Source: Methyloprofundus sedimenti (GTDB lineage Bacteria; Pseudomonadota; Gammaproteobacteria; Methylococcales; Methylomonadaceae). Taken from it: a stretch of 64,000 nucleotides of DNA. The notes below the pieces were generated by a model. The model worked only from the letters and a program-made list of their open reading frames with translations. It was not told the DNA's origin and searched no databases. The DNA lies in contig NZ_LPUF01000001.1 of the NCBI RefSeq assembly GCF_002072955.1, positions 2,564,896 through 2,628,895 of the forward strand, given 5' to 3'. Position numbers and translations under genes: made by a program. This document shows, one piece after another, positions 1-64,000 of this stretch; positions within the stretch are counted from its first letter, which is position 1; every line of letters begins with the position of its first letter.

Positions 1-573
1 AGTCATATTCGATTGAATCTCGCCAGTGACCTGAAAATTCAGTATAGTTCGTTCTTCAGGGTACTGGCTAAACTGCTGTATTAAGGCTTGCCAATGCTCT
101 GTACTATCAGCGCTTCCAACTAAATAACTTCGTTTTTGCCGGTGATCAACCACTACGGCCCATTGGTAGATTCCAATAGCCATATCCGGCGTATGTTCGG
201 CATCTTGTGCAATTTCAGGTAGTGTTTCTAAATTCCTTGCTAAATCATAGGCAAAGTAGCCGATTGCCCCACCATTGAAAGGAACTTCGGGAAATGCTTG
301 CTGCAAAGGTAATTGTTGCTTAACCAGGGTAAAAGGGTCTAGTTTCGATATACTGCTTTTCCCTGCTTTGGTTATCAGGGTTTGTTTGCCTTTTGTAAGT
401 AAGGTGCAGACAGGCTGGGTTGCAAAAATATCATAACGCCCCTGGCGTTTTTCTGCTGAACCGCTATCTAAAAAAACAGCCCATTCTTGATCTGCTACAC
501 TGGAAAATAATCGTGTACTATCTGATAAATAAGGTAAAGCATAAAGCTGGGAATTTGAACAGGGCGTAGACAT
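1..573 (-). CDS. pabB: Aminodeoxychorismate synthase component I, N-terminal part (cut by window edge)
   Basis: The open frame runs from an ATG at 573 to the window edge, giving the first 191 residues. The sequence resembles the N-terminal domain of the PabB/TrpE family, including a GGAIGYFAYDL stretch near residue 110 that is typical of these chorismate-using enzymes. PabB, with the PabA glutaminase, makes 4-amino-4-deoxychorismate for folate (p-aminobenzoate) synthesis in the cytoplasm. The catalytic C-terminal chorismate-binding domain lies outside the window. TrpE is the alternative, but the start and N-terminal motif fit PabB better. The protein is intact as far as visible. Confidence 0.75.
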   Translation of the reverse strand, partial: MSTPCSNSQLYALPYLSDSTRLFSSVADQEWAVFLDSGSAEKRQGRYDIFATQPVCTLLTKGKQTLITKAGKSSISKLDPFTLVKQQLPLQQAFPEVPFNGGAIGYFAYDLARNLETLPEIAQDAEHTPDMAIGIYQWAVVVDHRQKRSYLVGSADSTEHWQALIQQFSQYPEERTILNFQVTGEIQSNMT

Positions 574-689
574 TAATTGAATTAGACAGATTTCATAGGA
601 GTGACTGAGCGATAAACCATGGTTTGATCGTTACATCATAAGCTACAGAGCATTACGTATAGCTAATATTTTGATTAATATTGCCAATC

Positions 690-1769
690 TTAACAAATAT
701 TACTTTTACAAGCACCCTCTATAGCTAAATAAGCTACCGCAACTGCCGGAGCACAATCGGCAATCTGCATGGCTGTTTTTTGTGCAGTGGTAAGAAATAG
801 TGTATTAAAGTCGCGGTATTCAATACCCAGTCTAGACGCAATTTCCCGGGCTAAAAAACGCCCAACGCCGGCGCCAATAATCCGTTTGTTAATAGTATGA
901 TCTGTACGTAGTAATTGTTGTTCACAGGCTGACTGTATTCTGCAAAGCTGTTGCTCTCGAATAGCATAAGCCAGTTGCAGCCATTGCGCTGCTGGAAAAT
1001 CTTCTACATCACAGCCAACCATACGCGCTAAACGCCGAGTACTAGCCTGCACTGTTTTAGCATGACCATCAGCAGTATCACTTTGGTCATGTCGCTCATC
1101 AAGTTCATTTGTCAGCCTGTATACATCAGCCATGGTTGCAAAATATTCACTCATGACGCCGACTTCTTTGCCCGCAAAATAAACTGATTGGGTAACAGCC
1201 ATTACTGCAGTTCTTACAATTCCTGTATAGACTAACTCACCAGAACTTAAACGTTGAAAATCTGTATAGCCTAAAACATCAAGCTGCTTGTTATGAAATA
1301 ACAATATATCTGTCGTGGTACTCCCAATATCGACCAAGAGCCCCTGCTCTTGTTGCCGGGCCGCATAGGTAGCACTCGCTAGCCAGTTAGCAGAAGCTAT
1401 CTTATCAATGTATTCTGGTGTGACTTGTTGTGCAGAAATAAAACCCAACTGTCCTGCATAAACTAGCAGTGTTTGCTGTTTCAATACCTGCTGAGTAAGG
1501 TCGATTATTTTAGCAACACCCTCTGCTCTATTGGAAAATAAATCAACTAATTCCCCGGACATTGTGATTACATGCAGGGTTAGTTGATGCGGTACTCTAG
1601 CAAGAATATTTGTCAGTGCATATTCTAATTTTTCCAGACCCTGCCACAAAGGACATGGCTCCTGATAAACGGCCATTACCTGACCCTCCGCGCTGAGCCA
1701 GGAGGCCTTCAGGTGGGCACCACCTATATCCCAACCGACAATATCGGTTGGTGCTATATCAGCTTGCAT
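690..1769 (-). CDS. mfnF: MfnF-like protein (H4MPT-linked C1 transfer pathway, hydantoinase/ASKHA fold)
   Basis: The N-terminus GWDIGGAHLKA and the internal DIGSTTTDIL are ASKHA-type phosphate-binding motifs of the TIGR03123/COG1548 family. Archaeal MfnF of this family catalyses a late condensation in methanofuran synthesis; methylotrophic bacteria use the related methylofuran with the formyltransferase/hydrolase complex of the H4MPT pathway. I chose the ATG at 1769 because AAGGA sits 7 nt upstream; an ATG at 1775 and a TTG at 1787 are also in frame. The gene overlaps the end of the ATP-grasp gene, so the two are probably translationally coupled. The exact reaction in this organism is inferred from the family. 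Confidence 0.8.
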   Translation of the reverse strand: MQADIAPTDIVGWDIGGAHLKASWLSAEGQVMAVYQEPCPLWQGLEKLEYALTNILARVPHQLTLHVITMSGELVDLFSNRAEGVAKIIDLTQQVLKQQTLLVYAGQLGFISAQQVTPEYIDKIASANWLASATYAARQQEQGLLVDIGSTTTDILLFHNKQLDVLGYTDFQRLSSGELVYTGIVRTAVMAVTQSVYFAGKEVGVMSEYFATMADVYRLTNELDERHDQSDTADGHAKTVQASTRRLARMVGCDVEDFPAAQWLQLAYAIREQQLCRIQSACEQQLLRTDHTINKRIIGAGVGRFLAREIASRLGIEYRDFNTLFLTTAQKTAMQIADCAPAVAVAYLAIEGACKSNIC

Positions 1770-2778
1770 CTGCATTTCCTTGATCAATACTCACTAGCAC
1801 TTGCTGGCTTCTAATTTTATTCAGTAGCGGGGGCTTGCCAGATAAATTTAAAACCAGTTCTGCGACATTAACCCCTAAAGCTTCATTAATGCCCGCATAA
1901 GAAGTGGTTAAGCGTGGGTTTATTTCTAAAATCAAGTTTTCGCCTGTTTCCGTTTCTATAAAATCTATACCCACATAGCCAAATAATTGTGGAATTGCTG
2001 TCGCTATCTGCTGACAAAGTAATTGATAGCATTGATTATTTTTGTTGTTAATATTTACTGTACAAGCAGATAATATAATTTGCTGTTGTTCACTATGGGT
2101 ATGCTGCTCATTACAACAAATAAAATAGGCTTTTCTCTGGTAAAACAGGCAAGATAAACTGAGTGATTTACCCGATATATAAGGCTGAATAATATAGGAC
2201 TTTTCAGCTAGCAGTCTAGGTACAACGTTTTGCCAGTCATCAGAGGAATGTATTTGATAAACTTGATCACAACCCGCCGAATCGTTTGATTTAATGACCC
2301 AGCTTCCTTGTCGTTGTGCTTGTGAAGAATCATATAAACAACTAGATACACAAGCTATACCAGCATTTTGTAATAATTTTGTGGTCATTAACTTATCTTG
2401 GCATATTTCCACGGCCTGGTGTGCGGAAGTATATAAAAATTTTCCTTGTTTACCGAAAAACCGGCACCATTGCGCAAGAATGCCATCTGTTTCAGGCGCA
2501 ATTAACCAGACGGCATCGTATTCAGATTGCCTTCTGAAGAGCAACGTTTGTAAGCCCTCTTCCTGACTCATCATTACATATTCAATACCTGCCGCTTGGT
2601 TTTCAAGGTTTAAATCAAGTCGCTGATCCTGTAACACCAATAAATTCAAATCTGCTATTGTGCATAAATCGTCAATTAGAGCATTGCGCATTAAATACCC
2701 TTCCTGCAATAATGATGCGGGTAAGGGTTGGTTTATAAAGCCCCCGCCCGTAATAAATTCAAAAACCAATAAACGCAT
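1759..2778 (-). CDS. ATP-grasp protein of the methylofuran/H4MPT gene set (MfnD-like)
   Basis: A 339-residue protein beginning MRLLVFEFITGGG, the usual start of the ATP-grasp proteins found in methylotroph H4MPT clusters. It carries a late IEINPRLTTSYAG segment, the Mg/ATP-binding end of an ATP-grasp fold, preceded by GYVGIDFIET. Archaeal MfnD in this superfamily ligates glutamate to tyramine during methanofuran synthesis, and a similar amino-acid ligation is the likely role here. The longer frame starting at 2850 lacks family similarity upstream of 2778, so 2778 is taken as the start. The start codon lies 1 nt from that of the divergent HisA-like gene. The 3' end overlaps mfnF. Confidence 0.75.
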   Translation of the reverse strand: MRLLVFEFITGGGFINQPLPASLLQEGYLMRNALIDDLCTIADLNLLVLQDQRLDLNLENQAAGIEYVMMSQEEGLQTLLFRRQSEYDAVWLIAPETDGILAQWCRFFGKQGKFLYTSAHQAVEICQDKLMTTKLLQNAGIACVSSCLYDSSQAQRQGSWVIKSNDSAGCDQVYQIHSSDDWQNVVPRLLAEKSYIIQPYISGKSLSLSCLFYQRKAYFICCNEQHTHSEQQQIILSACTVNINNKNNQCYQLLCQQIATAIPQLFGYVGIDFIETETGENLILEINPRLTTSYAGINEALGVNVAELVLNLSGKPPLLNKIRSQQVLVSIDQGNADAS

Positions 2779-2779
2779 A

Positions 2780-3472
2780 ATGCAAATTATTCCTGTCATT
2801 GATATAAAAGCTGGCCAGGTCGTACTTGCCAGACAAGGCCAAAGACACAACTATCAACCACTCTCGACTCCACTTTGCCGCTCCAGTCAAATAGACGATG
2901 TACTTGATGCTTATTTAAATGTCTCTTCATTTACCAGCATCTATATTGCTGACCTTGATGCATTAATGAATGCTGGCAATAATCACGCCTTAATCAATTC
3001 ACTATTCAGCCGTTACCCTTATTTAAACTTTATTATTGATAGCGGCTCGGCTAAGCCGCTTTACAGGCCCCCACATACACAACAATTTACGCCTGTTATT
3101 GCTACGGAATCAATAGTAAAACAGGATTTAGCTAAATTAAAACAAGACTCAGATAACTTCATCCTATCCCTTGATTTTTCAGCTCAGGACACGCAAATGG
3201 GCGAACGTCATTTGTATAAATCACCAGATTTATGGCCTAAACGACTAATTCTTATGACCCTGGGGCTAGTAGGGAAAAATAGTGGTCCTGACTTGATCAA
3301 ATTAGCAGACTATCATCATAACTACCCAGAGCATGATTTTATTGCTGCCGGAGGGGTTCGCCATGTAAAAGATTTATTGCAACTCAAAAAGATCGGTATC
3401 GAAATAGCCCTGGTTGCCAGTGCATTACATAATAGAAGTCTGACAAGCCGTGATATCGAGCAACTAAATTAA
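2780..3472 (+). CDS. HisA/HisF-related TIM-barrel protein (C1 metabolism cluster)
   Basis: A 230-residue protein starting MQIIPVIDIKAGQVV, the characteristic first beta strand of HisA-type barrels, with a late FIAAGGVRHVKDL phosphate-binding segment. The COG1411-type 'proFAR isomerase-related' proteins of methanogens and methylotrophs occur beside methanofuran/H4MPT genes; their reaction is not established, and true HisA would be expected in a his operon, absent here. A frame extending back to 2660 is an antisense shadow of the ATP-grasp gene. Transcription is divergent from the ATP-grasp gene, so each promoter must lie within the other's coding region unless both are expressed from farther upstream. 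It converges on kdsB. Confidence 0.7.
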   Translation: MQIIPVIDIKAGQVVLARQGQRHNYQPLSTPLCRSSQIDDVLDAYLNVSSFTSIYIADLDALMNAGNNHALINSLFSRYPYLNFIIDSGSAKPLYRPPHTQQFTPVIATESIVKQDLAKLKQDSDNFILSLDFSAQDTQMGERHLYKSPDLWPKRLILMTLGLVGKNSGPDLIKLADYHHNYPEHDFIAAGGVRHVKDLLQLKKIGIEIALVASALHNRSLTSRDIEQLN

Positions 3473-3498
3473 ACTGTATAAATTGTGATATGCCAACC

Positions 3499-3624
3499 AA
3501 GGAATGAGTATTTATTAACTTCGACATTTGATAAGGAATGCAATAGCTTTAACTATTGCTGTGCATGACGAAAAAAGCTAAAGCTTTTTTACTCCTACTC
3601 ACAAGTTATTAACGCCTCATTCCT
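3499..3624. repeat. Imperfect long inverted repeat between convergent genes
   Basis: Arms at 3499-3521 (AAGGAATGAGTATTTATTAA and CTT) and 3603-3624 are inverted copies with a few mismatches. They enclose a small hairpin (CAATAG/CTATTG, 3541-3558) and the terminator hairpin at 3571-3590. The right arm touches the kdsB stop codon. The unit of about 126 bp resembles a small non-autonomous element or a nested bidirectional terminator; the sequence does not distinguish them. Confidence 0.45.
3571..3590. terminator. Bidirectional terminator hairpin
   Basis: A perfect stem AAAAAAGCT/AGCTTTTTT with a 2-nt loop lies between the convergent HisA-like gene and kdsB. The A and T tracts make it look like an intrinsic terminator in either direction, although the G/C content of the stem is low. 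Confidence 0.5.
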
Positions 3625-4408
3625 AAGTATTGCTTTTTCCTAGTGACTGAATCATCCGTTGCTCTACTCTTAGTAAGTCTTCTTCCGTATCAACACCAGC
3701 CTCTGGTGCCGTACTGACTTTTGCGACTAATATTTTCTCCCCTTCCCAGAGAATTCTTAATTGCTCAAGCATCTCTATTTTTTCTAGTATGGAGGTTTCC
3801 CACTGCACATAGCGTTGTAAAAAGCCAACTCGATAAGCATACATACCTATATGTCTTAAATAAGTATTTTTTCTAATTAATACATTATCTAGTTGCTGGA
3901 ATTCTTTTCGATCCCAAGGAATAGCAGCTCGGCTAAAATAAAGCGCGTAGTGATATTTATCTACCACGACCTTAACCGCATTGGGGTTAAATATTTCTTC
4001 AGCTAATAATACTTCAGCAGCTAAAGTTGCAACCTCAGCAGTATTTTGTTGGGCTAGAGAGTTAGCTGCCAAAGAAATATATTCAGCAGGAATAAGTGGT
4101 TCATCGCCCTGCAAATTAACAATAATATCCTCTGTATTCCATTGATAAACTGCAGCAACTTCAGCCAATCTCTCTGTGCCGCTATTATGCTGGTCACTCG
4201 TCATTAGCGCATCAAAACCGTAGTTTTTTACTGCATCCAATATTCTTACATCATCAGTTGCAACAACTATCTCTGCTGCTCCAGCTGCTTTAGCCCGGTC
4301 ACAGACATGCAGAATCATCGCTTTTCCGGCGATATTTATTAAGGGTTTTCCTGGTAATCTGGAAGATCCATATCTTGCAGGAATAACGACCTTAAATTCA
4401 CTATTCAT
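3623..4408 (-). CDS. kdsB: 3-deoxy-manno-octulosonate cytidylyltransferase (CMP-KDO synthetase)
   Basis: A 261-residue protein with the N-terminal nucleotide-binding signature VVIPARYGSSRLPGKPL of CMP-KDO synthetases and a central NLQGDEPLIP motif. It activates KDO with CTP before transfer to lipid A, a cytoplasmic step of lipopolysaccharide synthesis. Length is close to the usual 245-260 residues. Its ATG overlaps the stop of the upstream Trm112-like gene by one base (TAATG), so they are translationally coupled, as with ycaR-kdsB in enterobacteria. Confidence 0.95.
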   Translation of the reverse strand: MNSEFKVVIPARYGSSRLPGKPLINIAGKAMILHVCDRAKAAGAAEIVVATDDVRILDAVKNYGFDALMTSDQHNSGTERLAEVAAVYQWNTEDIIVNLQGDEPLIPAEYISLAANSLAQQNTAEVATLAAEVLLAEEIFNPNAVKVVVDKYHYALYFSRAAIPWDRKEFQQLDNVLIRKNTYLRHIGMYAYRVGFLQRYVQWETSILEKIEMLEQLRILWEGEKILVAKVSTAPEAGVDTEEDLLRVEQRMIQSLGKSNT

Positions 4409-4593
4409 TACAATTGTTCAATTTCTTCACGACTTAAAGTTCTTGCTTCGTCTTCAAGCATAACCGGAATATCATCTCTTATCGGAAAAGCAAGACGGTC
4501 TGCTTTACAAATAAGTTCCTGTGCATTCTTGTCGTAAATTAACGGGCTTTTACAAATCGGGCAAGCCAGAATTTCTAATAATTTATTATCCAT
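4408..4593 (-). CDS. ycaR: Trm112 family small protein (YcaR-like)
   Basis: A 61-residue protein [18 protein letters not shown]... with one CPIC pair and the conserved [11 protein letters not shown] segment of the Trm112/UPF0434 family. Eukaryotic Trm112 activates methyltransferases; the bacterial role is not settled. The family normally sits directly upstream of kdsB, as it does here, with overlapping stop and start codons. The protein is complete. Confidence 0.9.
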
Positions 4594-4680
4594 TACATTC
4601 TCATAGTATTTTACTGATAGGGATATTTTACTCTATCTTAGTGAATTTCCATGAAACTATTCACAAATATTATATTTTTA

Positions 4681-4707
4681 TTAGCACTCTTGCTTATTGA
4701 GTGCTAA
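4681..4707 (+). promoter_or_regulatory. Perfect CIRCE element (HrcA operator) upstream of rpoH
   Basis: The sequence TTAGCACTC, nine bases, GAGTGCTAA is an exact match to the CIRCE consensus bound by the heat-shock repressor HrcA. It lies 32 nt before the rpoH start codon. A possible sigma-70 promoter (TTAGCA, 18 bp, TAAAAT) overlaps it, so bound HrcA would be expected to block rpoH transcription. hrcA itself is not in the window. Confidence 0.9.
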
Positions 4708-4739
4708 AATCTGTCCATGTTTAATTATTGGAGTCTTTC

Positions 4740-5597
4740 ATGCCTAATTCATTAGCCTTACCTATTACTTTAACAGCTAAGAACTTTGATTCTTATCTAA
4801 ACGTGATTGGTCAAACTAATAAATTAAATACTGAAGAAGAGCGAGCGCTTGCCATACTCTATAGAGATAACGAGGATCTTGAGGCTGCGAAACAACTTGT
4901 TATGGCAAATTTGCGCTTTGTTGCCCATGTAGCACGGGGATACAATGGCTATGGCTTACCTATGAACGATATTGTTCAAGAAGGTAATATTGGTTTAATG
5001 AAAGCAGTAAAGCGCTTTGATCCTGATTTAGGCGTGCGCCTGGTTTCTTTTGCAGTACACTGGATTCGAGCTGAAATACATGAATATGTCATTAAAAACT
5101 GGCGTATAGTCAAAGTTGCCACTACCAAGTCGCAACGAAAGATTTTTTTCAACTTAAGAAAATCCAAGAAACAACTTGGCTGGCTCTCAAAAGAGGAAGC
5201 TGAAGCTATTGCTGCAAATCTGGATGTAGACATTAAAACCGTTTACGAAATGGAAACGCGTCTTGATGGGAAAGATATGGCGTTTGACCTGCCTGAATCC
5301 AGTTCTAGTGAAGAGTCTTATAGTGCACCTGTTTCTTATTTGCAACAGCACAATGCGGATCCAGCCTTATTACTGGAAAGTGCTGACTGGCAAGAACATA
5401 AAGAAGCCCTTTTAAGCAGCGCCTTACAGGGTCTGGATGAACGCAGCCAGGATATTGTAGCCAGTCGCTGGCTAACAGAAAAAAAGATGACATTGCATGA
5501 ACTGGCTGAACGCTATAACGTGTCAGCTGAACGTATTAGGCAATTGGAAAAAAATGCCATGAAAAAACTAAAAGGGGCTGTCAGTATTACCGCTTAA
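4740..5597 (+). CDS. rpoH: RNA polymerase heat-shock sigma factor sigma-32
   Basis: A 285-residue protein matching RpoH: region 2 contains NLRFVAHVARGYNGYGLP and DIVQEGNIGLMKAVKRFDP, and the RpoH box QRKIFFNLRKSKK is present. The C-terminal region 4 helix-turn-helix reads VSAERIRQLEKNAMKKLKG. It directs RNA polymerase to chaperone and protease promoters. I chose the ATG at 4740 because GGAG lies 7 nt upstream; a TTG at 4728 is in frame but has no better site. The gene is monocistronic, preceded by a CIRCE operator and followed by a strong terminator. Confidence 0.95.
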   Translation: MPNSLALPITLTAKNFDSYLNVIGQTNKLNTEEERALAILYRDNEDLEAAKQLVMANLRFVAHVARGYNGYGLPMNDIVQEGNIGLMKAVKRFDPDLGVRLVSFAVHWIRAEIHEYVIKNWRIVKVATTKSQRKIFFNLRKSKKQLGWLSKEEAEAIAANLDVDIKTVYEMETRLDGKDMAFDLPESSSSEESYSAPVSYLQQHNADPALLLESADWQEHKEALLSSALQGLDERSQDIVASRWLTEKKMTLHELAERYNVSAERIRQLEKNAMKKLKGAVSITA

Positions 5598-5611
5598 TTT
5601 CCATTATTATT

Positions 5612-5646
5612 AAAAAACCTTTGTTGCTTATCAACAAAGGTTTTTT
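5612..5646. terminator. Strong bidirectional intrinsic terminator
   Basis: A perfect 15-bp stem (AAAAAACCTTTGTTG and its complement) with a 5-nt loop ends in T6, with A6 at the other end. It lies between the convergent rpoH and fimV genes and can serve both. Confidence 0.9.
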
Positions 5647-5659
5647 GCCCAATTTTTTC

Positions 5660-8149
5660 CTAACTTAATCTGTCTATAATGGTTTGTGCTTCAAGTTTTT
5701 GCGCATCATTACCTTGCGCCAGTACTTCTTGAGCAATCGATTTTGCTGCAGCATCATCCCCCATATCAATATAAGCTTTAGCCAAATCTATTTTTGTCTC
5801 AAATTCATCCATATCTGTTAAATCTGAAACTTCTGTATCATTTTTAACTGAGTCAGTTGTTTCGATAGCTGACGCAGCGGGAACCTCATCAAAATCAAAG
5901 TCAAAGTCAAAATCATTATTTTCAGCTAACTTTACTGACTCAGATCCATTCTTCGGCTCAGTTATATCACTACTGTTAAAATCAATAGTTTCCAGATCGG
6001 ATACTAAATCTGGCTCGTTATTATCCGAGGTTTCTATAGATTCAAACCGACTTAAATCAAAATCAATACTTTCAATATCCTGATCAATTTCGGTAATATC
6101 TGCCTTATCTAAATTCACCTTATTATTTGTATCAACACTATCCACTATAGATAGTGAATTTAAGTCAAAATCAGCTTCAATTGATTTACTATCTTTACTA
6201 TCCGACTTAGATATTGCCTCAGCAACTAACCCTATATTATCATTAGCAATATTATGTGATGCATTTAAGTAATCATCAGGGGGTACACCAATGGCTTCAA
6301 ATTCTGCTTCGCCCTGACCGGTAGAAAATAAAATACAATCTGGAATAAGCTCTTTACCCATTTCTGAAACTTTAGACCAAAAATCAATATCAGTTTGCAT
6401 TCCTAAGGCAACTAACTCATTTGCATAATTCTCAAACCCAACTTTATTTTCACTCGCATAAAATATTTCCAGAAGTTTTAATTTATATTCATCTTTCTCA
6501 GGATGATCTGCAATAGCATGACGCATTAATGCTTCAGCTTGTTGATATCGACCATACGCAAGATATACATCGGTTTCTGAACTTGGGTCAACTTCTGCGT
6601 GATCGGATTCAAATACATCAAAATCACCCGGTGCAAATTCACTTAAAAAAGAGCTTTCACCTACGGCACCAATATCATAAGAGTCATTTTTATCTAGCAC
6701 AGGAAGCGTTATTTTTTCCTGTGTCCCTGCAGCAGATATTTTACGTGCAGATGAAAATATACTGTTTTCATTAATCTCTTCTTCTGTTTGACGCCTACGC
6801 CCAAGCAACCAGCTAAACCCAAAAAGAACTAAAAGCCCCGTACCGAAGTAAAAATAATTAATCCCAGAATCATTATCAGCTTGCCCTTTATCAACAGAAG
6901 TTTGTTTCAACTCTTCTTTAGCTAATGAAACATTTTTCGCAGTATATTCCTGGCTATTAATATCTTGTTCAGCTTGAACAGTCGATTCTATTGATGCGCT
7001 TGGTTCAGCACTTATTGTCTCAGAATTTTCCTGCTCTTCAATTCCCTCTGTATTACCCAAAATATTCTGATCTAAACTCGTATCATATTTTAATTCTGGT
7101 GCAAGTTGCGCATTTTGCATCGCCGCCAGTTGCTGATCTTTAATAGCCATTATTTCTTGCATGATGGCAAATTGTTTTTCCAGATTAGCCAGCCGTTCCT
7201 GTAATTGCAAATTTTCAGTGGCTAAATTTTCCGCCTCAGTAGTATTTGCTGTTAGAGCCGCAGACTGAGCAATTGCATCTTCGCTAGGTGATTCCAATGT
7301 TAATTTAGTGCTGCTATCACTCGCTTCTTGTACCTGTGGTTCTAACTCAGATACAACGATATGCTCTGGTTCCTCAGCAATCCTACCTTCCCAGGCCACC
7401 ATCTGTCTATTAAACTGGCTACGAGCCTGTGCTTTAGATAACTTAATAATCTCAGTTTTTTGGGGAATTTTTAATGTTTCTCCCGCCATTAAAGCATTAA
7501 CATTTTTCTTATAAAATACTGTCGGATTTGCTTTATACAAAGCCATCATCATTTGTTCTACGGAAACATCTTCATACTGATTAACTTTTTCAGCAACTTT
7601 CCACAAAGAATCATTTCTCGTAGTAGGTCCATATTCATCCTTTACTGTCAGGCTATTAAAATCATTTTGCGTGGTAGGCTCAGTCTCAGCAAGGTTGCTG
7701 CTTTTTTGAGGATTAACTGTTGGCACAACCGCCATATCAGTTATACCTTGTTGATAAACAACAGGGGGATCTATTAAAACTGTATACTCTTTATATATTT
7801 CACCATTAGGCCAACTAACTTCTACCAAAAAATCCAGAATAGGTTCCTGCAAAACCTGATCAGATGTTACTTGGATAACAGTTTTTCCATTAGATTTCAC
7901 AATAGGCTTGAATTTAACCTTGGATATAAAGTAATTCCAGGCAATACCTAACTTTTCAAATTGATCTGGCGTAGCCAAATTTACCCTGATATCATCGACA
8001 TGCTCACCAGCACTTAAAGATAAGGCTATTTCAGCATTTAGCTTTTGATTTAAAGTCGAATGTAGTTTTATTTCACCAACACCTAAAGAATGCGCTGCCA
8101 TGGGTGCCAACAAAGACATGGTTACTATGGTTTTAGTCAGTTTACGCAA
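5660..8149 (-). CDS. fimV: FimV/HubP-family polar peptidoglycan-binding protein
   Basis: An 829-residue envelope protein. A signal peptide (MRKLTKTIVTMSLLAPMAAHS) precedes the FimV N-terminal domain (LGVGEIKLHSTLNQKLNAEI), then a LysM-like region (about residues 175-232), a coiled-coil segment rich in Q/E/L (about 300-350), one transmembrane helix (about 428-449) followed by GRRRQ, TPR-like sequence, an acidic linker including a DFDFDFDFD repeat, and the short C-terminal FimV domain (last 40 residues). FimV/HubP proteins organise the cell pole, type IV pili and chemosensory proteins. The position downstream of asd is the usual one in gammaproteobacteria. Confidence 0.93.
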   Translation of the reverse strand: MRKLTKTIVTMSLLAPMAAHSLGVGEIKLHSTLNQKLNAEIALSLSAGEHVDDIRVNLATPDQFEKLGIAWNYFISKVKFKPIVKSNGKTVIQVTSDQVLQEPILDFLVEVSWPNGEIYKEYTVLIDPPVVYQQGITDMAVVPTVNPQKSSNLAETEPTTQNDFNSLTVKDEYGPTTRNDSLWKVAEKVNQYEDVSVEQMMMALYKANPTVFYKKNVNALMAGETLKIPQKTEIIKLSKAQARSQFNRQMVAWEGRIAEEPEHIVVSELEPQVQEASDSSTKLTLESPSEDAIAQSAALTANTTEAENLATENLQLQERLANLEKQFAIMQEIMAIKDQQLAAMQNAQLAPELKYDTSLDQNILGNTEGIEEQENSETISAEPSASIESTVQAEQDINSQEYTAKNVSLAKEELKQTSVDKGQADNDSGINYFYFGTGLLVLFGFSWLLGRRRQTEEEINENSIFSSARKISAAGTQEKITLPVLDKNDSYDIGAVGESSFLSEFAPGDFDVFESDHAEVDPSSETDVYLAYGRYQQAEALMRHAIADHPEKDEYKLKLLEIFYASENKVGFENYANELVALGMQTDIDFWSKVSEMGKELIPDCILFSTGQGEAEFEAIGVPPDDYLNASHNIANDNIGLVAEAISKSDSKDSKSIEADFDLNSLSIVDSVDTNNKVNLDKADITEIDQDIESIDFDLSRFESIETSDNNEPDLVSDLETIDFNSSDITEPKNGSESVKLAENNDFDFDFDFDEVPAASAIETTDSVKNDTEVSDLTDMDEFETKIDLAKAYIDMGDDAAAKSIAQEVLAQGNDAQKLEAQTIIDRLS

Positions 8150-8221
8150 GGCACTCTCCTAATTAAACTTTTTCCATGAGGGGATTTCCCGAATACAGTC
8201 AAATATACCTCTAACTCTAGA

Positions 8222-9244
8222 CTAGATGTAATTTTTTACTAGCTCTTCTGCAATTTGCACACTATTCAATGCTGCTCCTTTACGCACATTATCAGCAACA
8301 ACCCAAAGGTCTATACCTTTTTCATGAGAAATATCTTCTCTGATACGCCCGACAAACACATCATCATTACCAGAAGACTCTGTAACCGCAGTTGGATAAC
8401 CACCGTCCACCCGCTCGTCCATTACTGTAATTCCAGGTGAAGCAGCTAAAATTTCACGTACTTTTTCGACACTGATTTTATCACGTGTTTCTATATGAAT
8501 TGCTTCAGAATGACCGTAAAAAACAGGGACACGTACAGCGGTCGGATTCACAAGGATACTATCATCACCCAAAATTTTCTTAGTTTCCCATACCATTTTC
8601 ATCTCTTCTTTGGTATAGCCATTTTCCATAAACACATCAATCTGTGGTAATACATTAAATGCAATTTGCTTGGGGTAAACTTTAGCCTGCACTGGTTTAC
8701 CATTTAACAATTGTGCAGTCTGATTAACGACCTCTTCAATGGCTTCTTTACCTGAACCGGAAACCGCCTGATAAGTACAAACATTAATGCGTTCTATTCC
8801 CACGGCATCATATATAGGTTTTAACGCAACCAGCATCTGGATGGTTGAACAGTTAGGGTTTGCAATAATCCCTCGCGTCTTATAATCAGCAATTCTTTCC
8901 GGGTTTACTTCAGGAACTATTAAAGGGATATCTTCGTCATAACGAAACTGTGAAGTATTATCAATCACTATACAACCTGCAGCAGCAGCCTTAGGAGCAT
9001 ATCCTTCTGACAGCGAAGCACCCGCTGAGAATAAACCTATATCAGCTTTGGAAAAATCAAATTCAGCTAAATCCTGAACGCTAAGTGAACCTCCGTTAAA
9101 AGGAATGCGCTTACCTGCTGAACGTTCACTGGCTAGGGCATAAACATTATCCACAGGAAATTTTCTTTCTTCCAGGATAGAAATCATCGCCTCACCTACC
9201 GCACCTGTAGCGCCTACGATAGCAACATTATATTTTTTAGTCAT
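8222..9244 (-). CDS. asd: Aspartate-semialdehyde dehydrogenase
   Basis: A 340-residue enzyme with the NADP-binding start [14 protein letters not shown] and the active-site segment NPNCSTIQM, whose cysteine forms the acyl-enzyme. It reduces aspartyl phosphate to the semialdehyde used for lysine/diaminopimelate, methionine and threonine. The start overlaps the end of leuB by 8 nt, placing it in the leuCDB-asd operon. Complete and of normal length. Confidence 0.97.
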
Positions 9245-10331
9245 TGTTATGTCTCATTGTTAACGCTTTAATTACTGCATCTCCCATTTCTGAAGTGCTC
9301 ACTTTTTGCATACCCTCTGAATAAATATCTGCAGTTCGTATATTTGTATTCAGTGCATCATTCACTGCCTGTTCTATGCTATCAGCTGCAGCACCAAGAT
9401 TAAAGGTATAACGCAGCATCATGGCTGCTGATAAAATAGTCGCTAAAGGGTTAGCAATTCCTAGCCCGGCAATATCTGGAGCAGAACCATGAACAGGCTC
9501 ATATATTCCTTTACTGTTGATATCCAGTGATGCGGATGGCAACATACCAATTGACCCCGTAAGCATGGATGCCGTATCAGATAAAATGTCACCAAACATA
9601 TTGCTAGTAACCATCACATCAAACTGCTTAGGTGCACGTACTAATTGCATAGATGCGTTATCGACATACATATGAGTCAGTTCTACTTCAGGATACTCTT
9701 TACCAACTTCAGTCATGACCTCACGCCATAATTCAGTACATTCCAGAACATTCGCTTTATCAACGGAGCACAAGCGTCGATCTCTTTTTTGCGCAATTTT
9801 AAATGCTGAATGTGCAATCCGTCGAATTTCTGATTCACTATAAACAAGCGTGTTATAACCTTGCTTTTCACCATTATCCAGAATTCTGAGGCCTCGCGGT
9901 TGACCAAAATAAATCCCGCCTGTTAATTCACGAACTATCATTATATCCAGGCCAGACACAACTTCAGGCTTTAGTGTCGAAGCATTGGCTAATTGCGGAT
10001 ATAGAATCGCAGGACGTAAATTAGAAAATAATTGAAGTTCAGAACGTAAGCCTAATAAGCCCTTTTCAGGACGTAGAGAAATATCCAGTGATTCCCATTT
10101 ATAACCACCTACTGCCCCCAATAGGATGGCATCTGCTTGTTTTACTAATTCAACTGTCGCAACTGGCAAAGGGACTCCTGTCGCATCATACGCCGCCCCC
10201 CCAATCAAACCCCGTTCAAATTCCAGACCGAGACCCAAATTTGAATTCAAATATTCCAATACCTTAATGGCTTCAGCAATAATCTCAGGACCTATACCAT
10301 CACCTGGTAATATTGCAATTTTCTGTGTCAT
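9237..10331 (-). CDS. leuB: 3-isopropylmalate dehydrogenase
   Basis: A 364-residue NAD-dependent decarboxylating dehydrogenase. It has the start [14 protein letters not shown], the substrate-loop segment [17 protein letters not shown] and the C-terminal [18 protein letters not shown] motif for NAD binding. It converts 3-isopropylmalate to 2-oxoisocaproate in leucine synthesis. It follows leuD by 29 nt and overlaps asd. Confidence 0.97.
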
Positions 10332-10360
10332 TTACGTACAAACCTTTTCTTGTTTTAAAT

Positions 10361-10993
10361 TTAAACAAATAGCCACGGAGCGCGTTTTGCTCGTTCTTCT
10401 TCGTAAGCTTTTATTTTTTCAGACTGCAACAAGGTTAAAGCAATATCATCCAGACCATTCAGTAAGCGATATTTTCTGCCTGCGTCAACTTCAAAAACAA
10501 TCTCCTGGCCAGTCGGAGTTGTAATTGTTTGCGCCTCTAAATCAATAGCTAATTGATAACCGGGCTGTACTTGCTGAAATAATTGATCCACTTGCCCTGT
10601 TGTTAATACAATTGGCAAAATACCATTTTTAAAGCAATTATTATAAAAAATATCTGCATAACTCGGCGCAATAATCGCACGAAAACCATAGTCTTCAAGA
10701 GCCCATGGCGCATGCTCGCGTGAAGATCCACACCCAAAATTCTCGCGTGTTAATAATATCTCAGCACCTTGATAATCTGCATTATTCAAGATAAAGTCTT
10801 TTTTTAATGGTCGCTGAGAACAATCCATTTCTGGTTCACCTATATCTTGATAACGCCACTCATCAAATAAATACGGACCAAAACCGGCACGGCGAATTGA
10901 TTTTAAAAATTGTTTTGGAATAATCGCATCAGTGTCAATGTTAGCTCTATCAAGAGGCATAACTGTTGTGTTTAATTTTTTAAATGCTTGCAT
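10361..10993 (-). CDS. leuD: 3-isopropylmalate dehydratase small subunit
   Basis: A 210-residue swivel-domain protein with [14 protein letters not shown] near the N-terminus and the substrate-binding loop [15 protein letters not shown]. It combines with LeuC to isomerise isopropylmalate. The gap to leuC is 12 nt and the genes are co-oriented. Length is normal for a proteobacterial LeuD. Confidence 0.97.
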
Positions 10994-11005
10994 AATTCTT
11001 TGCCC

Positions 11006-12412
11006 TCAAGCCCAGTCTCTTACATCAACAAAATGTCCTGCTATACCAGCTGCTGCAGCCATTGCAGGGCTTACTAAATGGGTCCGCCCACCATAACCTT
11101 GTCGACCTTCAAAATTACGGTTTGAAGTAGAGGCGCATCGCTCCCCAGCTGCTAACTTATCCGCATTCATTGCCAGACACATTGAACACCCTGGTTCGCG
11201 CCACTCAAACCCTGCAGCAATAAAAATTTTATCCAGGCCTTCTTTTTCAGCTTGTTGTTTAATCATTCCTGAGCCGGGTACAACTAATGCCAATTTGACA
11301 TTATCGGCGCGTTGCTTACCTTCAACTACGCTAGCCGCAGCCCGTAAATCTTCAATTCTTGAATTAGTACAAGAGCCAATAAAGACCTTATCAATTGCAA
11401 TATCGGTAATGGCCTGTCCCGCTTCTAAGCCCATATATTGCAGTGCATTTTGTATACTTTGCTGTTTTACTAGGTCAAATTCTTCAACAGGATTGGGAAC
11501 CTTCGCATCGATTGCAACAACCATTTCAGGTGAAGTGCCCCAGGTTACTTGGGGCTTAATCAAACTGGCCTCTATTTCCACGACTTTATCAAACTTAGCG
11601 CCCGAGTCTGAATGCAAATCCTGCCATAACCTTTCGGCCATAAACCAATGCTCACCTTTTGGTGCATAGGGTCTATCACGATAATAATCTATAGTTTTAT
11701 CATCTACTGCAATCAAACCTGCTCGTGCCCCTGCTTCAATGGCCATATTACATACGGTCATGCGTCCTTCCATCGAGAGCTCTGTAATCGCTGGTCCTGC
11801 AAACTCGATAGCATAACCTGTCCCCCCGGCCGTGCCAATTTCACCAATAATCGCCAGAACAATATCTTTGGCTGTTATCCCTGCACCAACATAACCATTG
11901 ACCTTAATTAAAAAGTTTTTGGATTTTTTTTGGGTCAGACACTGCGTTGCTAATGCATGTTCAACTTCTGAAGTTCCTATACCAAAGGCAAGTGCGCCCG
12001 AAGCACCGTGTGTCGAGGTATGAGAATCTCCACAAACAATAGTCATACCCGGTAAAGTTGCGCCTTGCTCAGGACCGACAACATGTACAATTCCCTGACG
12101 TATATCTGACATATCAAATTCGGTAATACCAAATTCAGCACAATTTTTTTCCAGTGTTTCCACTTGCAGACGTGAAACAGGATCAGCAATACCGACGCTT
12201 CTATCAGTTGTTGGTACATTATGATCAGCAACAGCCAAATTACGTGCGGTACGCCAGGGCGTTCTATTTGCTAGCCGCAATCCCTCAAAAGCTTGCGGTG
12301 AAGTCACTTCATGAATTAGTTGCCTGTCTATATAAATAAGAGAGGATCCATCCTCTTCCACAGAAACAACATGATCATCCCAAAGTTTGTCATATAAAGT
12401 TTTTGCTGACAT
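11006..12412 (-). CDS. leuC: 3-isopropylmalate dehydratase large subunit
   Basis: A 468-residue aconitase-family protein. The [4Fe-4S] ligands appear in [11 protein letters not shown] and [11 protein letters not shown], and [12 protein letters not shown] is present. With LeuD it catalyses the stereospecific hydroxyl shift of isopropylmalate. It is the first gene of the leuCDB-asd run and starts 21 nt after lpxD ends, so lpxD may be part of the same transcript. Confidence 0.97.
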
Positions 12413-12433
12413 ATATATTCTGTACCGTTATTA

Positions 12434-13489
12434 TTATTTTGAAAGTTCGGCGACTTGCTTTTCTAATTTCTTCAATCGCGTCCATACTTCACTTAAACGT
12501 TGAAAAATAGCTATATTTTTTGTATATTTTTTAAAAGGTTGCGCAGGACCATAAGCATAAATGCCCGACTCTTTGATGCTGCTATGCACACCTGCTCTAT
12601 GTAGTAACATGGTGTCATCAGGAATATGTACGTGATCCAGAACACCTGTCTGTCCCGATGCAATCACTCTTTTACCAAAGTGACTCGAACCCGCTATCCC
12701 GGTCTGAGCAACCAGAATACAGTCATCTTCAATAATCACATTATGGGCTAAATGGCATTGTGCATCGATAATACAGCCATCATGCACTTTTGTTTCAGTG
12801 TATGTTGCCCGATCTATCGTCGTAACGGAACCAATTACGACTTTATTACCAATAACAACTCGACCTGTCTGCGGGATACGGTGATGATGGAATTGCTCAT
12901 CTTGTGCAAACCCCTGTCCATCACTACCAATAACACAGCCTGCTTTTAAAATACAATCTTCTCCAATATGGCAATCATATGACACCACACAATTCGAATA
13001 GATAACTGTTCGGGCACCAATTACAGCATCAAATTCAATCACTGCATTAGCCATAATAACGACAGCAGAACCCAACTGTACGTTTCTGCCTATCACTACG
13101 CCAGGGCCAATAACTGCATCAACTGGCACTAACACAGACTCATGAATTACTGCTGTGGTATGAATACGTCCCCACTCTGAATTGTACACATCTCGATCAA
13201 CATATTTTTGGCGTATATATGCCATTGCCATACGCACATTTGGAGCCAACAGGATAGCGGTATTATCAAGTTGTATCTTATCTGCTATTGCCTGTGTCGT
13301 TACAATTGTTGCTACACCTGCAGTCAAGACCGATGGTAGATATTTTTCATGTTCAACAAAAACCAGGCCTCCTTGTCCAGCCGCTTCAGCAGGGACAATA
13401 CCCGTTACTCGAGTATCAGCACCTAAGTGCGCAGTAATTAAGCCTTGTTGCTTAAAATCCTGAAAAATTTCTGAACTTAAAATATCCAC
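12434..13489 (-). CDS. lpxD: UDP-3-O-acylglucosamine N-acyltransferase (LpxD family)
   Basis: A 351-residue protein with an N-terminal LpxD domain (GLVFVEHEKYLPS), then many hexapeptide repeats forming a left-handed beta helix, a histidine-containing HLAHNVIIEDDCILVAQTGI segment matching the catalytic histidine region, and a C-terminal helical tail. LpxD adds the second acyl chain in lipid A synthesis. Here it lies between adk and leuC rather than with lpxA/fabZ/lpxB, so it may be a second LpxD-like enzyme or a relocated gene. A role on another UDP-sugar cannot be excluded. Confidence 0.85.
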   Translation of the reverse strand: MDILSSEIFQDFKQQGLITAHLGADTRVTGIVPAEAAGQGGLVFVEHEKYLPSVLTAGVATIVTTQAIADKIQLDNTAILLAPNVRMAMAYIRQKYVDRDVYNSEWGRIHTTAVIHESVLVPVDAVIGPGVVIGRNVQLGSAVVIMANAVIEFDAVIGARTVIYSNCVVSYDCHIGEDCILKAGCVIGSDGQGFAQDEQFHHHRIPQTGRVVIGNKVVIGSVTTIDRATYTETKVHDGCIIDAQCHLAHNVIIEDDCILVAQTGIAGSSHFGKRVIASGQTGVLDHVHIPDDTMLLHRAGVHSSIKESGIYAYGPAQPFKKYTKNIAIFQRLSEVWTRLKKLEKQVAELSK

Positions 13490-13504
13490 TACAACTCCTT
13501 GGCT

Positions 13505-14170
<666 letters not shown>

Positions 14171-14336
14171 CTAAAAACATTTAACTAAAAAACCGACTGT
14201 TAACTTACGTTTTTCAGTTCATTTCAAATTAACATAACGAATCATTTTATAACATTCGATAATATAACTCTTGTAAAATTATGTATAAATGCCTATTCTG
14301 GGCGGCTAAATAATAATTATGAGGAGAGATATACAC

Positions 14337-14798
14337 ATGCTTGTTGAAGATTTAATGACCCAAAAGGTATTTACAGTAGAGCCGCAAGACATGATAGACC
14401 GCGTTTTTTTTCTGATACATTACGAAAAAGTGCGCCATTTACCGGTAGTAGAAAAAGGCAAAGTAGTGGGTATCGTTTCAGATAGAGACCTGTATAAAGC
14501 ACTGGGGCCAAAAAGTAATTCCAGCTCAATTGCAGCTGAAGGTACAACTGAATTACACGTACTACCCAAAAAAGTGACTCATATCATGCATCGTGGCGTC
14601 ATTACCGTTCAACCTGACACTTACGCATCTAAAGCTGCAGCCTTGATGGCAGAAAACAGAATTGGTGCATTACCAGTAGTCGATGCTAAAAATAAGCTAG
14701 TCGGTATACTGTCAGCGACTGACATACTGAGAGTGTTCTCAAAAATTGAACACGCCAGTGAAAAACGCGCTGAACAAATCGCTGCCAAGGCACATTAA
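14337..14798 (+). CDS. Protein of two CBS domains
   Basis: A 153-residue stand-alone CBS-pair protein. CBS1 covers about residues 1-60 (VEDLMTQKVFTVEPQDM, VVGIVSDRDLYKAL) and CBS2 about 80-140 (ITVQPDTYASKAAALM, LVGILSATDILRVF). Such pairs bind adenosyl ligands (AMP, ATP, SAM) and act as energy sensors, but the partner cannot be told from context. The ATG at 14337 has GGAGA 9 nt upstream; the ATG at 14319 has no ribosome site. It stands alone, divergent from adk and ended by a strong terminator. Confidence 0.85.
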   Translation: MLVEDLMTQKVFTVEPQDMIDRVFFLIHYEKVRHLPVVEKGKVVGIVSDRDLYKALGPKSNSSSIAAEGTTELHVLPKKVTHIMHRGVITVQPDTYASKAAALMAENRIGALPVVDAKNKLVGILSATDILRVFSKIEHASEKRAEQIAAKAH

Positions 14799-14809
14799 TG
14801 TCTAAAAGT

Positions 14810-14832
14810 AAAAAGCCTCGATGAGGCTTTTT
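14810..14832. terminator. Intrinsic terminator between the CBS gene and lysS
   Basis: A perfect 10-bp stem AAAAAGCCTC/GAGGCTTTTT with a 3-nt loop lies between convergent genes and can terminate both. Confidence 0.9.
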
Positions 14833-14849
14833 ACAACAGGCTCTAACTA

Positions 14850-16349
14850 TTAAGCTTTAGGGCGCATATGAGGAAATAATAAGACATCACGAATAGAGGG
14901 CGCATCGGTAAACAGCATTACCAGGCGATCTATTCCAATCCCTTCGCCTGCAGTTGGCGGCATACCATGTTCTAAAGCGGTAATATAATCCGCATCAAAG
15001 TGCATTGCCTCATCATCTCCAGCCTCTTTTTCCTGCACCTGCTGCATAAAACGCTCCGCCTGGTCTTCCGAATCATTTAACTCAGTAAAACCATTGGCAA
15101 TTTCTCGTCCACCTACAAAAAACTCAAAGCGGTCGGTAACATGCGGATCATCATCATTCCGCCTTGCCAGAGGAGAGACTTCTACTGGGTAAGCAGTAAT
15201 AAACGTGGGATTCATTAATCGGCTTTCTACTGTTTTCTCAAATATCTCTATCTGTACTTTACCTAAACCATAACTATCTTTGACTGGAATTCCCAGATTT
15301 TCAGCTACTTTTACTGCAGCTTCACGGTTATCAAGATCGGTTGGAGACAAGTCAGGATTAAAGTGTAAAATCGAGTCAAACACTGTCATACGGTCAAAAG
15401 ATTTGGAAAAATCATAGTTTTCCCCCTGATAAGTTATTACCGCCTGGCCGACAACATCTTCTGCCAGCCCTTTTAACATAGCTTCAGTTAGATCCATTAA
15501 CTCTCCGTATTCAGCATATGCCTGATAAAACTCCAGCATAGTGAATTCAGGATTATGTCGAGTAGATAAACCTTCATTACGGAAATTTCGGTTTATTTCA
15601 AAGACCCTTTCAAAACCACCGACAACCAAACGTTTTAAATAAAGTTCTGGTGCTATACGTAGATACATGCCTAAATCCAGAGCATTATGAAAAGTCTCAA
15701 AAGGACGCGCTGTTGCACCACCGGGAATTGCCTGCATCATCGGCGTTTCGACTTCAAGAAATTGTCTTTCAATTAAAAACTGACGAATATAGGCAACAAT
15801 TTTTGAACGCATCAAAAAAGTATTGCGCGATTCATCGCTCATAATCAAATCCAGATAACGCTGTCTGTATTTAATTTCCTGATCTGCAATGCCGTGAAAC
15901 TTCTCGGGCAAAGGACGTAACGATTTGGTTAATAAGCGAATATCATCAATCTTGACACTGAGCTCACCAACCTTGGTTTTAAATAAAACGCCTTCCGCAC
16001 CGATAATATCGCCGATATCCCACTTTTTGAACTGCTCATTATAAAACCCTTCAAGCAAGTTATCACGAGTCACATAAAGCTGAATTTTTCCCGACATATC
16101 CTGAATATGTGCAAAACTTGCTTTACCCATTATGCGTCGTGTCATGAGTCTGCCAGCTAATTTAACACGCACAGGCTCTGCTTCTAGCTCTTCTTGTGTT
16201 TTTTCGCCATATTCTGCGATCAGTTCACCCGCAACGACATTACGGCGAAAATCAGTAGGAAAAGCAATCGCACCATTTTCACGTAGTGCAGCTAATTTTG
16301 TACGGCGTTGTTTAATTTGCTCTTGTTCATAGTGTTCTAATTCTGACAT
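14850..16349 (-). CDS. lysS: Lysyl-tRNA synthetase, class II
   Basis: A 499-residue class II synthetase: an OB-fold anticodon-binding domain ([21 protein letters not shown]) followed by the catalytic core with motif 2 ([23 protein letters not shown]) and motif 3 ([14 protein letters not shown]). It charges tRNA-Lys. It lies downstream of prfB in the same direction, a common pairing, with 116 nt between. Complete. Confidence 0.97.
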
Positions 16350-16465
16350 TTTTTAATTTTATAAATGATTAGTTTTTTGTTTTGTAATATGGATAAAGGC
16401 TCAACATGACCATTTCCAGTCTATTGTTCACTTTGCCAATCCAGGGAAAGCAAGTTTTGATAAAT

Positions 16466-17564
16466 TTACAAACCACTCTTCAAACTGGCTTCGATAAACT
16501 GATCTAAATCACCATCAAGGACTGCTTGTGTATTGCCAGTTTCGACATTAGTACGTAAATCTTTAATTCGCGACTGATCTAATACATAAGAACGAATTTG
16601 ACTGCCCCAGCCTATATCGGATTTATTATCTTCTACAGCTTGCTGTGATTCGCTACGCTTACGTAGTTCCAACTCATACAGTCTGGACTTAAGCTGTTTC
16701 ATAGCCGTATCTTTATTCTTATGCTGGGAACGATCATTCTGACATTGCACGACAGTATTAGTGGGAATATGGGTGATACGAACTGCCGACTCGGTTTTAT
16801 TCACATGCTGCCCACCCGCACCACTGGCACGATAAACGTCAATACGCAAATCGGCCGGGTTTATATCTATTTCAATATCATCATCTATCTCAGGAGAGAC
16901 AAATACAGAAGCAAAGGAAGTATGGCGACGGTTACCCGAATCAAAAGGTGATTTTCTAACCAGGCGATGTACCCCTGTTTCGGTGCGCAACCAGCCAAAA
17001 GCATAATCACCTTCGAATTTAATAGTTGCACTTTTAATTCCGGCTACCTCTCCCTGTGACTCCTCGATCAACTCGGTTTTAAACCCTTTACGCTCACCCC
17101 AGCGCAAGTACATACGCTCAATCATTGCAGCCCAATCCTGAGCTTCTGTACCACCTGAGCCTGATTGTATATCTAAAAAAGCATTATTAGCATCCATTTC
17201 GCCGGAAAACATGCGCCGAAATTCTAAACCCATCACCTGCGCTTCAAAACCAGCTAAATCGTCAACAACCGTATCGACTGTTTCTTCATCCGCTTCAGCA
17301 ACTGCCATCTCAAGCAATTCAGCGGAGTCGCTTAAGCCTTCCTCCAGCTCCAAAATAGTATTGACTACCGTTTCTAACTGCCCCCTCTCTTTTCCTAAAG
17401 CCTGGGCCTGCTCTGGGTTATTCCATATTTCAGGACTTTCTAGTTCACGTAAAACTTCTATCAAACGCTCACTTTTTACATCGTAGTCAAAGATACCCCC
17501 TGAGAGTTTCAGTACGATGTTTTAAATCATTTATTTTATTGTTAATCGGATTTATTTCTTGCAT
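16466..17564 (-). CDS. prfB: Peptide chain release factor 2, with programmed +1 frameshift
   Basis: The reading frame begins with an ATG at 17564 ([20 protein letters not shown]) and runs 25 codons to an in-frame TGA at 17487-17489. The context AGGGGG TAT CTT TGA C is the classical RF2 site: an internal Shine-Dalgarno, the CTT slippery codon, then TGA followed by C. After a +1 shift the frame reads [13 protein letters not shown] and continues to 16466, giving 365 residues in total. The [13 protein letters not shown] motif for peptidyl-tRNA hydrolysis is present. RF2 recognises UGA and UAA, so it controls its own level through this site. Confidence 0.97.
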
Positions 17565-17752
17565 TGAATTAATATTTACTCTGACATACCAGCTATTAAA
17601 AATTGGGGTTTATTATATACTATTTCAAACGCTCATTAAGCACACAAATAAATCAACAGGAGTATTGTTTAACTCCAAATAAAACAGCTGACTTAAGTCT
17701 AATTAGCTATTCATAAATATAATTTATAAAGGCTACGCTGATTAATCTTAGG

Positions 17753-18073
17753 CTAATCCCAACGAGTATCCCTGACCTTTAAACGTCCACTCTCAACCTT
17801 TACCGATAAACTCGGAATATCTTCGTAAGCAGGTGCAGATCTCACTTCACCTGTTTTAATACAAAATCTGGCTCCATGCCGAGGACAAATAATTTCATCA
17901 CCATCTATCTCTCCACTGGCAATCTCAGCACCATCATGCGTACAAGTATCTTCCAAAGCATAAAAACCATCTTCTAATTTAAAAACGACTACTTCAATAC
18001 CATCGACATCCACCACAATGTGCTCACCAACTGCCAGAGCATTTTCCGCTACAACATCAATCCATTCAGACAT
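17753..18073 (-). CDS. Rieske-type [2Fe-2S] ferredoxin
   Basis: A 106-residue protein with the two Rieske ligand motifs, CTHDG and CPRHGARF (one Cys and one His each). It resembles small NirD/dioxygenase-ferredoxin-like Rieske proteins that often accompany SUF operons in gammaproteobacteria; a role as an electron donor in Fe-S assembly is inferred only. It is the last gene of the run from the SUF operon, 12 nt after rsmJ. Confidence 0.85.
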   Translation of the reverse strand: MSEWIDVVAENALAVGEHIVVDVDGIEVVVFKLEDGFYALEDTCTHDGAEIASGEIDGDEIICPRHGARFCIKTGEVRSAPAYEDIPSLSVKVESGRLKVRDTRWD

Positions 18074-18085
18074 GTTTTCCTCTTT

Positions 18086-18853
18086 TTAGTTTTTTATATA
18101 AACATCATATCTAAGCAACTTACTTTTAAAACTTTGCGTTGGTTTACCGCCTAATGGTAATGCATAGTCAGGACTTTTAACCACCACCTTTTTTGCCGTT
18201 GCTTGCCATGCGACGTCAAACAATGCTGCCCTATCCATATCATCACCGAGTAAATCACGCAAAATCAACATCGCTTTTTTGGGTAAAGCAGATTTTTTAC
18301 GTTTAACTGGAAACATGGGGTCTATATAGACACAATCAGGCGAGTCAGTTAATTGTGCTAATATATCTATCGCATCACCAGGCAACAGTTTTGGAACAGG
18401 CAACGCTAATCTTGCCACCCAATCTAGACGTTCTAGACGCTGGAAAGCATCTCCCAGTAATTCCAGCATCACCGGCGAGCGTTCAATACAGCTTAGTTCA
18501 TAGCCCATACGAAAAATATGCAAACTATCTTGTGCCCAACCTGTAGTCGCATCGACCACCGTTCTGGTTTTTCGTCCGATTGCCTGAGCCAAAGCCCCTT
18601 CCTTTGGTGCTGGCCATGATCGCTGCTCTCCTTGCCTTGGTTCAATTTCAACCATTAAACCTCCTTTTTTCAGCAGCTCTTTATCCAGAAGTTTTAAGCA
18701 GCCATCTCGCCAGCTTAAAAAAAAATCTTCAGGGGTTTTGTTATCAACTGAATGATAAAGAGGTACAGATAAACGCAAGGACAAGGCTTGAGACAAAGCT
18801 AATTCATATGGCTCGTTATGTAAAACAGCTAATTTACCTCTATAGGAATACAC
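18086..18853 (-). CDS. rsmJ: 16S rRNA (guanine-1516-N2) methyltransferase
   Basis: A 255-residue Rossmann methyltransferase with the SAM site VVDATTGWAQDSLHIF and the catalytic-type segment YIDPMFPVKRKKSALPKKAM, both characteristic of RsmJ. It methylates G1516 of 16S rRNA. The start lies 6 nt after the EEP nuclease gene ends, suggesting co-transcription. Confidence 0.88.
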   Translation of the reverse strand: MYSYRGKLAVLHNEPYELALSQALSLRLSVPLYHSVDNKTPEDFFLSWRDGCLKLLDKELLKKGGLMVEIEPRQGEQRSWPAPKEGALAQAIGRKTRTVVDATTGWAQDSLHIFRMGYELSCIERSPVMLELLGDAFQRLERLDWVARLALPVPKLLPGDAIDILAQLTDSPDCVYIDPMFPVKRKKSALPKKAMLILRDLLGDDMDRAALFDVAWQATAKKVVVKSPDYALPLGGKPTQSFKSKLLRYDVYIKN

Positions 18854-18859
18854 AAATAA

Positions 18860-19567
18860 TTAGTCAGAAATATTAAATATTAACGGCATGTGATCACTGA
18901 AAGCTAGCCACTTATCTGCTTTACCTACGTTAATATAATTCTCATCTTTTATAAAAATAGTTGAAGACGAAAAGGCATAATCAACATGATAAGGTTTATC
19001 AAACTGATGCAAATGATAAAGAGTTGGGCGACTTTCGTTTCCTTGTACTTCATTAAAATACTGATGATAAAGACTATGAATATCTATCTCTTCAAGCTCT
19101 CTCACGACATCACTATGATTCCACCAGCAATCCCAAGTATGCCAACGCGAATTGCTATTTAAATCACCAACTAATAAAAATGGAGAAGCTTTCATCTTTT
19201 CTTTATGTAGTTGTATATACTTCCAAAGCTGCCCAATATAGGGAAAATTTGGAGAATTTGCCTGCTTAGTCCAAACCGCCAACAAGTTAATTGAATCATT
19301 TACTCTACAAGGCAAAAAAGACTCAAGATTATTATTGTTCCAATCAAGCTTTTTAAGCTTAAAGGATGATCGTGAAAATATTCCAATACCCTTGTTTTTG
19401 TTTCTACCTTGCCAGCAAAACTCTCCTGCCCACTCTTTATAAATTTTAGTCGATTGGGCTGGATCTTCACACTCCTGAATCACCATTAAATCTACGTCAA
19501 GCATCTCTTCAATAAGGTGAAATTTTTTCCTAAAAGCGCCATTGCAATTCCAAGAAATTACTTTCAT
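18860..19567 (-). CDS. Endonuclease/exonuclease/phosphatase family protein
   Basis: A 235-residue single-domain protein with the EEP landmarks: MKVISWNCNGAF (Asn), VIQECED (Glu metal ligand), LLVGDLNSNSRW (Asp/Asn pair) and FSDHMPLIF (terminal Asp-His). The family includes exonuclease III-like nucleases and phosphodiesterases. It has no signal peptide, so it is probably cytoplasmic. The substrate cannot be predicted; the SUF-rsmJ context is not informative. Confidence 0.8.
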   Translation of the reverse strand: MKVISWNCNGAFRKKFHLIEEMLDVDLMVIQECEDPAQSTKIYKEWAGEFCWQGRNKNKGIGIFSRSSFKLKKLDWNNNNLESFLPCRVNDSINLLAVWTKQANSPNFPYIGQLWKYIQLHKEKMKASPFLLVGDLNSNSRWHTWDCWWNHSDVVRELEEIDIHSLYHQYFNEVQGNESRPTLYHLHQFDKPYHVDYAFSSSTIFIKDENYINVGKADKWLAFSDHMPLIFNISD

Positions 19568-19590
19568 TTTACCGACTAACTAAAAATTCT

Positions 19591-20043
19591 TTATTCAGTA
19601 GAAATCGACGCTTGCTCATTTTTTAAAGCAGCATCTAAAGTATGCCAGGCCAAAGTCGCACATTTTACTCGGGCTGGATATTCACGAACACCCGCTAGAA
19701 CCGCTAATTTACCAATCGCTTCCAGGTTTATCTCGTCTTCTTTGCCTGTGGTCATTTCATGAAATTGTTGAAACAAAGCATCAGCTTCCGCTTCCGTTTT
19801 ACCTTTGACAATTTCCGTCATCAATGAAACAGAGGCTGTCGAAATAGCGCAACCGGAACCTTGAAAACTGGCATCAATAATTTTATCGCCATCCATTTTT
19901 AGAAATAAGGTCAGGCGATCACCACATAAAGGATTAAAGCCTTCTACTTTACGATCTGCATCTTCCATGACATGGAAATTTCGTGGATTTCTATTATGGT
20001 CAAAAATAACCTCCTGATAGAGGTCGCGTAAATCATCAAACAT
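19591..20043 (-). CDS. sufU: SUF system Fe-S scaffold, NifU/IscU-like
   Basis: A 150-residue U-type scaffold with the three conserved cysteines in NPLCGDRL, GSGCAISTAS and RVKCATLAW. It accepts sulfur from SufS or serves as a cluster scaffold. It follows sufS by 26 nt in the same operon. SufU in place of SufE/SufA is usual for this operon type. Confidence 0.92.
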   Translation of the reverse strand: MFDDLRDLYQEVIFDHNRNPRNFHVMEDADRKVEGFNPLCGDRLTLFLKMDGDKIIDASFQGSGCAISTASVSLMTEIVKGKTEAEADALFQQFHEMTTGKEDEINLEAIGKLAVLAGVREYPARVKCATLAWHTLDAALKNEQASISTE

Positions 20044-20069
20044 ATTTTTCTCAGTTTTTACTCAGGCTG

Positions 20070-21293
20070 CTAGCCAAAAATTTTAATTAAGTCTTCAATA
20101 CCCGCCATCAAGACATCAATTTCTTCTTTAGTATTATACATGGCAAATGAAGCACGTGCGGTCGCCGGCACTTCAAAAAAATCCATGACAGGCATAGCAC
20201 AATGATGTCCTGCTCTTATTGCTATCCCTAAACTATCCAGCATCGTACCTATATCATGCGGATGAATTTTATCTAAAACAAAGGATAAAATAGCGCCTTT
20301 ATTATTATTATCACCAATAATGCGTAGACCTTTAATTTGTCTTGCCTTCTCGGTCGCATATGCTAATAATTCCGCCTCATAAGCTGCGATATTATCCATG
20401 CCGATTTCATTCAGATAATCAATGGCTGCACCTAAGCCCACTACATCCGCAATATTCGGTGTACCGGCTTCAAATTTATAAGGTAAAACATTATATTCCG
20501 TTTCGGTAAAGGTTACTTTACGAATCATATCACCGCCACCCTGATAAGGCGGCATCGCTTCTAATAAGGCTTGTTTTCCATAAAGCACACCAATACCTGA
20601 TGGTGCATACAGCTTATGCCCGGAAAATACATAAAAGTCACAGTCTAAAGCCTGCACATCCACTGACATATGCGGGATCGCTTGTGCACCATCTAATAAA
20701 ACCGGGATATTTTTTGCTTTTGCAGCAGCAATAATCTTTTTCACTGGATTGATCGTACCCAGCGCATTAGACATATGCACCACAGAGATCAATTTAGTTT
20801 TATCACTGATTAATTTTTCAAATTCTGCAAAAATCAGTTCTCCCTGCAAATCAATCGGGGCAACTTTCAGTACCGCACCCGTTTCCTGACATAACATTTG
20901 CCAAGGCACGATATTAGAATGATGCTCCATCGCAGTGATCAGGATTTCATCACCCGCTTTAATATTCGCTTTACCGAAAGTTTGCGCAACTAAATTAATA
21001 GCCTCGGTCGCACCACGGACAAAAATAATTTCTTTCGTGCTTTGCGCATTAATAAAATCTTTAACCTTCTCGCGCGCGCTTTCATAACGATCAGTCGCTT
21101 TAACACTTAAAGTATGCACGCCACGATGTACATTGGCATATTCATGACTATAACAATACACAATACTGTCAATCACTTGCTGAGGCTTTTGACAGCTGGC
21201 GGCATTATCTAAATAGACGAGTGGCTTGTTACGGATTTTCTCTTTTAAAATTGGAAAATCTGCGCGGATTTTTTCTACAGGGAAGTCAGTCAT
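20070..21293 (-). CDS. sufS: Cysteine desulfurase SufS
   Basis: A 407-residue PLP enzyme. The cofactor lysine lies in VFSGHKLYAPSGIGVLYG and the persulfide-forming cysteine in RAGHHCAMPVM. It takes sulfur from cysteine for cluster assembly. It is between sufD and sufU in the operon with a 52-nt gap to sufD. Length matches group II (SufS) desulfurases. Confidence 0.96.
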   Translation of the reverse strand: MTDFPVEKIRADFPILKEKIRNKPLVYLDNAASCQKPQQVIDSIVYCYSHEYANVHRGVHTLSVKATDRYESAREKVKDFINAQSTKEIIFVRGATEAINLVAQTFGKANIKAGDEILITAMEHHSNIVPWQMLCQETGAVLKVAPIDLQGELIFAEFEKLISDKTKLISVVHMSNALGTINPVKKIIAAAKAKNIPVLLDGAQAIPHMSVDVQALDCDFYVFSGHKLYAPSGIGVLYGKQALLEAMPPYQGGGDMIRKVTFTETEYNVLPYKFEAGTPNIADVVGLGAAIDYLNEIGMDNIAAYEAELLAYATEKARQIKGLRIIGDNNNKGAILSFVLDKIHPHDIGTMLDSLGIAIRAGHHCAMPVMDFFEVPATARASFAMYNTKEEIDVLMAGIEDLIKIFG

Positions 21294-21345
21294 TTTTCTA
21301 TATTATTCAATTTACTTCTAAGCACTGTTTAAAAGTGAGATTATC

Positions 21346-22671
21346 TTACAACCATTTCTGTTCAATACCTTCCTGCGGAAATCTAGCCAGCAAATGCTCT
21401 AAAACCTGATCATGTAAATCTCTAATTTTAATCTTTTCAACCATTTCATTGGCGAATGCAAAGGTCAGTATATTTCGGGCCGTTTCTTCATCCACACAAC
21501 GTGATTGCAAATAGAAAATAGATTTCTCATCTAGTTGCCCGACTGTGACTCCATGAGCACACTTTACATCATCCGCATAAATTTCTAATTGTGGTTTGGT
21601 ATCTGCTTCTGCATCATTAGACAACAACAAATTACGGTTATTCATCTCCGAGCTGGTTTTTTGTGCTTGCTCAGCCACCACAACCCGCCCTTGAAAAACA
21701 CCGCGTGCTCGTTGATCTAACACACCTTTATACAGTTCTCGGCTAATTGCATACGGTTTCAAATGATTAATCCGCGTATGATTATCAATATGTTGGCGCT
21801 TAATACCGAGATATAAACCATTTAACTCACACTCAGATGCCTGCTCTAAATCAGTGCGTATATCATTTCTGGCTAACAGGCCACCAAAAGCGAAATTATG
21901 ATGTTTAAAGCGAGAATCGGCAGCTTGTTTAACGTAAGTTCCACCAAAATGGTAGGCTTTCTCACCTTCCAATTGCAATTTATATAAGGTTAATTCGGCA
22001 TTCTTCCCAATAAAAACCTCCATTACAGCAGCCGATAAATACGCATCATCACAACCGATAAAGGTTTCAATAACTTCAGCCTGCGCCATCTGATCAACAG
22101 CAATAATATGACGTGTATTGGCCATATAATCAGCCTGAGTCACGACATGTATAACGTGAACTGCTTTACTTAGAACCTCTTTAGCTGGCACATGAATAAA
22201 TAAACCATCAGTAAACCATGCAGCATTGAAGGCGACAAAACTATGCTGCTCATGATTCACTGCCAGCTCAAAATAATTCTGCAAGTCATCTGGATATTGC
22301 TCTAAAGCACTCGCCATATCAAGTACATGCACGCCATCGGGTAAACCTTCTAAGTCGGACAATGCAGCTGAAAAATGACCATCCACTAAAACGACAGTCC
22401 AGGCATTATTAAGACGATAGGCATTTAACCAATCGATATCCACAGCGCCTATTTCAGCCTGTACAACAGGACTAAATAATTTCTTCTCAATGGCAGAAAC
22501 GTTCGTATAGCGCCAATCTTCCTCTCTTAAAGAAGGAAATCCATTGCTAGCAAAGGATTCCAGGGCTTGCTTTCTTAATGCTTTTAACCAGCCAACTGAT
22601 TGCCCAGGTAATAAAGCTTCGACCTTTTCATATTCAGCGGGGTATAGACTATTTACTTGCTCGGCACTCAT
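21346..22671 (-). CDS. sufD: Fe-S cluster assembly protein SufD
   Basis: A 441-residue member of the SufB/SufD beta-helix family, with the C-terminal signature DDVKCAHGVTVGQLDEKSIFYL. It forms the SufBC2D scaffold complex. Its ATG overlaps the sufC stop by one base (TAATG), indicating coupled translation. Confidence 0.95.
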   Translation of the reverse strand: MSAEQVNSLYPAEYEKVEALLPGQSVGWLKALRKQALESFASNGFPSLREEDWRYTNVSAIEKKLFSPVVQAEIGAVDIDWLNAYRLNNAWTVVLVDGHFSAALSDLEGLPDGVHVLDMASALEQYPDDLQNYFELAVNHEQHSFVAFNAAWFTDGLFIHVPAKEVLSKAVHVIHVVTQADYMANTRHIIAVDQMAQAEVIETFIGCDDAYLSAAVMEVFIGKNAELTLYKLQLEGEKAYHFGGTYVKQAADSRFKHHNFAFGGLLARNDIRTDLEQASECELNGLYLGIKRQHIDNHTRINHLKPYAISRELYKGVLDQRARGVFQGRVVVAEQAQKTSSEMNNRNLLLSNDAEADTKPQLEIYADDVKCAHGVTVGQLDEKSIFYLQSRCVDEETARNILTFAFANEMVEKIKIRDLHDQVLEHLLARFPQEGIEQKWL

Positions 22672-23420
22672 TATGCTACCTGCTCTTCAACCCAGCTATA
22701 ACCTTTTGCTTCTAGCTCTAAAGCTAACTCAGGACCGCCCGACTTAACAATTCGGCCATCCGCCAAAACATGCACAATATCCGGTTTAATATAACCTAAA
22801 AGGCGCTGATAATGGGTGATCATCAAAAATGAACGATCCGCTGCACGTAAAGAATTAACACCAGCTGCAACCACTTTTAAGGCATCAATATCCAATCCCG
22901 AATCGGTTTCATCTAAAATACACATGCTAGGCTCTAAAATAGCCGCTTGTAAAATCTCGTTGCGTTTTTTCTCACCACCGGAAAAACCTTCATTTACAGA
23001 GCGATAGAGGAATTTCTCATCCATTTGCAATAATTTAACTTTACCTTTAACCAAAGTTAAGAAATCAAAAGCATCTACTTCAGGTAGGCCTTGATGTGTA
23101 CGCATAGCATTTAAAGCCGCTTTTAATAAATAAATATTGCTTACACCCGGAATTTCTACAGGATATTGAAACGCCAAAAAAATCCCTTCACGCGCTCTTA
23201 TTTCAGGATCCATTTCTAATAAATCTTCGCCTTTATAAGTTACCGTTCCCTCAGTAACGTTATATCCCGATTTACCGGACAATACATGCGATAAAGTACT
23301 TTTACCCGAACCATTAGGTCCCATAATGGCATGTACTTCACCCGCGTTTATCTCTAAATTCACACCTTTAAGGATAGGCTTATCGCCTACGCTGACATGA
23401 AGATTTTTTATGCTAAGCAT
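22671..23420 (-). CDS. sufC: Fe-S cluster assembly ATPase SufC
   Basis: A 249-residue ABC-type ATPase with Walker A GPNGSGKSTL, signature FSGGEKKRNEILQ and Walker B MCILDETDSGLD. It drives conformational change in the SufBC2D scaffold and is soluble. It is separated from sufB by a 160-nt gap holding a repeat element, unusual within this operon. Confidence 0.97.
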   Translation of the reverse strand: MLSIKNLHVSVGDKPILKGVNLEINAGEVHAIMGPNGSGKSTLSHVLSGKSGYNVTEGTVTYKGEDLLEMDPEIRAREGIFLAFQYPVEIPGVSNIYLLKAALNAMRTHQGLPEVDAFDFLTLVKGKVKLLQMDEKFLYRSVNEGFSGGEKKRNEILQAAILEPSMCILDETDSGLDIDALKVVAAGVNSLRAADRSFLMITHYQRLLGYIKPDIVHVLADGRIVKSGGPELALELEAKGYSWVEEQVA

Positions 23421-23458
23421 TCTATTTACCTGATTTAATTTTTTAATTATTTGTGTAA

Positions 23459-23565
23459 GTTGAGTTAGATTAACAAGCGTAGTGCGTTAACGTAACCCCA
23501 ACATCTGAATAGTTCACTTTGTTGGGTTACATTTTTATTGCCGCGCAAGAAAAAATCTAACCCAC
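23459..23565. repeat. Palindromic repeat element between sufB and sufC
   Basis: The ends GTTGAGTTAGATT (23459) and AATCTAACCCAC (to 23565) form imperfect terminal inverted repeats, and an inner pair GTAACCCCAAC/GTTGGGTTAC forms a second stem. It has the size and form of a small REP/MITE-type element inserted in the SUF operon. It may act as a processing or attenuation site. Confidence 0.6.
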
Positions 23566-23580
23566 CCTTACAGTATTTGA

Positions 23581-25029
23581 TTAACCTACTGAACCTTCTA
23601 AACTAAGCCCTAACAAAGCCTGCGCTTCAACAGCAAACTCCATCGGTAATTCTTTAAAGACCGACTTACAGAATCCATTGACAATCATCGACACGGCATC
23701 TTCTGCAGAAAGACCGCGTTGCTGACAGAAAAATAACTGATCTTCGCTAATTTTAGAGGTTGTCGCTTCATGCGCAACCAGTGCGGAAGGTTGCTTCACT
23801 TCCACATAAGGAAAAGTATGCGCACCACAACGATCACCAATTAATAAGGAATCGCACTGGGTATAATTACGTGCATTTTCTGCATTTTTACCGACTTTAA
23901 CTAATCCACGGTAAGTATTTTGCGATTTCCCTGCAGAAATGCCTTTAGAAATAATGGTGCTGCGGGTATTTTTACCAATATGAATCATCTTGGTGCCGGT
24001 ATCGGCTTGCTGATAATTATTGGTCAAAGCAACTGAATAAAACTCACCTACCGAGTTGTCGCCGATTAATACGCAGCTAGGATATTTCCAGGTAATGGCA
24101 GAACCTGTTTCTACCTGTGTCCATGAAACTTTAGAATTTGTACCCCTACATTCTGCACGTTTAGTCACAAAGTTATAAATACCACCGACACCGTTTTCAT
24201 CGCCAGGATACCAATTCTGTACCGTAGAATATTTTATCTCGGCATTATCCATGGCAATCAACTCTACGACAGCGGCATGCAGTTGATTTTCATCACGCAT
24301 AGGTGCAGTACAACCTTCTAAGTAACTCACATGACTGCCTTCATCGGCAATAATCAAGGTACGTTCAAATTGCCCTGTATTCGCAGCATTAATCCGAAAA
24401 TAAGTCGACAATTCCATCGGGCAGCGCACACCTTTAGGAATATAGACAAAGGAACCATCAGTAAACACAGCTGCATTTAAAGAGGCAAAGAAATTATCGC
24501 CTGAAGGGACGACCGTTCCTAAATACTGTTTAACTAATTCAGGATGCTCTTTTAAGGCCTCAGAAATTGGACAAAAAATAACGCCAGCATCGTGTAATTT
24601 ACCCTTAAAAGTTGTCGCCACAGAGACACTATCAAACACGGCATCAACTGCTACTCCAGCCAAGCGCTCCTGCTCATCCAAAGGAATACCTAGTTTTTTA
24701 TAGGTTTCCAGTAGTTTTGGATCAATCTCGTCCAGACTTTGCGGTTTATCTGAGTCTTTTTTAGGTGCTGAATAGTAACTAATCGCCTGATAATCGATAG
24801 GCTCAATATTTAACTGCGCCCAATTAGGTTCAGTCATTGTTTGCCAATGTCGAAACGCTTTTAAGCGATATTCTAGCATAAATTCTGGCTCACCTTTAAT
24901 GATCGACAATTTAGCAATGACATCTTCATCTAAACCAGGCGGAAAAGTGTCCACCTCCAGTTCAGTCACAAAGCCTTCTTTATACTTTTGGCCAATTAGA
25001 TTATCTATTTCTTGTGCGCTTGTTGACAT
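23581..25029 (-). CDS. sufB: Fe-S cluster assembly protein SufB
   Basis: A 482-residue scaffold subunit. Family segments [41 protein letters not shown] and the C-terminal [15 protein letters not shown] are present. It binds the nascent cluster in the SufBC2D complex. It follows the Rrf2 regulator by 13 nt. Confidence 0.97.
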
Positions 25030-25042
25030 AAATACTCTTTAT

Positions 25043-25498
25043 CTATTTTAAACGATACAAACTGGCCACTGGCACAGTAATTTCTTGAGGAGATTTAACA
25101 GGTAACAACATATCAGCTAAAGTTACTGACTCCAGGGCCAGTTGCACAGTTCGATTGACTATCCGCCAATTATTGCCGATTTGACAGCCCGCGACTTGCT
25201 CACAACTATTTTCCAGAGAACTGCATTCAGTCAGGGAAATCGGCCCCTCCAATGCAGTAATCACCGACGCTACTGTGATTTTCTCAGGCGTTTGTACTAA
25301 AGCATAGCCACCTTTAGCCCCTCTGATAGAACTTAGTACATTTGCCTTAAGCAATAATTTCAAAATCTTACTCACTGTAGGCAAAGCAATGCCCGTTGCC
25401 CTTGAAATCTCTAGGGCTGCATGTACTTGAGCCTGACTTTTAGCCATAAAACTCAAAATTACTGTTGCGTAGTCGGTCAATTTACCCAGACGTAACAT
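25043..25498 (-). CDS. Rrf2-family SUF operon regulator
   Basis: A 151-residue winged-helix regulator of the type found at the head of gammaproteobacterial suf operons. It has the N-terminal HTH (ALPTVSKILKLLLKANVLSS, RGAKGGYALV) and three cysteines in a TECSSLENSCEQVAGC stretch that could ligate an Fe-S cluster. It probably senses cluster supply and represses the operon. Its promoter carries an IscR-like palindrome. Confidence 0.9.
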   Translation of the reverse strand: MLRLGKLTDYATVILSFMAKSQAQVHAALEISRATGIALPTVSKILKLLLKANVLSSIRGAKGGYALVQTPEKITVASVITALEGPISLTECSSLENSCEQVAGCQIGNNWRIVNRTVQLALESVTLADMLLPVKSPQEITVPVASLYRLK

Positions 25499-25511
25499 GT
25501 TTACTCCTTCA

Positions 25512-25536
25512 ATTTAGGACTATTTTAGTACTCTTT
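25512..25536 (-). promoter_or_regulatory. IscR type-1-like operator and promoter of the SUF operon
   Basis: On the minus strand the core ACTAAAATAGTC fits the central part of the IscR type-1 consensus (ACTRWWWYAGTC). A promoter TTTACT, 17 bp, TAAAAT overlaps it, and AAGGAG precedes the Rrf2 start. This suggests autoregulation by the Rrf2 protein encoded immediately downstream. Confidence 0.6.
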
Positions 25537-25561
25537 AATTCCATAGTAAATAGCTAGGTTA

Positions 25562-27841
25562 TTATTTTATGATTAATTTTCTCTGATTCCAATAGCGACT
25601 ATGAGTATCCCTATAGCTTTCAAGCTGGTTTCTATTGTCATTAAATCTAATGCTGATAGCCCCCTGGTCGCCGGTGATAAAATATTTTGCGGCAATAGCT
25701 TGATACCGCTCTATTACCTCTACATGTGGAAAACCAAAGCGATTCGGGGAGTCAGCCGGAATTAAAATTTTTTCAGGTTTTACCAGTGCCAGAAAAGCAG
25801 TACTGGATGAGGTGTTACTGCCATGATGGGGAGAAATTAATATATCAGCCTGCAATGACTCACTGCTATTTTGAATTAAATAATCCTCTGCTGCTCTCTC
25901 AATATCAGCGGTCAATAGCACACTGCTTTGTGGAGTATCTATACGTAAAACACAGGAATTATCATTTTCATTTTCAAAACCATGCTCTGGGGGCGATAAA
26001 AACTGGAATTTTATCTGATCCCATTCCCAGCTATATCCTGCAGAACATTGAATTGCATTATAAGTAGCTAACTGATCAGGAACACTGCTAAGTACTTGCT
26101 GCACAGAAATTGAATTTAACAAAGTCTCAGCCCCACCAATATGATCATTATCAGCATGGCTAATAATTAGTTTATCCAGTCTAAGAATATGCCTGTAATA
26201 TAAAAATGGAAGAATGACATTTCTACCCATATCAAATTTATCTGAAAACCTTGCACCCGTATCAAATACCAAAGCATGCTCAGCAGTTTCAACCACCACA
26301 GATAAGCCTTGCCCTACATCCAGGAGCGTTAAATTCATTGCCCCTGGTACCGGTTTTTCAGGCTTGACCAAAAATACCGGTAACACTAAAAAAATGCCTA
26401 GAAAACGACCGGGGATGCCTTTTGGTGCCAATATCAACAACACGCCCAACAACGCCACGATCATCTGCCATAATTGAGGTTTGGGGCGAACAATACTGGC
26501 CATCGGTAAATCTACTAAATACTCTAATACCTGCCATAAAGCCTGCAATACACTATCGACAATTTGCAGCAAGAATACCGCTATTTCAGGCAGTATCTGC
26601 AATAAAGTAAGCGCCAATAATGACAAGGGAACCACAACAATACTAACCACTGGCACAGCTATAATATTTGCAACTGGCGCAATCAGTGACACACGTTGAA
26701 AGAAAAATAACAATACCGGCAATAGGCTCAATGCCACAAAAGCGTGAATTTTGAGGCTACTAACAAAACGATGCTCTGGGCATAAGCGAGCTGACAGAAC
26801 ATAAACAATACTAAAAACTGCCAGAAATGATAAATAAAACCCCGCTGATAACACGGCCATAGGATCTACCAGTAACACAGCTAACAATGCCAGTGCAAAA
26901 ACATTTAACGTTTTGACATGCCTACGCATGACCAGGGTCAGCATAAATATACCCAGCATAATCAATGCACGTTGCGTGGGTATAGAAAACCCAGCAAGCG
27001 CTGCATAAAACAAAGCAGCAATAAAGGCAAAACAAGCTGCGATTTGTGGTGCTGAATAGCGGTTCGAAGGCAAACGTAGCCAGCAATTAAAAACCAACCA
27101 ATACACCATTCCCGCTATTAATCCAATATGCAGACCAGAGATAGCCATTAAATGGTTAGTGCCGCTGCTAGACAATACCTGCCATTGCCGGGCAGATATC
27201 TGACTTTTATCGCCTATGCTTAGCGCTTTAATTAAAGCCATGGATGCAGGACTAATATCTTGTTTGATCAATAAATCTGCCAGTTTTTGCCGTATAACAG
27301 ATATGCTTGACCAGGGAGATTTAGTTGCCAATAAGATCGCTGTTTCAGCTTGTCTTATATAGCCTGTGGCGCCTATATGCTGAGTAAACAACCATTTTTC
27401 ATAATCAAAACCACCGGGATTAAGCGTGCCATGTGGTTGTTTTAATTTTACATAAAATTGCCAGCTTTGCCCTGCTGTAATTTTTTGCTGTGGATAGTAC
27501 CAGCTTAACCGCAACTTATCAGGTAAAAGCACAGCGGTATGAGTTAGCTGGAAGTCAAAACGTACTCTTTGCGCATTATATTCAGGTAAACCAATAATAT
27601 CCCCCTGAATTAATAATTCTTTACCTTGCAAATCAGGCGTTAATTGCCTGGATAAAAAATGATCTGCAGAAATACTGGCAAATACTAAGCCAAATAGAAA
27701 ATATGCTACACGTCTATAATTAAAATATGCCATTAAAATGGCAACGATTAGCGAGAGTGCTAATCCTAAAAAATCTGGCAGTACAGCCCATTGCTGACAA
27801 AACAACACACCTAAAAAAAAGGATAGAACAGATAAAAACAT
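25562..27841 (-). CDS. comEC: DNA internalisation competence protein ComEC/Rec2
   Basis: A 759-residue protein: N-terminal membrane segments and OB-like DUF4131 region, a central competence domain (SSSGTNHLMAISGLHIGLIAGM followed by many hydrophobic helices), and a C-terminal metallo-beta-lactamase-like domain with LLDVGQGLSVVVET, SHADNDHIGGAETLL and SPHHGSNTSSS. It forms the inner-membrane channel for transforming single-stranded DNA. Full-length and uninterrupted, so natural uptake may be possible, but other competence genes are not in the window. Confidence 0.95.
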   Translation of the reverse strand: MFLSVLSFFLGVLFCQQWAVLPDFLGLALSLIVAILMAYFNYRRVAYFLFGLVFASISADHFLSRQLTPDLQGKELLIQGDIIGLPEYNAQRVRFDFQLTHTAVLLPDKLRLSWYYPQQKITAGQSWQFYVKLKQPHGTLNPGGFDYEKWLFTQHIGATGYIRQAETAILLATKSPWSSISVIRQKLADLLIKQDISPASMALIKALSIGDKSQISARQWQVLSSSGTNHLMAISGLHIGLIAGMVYWLVFNCWLRLPSNRYSAPQIAACFAFIAALFYAALAGFSIPTQRALIMLGIFMLTLVMRRHVKTLNVFALALLAVLLVDPMAVLSAGFYLSFLAVFSIVYVLSARLCPEHRFVSSLKIHAFVALSLLPVLLFFFQRVSLIAPVANIIAVPVVSIVVVPLSLLALTLLQILPEIAVFLLQIVDSVLQALWQVLEYLVDLPMASIVRPKPQLWQMIVALLGVLLILAPKGIPGRFLGIFLVLPVFLVKPEKPVPGAMNLTLLDVGQGLSVVVETAEHALVFDTGARFSDKFDMGRNVILPFLYYRHILRLDKLIISHADNDHIGGAETLLNSISVQQVLSSVPDQLATYNAIQCSAGYSWEWDQIKFQFLSPPEHGFENENDNSCVLRIDTPQSSVLLTADIERAAEDYLIQNSSESLQADILISPHHGSNTSSSTAFLALVKPEKILIPADSPNRFGFPHVEVIERYQAIAAKYFITGDQGAISIRFNDNRNQLESYRDTHSRYWNQRKLIIK

Positions 27842-28022
27842 ACCTAGTACACCCTATAAAATACTGACAATCACTATTAAGCAAACAAACTTTTGATGAA
27901 TTGCTGTGAGTCGATTTTTACCTGCAGGCAATACCGCTAAAACTTATCTTCACTCTGCTTAAAATCAACGCTAAAACCTGTTACACTTAAAAAGTTATTT
28001 ATATTAATGGAAATCATTCATC

Positions 28023-28532
28023 ATGCCGAAAAAGCTTATAAAAAAATACATGCCATCGCCTGAATCCATTAAGGAACACAAACACCTGGCTTTTTTAGGC
28101 GAAAAGTTACATGATCCTAATCTTTGGCATTTAAACCGTCGATCTGTTGCAGCAGCCTTTGCTGTGGGTCTTTTTGTTGCATGGATCCCCACTCCCGGAC
28201 AGATGATAATCTCTGCTATAACCGCACTTTTTTTCCGCGCCAACCTGCCAATTTCGGTCGCTTTAGTCTGGATCACGAACCCTTTGACTATGCCACCGAT
28301 GTTTTATTTTGCATATCGCTTCGGATTATGGACCCTGAATCTACCTCCACCTAGTGCTGATTTTGAGTTTTCGCTGGAAAGCGTCACATCAGGCTTAACT
28401 GACATAGGCGGACCATTTCTTCTGGGCTGCCTGATACTCGGTATTGCTTCATCGGTGATCGGCTATTTTAGTATTCGTTTGTTCTGGCGCTGGCATGTTG
28501 TTAAACAATGGCGCGCACGTTCTGAGAGATAA
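28023..28532 (+). CDS. DUF2062 membrane protein
   Basis: A 169-residue protein of the DUF2062 family. After a basic N-terminus it has hydrophobic stretches, with the characteristic AVGLFVAWIPTPGQMIISA and WITNPLTMPPMFYFAYRFG. About three to four membrane helices are predicted by eye. No reaction is known. It converges with lolD. Confidence 0.88.
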   Translation: MPKKLIKKYMPSPESIKEHKHLAFLGEKLHDPNLWHLNRRSVAAAFAVGLFVAWIPTPGQMIISAITALFFRANLPISVALVWITNPLTMPPMFYFAYRFGLWTLNLPPPSADFEFSLESVTSGLTDIGGPFLLGCLILGIASSVIGYFSIRLFWRWHVVKQWRARSER

Positions 28533-28664
28533 GCGAACAACTAATTACCCTATTAATTATTAAGGACGGATAGACTGAAAAACCTCATACTCGTACTACG
28601 GAGCTGGTAATATAACAGATAATGTCAATGCCCTACTCTCCGTAGCATGTATGTATTTTGTATC

Positions 28665-29345
28665 CTAAACTACAATCACCCCATCAGCCATATGCAACAC
28701 TCTATCCATACGCCCGGCTAGTTCTGGGTCATGTGTAACAATCAAAAAGCTGATCTGCAACTCCTGATTCAGCTCTAACATTAACTGATAAATACTTTCA
28801 GCTGTTTTACTATCCAGGTTTCCAGTTGGCTCATCCGCTAAAATACACTTGGGTTTGTTTATTAATGCCCGCGCTATTGCTACCCTCTGCCGTTCACCAC
28901 CGGATAATTCACCTGGTTTATGCTTGATTCTATGCTCTAAACCCACACGTAGTAAAATGTCTTCTGCGGCCTGTTTTGCCTGAGCGATTGAACTACCACC
29001 GATTAAGGCTGGCATGGCCACATTCTCTAAAACGGTAAATTCACCTAACAGATGATGAAATTGGTAAATGAAACCTAATGACCGGTTCCTTAATTTAGAT
29101 AATTTTGCCTGGCGTACTTTTTTTAAATTCACGCCATCCAGGATCACTTCACCACTCGTCGGCTTATCCAGACCACCCAGCAAATGCAATAAGGTACTTT
29201 TACCTGAGCCAGATGCTCCCATAATAGCAACCCGCTCTCCAGCAGATACGGAAAAGTCAATATCCTTTAATACTTCGACATCCAGATCACCTTGCTTAAA
29301 ACGCTTGCTTAATTGGTGGCATTGTAAAATAGGATGATTACTCAT
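28665..29345 (-). CDS. lolD: Lipoprotein-releasing ABC transporter ATPase LolD
   Basis: A 226-residue ABC ATPase with [33 protein letters not shown] and [12 protein letters not shown]. It powers extraction of outer-membrane lipoproteins by the LolCDE complex. The start overlaps the end of lolC by 8 nt. A nearby inverted repeat (CTACGGAG at 28596, CTCCGTAG at 28638) downstream may stabilise the 3' end. Confidence 0.93.
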
Positions 29346-30585
29346 AACGTAACACCTCCGCTGGATTAACTCGTGAAGCTTGCCATGCTGGATATATGGT
29401 CGCTAACAAAGACAGGCTAAAAGCAACTATAGCAATAACGTACACATCAACCCATGCTAATTTTGAAGGTAAAGTACTGATATAGTAAACATCAGCAGCC
29501 ATAAAATGGACTCCGAAAAACTTTTCGATTGCAGGCACGATAGTTTCGACATTTAAGGCCAATAAAACTCCACCCACAGTGCCCAAGGCGGTTCCTATCA
29601 AGCCAATAATTGCGCCTAAAACAATAAAAATACCCATCACTCCCTTCGGTGTTAAACCTTGCGTTTTTAAAATCGCGATATCACCTCGCTTATCAGTAAC
29701 CACCATGACCAAAGTGGACACAATGTTAAACGCTGCAACAGCGACAATTAATAATAAAATAATAAACATCACTCGCTTTTCAGTTCTAATTGCCTGAAAA
29801 AAGTTACTATGCGCATTTGTCCAGTCACTGACAAAATAATCACCATATAGTTGACGAGCTAACTCATGTGATATTTCTGGTGCATTAAACAAATCATCCA
29901 GCTTTAATCGCAGACCAGAAACGTTACTACCCATACGAAATAATTTTGCAGCATCATCTATATGAATAATCGCCATATTCCGGTCATACTCATACATGCC
30001 TACCTCGAAAATACCGCTAACAGTAAAACGACGTAGACGAGGAATAATACCAGCGGGTGTTGAATTTACCTGTGGGCTGATGACAGTGATTTTATCTCCG
30101 ACGGTCGCACCTAAATAAGTTGCCAATTCAGCGCCCAGGACAATTTGGTATTTTCCAGCCTGTAGGTCTGAGAGTTCGCCAACTTTCATTTTTTCACCCA
30201 CTTCAGAAACGGCAGGTTCCTGATCAGGTAAAATACCTCGCAGTAAAGTTCCACTCACTCTACGTCCGGCATTAACCATAACCTGACCATTTACAAAGGG
30301 AGCGGCTCCTTCTATATGTGGCAGGTCTTTGACTTTTTCTTTCAAAACCTGCCAATCATCCAGCTCTCCACCACGACCGGTGATAGTCGAGTGCGCGGTC
30401 ATACCTAAGATTCGTTGACGCAATTCATCTTCGAACCCGTTCATTACAGATAGTACGGTAATCAGTGCTGTCACACCCAGAGCGATACCTAGTACAGAAG
30501 TTAAAGTAATAAAGGAAATAAACTGTGTACGGCGTTTTGCGCGCGTGTAGCGCAAGCCAATGTAAATAATAAGGGGTTTAAACAT
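29338..30585 (-). CDS. lolC: Lipoprotein-releasing ABC transporter permease (LolC/LolE)
   Basis: A 415-residue permease with an N-terminal helix ([26 protein letters not shown]), a large periplasmic domain and three C-terminal helices ending in [18 protein letters not shown]. It matches LolC/E. Only one permease gene precedes lolD, as in organisms with a single LolF-type permease; a homodimer would then replace LolC-LolE. Confidence 0.93.
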
Positions 30586-30617
30586 ATAATGTATTAAAAA
30601 AATAAAAAAACTTAGGA

Positions 30618-31028
30618 TTACTTACATTTTGGACATAAGCCATATAAATATAAACTATGGTCGGTGAGTTCATAACCTAGTTTCTGGGCAATCTGGTTCT
30701 GGCGATCCTCAATGATGTCATCAGTAAATTCATCTACTTTACCGCATTTAACACAAACCACGTGATCGTGGTGATGACCTTTATTTAACTCAAAAACTGA
30801 GTTACCTCCTTCAAAATGGTGCCGAGATACCAGGCCTGCTGCTTCAAATTGAGTTAATACACGATATATTGTGGCCAATCCAATTTCTTCATTTTCACTT
30901 AACAGGATCTTATAAACCTGCTCCGCATTTAAATGGCGCTCATTGGTTTCCCGCTCCATAATTTCCAGAATTTTCATCCGAGGCAAGGTTACCTTCAAAC
31001 CGACATCTCGTAATTCATGTGTTTCCAC
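30618..31028 (-). CDS. fur: Ferric uptake regulator
   Basis: A 136-residue Fur protein. It shows the winged helix (LRDVGLKVTLPRMKIL, GLATIYRVLTQFEAAGLV) and metal ligands in GHHHDHVVCVKCGKVDEF, with a second cysteine pair at the C-terminus (CPKCK). It represses iron-uptake genes when Fe(II) is bound. Divergent from bamE, the usual gammaproteobacterial arrangement. Confidence 0.95.
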   Translation of the reverse strand: METHELRDVGLKVTLPRMKILEIMERETNERHLNAEQVYKILLSENEEIGLATIYRVLTQFEAAGLVSRHHFEGGNSVFELNKGHHHDHVVCVKCGKVDEFTDDIIEDRQNQIAQKLGYELTDHSLYLYGLCPKCK

Positions 31029-31207
31029 TTTGCTTTTACTCCTAAATATAATTCATACGCCTAGAGAAACGTATACATCAATACATTGTATAGCTTTTCA
31101 GGCTAAAAAATAAAATATAGTTTACATTCACTTTTTTAGTTTTACTTTAAAACATCAGGTATGATTGCATTAAGAAAATTATTACTAACTGAAAAAATCT
31201 CAATCAA

Positions 31208-31660
31208 ATGCTGCACACTTTACGCCTAATAAGTTTTTTAACCACATTCGTCTTTTTATCAGCCTGCTCCACTCTGGCCGTTGATGTCCCTTTGGTTTAT
31301 AAAATTGATATAGACCAGGGTAATGTGCTCACTCAAGATATGGTCAATCAGCTACGGCCTAATATGACCAAACGCCAGGTTATTTATGTTTTAGGTTCAC
31401 CATTATTAATAGACCCTTTTACCACCAACCGCTGGGATTATGTTTATTCGGTACAACCAGGTGGAGAAGATCGATTTGAGGATCGTATTGCATTATTTTT
31501 TGCCGGCGAAAATTTAATACATGTAGAGGGTAACTTAACACCAGCTTTAAATCCAGCGCCTCCTCCCCCTACAGAAATGACCATAGAAGCACCTAAGCGA
31601 GAACTCAAAAAAACATTATATGAAATGATCGTCGGGGTGTTCAGTTTTGATGATGACTAA
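31208..31660 (+). CDS. bamE: Outer membrane assembly lipoprotein BamE (SmpA/OmlA)
   Basis: A 150-residue lipoprotein with the lipobox FLSAC (Cys20), then the BamE core: DIDQGNVLTQDMVNQLRPNMTKRQVIYVLGSP and DPFTTNRWDYVYS. It belongs to the BAM complex that inserts outer-membrane beta barrels. It is longer than E. coli BamE by a proline-rich tail. Its stop codon overlaps that of the convergent rnfH. Confidence 0.93.
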   Translation: MLHTLRLISFLTTFVFLSACSTLAVDVPLVYKIDIDQGNVLTQDMVNQLRPNMTKRQVIYVLGSPLLIDPFTTNRWDYVYSVQPGGEDRFEDRIALFFAGENLIHVEGNLTPALNPAPPPPTEMTIEAPKRELKKTLYEMIVGVFSFDDD

Positions 31661-31932
31661 CGACTCTGCTTTGCCGCTCGCTGTCGTCGCGCTTCCATTG
31701 GATCAATCACCAGGCTTCTATATATCTCAACGCGATCATTTTCTTGTAATCGTGCACTCAAGAGACACACCTGACTAAAAATACCTACTTTATTTACTGC
31801 GAGATCTATTTCAGGAAATTGTCCGATAATACCGGATAATTCTATTGCCTGTTCAACTGTGCAGGATTCAGTAACTTGCAAAGGTATTATCAATTGCTTA
31901 TCGGACCTGGCATAGGCAACCTCAATATTCAA
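31657..31932 (-). CDS. rnfH: RnfH family protein (UPF0125/RatB)
   Basis: A 91-residue ubiquitin-like-fold protein with the conserved IEVAYARSDKQLIIPLQV and DRVEIYRSLVIDPMEARRQRA. Its function is unclear; it accompanies ratA in most gammaproteobacteria. It sits 59 nt after ratA. Confidence 0.9.
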   Translation of the reverse strand: MNIEVAYARSDKQLIIPLQVTESCTVEQAIELSGIIGQFPEIDLAVNKVGIFSQVCLLSARLQENDRVEIYRSLVIDPMEARRQRAAKQSR

Positions 31933-31991
31933 AAGTAACTCCTGAATAAAATAATGTTAAATAGAATTTTCCCTGCTGGCCCTGCAATATA

Positions 31992-32420
31992 CTAATATAT
32001 TTGCTTGGCGCGTTCAGTAAAGGAGGTGACCATGGTATTACAAATTTGATTAAATACTGTACCAAAGGCAAAGTTTGCTAATACACCGTTTATCTCAAAT
32101 TCCAGATCCAGAGAAATTTTACTTGCATCTTCGCGTAAAGGCATAAAATTCCATACGCCATCTAGCGAAGAAAATGGACCATCTAGCAAAGATACCGTGA
32201 TGCGTCCGCCCTCATCATTTACGTTGCGGGTTGCAAAAGAACTTTTCAAGCCACCTTTGGCAATCTGTAACTCCGCCTTGACCACATTCCCGTTACGACT
32301 AATTATTCGACTTCCAGTGCACCAGGGTAGAAATTCAGGATAAGCTTCAATATCGCTAACTATGTCATACATTTGATGCGCCGAATATTTAACTAATGCA
32401 CTTTTATTGACCGCCGTCAT
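31992..32420 (-). CDS. ratA: RatA/COQ10-like START-domain protein
   Basis: A 142-residue polyketide cyclase/START-fold protein: SAHQMYDIVSDIEAYPEFLPWCTGSRI and the C-terminal FGTVFNQICNTMVTSFTERAKQ. Homologues are annotated as a ribosome-association toxin in E. coli and as a ubiquinone-binding COQ10 protein in mitochondria; the conserved chromosomal position favours the housekeeping ubiquinone role. Its ATG overlaps the NSS transporter stop by one base. Confidence 0.9.
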   Translation of the reverse strand: MTAVNKSALVKYSAHQMYDIVSDIEAYPEFLPWCTGSRIISRNGNVVKAELQIAKGGLKSSFATRNVNDEGGRITVSLLDGPFSSLDGVWNFMPLREDASKISLDLEFEINGVLANFAFGTVFNQICNTMVTSFTERAKQIY

Positions 32421-33793
32421 TAGCTAAATACTCCAAACACGCCTAGAACATTCAAAAATACGATAAATACGGCGGCTGGAGCAATATACATGACCAGAAA
32501 TTTCCAGATAGAAAATAAGTCGTCATTCGCTAAATTTAACTCCTCTTTACTATGCTTTTCAAGCATGATTCTTCCGGCAAAAATAGCAATAAAAAAACCA
32601 CCGAGAGGAAGCATTATGTTTGCAGTCAAGTAATCAAGTGCCCCAAAAATGTTGGCTCCAAAAAAAGTAAAATCTGACCATGTATTAAATGAAAAGACTG
32701 TTCCTAAACCCAGTAACCAGGTTAAAAACCCCATAGCCATACAGGCTTTTTTACGTTCAATTTCATAATTCTCAACACACCATGCAACAGCAGGCTCTAT
32801 GAGTGAAATAGCAGAAGACAATGCGGCAAAAACTAATAATATAAAAAATAGCAGCCCAAACAACCAGCCCCCCGTCATATTTCCAAAGGCGATGGGTAAA
32901 GTCTGAAAGATCAAACCTGGCCCCGAACCTACTTCCAGGCCATTCGCAAAAACAATGGGGAAAATTGCAATACCCGCCAACAGCGCTACCAGCGTGTCTA
33001 CCCCGGCAATAATAATAACCGTTTTAGCAATAGAAACATCTTTAGGTAAATAAGAGCCGTAAACCATAATTGCCCCCATGCCCAAACTAAGAGTAAAAAA
33101 GGCGTGTCCCATCGCTGTTAAAACACTTGAACCAGTAATATCACTGAAATCCGGTTTGAACATAAAATTCATGCCTTGCATATAGGCACCTGTTGTCATT
33201 GCATAAGCAACTAATAACATCAGTAGAATAAATAGCCCCGGCATTAAAAAGCGCACCGCTTTTTCCAGGCCGCCTTGTACACCACGCGCAACTACTGCCA
33301 TGGTTGTAACCATAAACACGGTATGCCAAAAAATCTGCTCTACTGGACTGAACTGTAAATCAGCAAAAAGACTGCTAATTTGCTCAGCACTTTCGCCAGA
33401 AAAACTCCCCGTAAAAGCTTTTAAAACATAAGCCATAGCCCAGCCAGCAATTACGCTGTAATAGGATAAAATCAGAAAACCTGCAATAACGCCTAACCAT
33501 CCCAGATAATGCCAGTTAGTACTTGCCCCAGCCTCTTTGGTTAAAACTTCCAGCGTATTAATCGGGCTTCGCCTGCCTCGCCTGCCCATCATTGTCTCGG
33601 CAATCATAATAGGAATGCCAATGGCCGCCACACAGATCAAATAAATAATGACAAAAGCCCCACCACCGTTTTCTCCGGTTATATAAGGAAATTTCCAGAT
33701 ATTACCCAAGCCAACTGCCGAACCAGTAGCGGCAAGTATAAATGCAAAACGTGAAGACCATTCACCATGAATAGATTGATTTGTATCGGCCAT
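32420..33793 (-). CDS. Sodium-dependent transporter, NSS/SNF family
   Basis: A 457-residue, about 12-helix transporter. The first helix ATGSAVGLGNIWKFPYI carries the Na+ and substrate binding residues typical of LeuT-like proteins. It probably imports an amino acid or amine with sodium; substrate unknown. It is inserted between smpB and ratA, which are adjacent in many relatives. Confidence 0.92.
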   Translation of the reverse strand: MADTNQSIHGEWSSRFAFILAATGSAVGLGNIWKFPYITGENGGGAFVIIYLICVAAIGIPIMIAETMMGRRGRRSPINTLEVLTKEAGASTNWHYLGWLGVIAGFLILSYYSVIAGWAMAYVLKAFTGSFSGESAEQISSLFADLQFSPVEQIFWHTVFMVTTMAVVARGVQGGLEKAVRFLMPGLFILLMLLVAYAMTTGAYMQGMNFMFKPDFSDITGSSVLTAMGHAFFTLSLGMGAIMVYGSYLPKDVSIAKTVIIIAGVDTLVALLAGIAIFPIVFANGLEVGSGPGLIFQTLPIAFGNMTGGWLFGLLFFILLVFAALSSAISLIEPAVAWCVENYEIERKKACMAMGFLTWLLGLGTVFSFNTWSDFTFFGANIFGALDYLTANIMLPLGGFFIAIFAGRIMLEKHSKEELNLANDDLFSIWKFLVMYIAPAAVFIVFLNVLGVFGVFS

Positions 33794-33882
33794 TAAGCTA
33801 CCTACGCGTTAGAAAATTTAATTTTTACCGGTAAATTAAAGTAAAATACAGGCATTGTTTTTAAAATATAGTGTATCGCAAT

Positions 33883-33935
33883 GTATTTTATTTAATACCG
33901 TCAGCAAGAAATCCTTATTGCATTAAATAAAATAC
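33883..33935. repeat. 14-bp perfect inverted repeat upstream of smpB
   Basis: GTATTTTATTTAAT at 33883-33896 is repeated in inverted form at 33922-33935, in the divergent promoter region between the NSS transporter and smpB. It could be a regulator site or a weak cruciform; its high A+T content limits confidence. Confidence 0.35.
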
Positions 33936-33993
33936 ACTGTAAATTTAATTATTATACATTTTCCTCAGTATTAAAAAATAGAATTGGAACCTT

Positions 33994-34476
33994 ATGTCTG
34001 GAAAGAAATCCAAGAAAAATAAACAAAGCGATAATACAATCGCAAAAAATCGTTATATTTCACACGAATATTTTATCGAAGACCGTTTTGAAGCCGGGCT
34101 TGTTTTAGAAGGCTGGGAAGTCAAAAGTATGCGTGAAGGAAAAGTGCAATTAAAAGAAAGTTATGTGTTTATAAAAAATGGCGAAGTATGGATATCAGGC
34201 ATGCATATTTCAGCACTTAATACCGCATCTACACATGTCACGCCTTTTGCAACACGAGTACGCAAACTACTTTTACACGCCCAGGAAATCAGTAAGCTCA
34301 TTGGCAGCGTCGAGCGTAAAGGCTATACCCTCGTGCCTACATTTCTATACTGGAAAAATAACCGGGCAAAACTGGAAATTGGCCTGGCAAAAGGTAAAAA
34401 ATTACATGATAAACGTGCAACCGAAAAAGACCGTGACTGGCAGCGGGAAAAAGCACGTAATTTAAAACTAAATTAA
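33994..34476 (+). CDS. smpB: SsrA-binding protein SmpB
   Basis: A 160-residue tmRNA-binding protein with the signature [20 protein letters not shown] and the C-terminal basic tail [19 protein letters not shown] that enters the ribosome decoding centre. It is required for trans-translation. No tmRNA gene was seen beside it. Confidence 0.97.
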
Positions 34477-34481
34477 GCCAT

Positions 34482-35048
34482 ATGTCTCAAAGCTCAGGTC
34501 TGCTCGATAGTGATAACAGCTTATTGTTAATTGTCGACATGCAAACAAAACTACTCAACGTCATGCCGGAAGGCGCAGCTGATGACATGGTAAAAAACAG
34601 TCAACGATTAATAACCGCTGCTAATTTACTTAATATTCCTATTCTTATTACCGAGCAATACTCAAAGGGTTTAGGGCATACGGTCGAAAGTTTGACTGCT
34701 GAATTAAATGATTCCCCTGTTGTTTTTGAGAAAACAAGTTTTTCTTGTTACAGTGCTGAGAATTTCAGCAGCACTCTTCAAGAAATGGCACGCAAACAAA
34801 TCGTCATTGTTGGACAAGAAGCACATGTTTGCATCCTGCAAACCGCTTTAGAACTTATGCAACATGATTACCAGATACATATAATCGAAGATGCTGTTTG
34901 CTCGCGAAAAGCAGAACATAAATTTAATGCTCTACAACGCATGCAGCAACAGGGTGCGACCATTAGTAATTATGAATCTGTTTTATTTGAATGGATTAAA
35001 GATTCCAGGCATGAATACTTTTCTGTGATTTCCCGTTTATTGCACTGA
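34482..35048 (+). CDS. Isochorismatase-like cysteine hydrolase
   Basis: A 188-residue single-domain protein with the catalytic triad pattern: Asp in LLIVDMQTKLL, Lys in VFEKTSFSC and Cys in GQEAHVCILQT. The family (YcaC/isochorismatase-like) contains hydrolases and amidases of many substrates, so specificity cannot be assigned. It starts 5 nt after smpB ends, suggesting co-transcription. Confidence 0.85.
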   Translation: MSQSSGLLDSDNSLLLIVDMQTKLLNVMPEGAADDMVKNSQRLITAANLLNIPILITEQYSKGLGHTVESLTAELNDSPVVFEKTSFSCYSAENFSSTLQEMARKQIVIVGQEAHVCILQTALELMQHDYQIHIIEDAVCSRKAEHKFNALQRMQQQGATISNYESVLFEWIKDSRHEYFSVISRLLH

Positions 35049-35344
35049 CTGAGTAAAGGAATAAGCATATCTCACTGAAGTGAAGATCCTTAATGACTAC
35101 TGATAAAAGGTCGCGTAACAAAAAGCAGCTTATCAAGGCCATAATAAGGACCATAAATTCTCTAGTGATAATTCTGATACCGCTTTTATAGCATTTGCCT
35201 GTTTTAAAAAACCATCATCTGAATTAAAAATAGATCTTGGTTTTGTCCAGAGTATTATCTGAAAAAACCACCAAAAACTGAATTACCGCAAAAATACAAA
35301 ATGTTTACCTTTATAATTTAAACACTATTCAACCCCTTATAAAT
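35049..35344. other. Intergenic stretch without a recognised gene
   Basis: About 300 bp between the isochorismatase-like gene and the HopJ gene. I see no RNA gene, strong hairpin or convincing reading frame. The A+T-rich last 80 bases probably contain the HopJ promoter. Confidence 0.5.
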
Positions 35345-35698
35345 ATGCCATTAAACACCTTTATCAACACAATAAAATCCAATCAAGCTGTCAGCTTTGA
35401 TGACACCATGACTATCATTAATGATTCGTATCATTACACACCAACAACATTTATCAACGGTTTAGATGAATTCGCAATAATTAACACAGCGGGAAACAAT
35501 GAAGGCTCTTGCAAAATCTTTGCCTTTGCCCTGCTCCAGCAACTTGATCAACACCAGACCTTAAATTTGTTTGGTGACTATTATCAAGACGTTTTAAATG
35601 ATCCAAACGGCACCAGCCATCAAAATATTAGAAATTTTATGCAATATGGATGGGAAGGCATCAAGTTCAGCGAACAAAATACTTTACGCCTAAAATAA
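35345..35698 (+). CDS. HopJ-family protein
   Basis: A 117-residue protein of the HopJ family, with YHYTPTTFINGL, NEGSCKIFAFALLQQL and the terminal FMQYGWEGIKF. The family was named after a Pseudomonas type III effector but is widespread in bacteria without type III secretion, so a cytoplasmic role is more likely; function unknown. It ends 3 nt before the FAD oxidoreductase gene. Confidence 0.85.
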   Translation: MPLNTFINTIKSNQAVSFDDTMTIINDSYHYTPTTFINGLDEFAIINTAGNNEGSCKIFAFALLQQLDQHQTLNLFGDYYQDVLNDPNGTSHQNIRNFMQYGWEGIKFSEQNTLRLK

Positions 35699-35701
35699 AA
35701 C

Positions 35702-36766
35702 ATGGCAAAAAACGTAGACTACCTGATTATTGGCCAGGGACTGGCTGGCAGCCTACTCAGCTGGGAATTGATCAAGCATGGCTGTAGCACACACCTGGTA
35801 GACAACCAGCAAGAAAATGCCTCTCATATTGCAGCAGGACTCATTAACCCGATCACAGGGATGCGCTTAGTTAAACACATTGACATAGATATTTTGCTTC
35901 CTTGTGCAAGGCAAACCTACCGAGAGCTAAGCGAGTTTTTTAAACAGGATTTCTACATAGAAAAACCAATGTTGCGCATCTTACGTAATGAAATAGAGCT
36001 GCGTAAATTTCAGCAACGCATTCAAGAAAATGCATATCTAAATTATCTGCAAACAGAACTAAAGACAGCGCCTGATTCAATTAACGCACCATTGGGCATG
36101 ATTCAGCAAAAGCAAACGGGTTATCTATTAACACACAGCTTATTAACCTGCCTGAAAAACTTCTTGCAAGAAAAGCAATCCTATCAAGTCACTCAGTTTG
36201 ATTATCAAGATCTCCAGATAAATAAAGACATACGCTGGCGGGACATCACTGCAAATAAGATCATTTTTTGTGAAGGCTATCAAGCCATAGCCAATCCCTG
36301 GTTTAAATATTTACCTTTTCAATTAGCAAAAGGGGAAATATTAACCCTGACAACAAAACAAACACTGGCACCAGAATTATTATTGTACGGCCAATGGCTA
36401 ATCCCGCTGAATAAGCACCAATTTCGTACCGGTGCTACCTTTGATAACATCAACCTGAATACAAATCCCAGCGTTCAAGGCAAGAATACACTACTTAATG
36501 CATTAAAGCAGATAGTACCAGCACTTCACTCTGCAACAGTAGATAAACACCAAGCCAATATACGTCCAACAACACTGGATAAAATGCCCTTTATAGGATT
36601 GCACCCCGACTATGAAAATCTAGCTATATTTAACGGCTTTGGTGCAAAAGGCAGCTTGCAAATACCCTATTACAGCAAATGCTTTGTTCACCATTTACTG
36701 CGGCAAAAGCCTATTACTCCTAAAGTTAATTCTCAGCGTTATAACAACCATAAAAACATGTTATAA
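35702..36766 (+). CDS. FAD-dependent amine/amino-acid oxidoreductase (DAO family)
   Basis: A 354-residue flavoprotein with the N-terminal dinucleotide motif LIIGQGLAGSLLSW, AAGLINPITGMRLV and the C-terminal GFGAKGSLQIPYYS. It resembles DadA/ThiO-like oxidases and the C-terminal domain of MnmC. Substrate unknown. It is probably co-transcribed with hopJ. Confidence 0.8.
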   Translation: MAKNVDYLIIGQGLAGSLLSWELIKHGCSTHLVDNQQENASHIAAGLINPITGMRLVKHIDIDILLPCARQTYRELSEFFKQDFYIEKPMLRILRNEIELRKFQQRIQENAYLNYLQTELKTAPDSINAPLGMIQQKQTGYLLTHSLLTCLKNFLQEKQSYQVTQFDYQDLQINKDIRWRDITANKIIFCEGYQAIANPWFKYLPFQLAKGEILTLTTKQTLAPELLLYGQWLIPLNKHQFRTGATFDNINLNTNPSVQGKNTLLNALKQIVPALHSATVDKHQANIRPTTLDKMPFIGLHPDYENLAIFNGFGAKGSLQIPYYSKCFVHHLLRQKPITPKVNSQRYNNHKNML

Positions 36767-36876
36767 CAATAAAAAAAGTCAGGGAGCCAAATAATATTGC
36801 ACATTTGTCATCCAAACAAAACTTTCATGCTTACTTTCTACACAGAAGCTAAACTATCTATTAAAGAATTTATATT

Positions 36877-37314
36877 ATGAGTAATTTTGTTCATATCGTC
36901 TGTCCAGCGTGTTTATCTGTTAACCGAATTCCGGCGATACGGCTTAGTGATAAACCACAATGTGGCAAGTGTCATCGGCCTCTTTTTTCTGCTCTACCAG
37001 TTGATTTGACTGCAAGCAATTTCCAGCAACACATCAAGCGTAATGACATTCCGGTACTTGTTGACTTCTGGGCCCCCTGGTGTGGCCCTTGTAAGTCGAT
37101 GGCTCCAGCCTTTAAGCTAGCAGCAGCTCAACTGGAACCCAAAATACGTCTGGCAAAGCTTAATACAGAAACTGAACAAGCTATAGCTGCTCAATACGGG
37201 ATTCGAAGCATTCCAACTTTAATGCTATTCCACAAGGGTAAAGAATTAGCAAGACAATCAGGTGCCATAGATACTCAAGCTATTATTAGCTGGGCTAATC
37301 AATATATTGCATAA
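36877..37314 (+). CDS. trxC: Thioredoxin 2
   Basis: A 145-residue protein with an N-terminal zinc finger (CPACLSVN and CGKCHRPLF) and the thioredoxin active site FWAPWCGPCKSM. These features define TrxC, a cytoplasmic oxidative-stress thioredoxin. Monocistronic; it is the last gene before the repeat-bounded region. Confidence 0.95.
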   Translation: MSNFVHIVCPACLSVNRIPAIRLSDKPQCGKCHRPLFSALPVDLTASNFQQHIKRNDIPVLVDFWAPWCGPCKSMAPAFKLAAAQLEPKIRLAKLNTETEQAIAAQYGIRSIPTLMLFHKGKELARQSGAIDTQAIISWANQYIA

Positions 37315-37435
37315 TCTTAAAGCAATTGTATACACATTACGTGTATAGACTAGCCCAGAAACTAATATTTATTCATTGTCATAATTCTTGTCATGTTAGC
37401 GTGTTATTATGTATGCCACTAGAATGCCTCTGATG

Positions 37436-37591
37436 ATACTTCGCGCGGTCACGGATGTGGTTGTATAGCGAGCTGATTTTTAGTCGAGAGAAAGGCGCTG
37501 AAACAGGCGCATAGCACACGCTAAGCAACTATTTCAGCAACGCGGCTAAAATCGGCCGCTAGAAAACCGCGTATGTAGCCGCGCGAAGTAT
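37436..37591 (+). repeat. Left copy of 140-156 bp element with terminal inverted repeats
   Basis: The ends ATACTTCGCGCGGTCAC and GTAGCCGCGCGAAGTAT are inverted repeats with two mismatches, and inner parts (GCTGATTTTTAGTCGAG and CGGCTAAAATCGGCCGC) can also pair, so the whole unit folds into a long imperfect hairpin. A second copy in the same orientation lies at 48344-48483. No coding capacity. It looks like a MITE or structured RNA element. Confidence 0.85.
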
Positions 37592-37665
37592 GTCTACTGT
37601 AATGCATGTGTGCTGGTTTCTCGACCAGTCACAACTCCACTTCAACCAAACCCTATCGAGCAAAC

Positions 37666-39200
37666 ATGACAGCAATCCCATTACACTTTGAGTTGCCTGA
37701 AAACCTGACTGCTATAAAATTTTTAAACAATCTGCATAAAAAATTGAATTTGAAATAGTCTCTCAACAGTATGCAATCAAAACTTTTTATGACAGTTTCG
37801 ACTGGCGACTCTACCGTGCCGATATTGTTTGTGAACTCAACCAGTCTAAATCAGCCTCTCATGTCAGCCTTCTCGATAGAAATACCGGTGAGCTCATTGC
37901 ATTGGAAGAGCAAAAAGATATGCCACATTTTTGTGATCAGTTCCGCGACGGGCGCTTAAAAACCCAATTATCTCCTCTACTGGAAATGCGGGCATTATTG
38001 CCTTTATCTCAATTACCACATCAGGTACATCGCATTAATGTACTTAATCAGGATAAAAAAACAGTCTTGCGCATTAGACTGGATGAATATGAATCATTGC
38101 CAAATCGCATTAGCTTACAGCGCTTAAAAGGCTATGAAAAAGCTGCAGAAAAAGTAAGCTTACTGTTGCAACAAGCTCTGCAATTAAAGACCACAACGCC
38201 CTGCTCGATTTTGGATCATGCCCTTAAATTACAAAGTCGCAAAGCACTGGACTACAGCTCTAAACTATCGATAAAGCTTGATCCGAAAATGCGCGCTGAT
38301 CAAGCCAGCGTGATCATCTTTCAACAGTTATTGCGCACTATGCAAATCAATGAGAGTAACACCATAGCCGATGTTGATAGCGAGTTCTTACATGACTTTC
38401 GTGTAGCTATCAGGCGTACTCGTGCAGGTTTAAGTCAGATTAAGCACGCTTTACCTTCTTCTGTGGTCGCGCGTTATGCTGTTTTTTTTGCTTGGTTAGG
38501 ACAGATTACCGGGCAAACACGGGACATGGATGTATATTTATTAAGTTATAAACAGTATAAAGCCGCTCTACCTGTTTCTTTAAGAGAGGATATCACACCC
38601 TTATATGCATTCCTGAAAGAAAAAAAAGGGCAGGCACAAAAAGATTTAGCTGAAAAACTTTCTAGTTCTACTTACAGGAAGGAATTGGCCAACTGGGAAC
38701 AATACTTAAAAGAACCCTTAGAAAAAAAAGACAAGGGCGAAAATGCAACTTTAAGTATTAAAGAATTAGCTGACCAACGTATCTGGAAAGTTTTTAAACG
38801 CGTTATTAAGGAAGGTGAATCAATTAATAAATCCTCACCCGCTGAAGAACTCCATGAGCTGAGAAAAACCTGTAAAAAACTGCGCTATTTAATGGAATTT
38901 TTTGAAAGTCTGTATCCAAAAGATAAAATGAAAATATTAATAAAATCACTGAAAGGTCTGCAAAGTGTATTAGGTGATTTTCAGGATTACGAAGTCCAGG
39001 AAACCAATATCAAGCATTTTAGTGAAGAAATGATGGCCAACAACGTACCTCCCAATACATTCCTGGCAATGGGTGTGTTAGTACAATACTTAGATTCCAT
39101 AAGGTGCGCTGCACGCAATGATTTTGCCAGACAATTTGCACTTTTTGAAAAAGCAGAAAATCAGTCCACTTTTAAATACTTATTTGCGCATAAGGCATAA
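37666..39200 (+). CDS. CYTH-CHAD domain protein, split by a -1 frameshift
   Basis: An ATG at 37666 (MTAIPLHFELPENLTAIKF) reads to a stop at 37756. A -1 shift at the A6 run 37738-37743 joins it to a long frame that continues (FEIVSQQYAIKTFYDSFDWR) through CYTH-like sequence into a CHAD domain to 39200. CHAD signatures are FLHDFRVAIRRTRAGL and LHELRKTCKKLRYLMEFF, basic helices that bind polyphosphate; CYTH domains bind or cleave inorganic triphosphates. The product would be about 512 residues. Without the shift, a TTG at 37902 gives a CHAD-only protein. Slippage, phase variation, mutation or sequencing error are all possible. Eleven bases separate it from the parA-like gene. Confidence 0.8.
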
Positions 39201-39210
39201 GAGATAACAG

Positions 39211-39954
39211 ATGAAAATAATCGCAACTTATAATATTAAAGGCGGAGTTGGTAAAACGTCAACAGCAGTAAATCTGGCTTATATTGCCTCGCAGCATGGC
39301 TATAAAACACTCGTGTGGGACCTGGATCCTCAAGGTGCAAGTAGTTATTATTTTAGAGTAAAACCTAAAATAAAAGGGGGCAGTAAACAGCTTATAGCGG
39401 GTGATCGTGACTTAGATGGATTAATAAAGGCGACCGATTTTGAGAATCTGGATTTATTGCCAGCAGACTTCTCCTTCAGAAATTTAGACTTAGTCTTAGA
39501 TGCGCGAAAAAAACCAACCCAGCGCCTAAAAAAGTTACTCGCACCGCTCACTAAAGAATACGATTTTATCATTCTAGATTGCCCGCCCAATATTTCATTA
39601 TTATCGGAATCCATTTTTGAAGCTGCCGATATATTGCTCTCTCCTATTATCCCAACGACTTTATCTTTACGTACTTTAGAGCAATTAAAGAAATATATTA
39701 AGGATAATAAATTAAAGCATATTCAATTGATTCCTTTTTTCTCTATGGCAGATAGACGAAAAAAAATGCACAGGGAGATCATCGAAACACTAGTAGAAAA
39801 ACATCCTGATATTTTGCAGACAACCATTCCTTATGCAAGTGATATAGAACGCATGGGCTGGGAACGCATGCCATTGGGAGCATACATAAGCAAGGGACGT
39901 TCTACAGAAGCCTATCAACAACTTTGGCAAGAAATAATGACACTCATTAAATAA
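39211..39954 (+). CDS. ParA/MinD-family ATPase linked to the CHAD protein
   Basis: A 247-residue deviant Walker ATPase with KGGVGKTSTAVNLA, WDLDPQGAS and FIILDCPP. No N-terminal DNA-binding domain and no ParB partner or parS-like site were seen, so it is unlikely to be a plasmid partition protein. ParA relatives also position cargoes such as polyhydroxyalkanoate granules, carboxysomes and chemoreceptors. The adjoining polyphosphate-binding CHAD gene suggests positioning of polyphosphate granules or of the complex encoded here. That role is inferred. Confidence 0.88.
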   Translation: MKIIATYNIKGGVGKTSTAVNLAYIASQHGYKTLVWDLDPQGASSYYFRVKPKIKGGSKQLIAGDRDLDGLIKATDFENLDLLPADFSFRNLDLVLDARKKPTQRLKKLLAPLTKEYDFIILDCPPNISLLSESIFEAADILLSPIIPTTLSLRTLEQLKKYIKDNKLKHIQLIPFFSMADRRKKMHREIIETLVEKHPDILQTTIPYASDIERMGWERMPLGAYISKGRSTEAYQQLWQEIMTLIK

Positions 39955-40111
39955 AATAGTCGCCAGATTCACGGTCTTAACAAAAGCACTGACCGCGTAT
40001 TCAATCTGAAAAAGCAAACAGTCATAATTCTGTCATATATTGAGTCGTATAATTAATAGTTAAATCACTACACACTTAATGCCCCTTATATAACTATTGG
40101 AGAACGAGCTT

Positions 40112-40645
40112 ATGTATAAACATATATTTCTTAAATTGACTGCACTTGGTCTATTGATTGCCAGTCACGCGACACTTGCTGAGCCTCATTATAATGTTAA
40201 CGATTATTATCAGGTGTACAAAGATGGACGAATTTATATTTTTGATGATTTTGCGACCTATAACAGCTTTAATCAGGCTGGAGAAACGGCTTACCGGTTA
40301 ACTCGCATCGGCGCAGGCCCCAATGGCGAAACTCTGGTTTTCGGTTTACAAAGTAAAGATAAAGAAATGAGTTCCGGTTTTGGCTCAGTCGATTTATATG
40401 AAGGAACGGCAGAAGGAATTAACGAAGGATTCTATGGTGAAGTAATTAAAGACGGGCGCATCTATGTATTTAACGAATGGCCTGATTTAAAAGAATTTTT
40501 ATCTGTTGGAGAAGCTACTTTTCGCTTTACTGAGATAGGGGCTGGTCCTAATGGCGAAACAGTCATTTATGTACTAAATAAAAATAATAAAAAACAACAG
40601 CCGACTGCATTAATGGCTGAATTTGCGCGTAAACACACAAAATAA
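40112..40645 (+). CDS. Secreted protein with two internal repeats, unknown function
   Basis: A 177-residue protein with a signal peptide (MYKHIFLKLTALGLLIASHA, cleavage near LA-EPHY). The mature part consists of two about 50-residue repeats; each has KDGRIYxF, an aromatic-rich middle and GExxxRxTxIGAGPNGET. The second IGAGPNGET is identical to the first, indicating internal duplication. The ATG at 40112 has GGAGA 8 nt upstream; a TTG at 40097 is also open. I do not recognise the family. It has its own promoter region and a terminator, but lies inside the phosphate-related cluster. Confidence 0.75.
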   Translation: MYKHIFLKLTALGLLIASHATLAEPHYNVNDYYQVYKDGRIYIFDDFATYNSFNQAGETAYRLTRIGAGPNGETLVFGLQSKDKEMSSGFGSVDLYEGTAEGINEGFYGEVIKDGRIYVFNEWPDLKEFLSVGEATFRFTEIGAGPNGETVIYVLNKNNKKQQPTALMAEFARKHTK

Positions 40646-40667
40646 GTTATTATTTTCATTTAATATC

Positions 40668-40699
40668 AAGCTCTCTCACCGAGGGAGCTTTGTTTTTTT
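40668..40699 (+). terminator. Intrinsic terminator after the secreted repeat protein
   Basis: A stem AAGCTCTCTC/GAGGGAGCTT with one mismatch and a 3-nt loop is followed by TGT7. It separates the secreted-protein gene from the Nudix-led operon. Confidence 0.85.
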
Positions 40700-40775
40700 A
40701 TGCGAAACTTTTTGCTCCCCCTTCTTTGCTTTTATTCAGGTATGATGTGCATAGCTAGCAAAAAAAAACCTACTA

Positions 40776-41246
40776 ATGCAAACTTTAGCCCCCACCATTC
40801 GCAATACAGTTCGTGCCGTTATTATTCGTGATGGACGCATTCTACTGCAAAAAAAACAGGATGCATTAAAAGGCGTGCGCTACACGTTACCTGGCGGAGC
40901 ACAAGATCCAGGTGAAACTTTACTGGAAGCCTTGCACCGGGAATGTCAGGAAGAGTTAGGCACAGAAATAATTGCCAGCGAAATTTTACACTTAGCTGAT
41001 TTTTTTAAGCAAAAATCCCTACCAGAACCGTATTTACAGCATCAGCTTGAAATCCTGTTTCATTGTCAAATTGCTGATTCTTATATACCGAAAAATGGTC
41101 CTAAACCTGATAAGCACCAGATAGCCATCGAATGGATCACCATTGATGAGCTGTCTCAAATTCCTTTGCTTCCTGCAATTCTAAAAAAAATCCTGACTAA
41201 GCTAAATCAACCCGTTAATCCTATTTATCTTGGAAAAATAAATTGA
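40776..41246 (+). CDS. Nudix hydrolase
   Basis: A 156-residue Nudix protein with an intact Nudix box (G, five residues, E, seven, REcxEELG; in GGAQDPGETLLEALHRECQE). It hydrolyses a nucleoside-diphosphate-linked substrate that cannot be specified. It is first in a tightly packed run reaching amphi-Trp. Its stop overlaps the TTG start of the next gene by 4 nt. Confidence 0.9.
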   Translation: MQTLAPTIRNTVRAVIIRDGRILLQKKQDALKGVRYTLPGGAQDPGETLLEALHRECQEELGTEIIASEILHLADFFKQKSLPEPYLQHQLEILFHCQIADSYIPKNGPKPDKHQIAIEWITIDELSQIPLLPAILKKILTKLNQPVNPIYLGKIN

Positions 41247-42883
41247 GCGCGCAATTACCCAAAAATCAGCGTACTAACCTCAGGTTTCTATTTGTCGAAG
41301 TAGGCACACAAATTTCTAATCTACAGGATTACATTGTCAAAGAGGGCAAAAACTTTTCTACCGGAAGCTTTGACCGTAGTGGTTATATTCATAACCTAAA
41401 AATTCGCATTCATAACGATGGCTATTTGCAAATTCAAAACGCAGGAAACAATGAAAGTGACATCATTGCTTTTCGCGCTATAGACAATATCGCTAATAAC
41501 CTTGAGCGTATTGCCGAATTATGCCTTGATTGCATGCATCATATTGCGGATTTAAGCAACAAAGACTACCTTTCTGGTGATAAATATGAACAATTACTGG
41601 CTCATGTTGCTCAGGGTATCAGCCTGAGTGAGCGTGCCAATCAGAATAGCGACTCTCAACAGGCGCTCAAAATAGCTGAAGTACAACAGAAATTAAGTAA
41701 AAACTGCCAACAACTAATCGATAAATACAGCAAAGAATTTAAATCCGGGAAAAATGCCGAGGACTTGATTGCCGCCCTTTTTGTGGTAAAAAGTATCAAA
41801 TCCATGGACGAGGCACTACTGAAAATTTGTAATGCAACTTTGTCCAGAAACCTGGGACAGACAATCAATGTGGATCGTTTTAATTCCTTAACTCGCTGCG
41901 TGGACCATTTACAAAAAAATGGTGCTAGCAAAAATCTTGTTTTAGATACTATTGCTGAAACGCGTTCAGGCAGTGTAATTTCAGGTGTCAGCGAAGCTAA
42001 CAAAGACGCTATCATCGCCATTTTCAAAGACGGAAAAAAACAAAAACTTAAAGAAGAACTACAAAGCGTTGAACGCTGGCATGAAATTTATCCAGGTATT
42101 GCCCCCAGAATATTGTCTTATCAGAAACAGGGACAGTCAGCTGCATTACTGATTGAACATTTAGAAGGCTCAACTTTTGAAAATATCCTGTTACAAGGTT
42201 CCGATAAATTACAAAAACAATCCTTACAACAACTTACTGAAACCTTAAATGACATCTGGCATAAAACCTTGCAGAAAAAACCCGTTAATGCGCAATATGC
42301 GCAGCAACTATTAAAGCGTTTGCCTGATGTCTATTCTATACATCCAGTATTTGAACAACAACATATCCATATTGCCGGAATTAACATCCCTGCTTTCACA
42401 AAACTATTAAAGCAGACGAATAAATTAGAGCAATCCCTGGCTGCACCTTTTTCCGTCTATATACATGGTGATTTCAATACCGATAATATTATTTACGCCC
42501 CCGGGCAAAAGAAAATCAATTTTATCGACCTGCACCGTTCCTGCTTTATGGATTATGTACAGGATGTATCCGTGTTTATGGTATCTAATTACCGCTTACA
42601 AGCGCTGGATCATCCGTTCAGACAAAGGGTATTACACGTTAATATGGCCATGTATCATTTTGCTGCAGAATTTGCCCGGCATCATAAAGACCCTACTTTT
42701 GAATTACGTCTGGCGCTTGGGCTGGCACGTTCACTAGCGACTTCAACTCGCTTTACACTGGATAAAACTCTGGCCAAAGCCATGTTTTACCGCTCCCGCT
42801 TATTATTAGAACAGGTACTTGCCGTTAATATAAAACATAGTAAAGATTATCGAGTGCCCATTAAGGAGATTTTTATTGCTTAA
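41243..42883 (+). CDS. PhoU-like helical domain fused to APH-type kinase
   Basis: A 546-residue two-part protein. The first 215 residues are helical and PhoU-like (NNLERIAELCLDCMHHIADLS echoes the metal-binding helix of PhoU). The rest is an aminoglycoside-phosphotransferase-fold kinase, with IEHLEGSTFENIL, catalytic loop YIHGDFNTDNIIY (about residue 408) and FIDLHRS. PhoU links phosphate uptake to regulation, so a phosphate-controlled small-molecule or protein kinase is plausible; substrate unknown. The TTG start overlaps the Nudix stop and is preceded by TTGGA. It overlaps the ATP-grasp gene by 8 nt. Confidence 0.8.
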   Translation: MSAQLPKNQRTNLRFLFVEVGTQISNLQDYIVKEGKNFSTGSFDRSGYIHNLKIRIHNDGYLQIQNAGNNESDIIAFRAIDNIANNLERIAELCLDCMHHIADLSNKDYLSGDKYEQLLAHVAQGISLSERANQNSDSQQALKIAEVQQKLSKNCQQLIDKYSKEFKSGKNAEDLIAALFVVKSIKSMDEALLKICNATLSRNLGQTINVDRFNSLTRCVDHLQKNGASKNLVLDTIAETRSGSVISGVSEANKDAIIAIFKDGKKQKLKEELQSVERWHEIYPGIAPRILSYQKQGQSAALLIEHLEGSTFENILLQGSDKLQKQSLQQLTETLNDIWHKTLQKKPVNAQYAQQLLKRLPDVYSIHPVFEQQHIHIAGINIPAFTKLLKQTNKLEQSLAAPFSVYIHGDFNTDNIIYAPGQKKINFIDLHRSCFMDYVQDVSVFMVSNYRLQALDHPFRQRVLHVNMAMYHFAAEFARHHKDPTFELRLALGLARSLATSTRFTLDKTLAKAMFYRSRLLLEQVLAVNIKHSKDYRVPIKEIFIA

Positions 42884-43790
42884 TTTAAAAATTGCTGTGG
42901 TTGGGCTGCCCGGAAAGTGGTCAACTGAAACTTTAGCTGATGCCGTTGAAAAAAAAACCGGCTTCCGTTTGATTGTTGATATGGATAAGGTTGTATTGAA
43001 TCTTGATAGCCTTGAGCTTACCTATCAAGGCCACAACTTATGTCAACTGGATGCTATTATTATTAAAAAAATTGGCCACCAGTATTCCCCCAATAGTTTA
43101 GACCGACTGGAATTATTACGCGTTGCTGAAAATGCAGGAGTTAAAGTGTTTAGTCAGCCCGTCAAAATATTACGCTTAATCGACCGGCTTAGTTGTACTG
43201 TTACCTTACGTAATGCGGATATTCCCATGCCGGCGACCGTTATCACCGAAGAAATTGATGAAGCAATTGCAGCAGTCAACAAATTTGGTTCGGCAATTTT
43301 CAAGCCTCTGTATTCGACAAAAGCGCGCGGTATGTGTGTCATTAGCAAAAAAGATGGCAAAACTAAAGTACGCAAAAATATCGAAGCATTTAAAACAGCT
43401 AACCCGATGATGTATATTCAGCAGAAAGCCGCCTTAGGCGGCCGGGATATGGGGTTGATGTTTCTAGGCGGCCGTTATTTAGGGGCCTATGCCAGAGTGA
43501 GTAAAAATGATGCCTGGAATACCACGATTAATAGTGGTGGCGAATATGCAGCCGCTGATCCTTCGACTGAGATCATTGCAATGGCAAGTAAAGCACAGGA
43601 CTTATTTGATATGTCCTATACCACAGTCGATGTCGCTGAGACGGATAAGGGTGCCATTGTTTTTGAGGTCTCTGCCTTTGGCGGTTTTCGGGGGGGCAAA
43701 GAAGGGTTGAACCTGGATGTTGCCGAACTATATGTGGATTTTGTTTTAACTAAACTTGAACAAAAAACACCTTATGTTGTGTCTATATAA
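42876..43790 (+). CDS. ATP-grasp enzyme of the GAK type (RimK-like)
   Basis: A 304-residue ATP-grasp protein: AIFKPLYSTKARGMCVISKK is the ATP-binding lysine region, GGRDMGLMFLGG follows, and VFEVSAFGGFRGGKEGLNLDVAELY forms the end of the metal site. The neighbouring HprK-like kinase makes it match the 'GAK system' ATP-grasp family. Such enzymes ligate an amino acid or peptide carboxylate to an amine; the acceptor is unknown. The TTG start has AAGGAG upstream inside the preceding gene. Confidence 0.82.
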   Translation: MLNLKIAVVGLPGKWSTETLADAVEKKTGFRLIVDMDKVVLNLDSLELTYQGHNLCQLDAIIIKKIGHQYSPNSLDRLELLRVAENAGVKVFSQPVKILRLIDRLSCTVTLRNADIPMPATVITEEIDEAIAAVNKFGSAIFKPLYSTKARGMCVISKKDGKTKVRKNIEAFKTANPMMYIQQKAALGGRDMGLMFLGGRYLGAYARVSKNDAWNTTINSGGEYAAADPSTEIIAMASKAQDLFDMSYTTVDVAETDKGAIVFEVSAFGGFRGGKEGLNLDVAELYVDFVLTKLEQKTPYVVSI

Positions 43791-43839
43791 CCCACCAACA
43801 GTATATATAGCAAACCAGATGAAATAATCCAAAAAGACA

Positions 43840-44952
43840 ATGATACCAAATACAAAAGTGCAGGATTTAAGCACTAAACTCATACAGGGAGCCACCTTAC
43901 TTGACCAGAGCTTATTTGTGCAATGTGATGATTGCGTTATCAGTGTACAAAGCAACTCGGTAGCCTTATTAAATGAGCTACAGCGATATTTTAAACACCT
44001 TGTTATTCATCAGAGTCAACAGAGCGAAGCTGATATAGTCGTTATTGCAATTGAATCTGCGGCTCTGGAACTCCCCTGCGCCTTCAAAGACTGGCCACGA
44101 CAAGAAGGCAAAAGCGGTCGTAAAGATGCTTATTATCAGCTTCAAGGGGGCAGACTTATTCAGAAAGTTCGCACTGGCATGGTGTTTCTACAAAGTGAAA
44201 CAAGCAGAATTGCCGTAGGCCCTTGTGTAAAAAACCCTAATCAGGTCATTAATTTCATTAACAGTCAACATATGAACTGGCTGCAACAACGCGGTTGGCT
44301 GATTTGTCATGCTGCGGCTATTGCCTATAAAAATCAGGCTTATGCCATAGCAGGATTTTCAGGGGGGGGTAAATCCACCTTGATGCTACGTTTAATGGAC
44401 AACGAGCAAATAGACTTTATCAGCAACGACCGCTTATTTATCCGCAATATAAACAATTGTATAAAAGTGACTGGTATTGCCAAACTGCCACGCATTAACC
44501 CTGGCACCATTGTTAATAATCCTCGCCTACAATCATTAATTCCAGAACAGCAAAGAGTACAACTACTCGATTTACCAAAACAGCAACTATGGAATATTGA
44601 AGAAAAATATGATGTTGATATCGAAGCCATTTATGGTCAGGGGCGTATTGGAAATAACAAACCACTACACGCATTGATCATCTTAAACTGGCAACATGAT
44701 AGTAAGCAGACCTTTCAGGTCAATAAAGTAAATCTGCAACAGCGTCGCGACCTATTAGCTGCGGTTATGAAATCTCCAGGCCCTTTTTATCAGGATGCAC
44801 AAGGTACATTCTTAAATGAACACGCTGAATTTGATGAATCGGCTTATTTATCAATTTTAAATCAGGTTAATATTTTTGAAGTCAGCGGCAAAATTGATTT
44901 TGCCGCATTGCAATGCTATTTTAATCAACATATTATTAGTGAGGCACGTTAA
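43840..44952 (+). CDS. HprK-related kinase (GAK type B)
   Basis: A 370-residue protein with an unrecognised N-terminal half and a C-terminal HPr kinase/phosphorylase-like P-loop domain: HAAAIAYKNQAYAIAGFSGG leads into GKST (about residue 177), then FISNDRLF. The true HprK phosphorylates HPr on serine; no PTS gene is near, so another protein is the probable target. It belongs to the HprK-related family of GAK gene clusters. Its TAA overlaps the next ATG by one base. Confidence 0.85.
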   Translation: MIPNTKVQDLSTKLIQGATLLDQSLFVQCDDCVISVQSNSVALLNELQRYFKHLVIHQSQQSEADIVVIAIESAALELPCAFKDWPRQEGKSGRKDAYYQLQGGRLIQKVRTGMVFLQSETSRIAVGPCVKNPNQVINFINSQHMNWLQQRGWLICHAAAIAYKNQAYAIAGFSGGGKSTLMLRLMDNEQIDFISNDRLFIRNINNCIKVTGIAKLPRINPGTIVNNPRLQSLIPEQQRVQLLDLPKQQLWNIEEKYDVDIEAIYGQGRIGNNKPLHALIILNWQHDSKQTFQVNKVNLQQRRDLLAAVMKSPGPFYQDAQGTFLNEHAEFDESAYLSILNQVNIFEVSGKIDFAALQCYFNQHIISEAR

Positions 44953-45926
44953 TGAGCAGACAACTATTGATATTACGCCATGGCAAATCTGACTGGGGTG
45001 TCGAAATCAAGGATTTTGATCGACCGCTCAAAAAACGCGGCAAACGTGCTGCTCAGCGTATGGGATCCTGGCTACAGCAACAGAATCTGGTTTCAGACTA
45101 TATCCTTAGTTCACCCGCAGAAAGAGCCAGAAATACCGCAGAAAAATTAGCTAAAGCAATGGGCTTAACTGCACAACGAGTGCATTATGACTCACGCCTG
45201 TATGCCGCTAATCAAGAGCATCTAAAAAATGCTTTGGCAAGTTGCCCACCCGATGCGCAACGAGTCTTGTTAATTGGCCATAATCCTGAACTAGAATCTT
45301 TGTTAGCGTTTCTGAGTAAAGACAAGCTGCCTACACCTGATGATGGTAAATTACTGCCTACTGCCACATTAGCTATCTTTAGCATGCCTGATGACTGGCA
45401 TGCATTAAACAGGGGCTGCGGCGAACTATTGAATATTATCCGTCCGGCAGATCTTCCAGAGAGTTTCCCATTTAATGGTCTGCTAGGTATAGAGCAACGC
45501 GAACGACCAGCCTATTACTATACCCAGTCAGCTGCAATCCCTTATCGCATACACAATAATGAATTACAGATTTTATTAATTTCCTCGAGTGGTGATAATC
45601 ATTGGGGAATTCCCAAAGGCATTATAGAGCCGGGTCAGTCAGCTGCAAAATCAGCTGCTATTGAAGCCTGGGAAGAAGCAGGCATAGAAGGCATTATCAG
45701 TGAACAAATGCTGGATTATTACCTGCATGAAAAATGGGGCAGCACTTGTACAGTGCAGGTATATCCAATGTTAGTCACTCAAATGCTTAACAATGAGGAA
45801 TGGCAGGAAAGTCATCGTCGCAGACAATGGCTGCCACTGCAGAAAGCGACTTTTTTAATCAAACAAAAGGCGTTGCAGGCTATGTTTACAAGTTTAGCCA
45901 CCCGTCTTGCAAGCAAGACAGATTAA
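44952..45926 (+). CDS. SixA-type histidine phosphatase fused to Nudix domain
   Basis: A 324-residue fusion. Residues 1-160 are a SixA-like phosphatase (LILRHGKSDW with the nucleophile His10, and LLIGHNPELESLL with the second His). Residues about 185-320 are a Nudix domain, box near 222-244 (GIIEPGQSAAKSAAIEAWEE); the glutamates of the REUXEE part are kept but the first E is Q and the R is I, so specificity or activity may differ. Mycobacterial MutT1 has the same two folds in reverse order and acts on nucleotides and diadenosine polyphosphates. It is coupled to both neighbours by one-base overlaps. Confidence 0.88.
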   Translation: MSRQLLILRHGKSDWGVEIKDFDRPLKKRGKRAAQRMGSWLQQQNLVSDYILSSPAERARNTAEKLAKAMGLTAQRVHYDSRLYAANQEHLKNALASCPPDAQRVLLIGHNPELESLLAFLSKDKLPTPDDGKLLPTATLAIFSMPDDWHALNRGCGELLNIIRPADLPESFPFNGLLGIEQRERPAYYYTQSAAIPYRIHNNELQILLISSSGDNHWGIPKGIIEPGQSAAKSAAIEAWEEAGIEGIISEQMLDYYLHEKWGSTCTVQVYPMLVTQMLNNEEWQESHRRRQWLPLQKATFLIKQKALQAMFTSLATRLASKTD

Positions 45927-46621
45927 TGGCCAGAGTCATTGCTGCACTTATCAGACATGGTGATTATCATCAATTAGCTGATACACCCAGTGCGCATCAG
46001 CCTTTTGCCTTAACGGCTAAAGGCTTGGCACAGGCATCTGACCTGGCTATACTGATAAATACATTTTGTACTACGCGAGGCTGCCAGATTAACCCCGTTA
46101 TTGCTACGTCTAAATTGCTCCGAGCCTGGCAAACTGCAAAACAATTGACTACAGCGCTAAACAATCCCGGCATCCAGATACATGAATATACGGATCTGGC
46201 TGAGCGCTGTGTAGGCAGTGTCGCGAACTTGTCGGTCACACAAATACGCGAACTGATTAGACTGGACCCACGGCTCGATGATTTACCCAAAGACTGGAAA
46301 TCCAACAGCCATTATTGTTTGCCATTTCAAGGCGCAGAGTCCTTGCTTGATGCAGGTAAACGCGTAGCCACCCTGTTACGTGCGGAAATGCAGCCTCTGA
46401 AACCACATAGCCAAAGCGATCAATTAAAAATATTTGTCGGTCATGGCGCAGCATTTCGTCATGCCGCCTACCATTTAGGCATTATAAACTATGAACAAAT
46501 TGCACTACTTAGTATGTTCCATTGTCAACCGGTATTTATTGAATACACGGGTAATGGCAACTGGCAACATATTGGAGGAGAATGGAAAATCAGAAATGCA
46601 CACAGCCAATTTACCGATTAA
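45926..46621 (+). CDS. Histidine phosphatase family protein
   Basis: A 231-residue phosphatase starting MARVIAALIRHGDYHQL, with the RHG nucleophile motif at the N-terminus and VGHGAAFRHAAYHLG as the second histidine motif. The ATG at 45926 overlaps the preceding stop (TAATG); the frame open to 45800 is only extension into the Nudix gene. It probably removes a phosphate placed by one of the kinases of the cluster, but direct evidence is lacking. Confidence 0.85.
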   Translation: MARVIAALIRHGDYHQLADTPSAHQPFALTAKGLAQASDLAILINTFCTTRGCQINPVIATSKLLRAWQTAKQLTTALNNPGIQIHEYTDLAERCVGSVANLSVTQIRELIRLDPRLDDLPKDWKSNSHYCLPFQGAESLLDAGKRVATLLRAEMQPLKPHSQSDQLKIFVGHGAAFRHAAYHLGIINYEQIALLSMFHCQPVFIEYTGNGNWQHIGGEWKIRNAHSQFTD

Positions 46622-46623
46622 TT

Positions 46624-47949
46624 ATGATATTTAACCCGCTAAAATTACCCTCTTATAAAGGCCTGAAATGGATAACCACAGATTTACCCAGGAAAGCCCA
46701 GAACTGGCCATTAGGAAAAGTACATTCTTCTGCAAAAGATCAGAGTAGTCCGGCAGGTTTAGCAGAACAGTTACAGCAATCATTACTGGATCATCCCTGG
46801 GTATGGCCAAAGACACCGGTATTATTCTTTTCTGATCTACATGCTGATGCTGATGCCTTTATTGCCTCTTTAGTCGCATCGGGTGGCATCAAAAAAACCG
46901 GACCGTTTGATCAGCAATTTAAATTAACGCATACCGGGCGAAAGGCACGTTTTGTTATCGGCGGAGATTGTTTTGACAAAGGCCCAAGTAATTTAAGATT
47001 GCTACGCTGTCTGCGGCTGTTAATAGACAGTGGAGCCAAGGTGCATATTCTGGCGGGTAATCATGATATACGCGTTAAACTCGGCATTCATGCAGTCAAT
47101 CTAAACAAAGATCTGAAAAGCGAACATTTTTTTATTCGTATGGGTGCCAAAGCCATTCCCTTTCTAAAAGAAATACAACAGGAATATTTACAGGGCAAAC
47201 ATGCACTAAAGCATATTCCCGACGAACAGGAATGCCGTAAACGTCTGTACCCATCTGAAAGCTGGTTTAAAACCTTTCCTGAGGCGGCGAAAAATCTGTT
47301 ATCTGACAAAATTATCAACAAAGAAACCAAGCGCTTGCGTGAAAAAATCAATGAATTTGAACATGACCTGCAGAAAGCCGGAATGGATATACGCATAGCC
47401 TACGCAGCAGCCATCAAATGGCAGGAACTCTTTTTAGACAAGGACGGAGAATTTTACTGGTACTTTAAGAAAATGCGCCTGGTTTTACATAAAGGCTCGT
47501 TTTTATACGTTCATGCGGGTATTGATGACAGTATCGCTCACATGATCCATAAAAAAGGGGTTAATTATTTAAACCAGCAATTTAAAAAGCATTTGCATGA
47601 CGAAATTTTCGACTTTTACTATGGTCCCCTGGCAAATACCATTCGTACCAAATACCGGGATGTCGATATGCCGATGACCAGGCAAGGCAATAAAATGCTG
47701 CGTGAAAAAGGCATCTACGCCATCGTTCACGGTCATAAAAACCTGCGTTATGGTCAGCGTATTATGCTCCGCAAAGGTATGGTCAATTTTGAATGCGATG
47801 CTTCAGTCGACCGGCATACTCGTAAGAAAGAAAAAATAGGCACCTTGTCAGGCCATGGTGCGGCAGTCACCATTTTTCAACCACAAGGCAGAGTATTAGG
47901 GATCAGTACCGATTACCCTTATATCAAACTTTTTCAATCTCCCGTATAA
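46624..47949 (+). CDS. Calcineurin-like metallophosphoesterase
   Basis: A 441-residue protein with all five metal-site blocks: FFSDLHADADAF (about residue 68), GGDCFDKGPSN (113), LAGNHDIRV (144), VHAGID (295) and IVHGHKN (368). An extra helical insert of about 120 residues lies between blocks 3 and 4. It resembles protein or dinucleoside-polyphosphate phosphatases. The ATG at 46624 follows the previous stop by 2 nt. Confidence 0.88.
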   Translation: MIFNPLKLPSYKGLKWITTDLPRKAQNWPLGKVHSSAKDQSSPAGLAEQLQQSLLDHPWVWPKTPVLFFSDLHADADAFIASLVASGGIKKTGPFDQQFKLTHTGRKARFVIGGDCFDKGPSNLRLLRCLRLLIDSGAKVHILAGNHDIRVKLGIHAVNLNKDLKSEHFFIRMGAKAIPFLKEIQQEYLQGKHALKHIPDEQECRKRLYPSESWFKTFPEAAKNLLSDKIINKETKRLREKINEFEHDLQKAGMDIRIAYAAAIKWQELFLDKDGEFYWYFKKMRLVLHKGSFLYVHAGIDDSIAHMIHKKGVNYLNQQFKKHLHDEIFDFYYGPLANTIRTKYRDVDMPMTRQGNKMLREKGIYAIVHGHKNLRYGQRIMLRKGMVNFECDASVDRHTRKKEKIGTLSGHGAAVTIFQPQGRVLGISTDYPYIKLFQSPV

Positions 47950-47955
47950 GCCCTT

Positions 47956-48225
47956 ATGAAACAAGATAAACAAAGTTTTAAACATGAGTCCTTACAGGAT
48001 GCAAAAAGTATAGAAAAGATTCTCAAAGCCATCAGTGAAAATATCGGCAAAGGCCAGCTTAAGTTCAGTGATGAAGAAGATGAAATCGAGTTTCAACCTG
48101 AAGGACTAATGACATTAAAAATAAGCGCCGCGCAAGAAACTCATCAACAAAGCTTTAATATCAAAGTCAGCTGGCAGAGAGAAAGTGAAGAATTGAAGCA
48201 TAAGACATTAAAGATTAGTCGATAA
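47956..48225 (+). CDS. amphi-Trp domain protein
   Basis: An 89-residue protein of the amphi-Trp family: FKHESLQDAKSIEKILKAI, GKGQLKFSDEEDEIEFQPEG and a terminal VSWQRE. Such small proteins occur in GAK gene clusters and are candidates for the modified carrier or substrate. It is the last gene of the run, 6 nt after the metallophosphoesterase. Confidence 0.85.
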   Translation: MKQDKQSFKHESLQDAKSIEKILKAISENIGKGQLKFSDEEDEIEFQPEGLMTLKISAAQETHQQSFNIKVSWQRESEELKHKTLKISR

Positions 48226-48343
48226 TAGCGAAACCAGGCTAACACCCTGACTTTTGTTTGCCACTTTTCCATCCAGTGCAACTATCCGTGCGCAAACGAA
48301 AAATTTATTTTTTCTCGTCGCACTGATACACTCTCTATATATC

Positions 48344-48483
48344 ATACTTCGCGCGGTCACGGATGCGGCTGTATATCGAGTTGATTTTAGTCGAGAGCAA
48401 GAGCTGCGCAACTGTTTCAGCAACGCGGCTCTATCGGCTAAAATAGACCGCTAGAAAACCGCCTATGTGACCGCGTGCAGTAT
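48344..48483 (+). repeat. Right copy of element with terminal inverted repeats
   Basis: This copy has the same orientation as that at 37436-37591. It begins ATACTTCGCGCGGTCACGGA and ends GTGACCGCGTGCAGTAT. It shares the core TTAGTCGAGAG, TTTCAGCAACGCGGCT and CCGCTAGAAAACCGC, with small indels. The right end is close to the msrAB ribosome site. Confidence 0.85.
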
Positions 48484-48504
48484 ACATACAACAAGGAGCT
48501 TAAT

Positions 48505-49608
48505 ATGCAAATCAAACCTCCAACACTCATCACTCTGCTTAGTTTGTTATTGATTTCTGCCTGTGCTGAATCTCAACAACCCGCCCAAACATTAAACACA
48601 TCAGAGTTATCTATCGCCACGTTTGCCGGCGGCTGTTTCTGGTGTGTAGAATCAGATTTTGAAAAAGTCCCTGGCGTACAGCAGGTTATCTCCGGTTTTA
48701 GCGGCGGAAATGTAGCTAATCCAAGTTACCAGCAAGTCTCTGCCGGAACGACCGGCCATGTAGAAGCAGTACAAGTCTATTATGACCCCAAAGTCATCAG
48801 CTATAACGATTTACTGCAGGCATTCTGGCGACAAATTGACCCCACCGATAATCAAGGTCAATTTATTGACCGGGGCAAACATTATCGCCCGGTGATTTTT
48901 TATCATAATCAGCAACAACAGCAACAGGCAGAACTTTCCAGACAAAACCTGCAGGCTTCAGGACGCTTTGATAAACCCATAACAATTGAAATAGTTCCGT
49001 TCAAGAACTTTTATGCTGCTGAAGACTATCATCAGGGCTATTACCTGAACAACCCTCTGCGCTATAAATTTTATCGTTACAACTCAGGTAGAGACCAGTA
49101 TTTATCTGAAATATGGGGGGATGATTTAAAATTCAGCCCATCCTCTTCCTCAAAACAGCAATACAGTAAACCTGGCGATGCAGAATTACGCAAGAAACTC
49201 AGCCCGTTACAATATCAGGTCACCCAGCAAGAAGCGACCGAACCGGCTTTTGACAACAGCTTCTGGGATGAAAAAAGGCCCGGTATTTATGTTGATGGTG
49301 TCAGCGGTGAGCCACTGTTTTCATCCACAGATAAATTTAAATCAGGCACAGGCTGGCCCAGTTTTACTCAGCCTTTAGTCACTGATCATATCGTTGAAAA
49401 AACTGATTATTATTTGCTTTATCCCAGAACCGAAATTCGCAGTAAATATGCGGATTCGCATCTCGGACATGTATTCAATGACGGACCACAACCAACAGGA
49501 CTGCGTTATTGCATTAACTCAGCTGCACTACGTTTTATTCCAGCAGAAGAACTTCAGTCTGCAGGGTACGGTGAATATCTTGAACTTTTCACTCAAACAG
49601 ATAAATAA
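48505..49608 (+). CDS. msrAB: MsrA-MsrB fusion lipoprotein (methionine sulfoxide reductase)
   Basis: A 367-residue fusion with a lipoprotein signal (LLLISAC lipobox). MsrA domain: [15 protein letters not shown] with catalytic Cys and EDYHQGYY. MsrB domain: [20 protein letters not shown] through the catalytic [13 protein letters not shown]. The MsrB zinc-cysteine pairs appear to be absent, as in one MsrB subgroup. It repairs oxidised methionine in the envelope. The ATG at 48505 has AAGGAG at 48493-48498. Confidence 0.93.
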
Positions 49609-49698
49609 GCTTTGTGCAGAGTACAACTAAATCCAGCATGCTAAAATTCAGAATTATTTGTCGCTATTATTTCCCATCACACAACAGAGCCCTTAATA

Positions 49699-50439
49699 AT
49701 GATTATTCAAAACCAACAACATGATATTCAAACACCAAGCGGAGCAATGCGAACTTATGAATATCGCCCCGTTGCACCAGGAAAATACCCAACCATCATT
49801 TTCTATTCGGAAATTTTCCAGCAAACCACGCCTATCGCCAGAAGTGCAGCTATATTAGCCGGATTTGGTTTTGTCGTATTAGTGCCGGAAGTGTTTCACG
49901 AGTTAAACCCTATCGGCACCGTATTAGGTTACGATGATGTGGGTAAGGATAAAGGTAATCAGGATAAAGCTGACAAACCTTTAGAAAACCATGACAGTGA
50001 CACTCAGGCGATGATTGATTTTGCACAAACAAAAGATTATTGTACCGGTGTAGTCGGCGCTATGGGCGTCTGTATAGGCGGGCATTTAGCCTATCGTGCT
50101 GCCATAAACCCGAGTATTAAATCTGCATTTTGTTTATACCCGACAGATATTCATTCAGACACCCTGCCCGCTGCACAAAATAATGACAGCTTTACTCGCA
50201 CCCCGGATATTAACGGTGAAATATTTATGGTGTTTGGCAAACAAGACCCTCATGTACCCCAGGCAGGTCGAGAAAAAATCTACCAGAATCTGGTGCAACA
50301 TAATATCAATTACAACTGGCTGGAAGTCAATGCACAGCATGCTTTTATGCGTGACGGCGGTGAAAGATACGATCCGCAACTGGCGCTTAAAATGTACTAT
50401 ACCGCGACCGAATTTTTTACTCGCACACTGGCAAATTAG
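49699..50439 (+). CDS. Dienelactone hydrolase family protein
   Basis: A 246-residue alpha/beta hydrolase with the nucleophile motif GAMGVCIGGHLAYR (cysteine in place of serine, as in dienelactone hydrolase), an acid in FGKQDPHVP and a histidine in NAQHAFMRDG. Substrate unknown. Monocistronic. Confidence 0.88.
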   Translation: MIIQNQQHDIQTPSGAMRTYEYRPVAPGKYPTIIFYSEIFQQTTPIARSAAILAGFGFVVLVPEVFHELNPIGTVLGYDDVGKDKGNQDKADKPLENHDSDTQAMIDFAQTKDYCTGVVGAMGVCIGGHLAYRAAINPSIKSAFCLYPTDIHSDTLPAAQNNDSFTRTPDINGEIFMVFGKQDPHVPQAGREKIYQNLVQHNINYNWLEVNAQHAFMRDGGERYDPQLALKMYYTATEFFTRTLAN

Positions 50440-50501
50440 GCTGTGAATAGATATACAGGCCGGTTTGACTGATTTACTGGATAATAATGAAGTGAGAAAA
50501 A

Positions 50502-50765
50502 ATGTATCCTTCGGTAATAAAAATTGTACCTAAAGACAATTATCAAGTTTACGTAGAATTTGATAATAATGAATGTAGAATATTAAACATGGAGCCATAT
50601 TTAAATTTTGGTGTATTTAGCAAAATTAAAGACTTAAATTTGTTTTCACAGGTTCGTGTTTCCTTTGACACGGTTGAATGGGGAAATGGTATAGACCTTG
50701 CCCCCCAGTTTGTATATGAAAAATGTATTAAAGAAAAATGCCTAACGAACTGGGTTAGATTGTGA
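50502..50765 (+). CDS. DUF2442 domain protein, C-terminus altered by a repeat
   Basis: An 87-residue DUF2442 protein with YVEFDNNECRILNMEPYL and FDTVEWGNGIDLAPQFVYEK. Members are small proteins, often beside toxin-like DUF4160 genes; no partner is visible. The last about ten residues extend beyond the family end into repeat DNA, suggesting the original stop was lost. Confidence 0.75.
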   Translation: MYPSVIKIVPKDNYQVYVEFDNNECRILNMEPYLNFGVFSKIKDLNLFSQVRVSFDTVEWGNGIDLAPQFVYEKCIKEKCLTNWVRL

Positions 50766-50787
50766 TCACGATGCGAACCAAAGGGAT

Positions 50788-50827
50788 GTTCAGGTCCCGA
50801 ATTGAATTGTGATTCGGGACTTCTGAC
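50788..50827. repeat. Palindromic hairpin repeat, copy 1 (GGTCCCGAAT family)
   Basis: TCAGGTCCCGAAT and GATTCGGGAC form a stem around TGAATTGT. Related copies lie at 56986, 60741 and 62558. No coding content. Confidence 0.75.
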
Positions 50828-50857
50828 TTTTGCCCCCCCCCGAGTGTCACATTCAAC

Positions 50858-50934
50858 GTAGGGTGGGCAAACAGCCTTACCGTTTGCCCACCATTTGCCG
50901 ATAAACACGGTGGGCAAAAAACTGCCCACCCTAC
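50858..50934. repeat. REP-type double hairpin, copy A
   Basis: Two stems: GGTGGGCAAAC/GTTTGCCCACC and GGTGGGCA/TGCCCACC, enclosed by GTAGGG and CCCTAC. Nearly identical to copies at 57055 and 57705, which flank the RAYT gene. Confidence 0.9.
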
Positions 50935-51014
50935 CAGGCTCGCTTCGGAACAAACCGGAGTACTTTCTATCGCAACCTAAATTCAATCAACCTTCATTCA
51001 AGGTGTGCCAGAGA

Positions 51015-51476
51015 TCACTTGAACTGACCGTAAAAATGCGCCTGAAAAGATTTACGGAAACTCTCATGGCAGGCTAGACAGGTATTTTGCAGCTCTGAGA
51101 AGGCCAAAATCACACCGTGGCCATCTTTTTCGGCTGCAACTTCAGCCAGTACACGAGCCGCATCATGCGTTTTACCGTCATAGCCCTTGAACTTGCTGAC
51201 ATTGCTACCCGCAAAGCTCAAAATGCGTACTTTCTCAACCAAGGGTGGCTGTGGATGATCAGCTACCTGTAGAGCAATTTTTTCGACAAGTTCCCAGTCC
51301 TCACGAGAAATACCGTCGATGATGGTTTGCATATTCTTACCCAGATCTTGCATAATTTTGCGCAAGGCCAGGGGCTCTGTGGTGTCAGCTAAAGTTTCGG
51401 CAAACACCTGACCACTGGCAGCTATGATGGCTAATCCTGTCAACAATATGATTCTAATAATGCTAGCTGTTCTCAT
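51015..51476 (-). CDS. Periplasmic cytochrome c (c'-like, single haem)
   Basis: A 153-residue protein with a signal peptide (IIRIILLTGLAIIAASG, FA cleavage) and a C-terminal haem motif CLACH (residues 133-137). The helical body with a C-terminal CXXCH fits class II cytochromes (c'/c-556 type). It may bind gases or carry electrons. It lies 110 nt downstream of the RND gene in the same direction. Confidence 0.82.
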   Translation of the reverse strand: MRTASIIRIILLTGLAIIAASGQVFAETLADTTEPLALRKIMQDLGKNMQTIIDGISREDWELVEKIALQVADHPQPPLVEKVRILSFAGSNVSKFKGYDGKTHDAARVLAEVAAEKDGHGVILAFSELQNTCLACHESFRKSFQAHFYGQFK

Positions 51477-51586
51477 ATTCAGTATTCTCCGGTTTTCTAT
51501 ATTGATTTTAGGTATTGGTTACTTCTATCCGTAACGTGTATGGCTGGAAAAAATTTCTGCGAAACTGTGATTCTCATACGCTTTTA

Positions 51587-54500
51587 CTATGCCGTTGTCG
51601 GTTCTAACTCTGCTGCTAATTGTACAAATCCAGTATCTTCCATAATTGCATACATGGCAGGCAAGACTAGCATGATCAAGACTGTGGATGTCAACATACC
51701 AAACACAATACTGGTCACTAAAGGCACAAGAATTAATGCCTGAGAACTGGTCTCAAACAGCAAGGGCGTCATACCAGCGATGGTAGTGACAGAAGTGAGG
51801 AAAATAGCTCGGAAACGATCGACTACTGCTTGCCTGGCCGCGTCGTGCAAGACCATGCCCTCTTCTACCCGATATTTCACAAATTCGACTAGCAGGATCG
51901 AATCATTCACGACGATACCCGTCAGGGAAACAAAACCGATCATACTCGGTAGGGTGAAATCCAGGCCCATAATCAAATGCCCCCAGATCGTGCCGATGAG
52001 CGCAAGGGGAATATTGATCATGACGATTAACGGTTCGCGAAAATTGCGAAATTGCAGACTAAGTAAAAGGAATACGCCAAATGACCCAAGCCCGAAACCT
52101 GAGAGTATAGAAAACTTCGTTTCAGTGCCGTTTTCGACTTCGCCTTTAAGCGTAAACGTGATGTCAGGATAACGTTCCTGCAATGTGTTTAAAAAGTTGT
52201 TTTGTAAGCTTGCGACGACTTCCGAAGTATTGGCAATGCCTGCATCCACATCGCCATATATATTGACAGTGCGCTGGTGATTGATATGACCGATTCGAGA
52301 AAATTCACGTTCTTCGGTAATAATAGCGACACTGCTTAACGGGATCTCTTTTCCGGTTTTTGAAAACACAGTGAAATTGTCAAAATCGCGTAACTCATTA
52401 CCTTGTTGATTGCCCAGTCTGGCAATGATCTCATAGGCTTCTCGCCCTTTGTAAATCTCACTGATTTTAACGTCCAGATAAGCTGATCGTAGTTGCGCGG
52501 CAATACTACGGGAATCAATGCCTGTGGCTAATGCACCTGGCTTAAGTGAGATACTGTATTTCGGTTTACCTGGACGAAGGTCATCCAGCAAGTTGCTAAC
52601 GCCATTATAGCCCCTGAGCCAGTTTTGCACCTCCCATGATGCCCTTGACAGTTCATCCATGTCCTGGCCACTCAGACGAATGTGAATAGCACGTCCCGCA
52701 GGTCCCAGCTTGGGCTCTTTATATTGGATACTTAGCACGTCGGGTAGTGCCCCGGTGTGTTTTTCCCAGAGCTGGGTTAACTCAAGAATATTTGTATGGC
52801 GTTTTTCGGTGTTAAGTATATCGATACTAAGGGTTGCCAGATGCGTTCCATTTTCGGGGACATCGCCATGTTCACCATATGAAAGCTGCACATTTTTAAC
52901 CAGCTCTTCTGATTCATTTTTGCTAAGCGCTTTATTGGTTTCATCCAGCGCATTGAGCAATCTCTCCACCACCTGCTCGGTTTTTCTCAGTGGGGTGCCT
53001 TGTGGTAGTAGAATTCTGGCTTCCAGATTATTGCCTTCCAGATCTGGGAAGGCTTTGAATTTAACGGTGCCAGTTACCACCAGACCGACTGAAAAAATCA
53101 ACATAGCCAGCGTTATACCGACAGTAATATATCTAAACTGCATAGCGAGTTGAGCGGCATGTCCGACCCCGGTGCGTAATCGATCAAACCCGGCTTCAAA
53201 CTTCACTCGCCATTTTGGCGGTGTATTGTGGCGCCCATGTTCTAGTGAGTGCTTCAGATGGTGTGGCAACACCAGAAAGGCTTCGATCAAACTGATGGTA
53301 AGCACTGACAACAAAACCACAGGCAGCACACCCAATATCTGTCCCAGATCGCCTTCCATCATCAACAGGCTGCCAAATAAAAAGGCGGACGTGAGATAGG
53401 AAGAAAAAACGCCACGAAAAACTTTATTGGTACCATCGACAGCCGCATCCAGCGGCGACTTCCCTTTGCGGTATTCATGATCAATACTTTCAGATAGTAC
53501 TATGGCATCATCCATTAAAATACCAATAGCCATAAGCAAGGCGACCATTGAGATCATATTGATACTCACGCCAAACACGACCATCATGGCAAGCCCACCC
53601 AAAAATGAAATAGGTAAGCCGAGGGCAATCCAGAATGTATAACGCCATGAAAAAAATAGTAGCAGCATCAACGCTGCCAGAACCAGACCCTGCCAACCAT
53701 TTACTAACAGCAGTTGTAACCTGTCACGCACTGAAGTCGAAGTATCATTAACAATAGTCAGTTGTGTTCCTTCAGGCAGAATTTTATTTTCATTTTCAAC
53801 AAACTCAATCAGCGCGTCGGCAACTTTCATTGTATCATCGATAGTATTTTTACTGACTTTGAGTAGTGCAGCCGGTTTACCGTTTAACTCAATGCGTTCT
53901 TCAGGTTTTTCAAATTTATCCTCAATTTTGGCAATATCACCCAGCTTAATTTCGCCACCTTCAGGCATATTGATAATAGTGAGATCTTCCAGTTCATCAG
54001 TAGTCTTTCTGATATTATCAAAGTGAATTTGATAGGAAATTTCACTATCTTCCAATGTCCCTGCGGGTAATTCCAGTGCCTGAGCGGAAATTAAGTCGGC
54101 AATATTCTGAATACTGAGATTGTATTTTTGTTGAGTATCAGGGCGAATCAATACCTGTAACTGATGTGTGGAAAAACCGTCCATGCTGACGATTGGAATT
54201 TGCGGCATGGCAATAAGGCGGTCACGGTAATATTCTGCCAGTGCTTTTAATTCAGTAGCTGTTAACTTATCTGAGGTGATGGCAATATTGGCAACCGGGT
54301 TTATTCTCCCCAGCTGTTTGATCACAGGCTCTTCGATATTCTCAGGGAAATTCTGGATGGCATCAATTTCAGTTTTAATATCATCAGTAAACTCACGCAT
54401 ATTTCCCGCTTCCTGCATCTCCAGTGTAAAAATGGCAACATTGTCACGCGCATCACATTCCTGTTCTTTTAAAAAACTGATGCCATCTGTGGCATCTTCC

Positions 54501-54694
54501 AGCGGGTTGCAAATACCATCTTCAACATCTGCCGGGCTTGCTCCAGGATAGGCAACCGTAACCTGTACCTTACTGGGCTTGAGCAGTGGAAAGGATTCTT
54601 TATTAAGACTTTTTAATGAATTAAAACCAATGGCGATGATTGCCATCATCAAGATATTGCTAATGGTGGGGTGTGCCGCAAAATAGCGAATCAT
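51587..54694 (-). CDS. RND efflux transporter permease
   Basis: A 1035-residue inner-membrane pump of the AcrB superfamily: N-terminal helix, two large periplasmic loops and about twelve helices, with the proton-relay region GILMDDAIVLSESIDHEYRKG and GIVVNDSILLVEFVKYRVEEG. It exports an unknown compound with the adaptor encoded upstream; the outer-membrane channel is not encoded here. Its ATG overlaps the adaptor stop by 4 nt. Length is normal. Confidence 0.92.
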   Translation of the reverse strand: MIRYFAAHPTISNILMMAIIAIGFNSLKSLNKESFPLLKPSKVQVTVAYPGASPADVEDGICNPLEDATDGISFLKEQECDARDNVAIFTLEMQEAGNMREFTDDIKTEIDAIQNFPENIEEPVIKQLGRINPVANIAITSDKLTATELKALAEYYRDRLIAMPQIPIVSMDGFSTHQLQVLIRPDTQQKYNLSIQNIADLISAQALELPAGTLEDSEISYQIHFDNIRKTTDELEDLTIINMPEGGEIKLGDIAKIEDKFEKPEERIELNGKPAALLKVSKNTIDDTMKVADALIEFVENENKILPEGTQLTIVNDTSTSVRDRLQLLLVNGWQGLVLAALMLLLFFSWRYTFWIALGLPISFLGGLAMMVVFGVSINMISMVALLMAIGILMDDAIVLSESIDHEYRKGKSPLDAAVDGTNKVFRGVFSSYLTSAFLFGSLLMMEGDLGQILGVLPVVLLSVLTISLIEAFLVLPHHLKHSLEHGRHNTPPKWRVKFEAGFDRLRTGVGHAAQLAMQFRYITVGITLAMLIFSVGLVVTGTVKFKAFPDLEGNNLEARILLPQGTPLRKTEQVVERLLNALDETNKALSKNESEELVKNVQLSYGEHGDVPENGTHLATLSIDILNTEKRHTNILELTQLWEKHTGALPDVLSIQYKEPKLGPAGRAIHIRLSGQDMDELSRASWEVQNWLRGYNGVSNLLDDLRPGKPKYSISLKPGALATGIDSRSIAAQLRSAYLDVKISEIYKGREAYEIIARLGNQQGNELRDFDNFTVFSKTGKEIPLSSVAIITEEREFSRIGHINHQRTVNIYGDVDAGIANTSEVVASLQNNFLNTLQERYPDITFTLKGEVENGTETKFSILSGFGLGSFGVFLLLSLQFRNFREPLIVMINIPLALIGTIWGHLIMGLDFTLPSMIGFVSLTGIVVNDSILLVEFVKYRVEEGMVLHDAARQAVVDRFRAIFLTSVTTIAGMTPLLFETSSQALILVPLVTSIVFGMLTSTVLIMLVLPAMYAIMEDTGFVQLAAELEPTTA

Positions 54695-56157
54695 TGCACA
54701 ACACCTTCAATTAACTCAGGGGGTGAAACAAGGTTGTCGCTATCATTAACTTTATTCCCATTAATATGGTTTGGGCTGATGGCCTCTTCACCAGCAGCCT
54801 CTTTGGCCATTTGCTTTTCATACTCACTTGCCATGACAAGTTTAAGCGGCAAACCATTAATAACAGGTGTAACATCGGTGATAATAATTTTTTCACCCTC
54901 TTTCACACCATCGCTGACAACTACAAGTTGTCCTTGTTTGTGAAGAATATTTAGCGGCCGAATTTCCAGCTGGTAATTTGTCCCGGAAGCATTTTCTTTG
55001 GCAACATAGACGCGCCCTTGGTGGATAGCCTTTCTTGGTATAACCAGCATTCCCCGTGCGGGTGAAAAAAATTCAACGGCTGCATACATGCCTTTTAGCA
55101 AGGGTGGACGTTTGCCAGGAATGACGCCTGTATAAGGATTATTGACCGCAACAACCAGACCAATTGTATCCCGAACAGGGTCAATGGACTCACTAATACG
55201 TAACAGTTCACCTTGCCATTTTGTGCTAATCCCTTCATATCCGACCAGGCTAACGCTTGCTTGCATTTTAATTTTTGCAAATGCAGACTGCATGTCTTGC
55301 GGGTTTTGTAGATTTAAACGTTGATCGCCAAAGCCCATTAACATTGGGTAAAACTGACGTACGGACAACTGTGCATTGATTTCAATAGCCTGTGTGCCTA
55401 ATGCTTCAAACAACACGCTGCCAACAGGTGTATATTCACCTTTTTCGACTAAAACTTCTCCAATGCGCGCATCAAAAGGTAGACGAATTTCGGTACGCCC
55501 CAGGGTATCCTGGCTTTGTGCAAGCTGAGTTTTAGATTGTTTGATTTGTGCCTGGCTTACGGATTTACGACTGGTGTAGCTTGCGAGCCTGCCTTGTAAA
55601 TCTTCGACCTGCTGTTGAAGTAGCAAAACCTTCTGCTCTTCTGCATCAACGGTTGAACGGGCAATTAGACGTTTTTCCCAGACACTAAGCAAACGGTTTA
55701 ATTCTTTTGTACCAGTGTGTAGATTCTTTTTGGCAATTTCGAGTGAGCGGCGGGTGCTACTTTCCTCAACTTCCAGTTGTTCCAGGGATGATTGACTACC
55801 CGCTAGTCCCGCCTCGCTTTGATCCAGTGAAAACTCAAAAGCCGTAGGTTCAATACGTATAACCACGGTTCCCTTTGCCAGGCTAGCGCCTTTTTTCAAT
55901 GCAGGGTGAATATAACTAATCTTGCCGCTAACTTCCGTTTTGGCTTTCACCAAAACCGCGGGCTCTACATTACCATAAGCCATAGCACGACTGCGAAATG
56001 GCAGCTTCTTCAAGGTAATGACTTCCACCGTTTTAACAGGAAATTGCAGTACCTCATGCTGGGCAGGTGGTGCAGATTTTATCTTGTAAATAACCAGAGC
56101 CAGGGCTGTAATAGCAATCAATGGTAGAATAAATGCGTTTTGAAAGACTTTTTTCAT
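54691..56157 (-). CDS. RND efflux periplasmic adaptor subunit
   Basis: A 488-residue membrane fusion protein: N-terminal anchor (FILPLIAITALALVIY), barrel-sandwich segment (VKAKTEVSGKISYIHPALKK), long coiled coil (about residues 110-210) and second lipoyl half-motif (LPFDARIGEVLVEKGEYTPVG). It bridges the RND pump to an outer-membrane channel. It overlaps both neighbours, so the three genes form one operon. Confidence 0.9.
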   Translation of the reverse strand: MKKVFQNAFILPLIAITALALVIYKIKSAPPAQHEVLQFPVKTVEVITLKKLPFRSRAMAYGNVEPAVLVKAKTEVSGKISYIHPALKKGASLAKGTVVIRIEPTAFEFSLDQSEAGLAGSQSSLEQLEVEESSTRRSLEIAKKNLHTGTKELNRLLSVWEKRLIARSTVDAEEQKVLLLQQQVEDLQGRLASYTSRKSVSQAQIKQSKTQLAQSQDTLGRTEIRLPFDARIGEVLVEKGEYTPVGSVLFEALGTQAIEINAQLSVRQFYPMLMGFGDQRLNLQNPQDMQSAFAKIKMQASVSLVGYEGISTKWQGELLRISESIDPVRDTIGLVVAVNNPYTGVIPGKRPPLLKGMYAAVEFFSPARGMLVIPRKAIHQGRVYVAKENASGTNYQLEIRPLNILHKQGQLVVVSDGVKEGEKIIITDVTPVINGLPLKLVMASEYEKQMAKEAAGEEAISPNHINGNKVNDSDNLVSPPELIEGVVQ

Positions 56158-56762
56158 CTGCTGTGCTCAATACCACGGCGATAGATCGCAAAAACACCCG
56201 CCGCCTTATCTTCTATATTTCCAGCATCTCCGTCCAGTAATGACTGCATAACCAGGCCTTGAATGGTACCTATAAACAATGTACCTGCTGCCAACGTATT
56301 TATAGCCGGATCAATTTCACCTTCAGCTTTACCCTTTTCTATCAATACCGCCAAACGCTCAGCGTATTTTCGGATCAGGGTGCGCGTAATGCGCTTGGCT
56401 GCGGTATCCTCAGCACGCTGTAATTCGCCAAATAACATACGCGGTACACCTGGATAGGCAGAGACAAACTCAATATGAGTCATAAACACCGCTTCCAGTG
56501 CTGCAAGTTGACTTACTGCAGACTTAGCCGCCTTATCTACTCGTGCTAGCAAGCGTTCCGCAAGCCATTCCATTACTGCCTGCCAGATAGCCTCTTTATT
56601 AGGGAAGTGACGAAACAATGCCCCTTGAGTCACATTCATGTATTTGGCAATGGCTGCGGTGGTTATATTGTCAGGATTTTGTTTGGCAGCAAGTTCAACC
56701 ACGGCCTCTACGGTTACCGCACGACGTTCATTAGCGGGCAGATGTTTGCTTTTCGATGTCAT
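56154..56762 (-). CDS. TetR-family regulator of the efflux operon
   Basis: A 202-residue regulator with the N-terminal HTH TTAAIAKYMNVTQGALFRHF and a ligand-binding C-terminal domain. It is the first gene of the regulator-adaptor-pump operon and overlaps the adaptor start by 4 nt. A palindrome just upstream is its likely operator, so it probably represses its own operon. Confidence 0.93.
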   Translation of the reverse strand: MTSKSKHLPANERRAVTVEAVVELAAKQNPDNITTAAIAKYMNVTQGALFRHFPNKEAIWQAVMEWLAERLLARVDKAAKSAVSQLAALEAVFMTHIEFVSAYPGVPRMLFGELQRAEDTAAKRITRTLIRKYAERLAVLIEKGKAEGEIDPAINTLAAGTLFIGTIQGLVMQSLLDGDAGNIEDKAAGVFAIYRRGIEHSR

Positions 56763-56771
56763 GACACCTCC

Positions 56772-56799
56772 AGAAAATAGTAATTGATTACTATCTTCT
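56772..56799 (-). promoter_or_regulatory. Likely TetR operator (28-bp palindrome)
   Basis: The core ATAGTAAT-TG-ATTACTAT is a perfect inverted repeat, extended outward by AGAA and TTCT with one mismatch in each arm. It ends 9 nt before the tetR start, overlapping where a promoter would lie, after which GGAGG precedes the ATG. Confidence 0.8.
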
Positions 56800-56845
56800 G
56801 TTATGAGAAATCAAATGTCAACCCCTGCTCCGAATTAAAAAAATA

Positions 56846-56960
56846 TTAAACACTGGGGGGTGAAAGTCCCGCTCTGACAAGGTAGGTCAACCGCCAGATA
56901 GCAAACATCGAGCAGGCGGAGGTAACTCCAAATGTTAAGTAACCAAGCAAACAAGTGGTC
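56846..56960 (+). other. Possible remnant of group II intron 5' region
   Basis: The stretch GGGGGTGAAAGTCCC followed by GACAAGGTAGGTCAACCG and AGGCGGAGGTAACTCC has the look of domain I sequences in bacterial group II introns. No intron-encoded protein is present and the element ends at repeat DNA. This is visual resemblance only. Confidence 0.3.
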
Positions 56961-56985
56961 AGGTCCCACACACAAGCAGAGGCAT

Positions 56986-57041
56986 GTTCAGGTCCCGAAT
57001 TGAATTGTGATTCGTGATTCGTGATTCGTGATTCGGGACCT
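56986..57041. repeat. Palindromic hairpin repeat, copy 2, with tandem heptamer
   Basis: TCAGGTCCCGAAT and GATTCGGGACCT form the stem. Between them the heptamer GTGATTC is repeated four times (57007-57034), while other copies have it once, indicating slippage-type expansion. Confidence 0.8.
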
Positions 57042-57054
57042 CTACCCCCCCAAC

Positions 57055-57133
57055 GTAGGGTGGGCAAACAGCCTTACCGTTTGCCCACCATTTGCCGATA
57101 AACACGGTGGGCAAAAAGGCCTGCCCACCCTAC
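57055..57133. repeat. REP-type double hairpin, copy B, at the 3' end of RAYT
   Basis: Same sequence as copy A, apart from a few bases near the right stem. It contains the RAYT stop codon in its last bases. Confidence 0.9.
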
Positions 57134-57681
57134 TCACCGTAATCCATATCATCGTCTTGAATTAATTTATTGCCACCCCAATTAGTCGGATATATCCCCT
57201 GATTGACATAGCGATGAAATGTCGAATATGGCCATTCACTCACAGCTTTTACCAGACCATGCTTAACCGGATTGTCATGAATATAATTCATATGACGCTG
57301 ATAATCATTTTTATCACGGATTTGATACTCCCAAAAACGTCTTTGCCAAATGGTGCCTTCCCGATGTTTTTGTTTTGAGGCATTAAGCCATTCCGGTTTG
57401 TGTAAGCTATCCTTTGCAGACTTTGTAAATTGCCTTTTGATGCCATTCCAGCGTACCGAAAAATCGTTATCATTTTCCGGCAAGGTCCAAATGCAATGAA
57501 GATGATCGGGCAACAATATCCAGGCATCAATTGTAAATGGATAGCGTTTTCGTGTATTGCTTAGCGCATTGCGTAACCAGACACAAGAATCATCATCGGT
57601 TAAAATATTCCATCGTCGAAATGTCACCACAGTAAAGAAATAACAAGCCCCCGGTGCATCCGCACGACAGTAATTCGACAT
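57130..57681 (-). mobile_element. REP-associated tyrosine transposase (RAYT, TnpA_REP)
   Basis: A 183-residue single-strand transposase of the Y1 HUH class: the paired histidines are in LLPDHLHCIW (H60, H62) and the catalytic tyrosine in RHMNYIHDNPVKHG (Y133). The gene is bounded by REP double hairpins on both sides (57055 and 57705), the arrangement called a REPtron. It is intact and may mobilise the REP elements seen in this window. Confidence 0.93.
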
Positions 57682-57704
57682 ATCAATGACCTCCCATATT
57701 CAAC

Positions 57705-57786
57705 GTAGGGTGGGCAAACAGCTTTACCGTTTGCCCACCATTGGCCGATAAAAAAAAAGGTGGGCAAAAAAACCTGCCCACCCTAC
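57705..57786. repeat. REP-type double hairpin, copy C, upstream of RAYT
   Basis: Same orientation as copies A and B, with small changes (an A8 run before the second stem). It lies 24 bp before the RAYT start. Confidence 0.9.
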
Positions 57787-58304
57787 CGGGCTAGCGCTTC
57801 AAACCAACGTGGAGTATCAGGGCTGTGTCCGCAATTATTCCCATTCATGTAGAAAAACATAGCAGAATAATCAACTATAAAAAGGTCACCTAATGCCGCA
57901 CTATTTAAAATATACTGTTTTTATACCATATCCCATAAAATAAGTTATATAACTTATTTTTCAGGTACCTATGCGATAATAAAGTTTAAAATTCTGATTT
58001 TTCAAAGGCAGTGATTGCGGATACTTTAGAGCTGTCCAAAATTTGTACGATCTAATGCCAAGCCTTTACTGGTAAAGGGTTGAACGAGTTACACAAAAAC
58101 AACTCACAATGTTATCCACAGAAAATGTGGGTAACTGTCATCTAGCTGTAATAAGTAGCTGTGCCTAACTCTGTATCGGGTTGATTTATCCCCAAATAAT
58201 GCTGAGGAATGACACAGGTTTGTTTTGTGGTACAGGTGCTTTTACTCATGGGTTTAAGGTGCTTATCCAGAGAAATTAGAGGGCTTAATAATAATTATTA
58301 GCTT
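57787..58304. other. Stretch without recognised gene
   Basis: About 520 bp between the REP element and the interrupted small gene. It has one TTATCCACA (58112-58120), equal to the DnaA-box core, but no cluster of such boxes, and no convincing reading frame. Confidence 0.5.
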
Positions 58305-58370
58305 TTACGCAAGAAAATGGCCCTCTTTTTTAGCTAGTTCAATTTGCCTTTTGATTTCTTTTTTATACTC

Positions 58371-59465
58371 CGCGAATTCAAGCAATTAATGCAACACCCT
58401 GTGATTTATTTATATCAACCCCCGTTATTTGGCAAAATACTTCCCATGGAGTTCTGTAATTTAACCCTTTTCTTGGACGATGATTAAGTGCTGTAATGGC
58501 ACTATCAACCTCATCTTGAGTTACCTTATCCAAAGGTTCTTTTTTAGGGAAGTATTGCCTTAATAAGCCATTGTGGTTTTCATTTAAACCTCGTTGCCAC
58601 GAATGATACGGTTTGGCAAAATAAGTGCCGCAGTCAAGTGTTTTTGCAATGGCTTCATGCCCACAAAACTCACGTCCATTATCAAAGGTAATCGTGTGAA
58701 CCCAACGTTTAAAAGGCTCAAGAGCATTGATAATCGCCTCTTTCGTTAATTCAGATTCTTTACGCTCAATTGAGATGGCGAAGTTGAGCTTTGAGACCCG
58801 TTCAGTCAGCGTCACCAATACGCCTTTATGTCCTTTACCGATAACAGTATCTGCTTCCCAATCACCTAAACGCGTTTTATCATCAACCACTTGTGGTCGC
58901 TCATCAATATCAACACGGCTGGGTATCGTTCCGCGATAATCATTTTTTCCATATCGCTTACGATAAGGTTTGGCTTGATGCCTCAAATAAGTATACAAAT
59001 CGCCACCGGCTGCTTTGTTAGCTAAAATATAACGGTAAATAGTCTCATGACTGACGGAGTCCTTACCTTGTTGTTTTAAGCGTCCTGAAATACAGTCAGG
59101 GCTCCATTTCTCTTTGATTAAAGGCGTTATTATCTGTTGTAACTCAGCCGTCATCTTGATGTTTTTGGGCTTATCAATATGGCGTTGTTTAGCTATTCTC
59201 TCAGCTTGCTTGTAACGATAACCACACTGACCTGTATTACGCGTAATTTCACGTCCAATAGTCGATTTATGACGCCCCAATGTGATGGCTATTTGATTCT
59301 TAGAAACGCCTTGTTTTAGTTGCGTATAAATGTAAAATCTTTCCTCTTGGGTTAGATGGTTAAACGTGTTCATTGAGCACCTCTTTTTAGTTTCAGGTTT
59401 TAGTCGACGGAAACTATACCATCTAACCCTTTAAAGAGGTGTTGCAGTTATTATATGAATTCGGG
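58371..59465 (-). mobile_element. IS30-family insertion sequence, 1095 bp, complete
   Basis: Imperfect terminal inverted repeats at 58371-58398 and 59438-59465 (outer CxCGAATTCA, inner GCAACACC) enclose one transposase gene. The direct repeat CTC on each side (58368-58370 and 59466-59468) is a 3-bp target duplication. Confidence 0.92.
58378..59373 (-). CDS. IS30-family transposase
   Basis: A 331-residue DDE transposase. The N-terminal HTH (LTQEERFYIYTQLKQGVSKN, LGRHKSTIGREITRN) is followed by the catalytic core with LGDWEADTVIG, ITFDNGREF and ENHNGLLRQYFPK. The stop codon lies inside the right inverted repeat. Intact, so the element is potentially active. Confidence 0.95.
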   Translation of the reverse strand: MNTFNHLTQEERFYIYTQLKQGVSKNQIAITLGRHKSTIGREITRNTGQCGYRYKQAERIAKQRHIDKPKNIKMTAELQQIITPLIKEKWSPDCISGRLKQQGKDSVSHETIYRYILANKAAGGDLYTYLRHQAKPYRKRYGKNDYRGTIPSRVDIDERPQVVDDKTRLGDWEADTVIGKGHKGVLVTLTERVSKLNFAISIERKESELTKEAIINALEPFKRWVHTITFDNGREFCGHEAIAKTLDCGTYFAKPYHSWQRGLNENHNGLLRQYFPKKEPLDKVTQDEVDSAITALNHRPRKGLNYRTPWEVFCQITGVDINKSQGVALIA

Positions 59466-59609
59466 CTCCCTGTAAGGTAGCAGAATAAAATAAACAGCTA
59501 TTCCCAGTAAAAGCCAGTGCTTAATCCTAAACGCAAATTCAAGTTGGTCCAGCATTACAGGATGAGTCATTAGATAATGATTGAGTGAGTCAAAAAAATC
59601 CATAGTCAT

Positions 59610-59881
59610 ATCTCCATAAAAGGGGATTACGGTTGATAGAATGCAGATTGATTATAAACCTAGGGTCAAGCTCTGTGTATCTTTGTGTTTTGTAGGGTAT
59701 GCATAACGCGCGTTATGGTAAATTTGGGTGGGGAAATAGCAAGATGGGCATTGATCGACCCATAGCAGCCTGTCGATGAATTATTTTTTACACAGAATAA
59801 CTTGCTGTGTTCAGAGTCAGGACAACGCATGACGATGTCTTTTTTTCAGCAAGATGAACTACGCATAAGAGAGCAATATCC
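59610..59881. other. Intergenic region with a perfect 16-bp palindrome
   Basis: CATAACGCGCGTTATG at 59702-59717 is fully self-complementary. The region presumably holds the promoter of the 2OG oxygenase gene. No gene is seen. Confidence 0.5.
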
Positions 59882-60577
59882 ATGTGGTTAAATGACAATA
59901 AAATAAACGAAACTCAGATACGCACTTATCGAGAGTCTTTATTGCGCGCTACCCCAAATTATATTGTGATTGATAACTTATTTAATGAAGAAAAACTTAA
60001 CGAAGTATTGAGCCTTTTGCAGCAAAAACATCGTTGGCAAACACAAAAACACACTTATTCGGCTTTATACGTCGATAACGAACAGTGGCAAACAACTAAT
60101 ATTGAAGAGCGCTTTGTACAGCGTGAAATATGGCAACGTCAAATTAACGAACCTGATTGCGCTGACACCAGTATCGCGCAAAATTTATTGGACTTTTTAC
60201 GTAGTAAAGAGTTCATGGCGGTGTTATCGCACATTTTTAATGTAACAATCACTGATATTAACGTAGCTACCCCAGACATTAATACTAACTTTTTTCGCCT
60301 TGGCACTAAAGACTTTGTAAAACAACATGCTGACGATTCTCCTGGAAGAGAAATTTGCATGCTCTTGTATTTTAATAAAGATTGGAATATCAATTCTGGT
60401 GGTGAGCTAGTATTTTTTGGTAAAGGCGATAAACAAGTCAGCATCGCACCATTATATAACCGTTGTGTTTTGTTTAACCCTTCATCAATAGGCTCTGAAC
60501 ATTGGGTGACAATGCTAAATTCTCAAGCATCAACTGAATATCGATATAATGTGGTAAGTTGGTATTGGTCAGAGTAA
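59882..60577 (+). CDS. 2-oxoglutarate/Fe(II)-dependent oxygenase (prolyl 4-hydroxylase-like)
   Basis: A 231-residue protein with the HxD pair in VKQHADDSPGRE, the double-stranded helix segment CMLLYFNKDWNINSGGELVFF, the distal histidine in GSEHWVTML and the 2OG-binding arginine in YRYNVVSWYW. It resembles prolyl hydroxylase-type oxygenases; substrate unknown. Monocistronic, ended by a weak hairpin. Confidence 0.82.
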   Translation: MWLNDNKINETQIRTYRESLLRATPNYIVIDNLFNEEKLNEVLSLLQQKHRWQTQKHTYSALYVDNEQWQTTNIEERFVQREIWQRQINEPDCADTSIAQNLLDFLRSKEFMAVLSHIFNVTITDINVATPDINTNFFRLGTKDFVKQHADDSPGREICMLLYFNKDWNINSGGELVFFGKGDKQVSIAPLYNRCVLFNPSSIGSEHWVTMLNSQASTEYRYNVVSWYWSE

Positions 60578-60612
60578 TTCCCTTTCTAAAATACACCAAA
60601 TTTAGATAGAAT

Positions 60613-60635
60613 AGGTTGGCTTTATCGGCCAACCT
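60613..60635 (+). terminator. Hairpin after the 2OG oxygenase
   Basis: Stem AGGTTGGC/GCCAACCT with a 7-nt loop, 35 nt after the stop codon. The T tract is poor, so termination is uncertain. Confidence 0.5.
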
Positions 60636-60740
60636 TTATCTGTATACCATCTATATCAGATACTAACCTATCAAGTAAATCTTGGCTCTTCCCGATTTCG
60701 CGGGGTGACCACAACATATAATGTTAAGGAAACAAAAAGG

Positions 60741-60774
60741 GTTCAGGTCCCGAATCACGATTCGGGACCTGAAC
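60741..60774. repeat. Palindromic hairpin repeat, copy 3 (perfect 16-bp stem)
   Basis: GTTCAGGTCCCGAATC and its exact complement are separated by 2 nt. It lies in a 385-bp region (60578-60962) between the 2OG oxygenase and the convergent porin, which contains no recognised gene. Confidence 0.9.
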
Positions 60775-60962
60775 ATCCCTCTGGAATTTCAAGTTATTTT
60801 TCTAAATCAACTCATAAATTTGACGCAATTATCCGCCTCTTTACAAATCAGAGAACAACGCAATTTGGGACCCTGCCCCCACGTATTCCGTTTGTAATCG
60901 ACATGCACAGTATATAGAGAAGGCTGATACAAAGTATTTTTTCACCTTATTTATCCTATCGA

Positions 60963-62351
60963 TTAAATATGTATTGAGGTTTGAAAATAGAAGTAATCCG
61001 AATCGCTTTTATCGGCGGGAGATAAAGGTGCATTTTTAGCAAATTCACCTTTAAATAGATGTGCCCAGCCTGTTTCTAAGGTGACTATATTGGGAATGGC
61101 TTTCCAACGCAAACGCGCTTCCATTTGTTGACCAATATAGCTTCCACTTTGGCCTGATGGATCACGAAGCCTTCCGCCAACCCAGGTGTCTTTGCTTTCT
61201 GCTAACCAATAGGCACGGTGTGCGATAAATCCAGTTAAATTCTTGATTGGCCTGAATTTTAAACGAATCCCCGGAGAATTGATGTTTGCACGAGCAAATG
61301 CACCCCAAATGCTGGTTGGGCCAAATTCAAAGCGACGAGCACCGTATAAAGTTTCAAAGCGATTATTGTTACTATCAGTTGGGTCTTTGTCTCCGCTGGC
61401 ATAATCATATTGAAATATTAATTGCGGCTGCCAGGGAAGGTCAAAGCTATAACCTAGAGAGAAGTGACCAAAATAGGCAAAATGATTTAAACTTCGTTGA
61501 TCAATTGATGCTGCTGTGGCATATGAGGTGCCGCTTTGGATGACTGCTTCCATTTCAAAGTCAAATTGTCCGGGCATTGCGAACTTAACCCAGCGAAAGC
61601 CGGGGGTCACTAGCTTGCGATTTGTTGTGGGAGTCTCTGGGGTATCTTTTTCATTTAAATAGTATACATAGAGTTCTCCTACGGTGTTCAGTGGTAGGTT
61701 TACAATGCTAAAAAAACTCCCTATAAAAAAACGCTCAAAATCTTCTTGATCAAACTTGGTACTACCCGCTTGCAGTGATGTCTGGTCATTAGGTAAACGA
61801 GACACTGGCAAGACCGCAAAATTGCGCCATTGCCAATGATTGGGCTGGCTAAGAATCATATCAATACCGGTGAAGTTATTGATGGTATTGCGGTAGCGGT
61901 TACGTGCTATCAGGCGACGACTTCCGACATCCATTGTCTGTCGACCTGCTTGAATATCAAAATGCAGGCCACTTTCAAAAATATCATCGCTTTGCCAACC
62001 TATATAAGCTTGCAGTAATCCAGTCTGATTAATTAATGAAGTGCTATAGGGAGTATTTTCCCCTCCTAAAGTAATACGGGCATCAATAAACTCGGCTCCT
62101 AAGCGAAAATTAGCATATTTTATACCCATAAACACATTGGTACGAAATGCAATAATCTGGTCGCCGCCATTAGTTCCGCCTTTAAATGCAGGCGTATAAC
62201 CTTCATAGCGGGTACGATGGTCAATTGTAAAAGTCAGCCATTCAGGTAGTTTTAACTGTTCTTGTAAACTCCAGTGTTCTGTAGCATGGCTAAGGTTGCT
62301 ATAGAAGATGAGTACAAGAGTAGATAAGTATATGAGTTTTAACTGATTCAT
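60963..62351 (-). CDS. Alginate-export-type outer membrane porin
   Basis: A 462-residue outer-membrane protein with a signal peptide (LIYLSTLVLIFYSNLSHA) and alternating beta strands of the alginate_exp (AlgE-like) family. The conserved segment is AGRQTMDVGSRRLIARNRYR. Such barrels export polysaccharide or take up small anionic compounds; no alginate genes are nearby, so the cargo is unknown. The C-terminal strand ends in an aromatic-rich YFYFQTSIHI. Confidence 0.85.
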   Translation of the reverse strand: MNQLKLIYLSTLVLIFYSNLSHATEHWSLQEQLKLPEWLTFTIDHRTRYEGYTPAFKGGTNGGDQIIAFRTNVFMGIKYANFRLGAEFIDARITLGGENTPYSTSLINQTGLLQAYIGWQSDDIFESGLHFDIQAGRQTMDVGSRRLIARNRYRNTINNFTGIDMILSQPNHWQWRNFAVLPVSRLPNDQTSLQAGSTKFDQEDFERFFIGSFFSIVNLPLNTVGELYVYYLNEKDTPETPTTNRKLVTPGFRWVKFAMPGQFDFEMEAVIQSGTSYATAASIDQRSLNHFAYFGHFSLGYSFDLPWQPQLIFQYDYASGDKDPTDSNNNRFETLYGARRFEFGPTSIWGAFARANINSPGIRLKFRPIKNLTGFIAHRAYWLAESKDTWVGGRLRDPSGQSGSYIGQQMEARLRWKAIPNIVTLETGWAHLFKGEFAKNAPLSPADKSDSDYFYFQTSIHI

Positions 62352-62557
62352 AAAGTCAATTTAATGTGTTTTATATTACATATATAAATAATTGTAAAAA
62401 TGGTATTAAAGTGAGGTTCCCATATCAAAAATATCAAAGGGCTTCAGACTTGATTGATAGCGATGAGACGAATACGCTCTCACCGCTTATGCTTACAACG
62501 TAATTTAAGTCTAAAGTCGTCTGTTGTACAATACCGGTGCGCACTACTTCTACAAAT
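62352..62557. other. Intergenic, no gene seen
   Basis: The A+T-rich first 80 bases probably hold the porin promoter. No other structure was recognised up to the palindromic repeat. Confidence 0.4.
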
Positions 62558-62602
62558 GGTGCCAGGTCCCGAATTGCGATTTGTGATTCGGGACCTGGCA
62601 CC
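62558..62602. repeat. Palindromic hairpin repeat, copy 4
   Basis: GGTGCCAGGTCCCGAAT and ATTCGGGACCTGGCACC pair perfectly around an 11-nt loop. The outer stem differs in sequence from copy 3 (GGTGCC in place of GTT), but the pairing is kept on both sides. Confidence 0.9.
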
Positions 62603-62862
62603 TTGCGTGCCTTTATTCCGTGGGACAGTGACGGTAACCGAACTTACCGTGCTCAGTTCTTGTTGATCTGTAAATGTTACTTGCACAGTGTAAATTCTAC
62701 CTGTGCTCTGTCCGCTCTGCTCCACGCGTAGGTTAACGTTGAGAGGACCAGTCAGTTCCCAATCCGGAGCCGATCTCCCTGTCCTTGCACAGGTTCGTTA
62801 CTGCTGACCTCGGTGATTTGGCAGACCTGCGCGTTTACACTGCACGTATCGGTTGCGATTGC
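62603..62862 (-). pseudogene. Decayed fragment of a secreted Ig-like/PKD-type repeat protein
   Basis: Minus-strand frames give VSSNEPVQGQGD, then after a frameshift DWELTGPLNVNLRVEQSG and RIYTVQVTFTDQQELSTVSS, ending VTVTVP. This looks like the C-terminal module of large extracellular repeat proteins, where SNEPV...W...V.LR...GRIYT...TD is typical. It lacks a start and contains at least one frameshift. Confidence 0.6.
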
Positions 62863-63169
62863 GATTATAATATTCAATTTCCTCTGTCAAAATTAGATTC
62901 TTTATTGCTGGCTGAGACGCATTAATAGCAACCGATTTGTCTATTATTAATCGGGTGTTTATAATCAGCAAAATTCGCCAATCCACAGAGCACTCAAGTT
63001 AGCACCATTTATAAGCTATGAAAAAATTTATAATAAATTGAAAAATAAAAATATATAGCAGGGATGTTTTTTCGTAGCCTCTCGCACGAACAGTAGCATA
63101 ATTAAATTCATATGTCCGATTTCACTCTTCCAATATGAAGTAAGCCGAGACTCTGTTCATGATAGGAAG
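62863..63169. other. Intergenic, no gene seen
   Basis: About 300 A+T-rich bases between the Ig-like fragment and the transposase fragment, with no recognised feature. Confidence 0.4.
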
Positions 63170-63181
63170 ATGAAAACTCTC

Positions 63182-63403
63182 ATGAACGACACACAACTTG
63201 AAACACTAGTCCAAGTTCGACAATTTATGGAAAGTACTGAAACGGTTAGTTTCCAAATTGAGAGAAAAAATTCGCGCTATCGCTGGCTACAGAAAACCTT
63301 GGTCAAATTTCGCTATCTGCAACTCTGCAAGATAAATAATCTCTTGGGAATGTTCTCGTATTGCAATGATACGTTAATACAAGATTTGAACCCCATTCAT
63401 TGA
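63182..63403 (+). pseudogene. Probable N-terminal fragment of an integrase-type transposase
   Basis: A 73-residue frame (MNDTQLETLVQVRQFMESTE, then RYRWLQKTLVKFRYLQL) resembles the N-terminus of a family of rve-type transposases that begin with a LQ-VRQFL helix and an RY-WI-TL-RF-Y segment. The DDE catalytic domain is missing and the last 25 residues do not match. A short unrelated protein remains possible. Confidence 0.4.
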
Positions 63404-63500
63404 CTTCATGTTCTGCCCTTTTTGATTAGAAAACTGATAAAGTGGGTGTGAATGGTAGAATGATAGAATTCTAAGGTTTTCATATTTTTACATCAGACTT

Positions 63501-64000
63501 ATGTTTTCTTTATATTCCAGCTTCGCTATCGATTTTTTCAGTTTCCTGATTTGCGTTGTATTGATTGTTAGCTATCATATGTTTCTGCGTTTTAAAATTA
63601 AAAAAAATCCGGCCTATACGGTCCAGGCGGTAAATGCTATGGCGCGCAAAATCTGGGTTGAACATGTTATGGCCAGTGATAAGGATATTCTGGCTATTCA
63701 AACGTTGCGCAATACAACAATGTCAGCCACTTTTCTGGCCTCTACGGCAGTTTTGTTAATTATGGGGGTATTAACATTAAGTAGCCAGGACGCCCATTTA
63801 AATGGTGTCTGGCATATACTGAATGTGATTGGTGATGTTCCAGTCAGTATCTGGCTAACCAAGCTGATATTGTTGCTACTTGATCTGATCGTGGCCTTTT
63901 TTAGTTTTGCCATGTCGATACGGATCTATAATCATGTGGGTTTTCTGATTAACGTGCCTTTGACACTCAAAAATCAAGTCATTACCCCAGCTTATGTGGC
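63501..64000 (+). CDS. DUF599 membrane protein, N-terminal part (cut by window edge)
   Basis: An open frame of 166 codons from the ATG at 63501 to the window end. It has an N-terminal helix (FFSFLICVVLIVSYHMFL), then RKIWVEHVMASDKDILAIQT and LRNTTMSATFLASTAVLLIM, the pattern of the DUF599 family, and a further helix pair near LILLLLDLIVAFFSFAMSIR. Function unknown. The C-terminus lies outside the window. Confidence 0.8.
   Translation, partial: MFSLYSSFAIDFFSFLICVVLIVSYHMFLRFKIKKNPAYTVQAVNAMARKIWVEHVMASDKDILAIQTLRNTTMSATFLASTAVLLIMGVLTLSSQDAHLNGVWHILNVIGDVPVSIWLTKLILLLLDLIVAFFSFAMSIRIYNHVGFLINVPLTLKNQVITPAYV

Follow-up and report, generated by a model that had tools for sequence, protein, structure and literature searches.

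A GAK gene cluster and an adjoining CHAD-ParA gene pair in Methyloprofundus sedimenti: a possible tie to phosphate and polyphosphate

Introduction

What role might be shared by a row of genes encoding a CHAD protein, a ParA-type ATPase, kinases, an ATP-grasp enzyme, Nudix hydrolases, and phosphatases? Such a row occupies positions 37666-48225 of the window, the 64,000-nucleotide stretch of Methyloprofundus sedimenti DNA that was analyzed here; the host bacterium is related to methane-eating deep-sea species. The initial annotation read the entire row as a candidate phosphate/polyphosphate module and likened part of it to the GAK gene set. The GAK system is known so far as NCBI family names (TIGR04354, TIGR04355, TIGR04356, and TIGR04357), and the XXXCH protein is a further member name. 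Searches for GAK, amphi-Trp, and HprK-related kinase found no open-access paper, with most subscription journals outside their scope.

Results

Eleven plus-strand genes do follow one another in this region, and eight of them, from the first Nudix gene through the amphi-Trp gene, form a compact unit (40776-48225) in which neighboring genes overlap or are separated by at most 49 nt. The first gene of this unit encodes a Nudix hydrolase (40776-41246; Pfam NUDIX, 2.7e-17) and overlaps by 4 bases a gene for a PhoU-like domain fused to an APH-type kinase (PhoU-APH; 41243-42883), which in turn overlaps by 8 bases the gene for the ATP-grasp enzyme (42876-43790). After a gap of 49 nt, the gene for HprK-related kinase B (HprK-B; 43840-44952) overlaps by 1 base that for a SixA-like histidine phosphatase fused to a Nudix domain (SixA-Nudix; 44952-45926; Pfam/NCBIfam). 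Assuming starts at 45926 and 46624, which are in-frame ATGs that agree with aligned homologs, SixA-Nudix overlaps by 1 base a histidine phosphatase gene (45926-46621; Pfam His_Phos_1, 2.9e-15), followed after 2 nt by a calcineurin-like metallophosphoesterase gene (46624-47949; Pfam Metallophos, 2.8e-8) and, after 6 nt more, by the amphi-Trp gene (47956-48225). The mechanically called open reading frames of the histidine phosphatase and the phosphoesterase begin earlier, at 45800 and 46582, respectively. The gene set, its spacing, and its families were largely as first described; corrections treated below include a CYTH domain and the membership of a secreted protein.

The likeness to the GAK gene set was confirmed, as three proteins encoded in one operon score above the curated cut-offs of the NCBI GAK models: the ATP-grasp enzyme (TIGR04356, grasp_GAK; 446.7 bits, cut-off 300), HprK-B (TIGR04355, HprK_rel_B; 363.3 bits, cut-off 200), and amphi-Trp (TIGR04354; 60 bits, cut-off 31), the last also matching PF20068 (33.5 bits, cut-off 27). 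The remaining families that had been named were recovered in Pfam and NCBIfam scans, with the SixA-like domain (60.6 bits) falling below the SixA cut-off of 74.5. By Pfam alone, the PhoU part of PhoU-APH scores 17.1 bits, below the cut-off of 23.5, but with a profile built from 60 sequences a match to solved PhoU is obtained at 5.7e-12. The APH part is recognized by Pfam (9e-9) and matches APH-fold PDB entries, and the kinase motif residues are invariant in 60 sequences. The P-loop of HprK-B, SGGGKST, is likewise invariant (n=55 sequences), and a search of the PDB with the HprK-B profile found no HprK at E 0.1. For the Nudix half of SixA-Nudix, the best solved match is diphosphoinositol polyphosphate phosphohydrolase 1 (DIPP1; 7.5e-10). 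The metallophosphoesterase weakly matches a diadenosine tetraphosphatase model (1e-4), and no convincing solved relative was found for this protein alone.

In one respect the locus differs from the GAK system as named: its genome has no CofD-like gene, with 0 matches to TIGR04357. Such a gene is present in the flanks of 31 among 80 GAK loci and was unseen at the other 49, some of which are cut by contig ends; because only these 31 show it, we take the CofD-like protein as an accessory of GAK and not as a defining component. This distribution bears on the idea that the GAK product is a cofactor or conjugate whose tail resembles that of F420, a scheme in which a CofD-like protein would transfer a phospho-group and an MptN/CofF-like ATP-grasp enzyme would add amino acids. 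The ATP-grasp protein fits such a scheme, in that its best NCBIfam model after GAK is MptN (2.1e-46, below cut-off), with a further match to CofF (1.4e-8); so do the loci that CofD-like genes flank. However, the CofD-like protein is missing from the genome studied here and from the view at most loci, its only other NCBIfam match at ≤1e-10 is a YvcK-type model, and no obvious scaffold-making enzyme is found among the conserved unit genes. We therefore consider an F420-like product unlikely.

Co-occurrence and gene order extend beyond this genome. Among the 38 evaluable loci, that is, those retrieved via an ATP-grasp match and having sufficient flank, the GAK members recur in order at 32. PhoU-APH is present at all 38, HprK-B and amphi-Trp at 37 each, the histidine phosphatase and the metallophosphoesterase at 36 each, SixA-Nudix at 30, and the first Nudix gene at 23, and only 1 of the 243 adjacent gene pairs at these loci lies on opposite strands. 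PhoU-APH, the Nudix hydrolase, SixA-Nudix, the histidine phosphatase, and the phosphoesterase carry no GAK name in the GAK annotations seen; these five are conserved parts of GAK. Judged by its sequence, the eight-gene unit belongs to the NCBI-named GAK system.

The distribution of the system is patchy. Only 13 of 398 sampled genomes rose above the ATP-grasp cut-off (HprK_rel_B passed in all 13), and copies occur on 5 plasmid records. Carriers of the enzyme set are known from the Gammaproteobacteria, Alphaproteobacteria, and Mariprofundia, and cultivable ones include Gilvimarinus, Thalassospira, and Halomonas. Three plasmid copies bear GAK or HprK-related names in their annotation and have the gene order seen here; all three lack SixA-Nudix, and two of them lack the Nudix gene. 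Patchiness and plasmid carriage are what might be expected of a defense or stress-response island with no phosphate connection, but PADLOC, applied to 10 proteins, matched two, both to models with PDC names (a candidate-model match for the Nudix hydrolase and a short match for ParA), and some GAK loci have the phosphate-related neighbors described below. A defense island appears very improbable.

Upstream of the eight-gene unit lies a gene for a small secreted-looking protein in which alignment reveals two repeats of ~58 aa (40097-40645). The initial annotation had included it in the module, and we rejected it as a GAK component because a counterpart is present at 0 of the 38 evaluable loci; family scans assigned it no family. 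Between this gene and the unit, a hairpin scan detected a terminator-like hairpin with a T tail on the plus strand (40668-40690; 10 pairs, 5 of them G-C). Since 12 terminator-like hairpins were found in the region versus 10.1 by shuffles, only the place and strength of this hairpin favor it.

The first two genes of the row encode the CHAD protein (37666-39200) and, paired with it, the ParA-type ATPase (39211-39954; AAA_31, 6.9e-38). The CHAD domain is unambiguous (Pfam, 9.7e-57; 193 bits, cut-off 25.6) and is accompanied by an unclassified N-terminal region of ~210 aa. The interval 37666-39200 is not one open frame, because the N-terminus is split across two frames near 37739, perhaps through an assembly error or because the gene is broken, leaving an open frame at 37740-39197; in two homologs (L061 and L062), the frame is open at the corresponding place. 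The CYTH domain that had been proposed was not recovered: only CHAD exceeded the Pfam cut-off in the window protein, no CYTH match was obtained in 4 CHAD homologs with an intact N-terminus, and hhalign, a weak test here, found nothing between the CHAD protein and 2 CYTH proteins. In ParA, the Walker A motif KGGVGKT, of the signature-lysine form KGGxGKT, is invariant in 11 of 11 sequences.

Genes for the CHAD type of the window have ParA as a neighbor in 7 of 8 genomes of the phylum sample and, among relatives, in 15 of 16, with the genome studied here included in both counts; one relative, L285, has this CHAD type without ParA. GAK genomes are enriched in this CHAD type. At one locus (L244), GAK genes stand on both sides of the pair, and at another (L245), the pair is directly upstream of PhoU-APH. 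Within the genus, CHAD-ParA is commoner than GAK. As the pair also stands alone in GAK-negative genomes, it is not an intrinsic part of GAK. CHAD and ParA are a separable pair that repeatedly joins GAK, so that among the proteins proposed to extend the set, PhoU-APH and SixA-Nudix are members and these two are not.

Genes for PPK1, a Na/Pi symporter, PstS, PstB, or PhoU flank 13 of the 80 GAK loci (694 kb of flank surveyed); in the controls, which total 1.2 Mb, 2 of 60 stretches have such a gene. CHAD was left out of this comparison; a first count that included it gave 15 of 80 loci, with the other 65, some of which have short flanks, showing none of the six gene kinds. The query proteins were taken from the test loci themselves, and omitting the own locus of each query gave 12 of 80 loci versus 2 of 60 controls. 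When the ATP-grasp sequences are clustered at 75% identity, the 13 loci occupy 4 of the 30 clusters, one of which holds 10 loci; at 70% identity, they occupy 2 of 15. The enrichment thus rests on few independent cases. At one locus (L107), pstSCAB-phoU precedes GAK and phoRB follows it, and at another (L089), phoU lies within the GAK operon. PhoR was above cut-off at L107 and L079, and PhoB at L107; because control stretches matched at similar strength, no enrichment of phoR/phoB near GAK is claimed. No annotated phosphate-transport or polyphosphate neighbor was found within 12 kb of the three plasmid GAK copies.

PhoB-box-like sites were scored against a consensus, a score of at least 24 being counted as strong. 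Strong sites occur in 6 of 71 upstream regions versus 6 of 1420 shuffles (p 7e-6, from raw counts), and the 6 regions span 5 ATP-grasp clusters. The top PhoB-box-like site of the window (40019-40039, plus strand; score 27/31) precedes the secreted-protein gene, which the terminator-like hairpin follows; a simpler PhoB-box pattern finds this site and two other places, with 0.42 expected. Upstream of CHAD, the best score was 20 (n=10 genes). Neighboring genes in a few lineages, PhoB-box-like sites, and the association with CHAD-ParA lend some backing to the proposed phosphate/polyphosphate role, and we regard the GAK-phosphate link as new and real but thinner than the raw counts suggest.

The initial annotation had also assigned amphi-Trp the role of a carrier: the HprK-like kinase would phosphorylate it, the ATP-grasp enzyme would ligate it, and the phosphatases would undo these changes. 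Its near-constant presence at GAK loci would agree with this, as would an N-terminal F-x-H-x-S-L motif that is found in most GAK copies (Ser12 in 52 of 52 and His10 in 51 of 52 aligned copies) and is missing from 3 alignable non-GAK amphi-Trp proteins. However, Ser12, the best acceptor candidate, is replaced by Ala in another two GAK copies (G182 and G198), one of which also has Tyr in place of His10. RimK extends the C-terminus of ribosomal protein S6, whereas the C-terminus of amphi-Trp is variable, and the EVN motif of RimK-type ligases, the closest solved relatives of the ATP-grasp enzyme together with the LysX type, is EVS in the GAK protein. A carrier role is accordingly unsupported and unlikely, and amphi-Trp would more likely be a small binding or regulatory subunit. 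The AlphaFold2 model of amphi-Trp (mean pLDDT 84.7, against 54-60 for the four remaining models) consists of one long helix and four strands. Its fold gives no function, because Foldseek returned no PDB match at E ≤0.001; the sequence profile has weak PDB matches only.

Discussion

The reading that we find most likely, and propose tentatively from the sequence comparisons, is that the GAK operon encodes a phosphate-status pathway and that CHAD-ParA is a separable granule-positioning module. The PhoU-like domain might sense phosphate or couple to the phosphate machinery and thereby control the APH-type kinase to which it is fused. Together with the HprK-like kinase and the ATP-grasp enzyme, that kinase would make a phosphorylated or amino-acid-conjugated product. 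Degradation would fall to the histidine phosphatases, the metallophosphoesterase, and both Nudix domains, so that the level of the product could report phosphate or polyphosphate. Binding to polyphosphate granules is reported for other CHAD proteins (PMC9239181, PMC8003754), and the CHAD protein may do the same, with ParA spacing or segregating the granules on the nucleoid. The interpretation first offered therefore survives in its GAK identity and, with some backing, in its phosphate role, and not in its carrier, its secreted component, or its treatment of CHAD-ParA as intrinsic.

A bolder proposal, which we consider improbable, is that GAK conducts bacterial phosphate-status signaling via a new phosphorylated or pyrophosphate messenger and that CHAD-ParA is an ATP-driven granule positioner. 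The messenger would be made by the kinases and the ATP-grasp enzyme and broken by the DIPP-like Nudix, the histidine phosphatases, and the phosphoesterase, by analogy with eukaryotic inositol pyrophosphates. That pathway (PPIP5K; PMC11836120) likewise has an ATP-grasp enzyme, a histidine phosphatase, a DIPP-like Nudix, and a phosphate-homeostasis setting. In contrast, the GAK ATP-grasp enzyme is closest to RimK/LysX-type ligases among solved structures; neither PPIP5K nor ITPK is among the 10 solved sequences that match it at ≤1e-5, and Pfam and NCBIfam scans of the eight-gene unit found no inositol kinase families.

For CHAD-ParA, the corresponding analogy would be McdAB on carboxysomes (PMC13052382), where a ParA-type ATPase is likewise encoded beside a likely cargo-binding protein; unlike McdAB, the pair has a CHAD partner that is not McdB, and its likely cargo would be the polyphosphate granule. 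CHAD and Nudix hydrolase genes also occur together in the Streptomyces ppk-pptA-Nudix operon, described as a PhoP-controlled polyphosphate operon of three genes only (PMC8003754); the terms ATP-grasp and SixA are both absent from that paper. No open-access paper was found that connects CHAD with ParA, polyphosphate granules, and the nucleoid, and the terms polyphosphate and CHAD are both absent from a ParA paper (PMC10241942).

A tie to phosphate or polyphosphate would give the GAK enzyme set a testable role. The CHAD-ParA pair may bear on a question raised in a 2025 review, namely whether cells spend ATP to localize polyphosphate granules and which proteins would do so (PMC13052382).

Organization and conservation of the GAK unit

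All eleven plus-strand genes reported in the initial annotation are present, and they form two adjoining groups. The first comprises the genes for CHAD, ParA and a small secreted-looking protein and closes at a terminator-like hairpin (window 40668-40690); the second is an eight-gene unit (40776-48225, plus strand) encoding Nudix, PhoU-APH, ATP-grasp, HprK-B, SixA-Nudix, histidine phosphatase, metallophosphoesterase and amphi-Trp proteins, with spacing between neighbors ranging from an 8-base overlap to a 49-base gap. Three of these products exceed the cut-offs of the curated models for GAK, a gene set named by NCBI: ATP-grasp (446.7 bits, cut-off 300), HprK-B (363.3 bits, cut-off 200) and amphi-Trp (60 bits, cut-off 31). 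Immediately 3' of the operon, positions 48475-49608 encode a fusion of the methionine sulfoxide reductases MsrA and MsrB.

A scan of one genome each for 84,980 species returned 500 ATP-grasp relatives, the best 80 of which (L061-L140) were taken. Within these 80, the closest derive from Methyloprofundus and related methanotrophs, and titles naming a group are mostly Gammaproteobacteria, Alphaproteobacteria and Mariprofundus; one locus (L097) is a metagenome bin titled Halobacteria archaeon. Gene content was judged in the 38 loci with sufficient sequence on either side, all of which contain ATP-grasp by construction, as it was used to choose them. PhoU-APH was found in 38, HprK-B and amphi-Trp in 37 each, histidine phosphatase and phosphoesterase in 36 each, SixA-Nudix in 30, Nudix in 23, and CHAD and ParA in 8 each. 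Gene order was conserved in 32 of the 38, and only 1 of 243 adjacent pairs lay on opposite strands. These genes constitute a genuine, conserved system that has a name but is unstudied.

In an evenly drawn phylum sample of 398 genomes, 13 passed the ATP-grasp cut-off, and all 13 passed that for HprK-B. Among the matches listed, two genomes (G180 and G224) had HprK-B without ATP-grasp, each match lying near a contig start, and in another (G073) both matches were partial. Within the genus, ATP-grasp exceeded the cut-off in 4/18 genomes, with a likely fragment in one more (G008). Copies also occur on five plasmid records; in the three inspected, six or seven members of the eight-gene unit are present, SixA-Nudix is missing throughout, and the incomplete tables list no annotated phosphate-transport or polyphosphate genes within 12 kb. 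A CofD-like gene (TIGR04357; the L078 copy scores 533.5 bits) is found in two of these three and, on the opposite strand, near 31/80 GAK units, and is absent from the M. sedimenti genome.

Enzyme classes and the proposed carrier

Upstream of the three genes matching GAK models, PhoU-APH joins a PhoU-like region (5.7e-12 against solved PhoU proteins by profile comparison) to an APH-type kinase in which the HGDxNxDN residues are invariant across 60 sequences; the PDB structures that match its predicted model (mean pLDDT 88.4) are of APH, choline kinase and ethanolamine kinase. The solved structure closest to the Nudix half of SixA-Nudix is diphosphoinositol polyphosphate phosphohydrolase 1 (7.5e-10). 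The closest solved relatives of the ATP-grasp enzyme are RimK and LysX type ligases (5e-18), but where these have EVN, each of the 16 GAK sequences aligned has EVS, and the chemistry may therefore differ from that of these ligases. Inferring biochemical function from these classes, we suggest a cycle in which a phosphorylated product would be synthesized and broken down.

Amphi-Trp had been proposed as the phosphorylated carrier of such a cycle. Ser12 is present in 52/52 aligned copies, but is Ala in two further genomes (G182 and G198), leaving no likely phosphate acceptor kept by every GAK amphi-Trp copy examined, which speaks against a universal carrier role. Seven amphi-Trp proteins have no GAK genes in their retrieved flanks (L262, L264, L265, L266, L267, L268 and L269); three of them align to the GAK profile, and all three lack the FxHxSL motif of that profile.

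CHAD-ParA is a separable module

A run of A divides the N-terminus of the CHAD gene (37666-37760) over two frames, and the same region is open in two near relatives, so that either the assembly is wrong here or the gene copy is broken. In the 398-genome sample, the CHAD type of the window (182 bits or more; next match 128) occurs in eight genomes, with ParA adjacent in seven; the remaining genome (G252) has only a fragmentary CHAD match, located on a different contig. No ParA match of the listed strength was seen, by eye, beside the remaining 82 CHAD matches. Of 25 relatives, 16 reach the window-CHAD score and 15 of these have adjacent ParA, the exception (L285) matching only in the CHAD part and lacking ParA. 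Because CHAD genes with ParA and GAK genes nearby were used to build the profile, it favors such relatives. Within the genus, CHAD is present in 13/16 genomes.

This CHAD type was found in 4/16 GAK-positive compared to 4/382 GAK-negative genomes (p 1e-4, relatedness ignored). CHAD-ParA lies directly upstream of PhoU-APH in one genome (G196) and, in another (G156), between the genes for phosphoesterase and amphi-Trp, where other open frames occupy 1.8 kb following the phosphoesterase gene. It also occurs without nearby GAK genes (G142, where a SixA-like gene follows, G434 and G361). The pair is therefore a module in its own right, with a tendency to associate with GAK; its description as an extension of GAK holds as a recurrent association, but not as a fixed part. 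Pairs distant from GAK adjoin a SixA-like gene (L152, from G142), a stand-alone CYTH gene (L153, from G434) or both (L154, from G180). Placement of the carrier at polyphosphate granules by CHAD and the ParA ATPase had also been proposed. CHAD proteins of other organisms are described as localizing to such granules (PMC9239181), and a 2025 review poses as an open question whether granule localization requires ATP expenditure (PMC13052382).

Association with phosphate and polyphosphate genes

Six kinds of phosphate or polyphosphate gene, including CHAD, were found at 15/80 loci (694 kb of flank) compared to 2/60 control stretches of 20 kb drawn from three GAK-carrying genomes. With CHAD excluded and the phoU of L089 included, the raw counts were 13/80 and 2/60 (p 0.012), and with each query's own locus omitted 12/80 and 2/60 (p 0.020), the queries, taken from test loci, biasing these counts toward such loci. 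By lineage, 4/30 ATP-grasp clusters account for the 13 loci when clustering is at 75% identity, a single cluster contributing ten, and 2/15 do so at 70%. Two loci are striking. In Ketobacter (L107), pstS-pstC-pstA-pstB-phoU lies upstream of GAK and phoR-phoB 2.7 kb downstream; PstS, PstA, PstB, PhoU, PhoB and PhoR pass NCBIfam cut-offs, and PstC is named from position and a weak match to PstA. Within the GAK operon of L089 there is a complete phoU gene (182.5 bits, cut-off 130).

PhoB-box-like sites scoring at least 24 of a maximum 31, under a consensus and weights chosen ad hoc, occur in 6/71 upstream regions, in 5 clusters, compared to 6/1420 shuffles of those regions. The window's own top site, whose 27 of 31 is the highest score in the 64 kb, precedes the secreted-protein gene (40019-40645 for site and gene). 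This protein, with two 58-aa repeats, matches no family and has no relatives in the searched loci; contrary to its proposed membership in the module, it has no counterpart in the 38 evaluable loci.

GAK itself was already named; what is new is the CHAD-ParA pair and the phosphate and polyphosphate link, for which two loci are striking cases but the count of lineages gives thin support.
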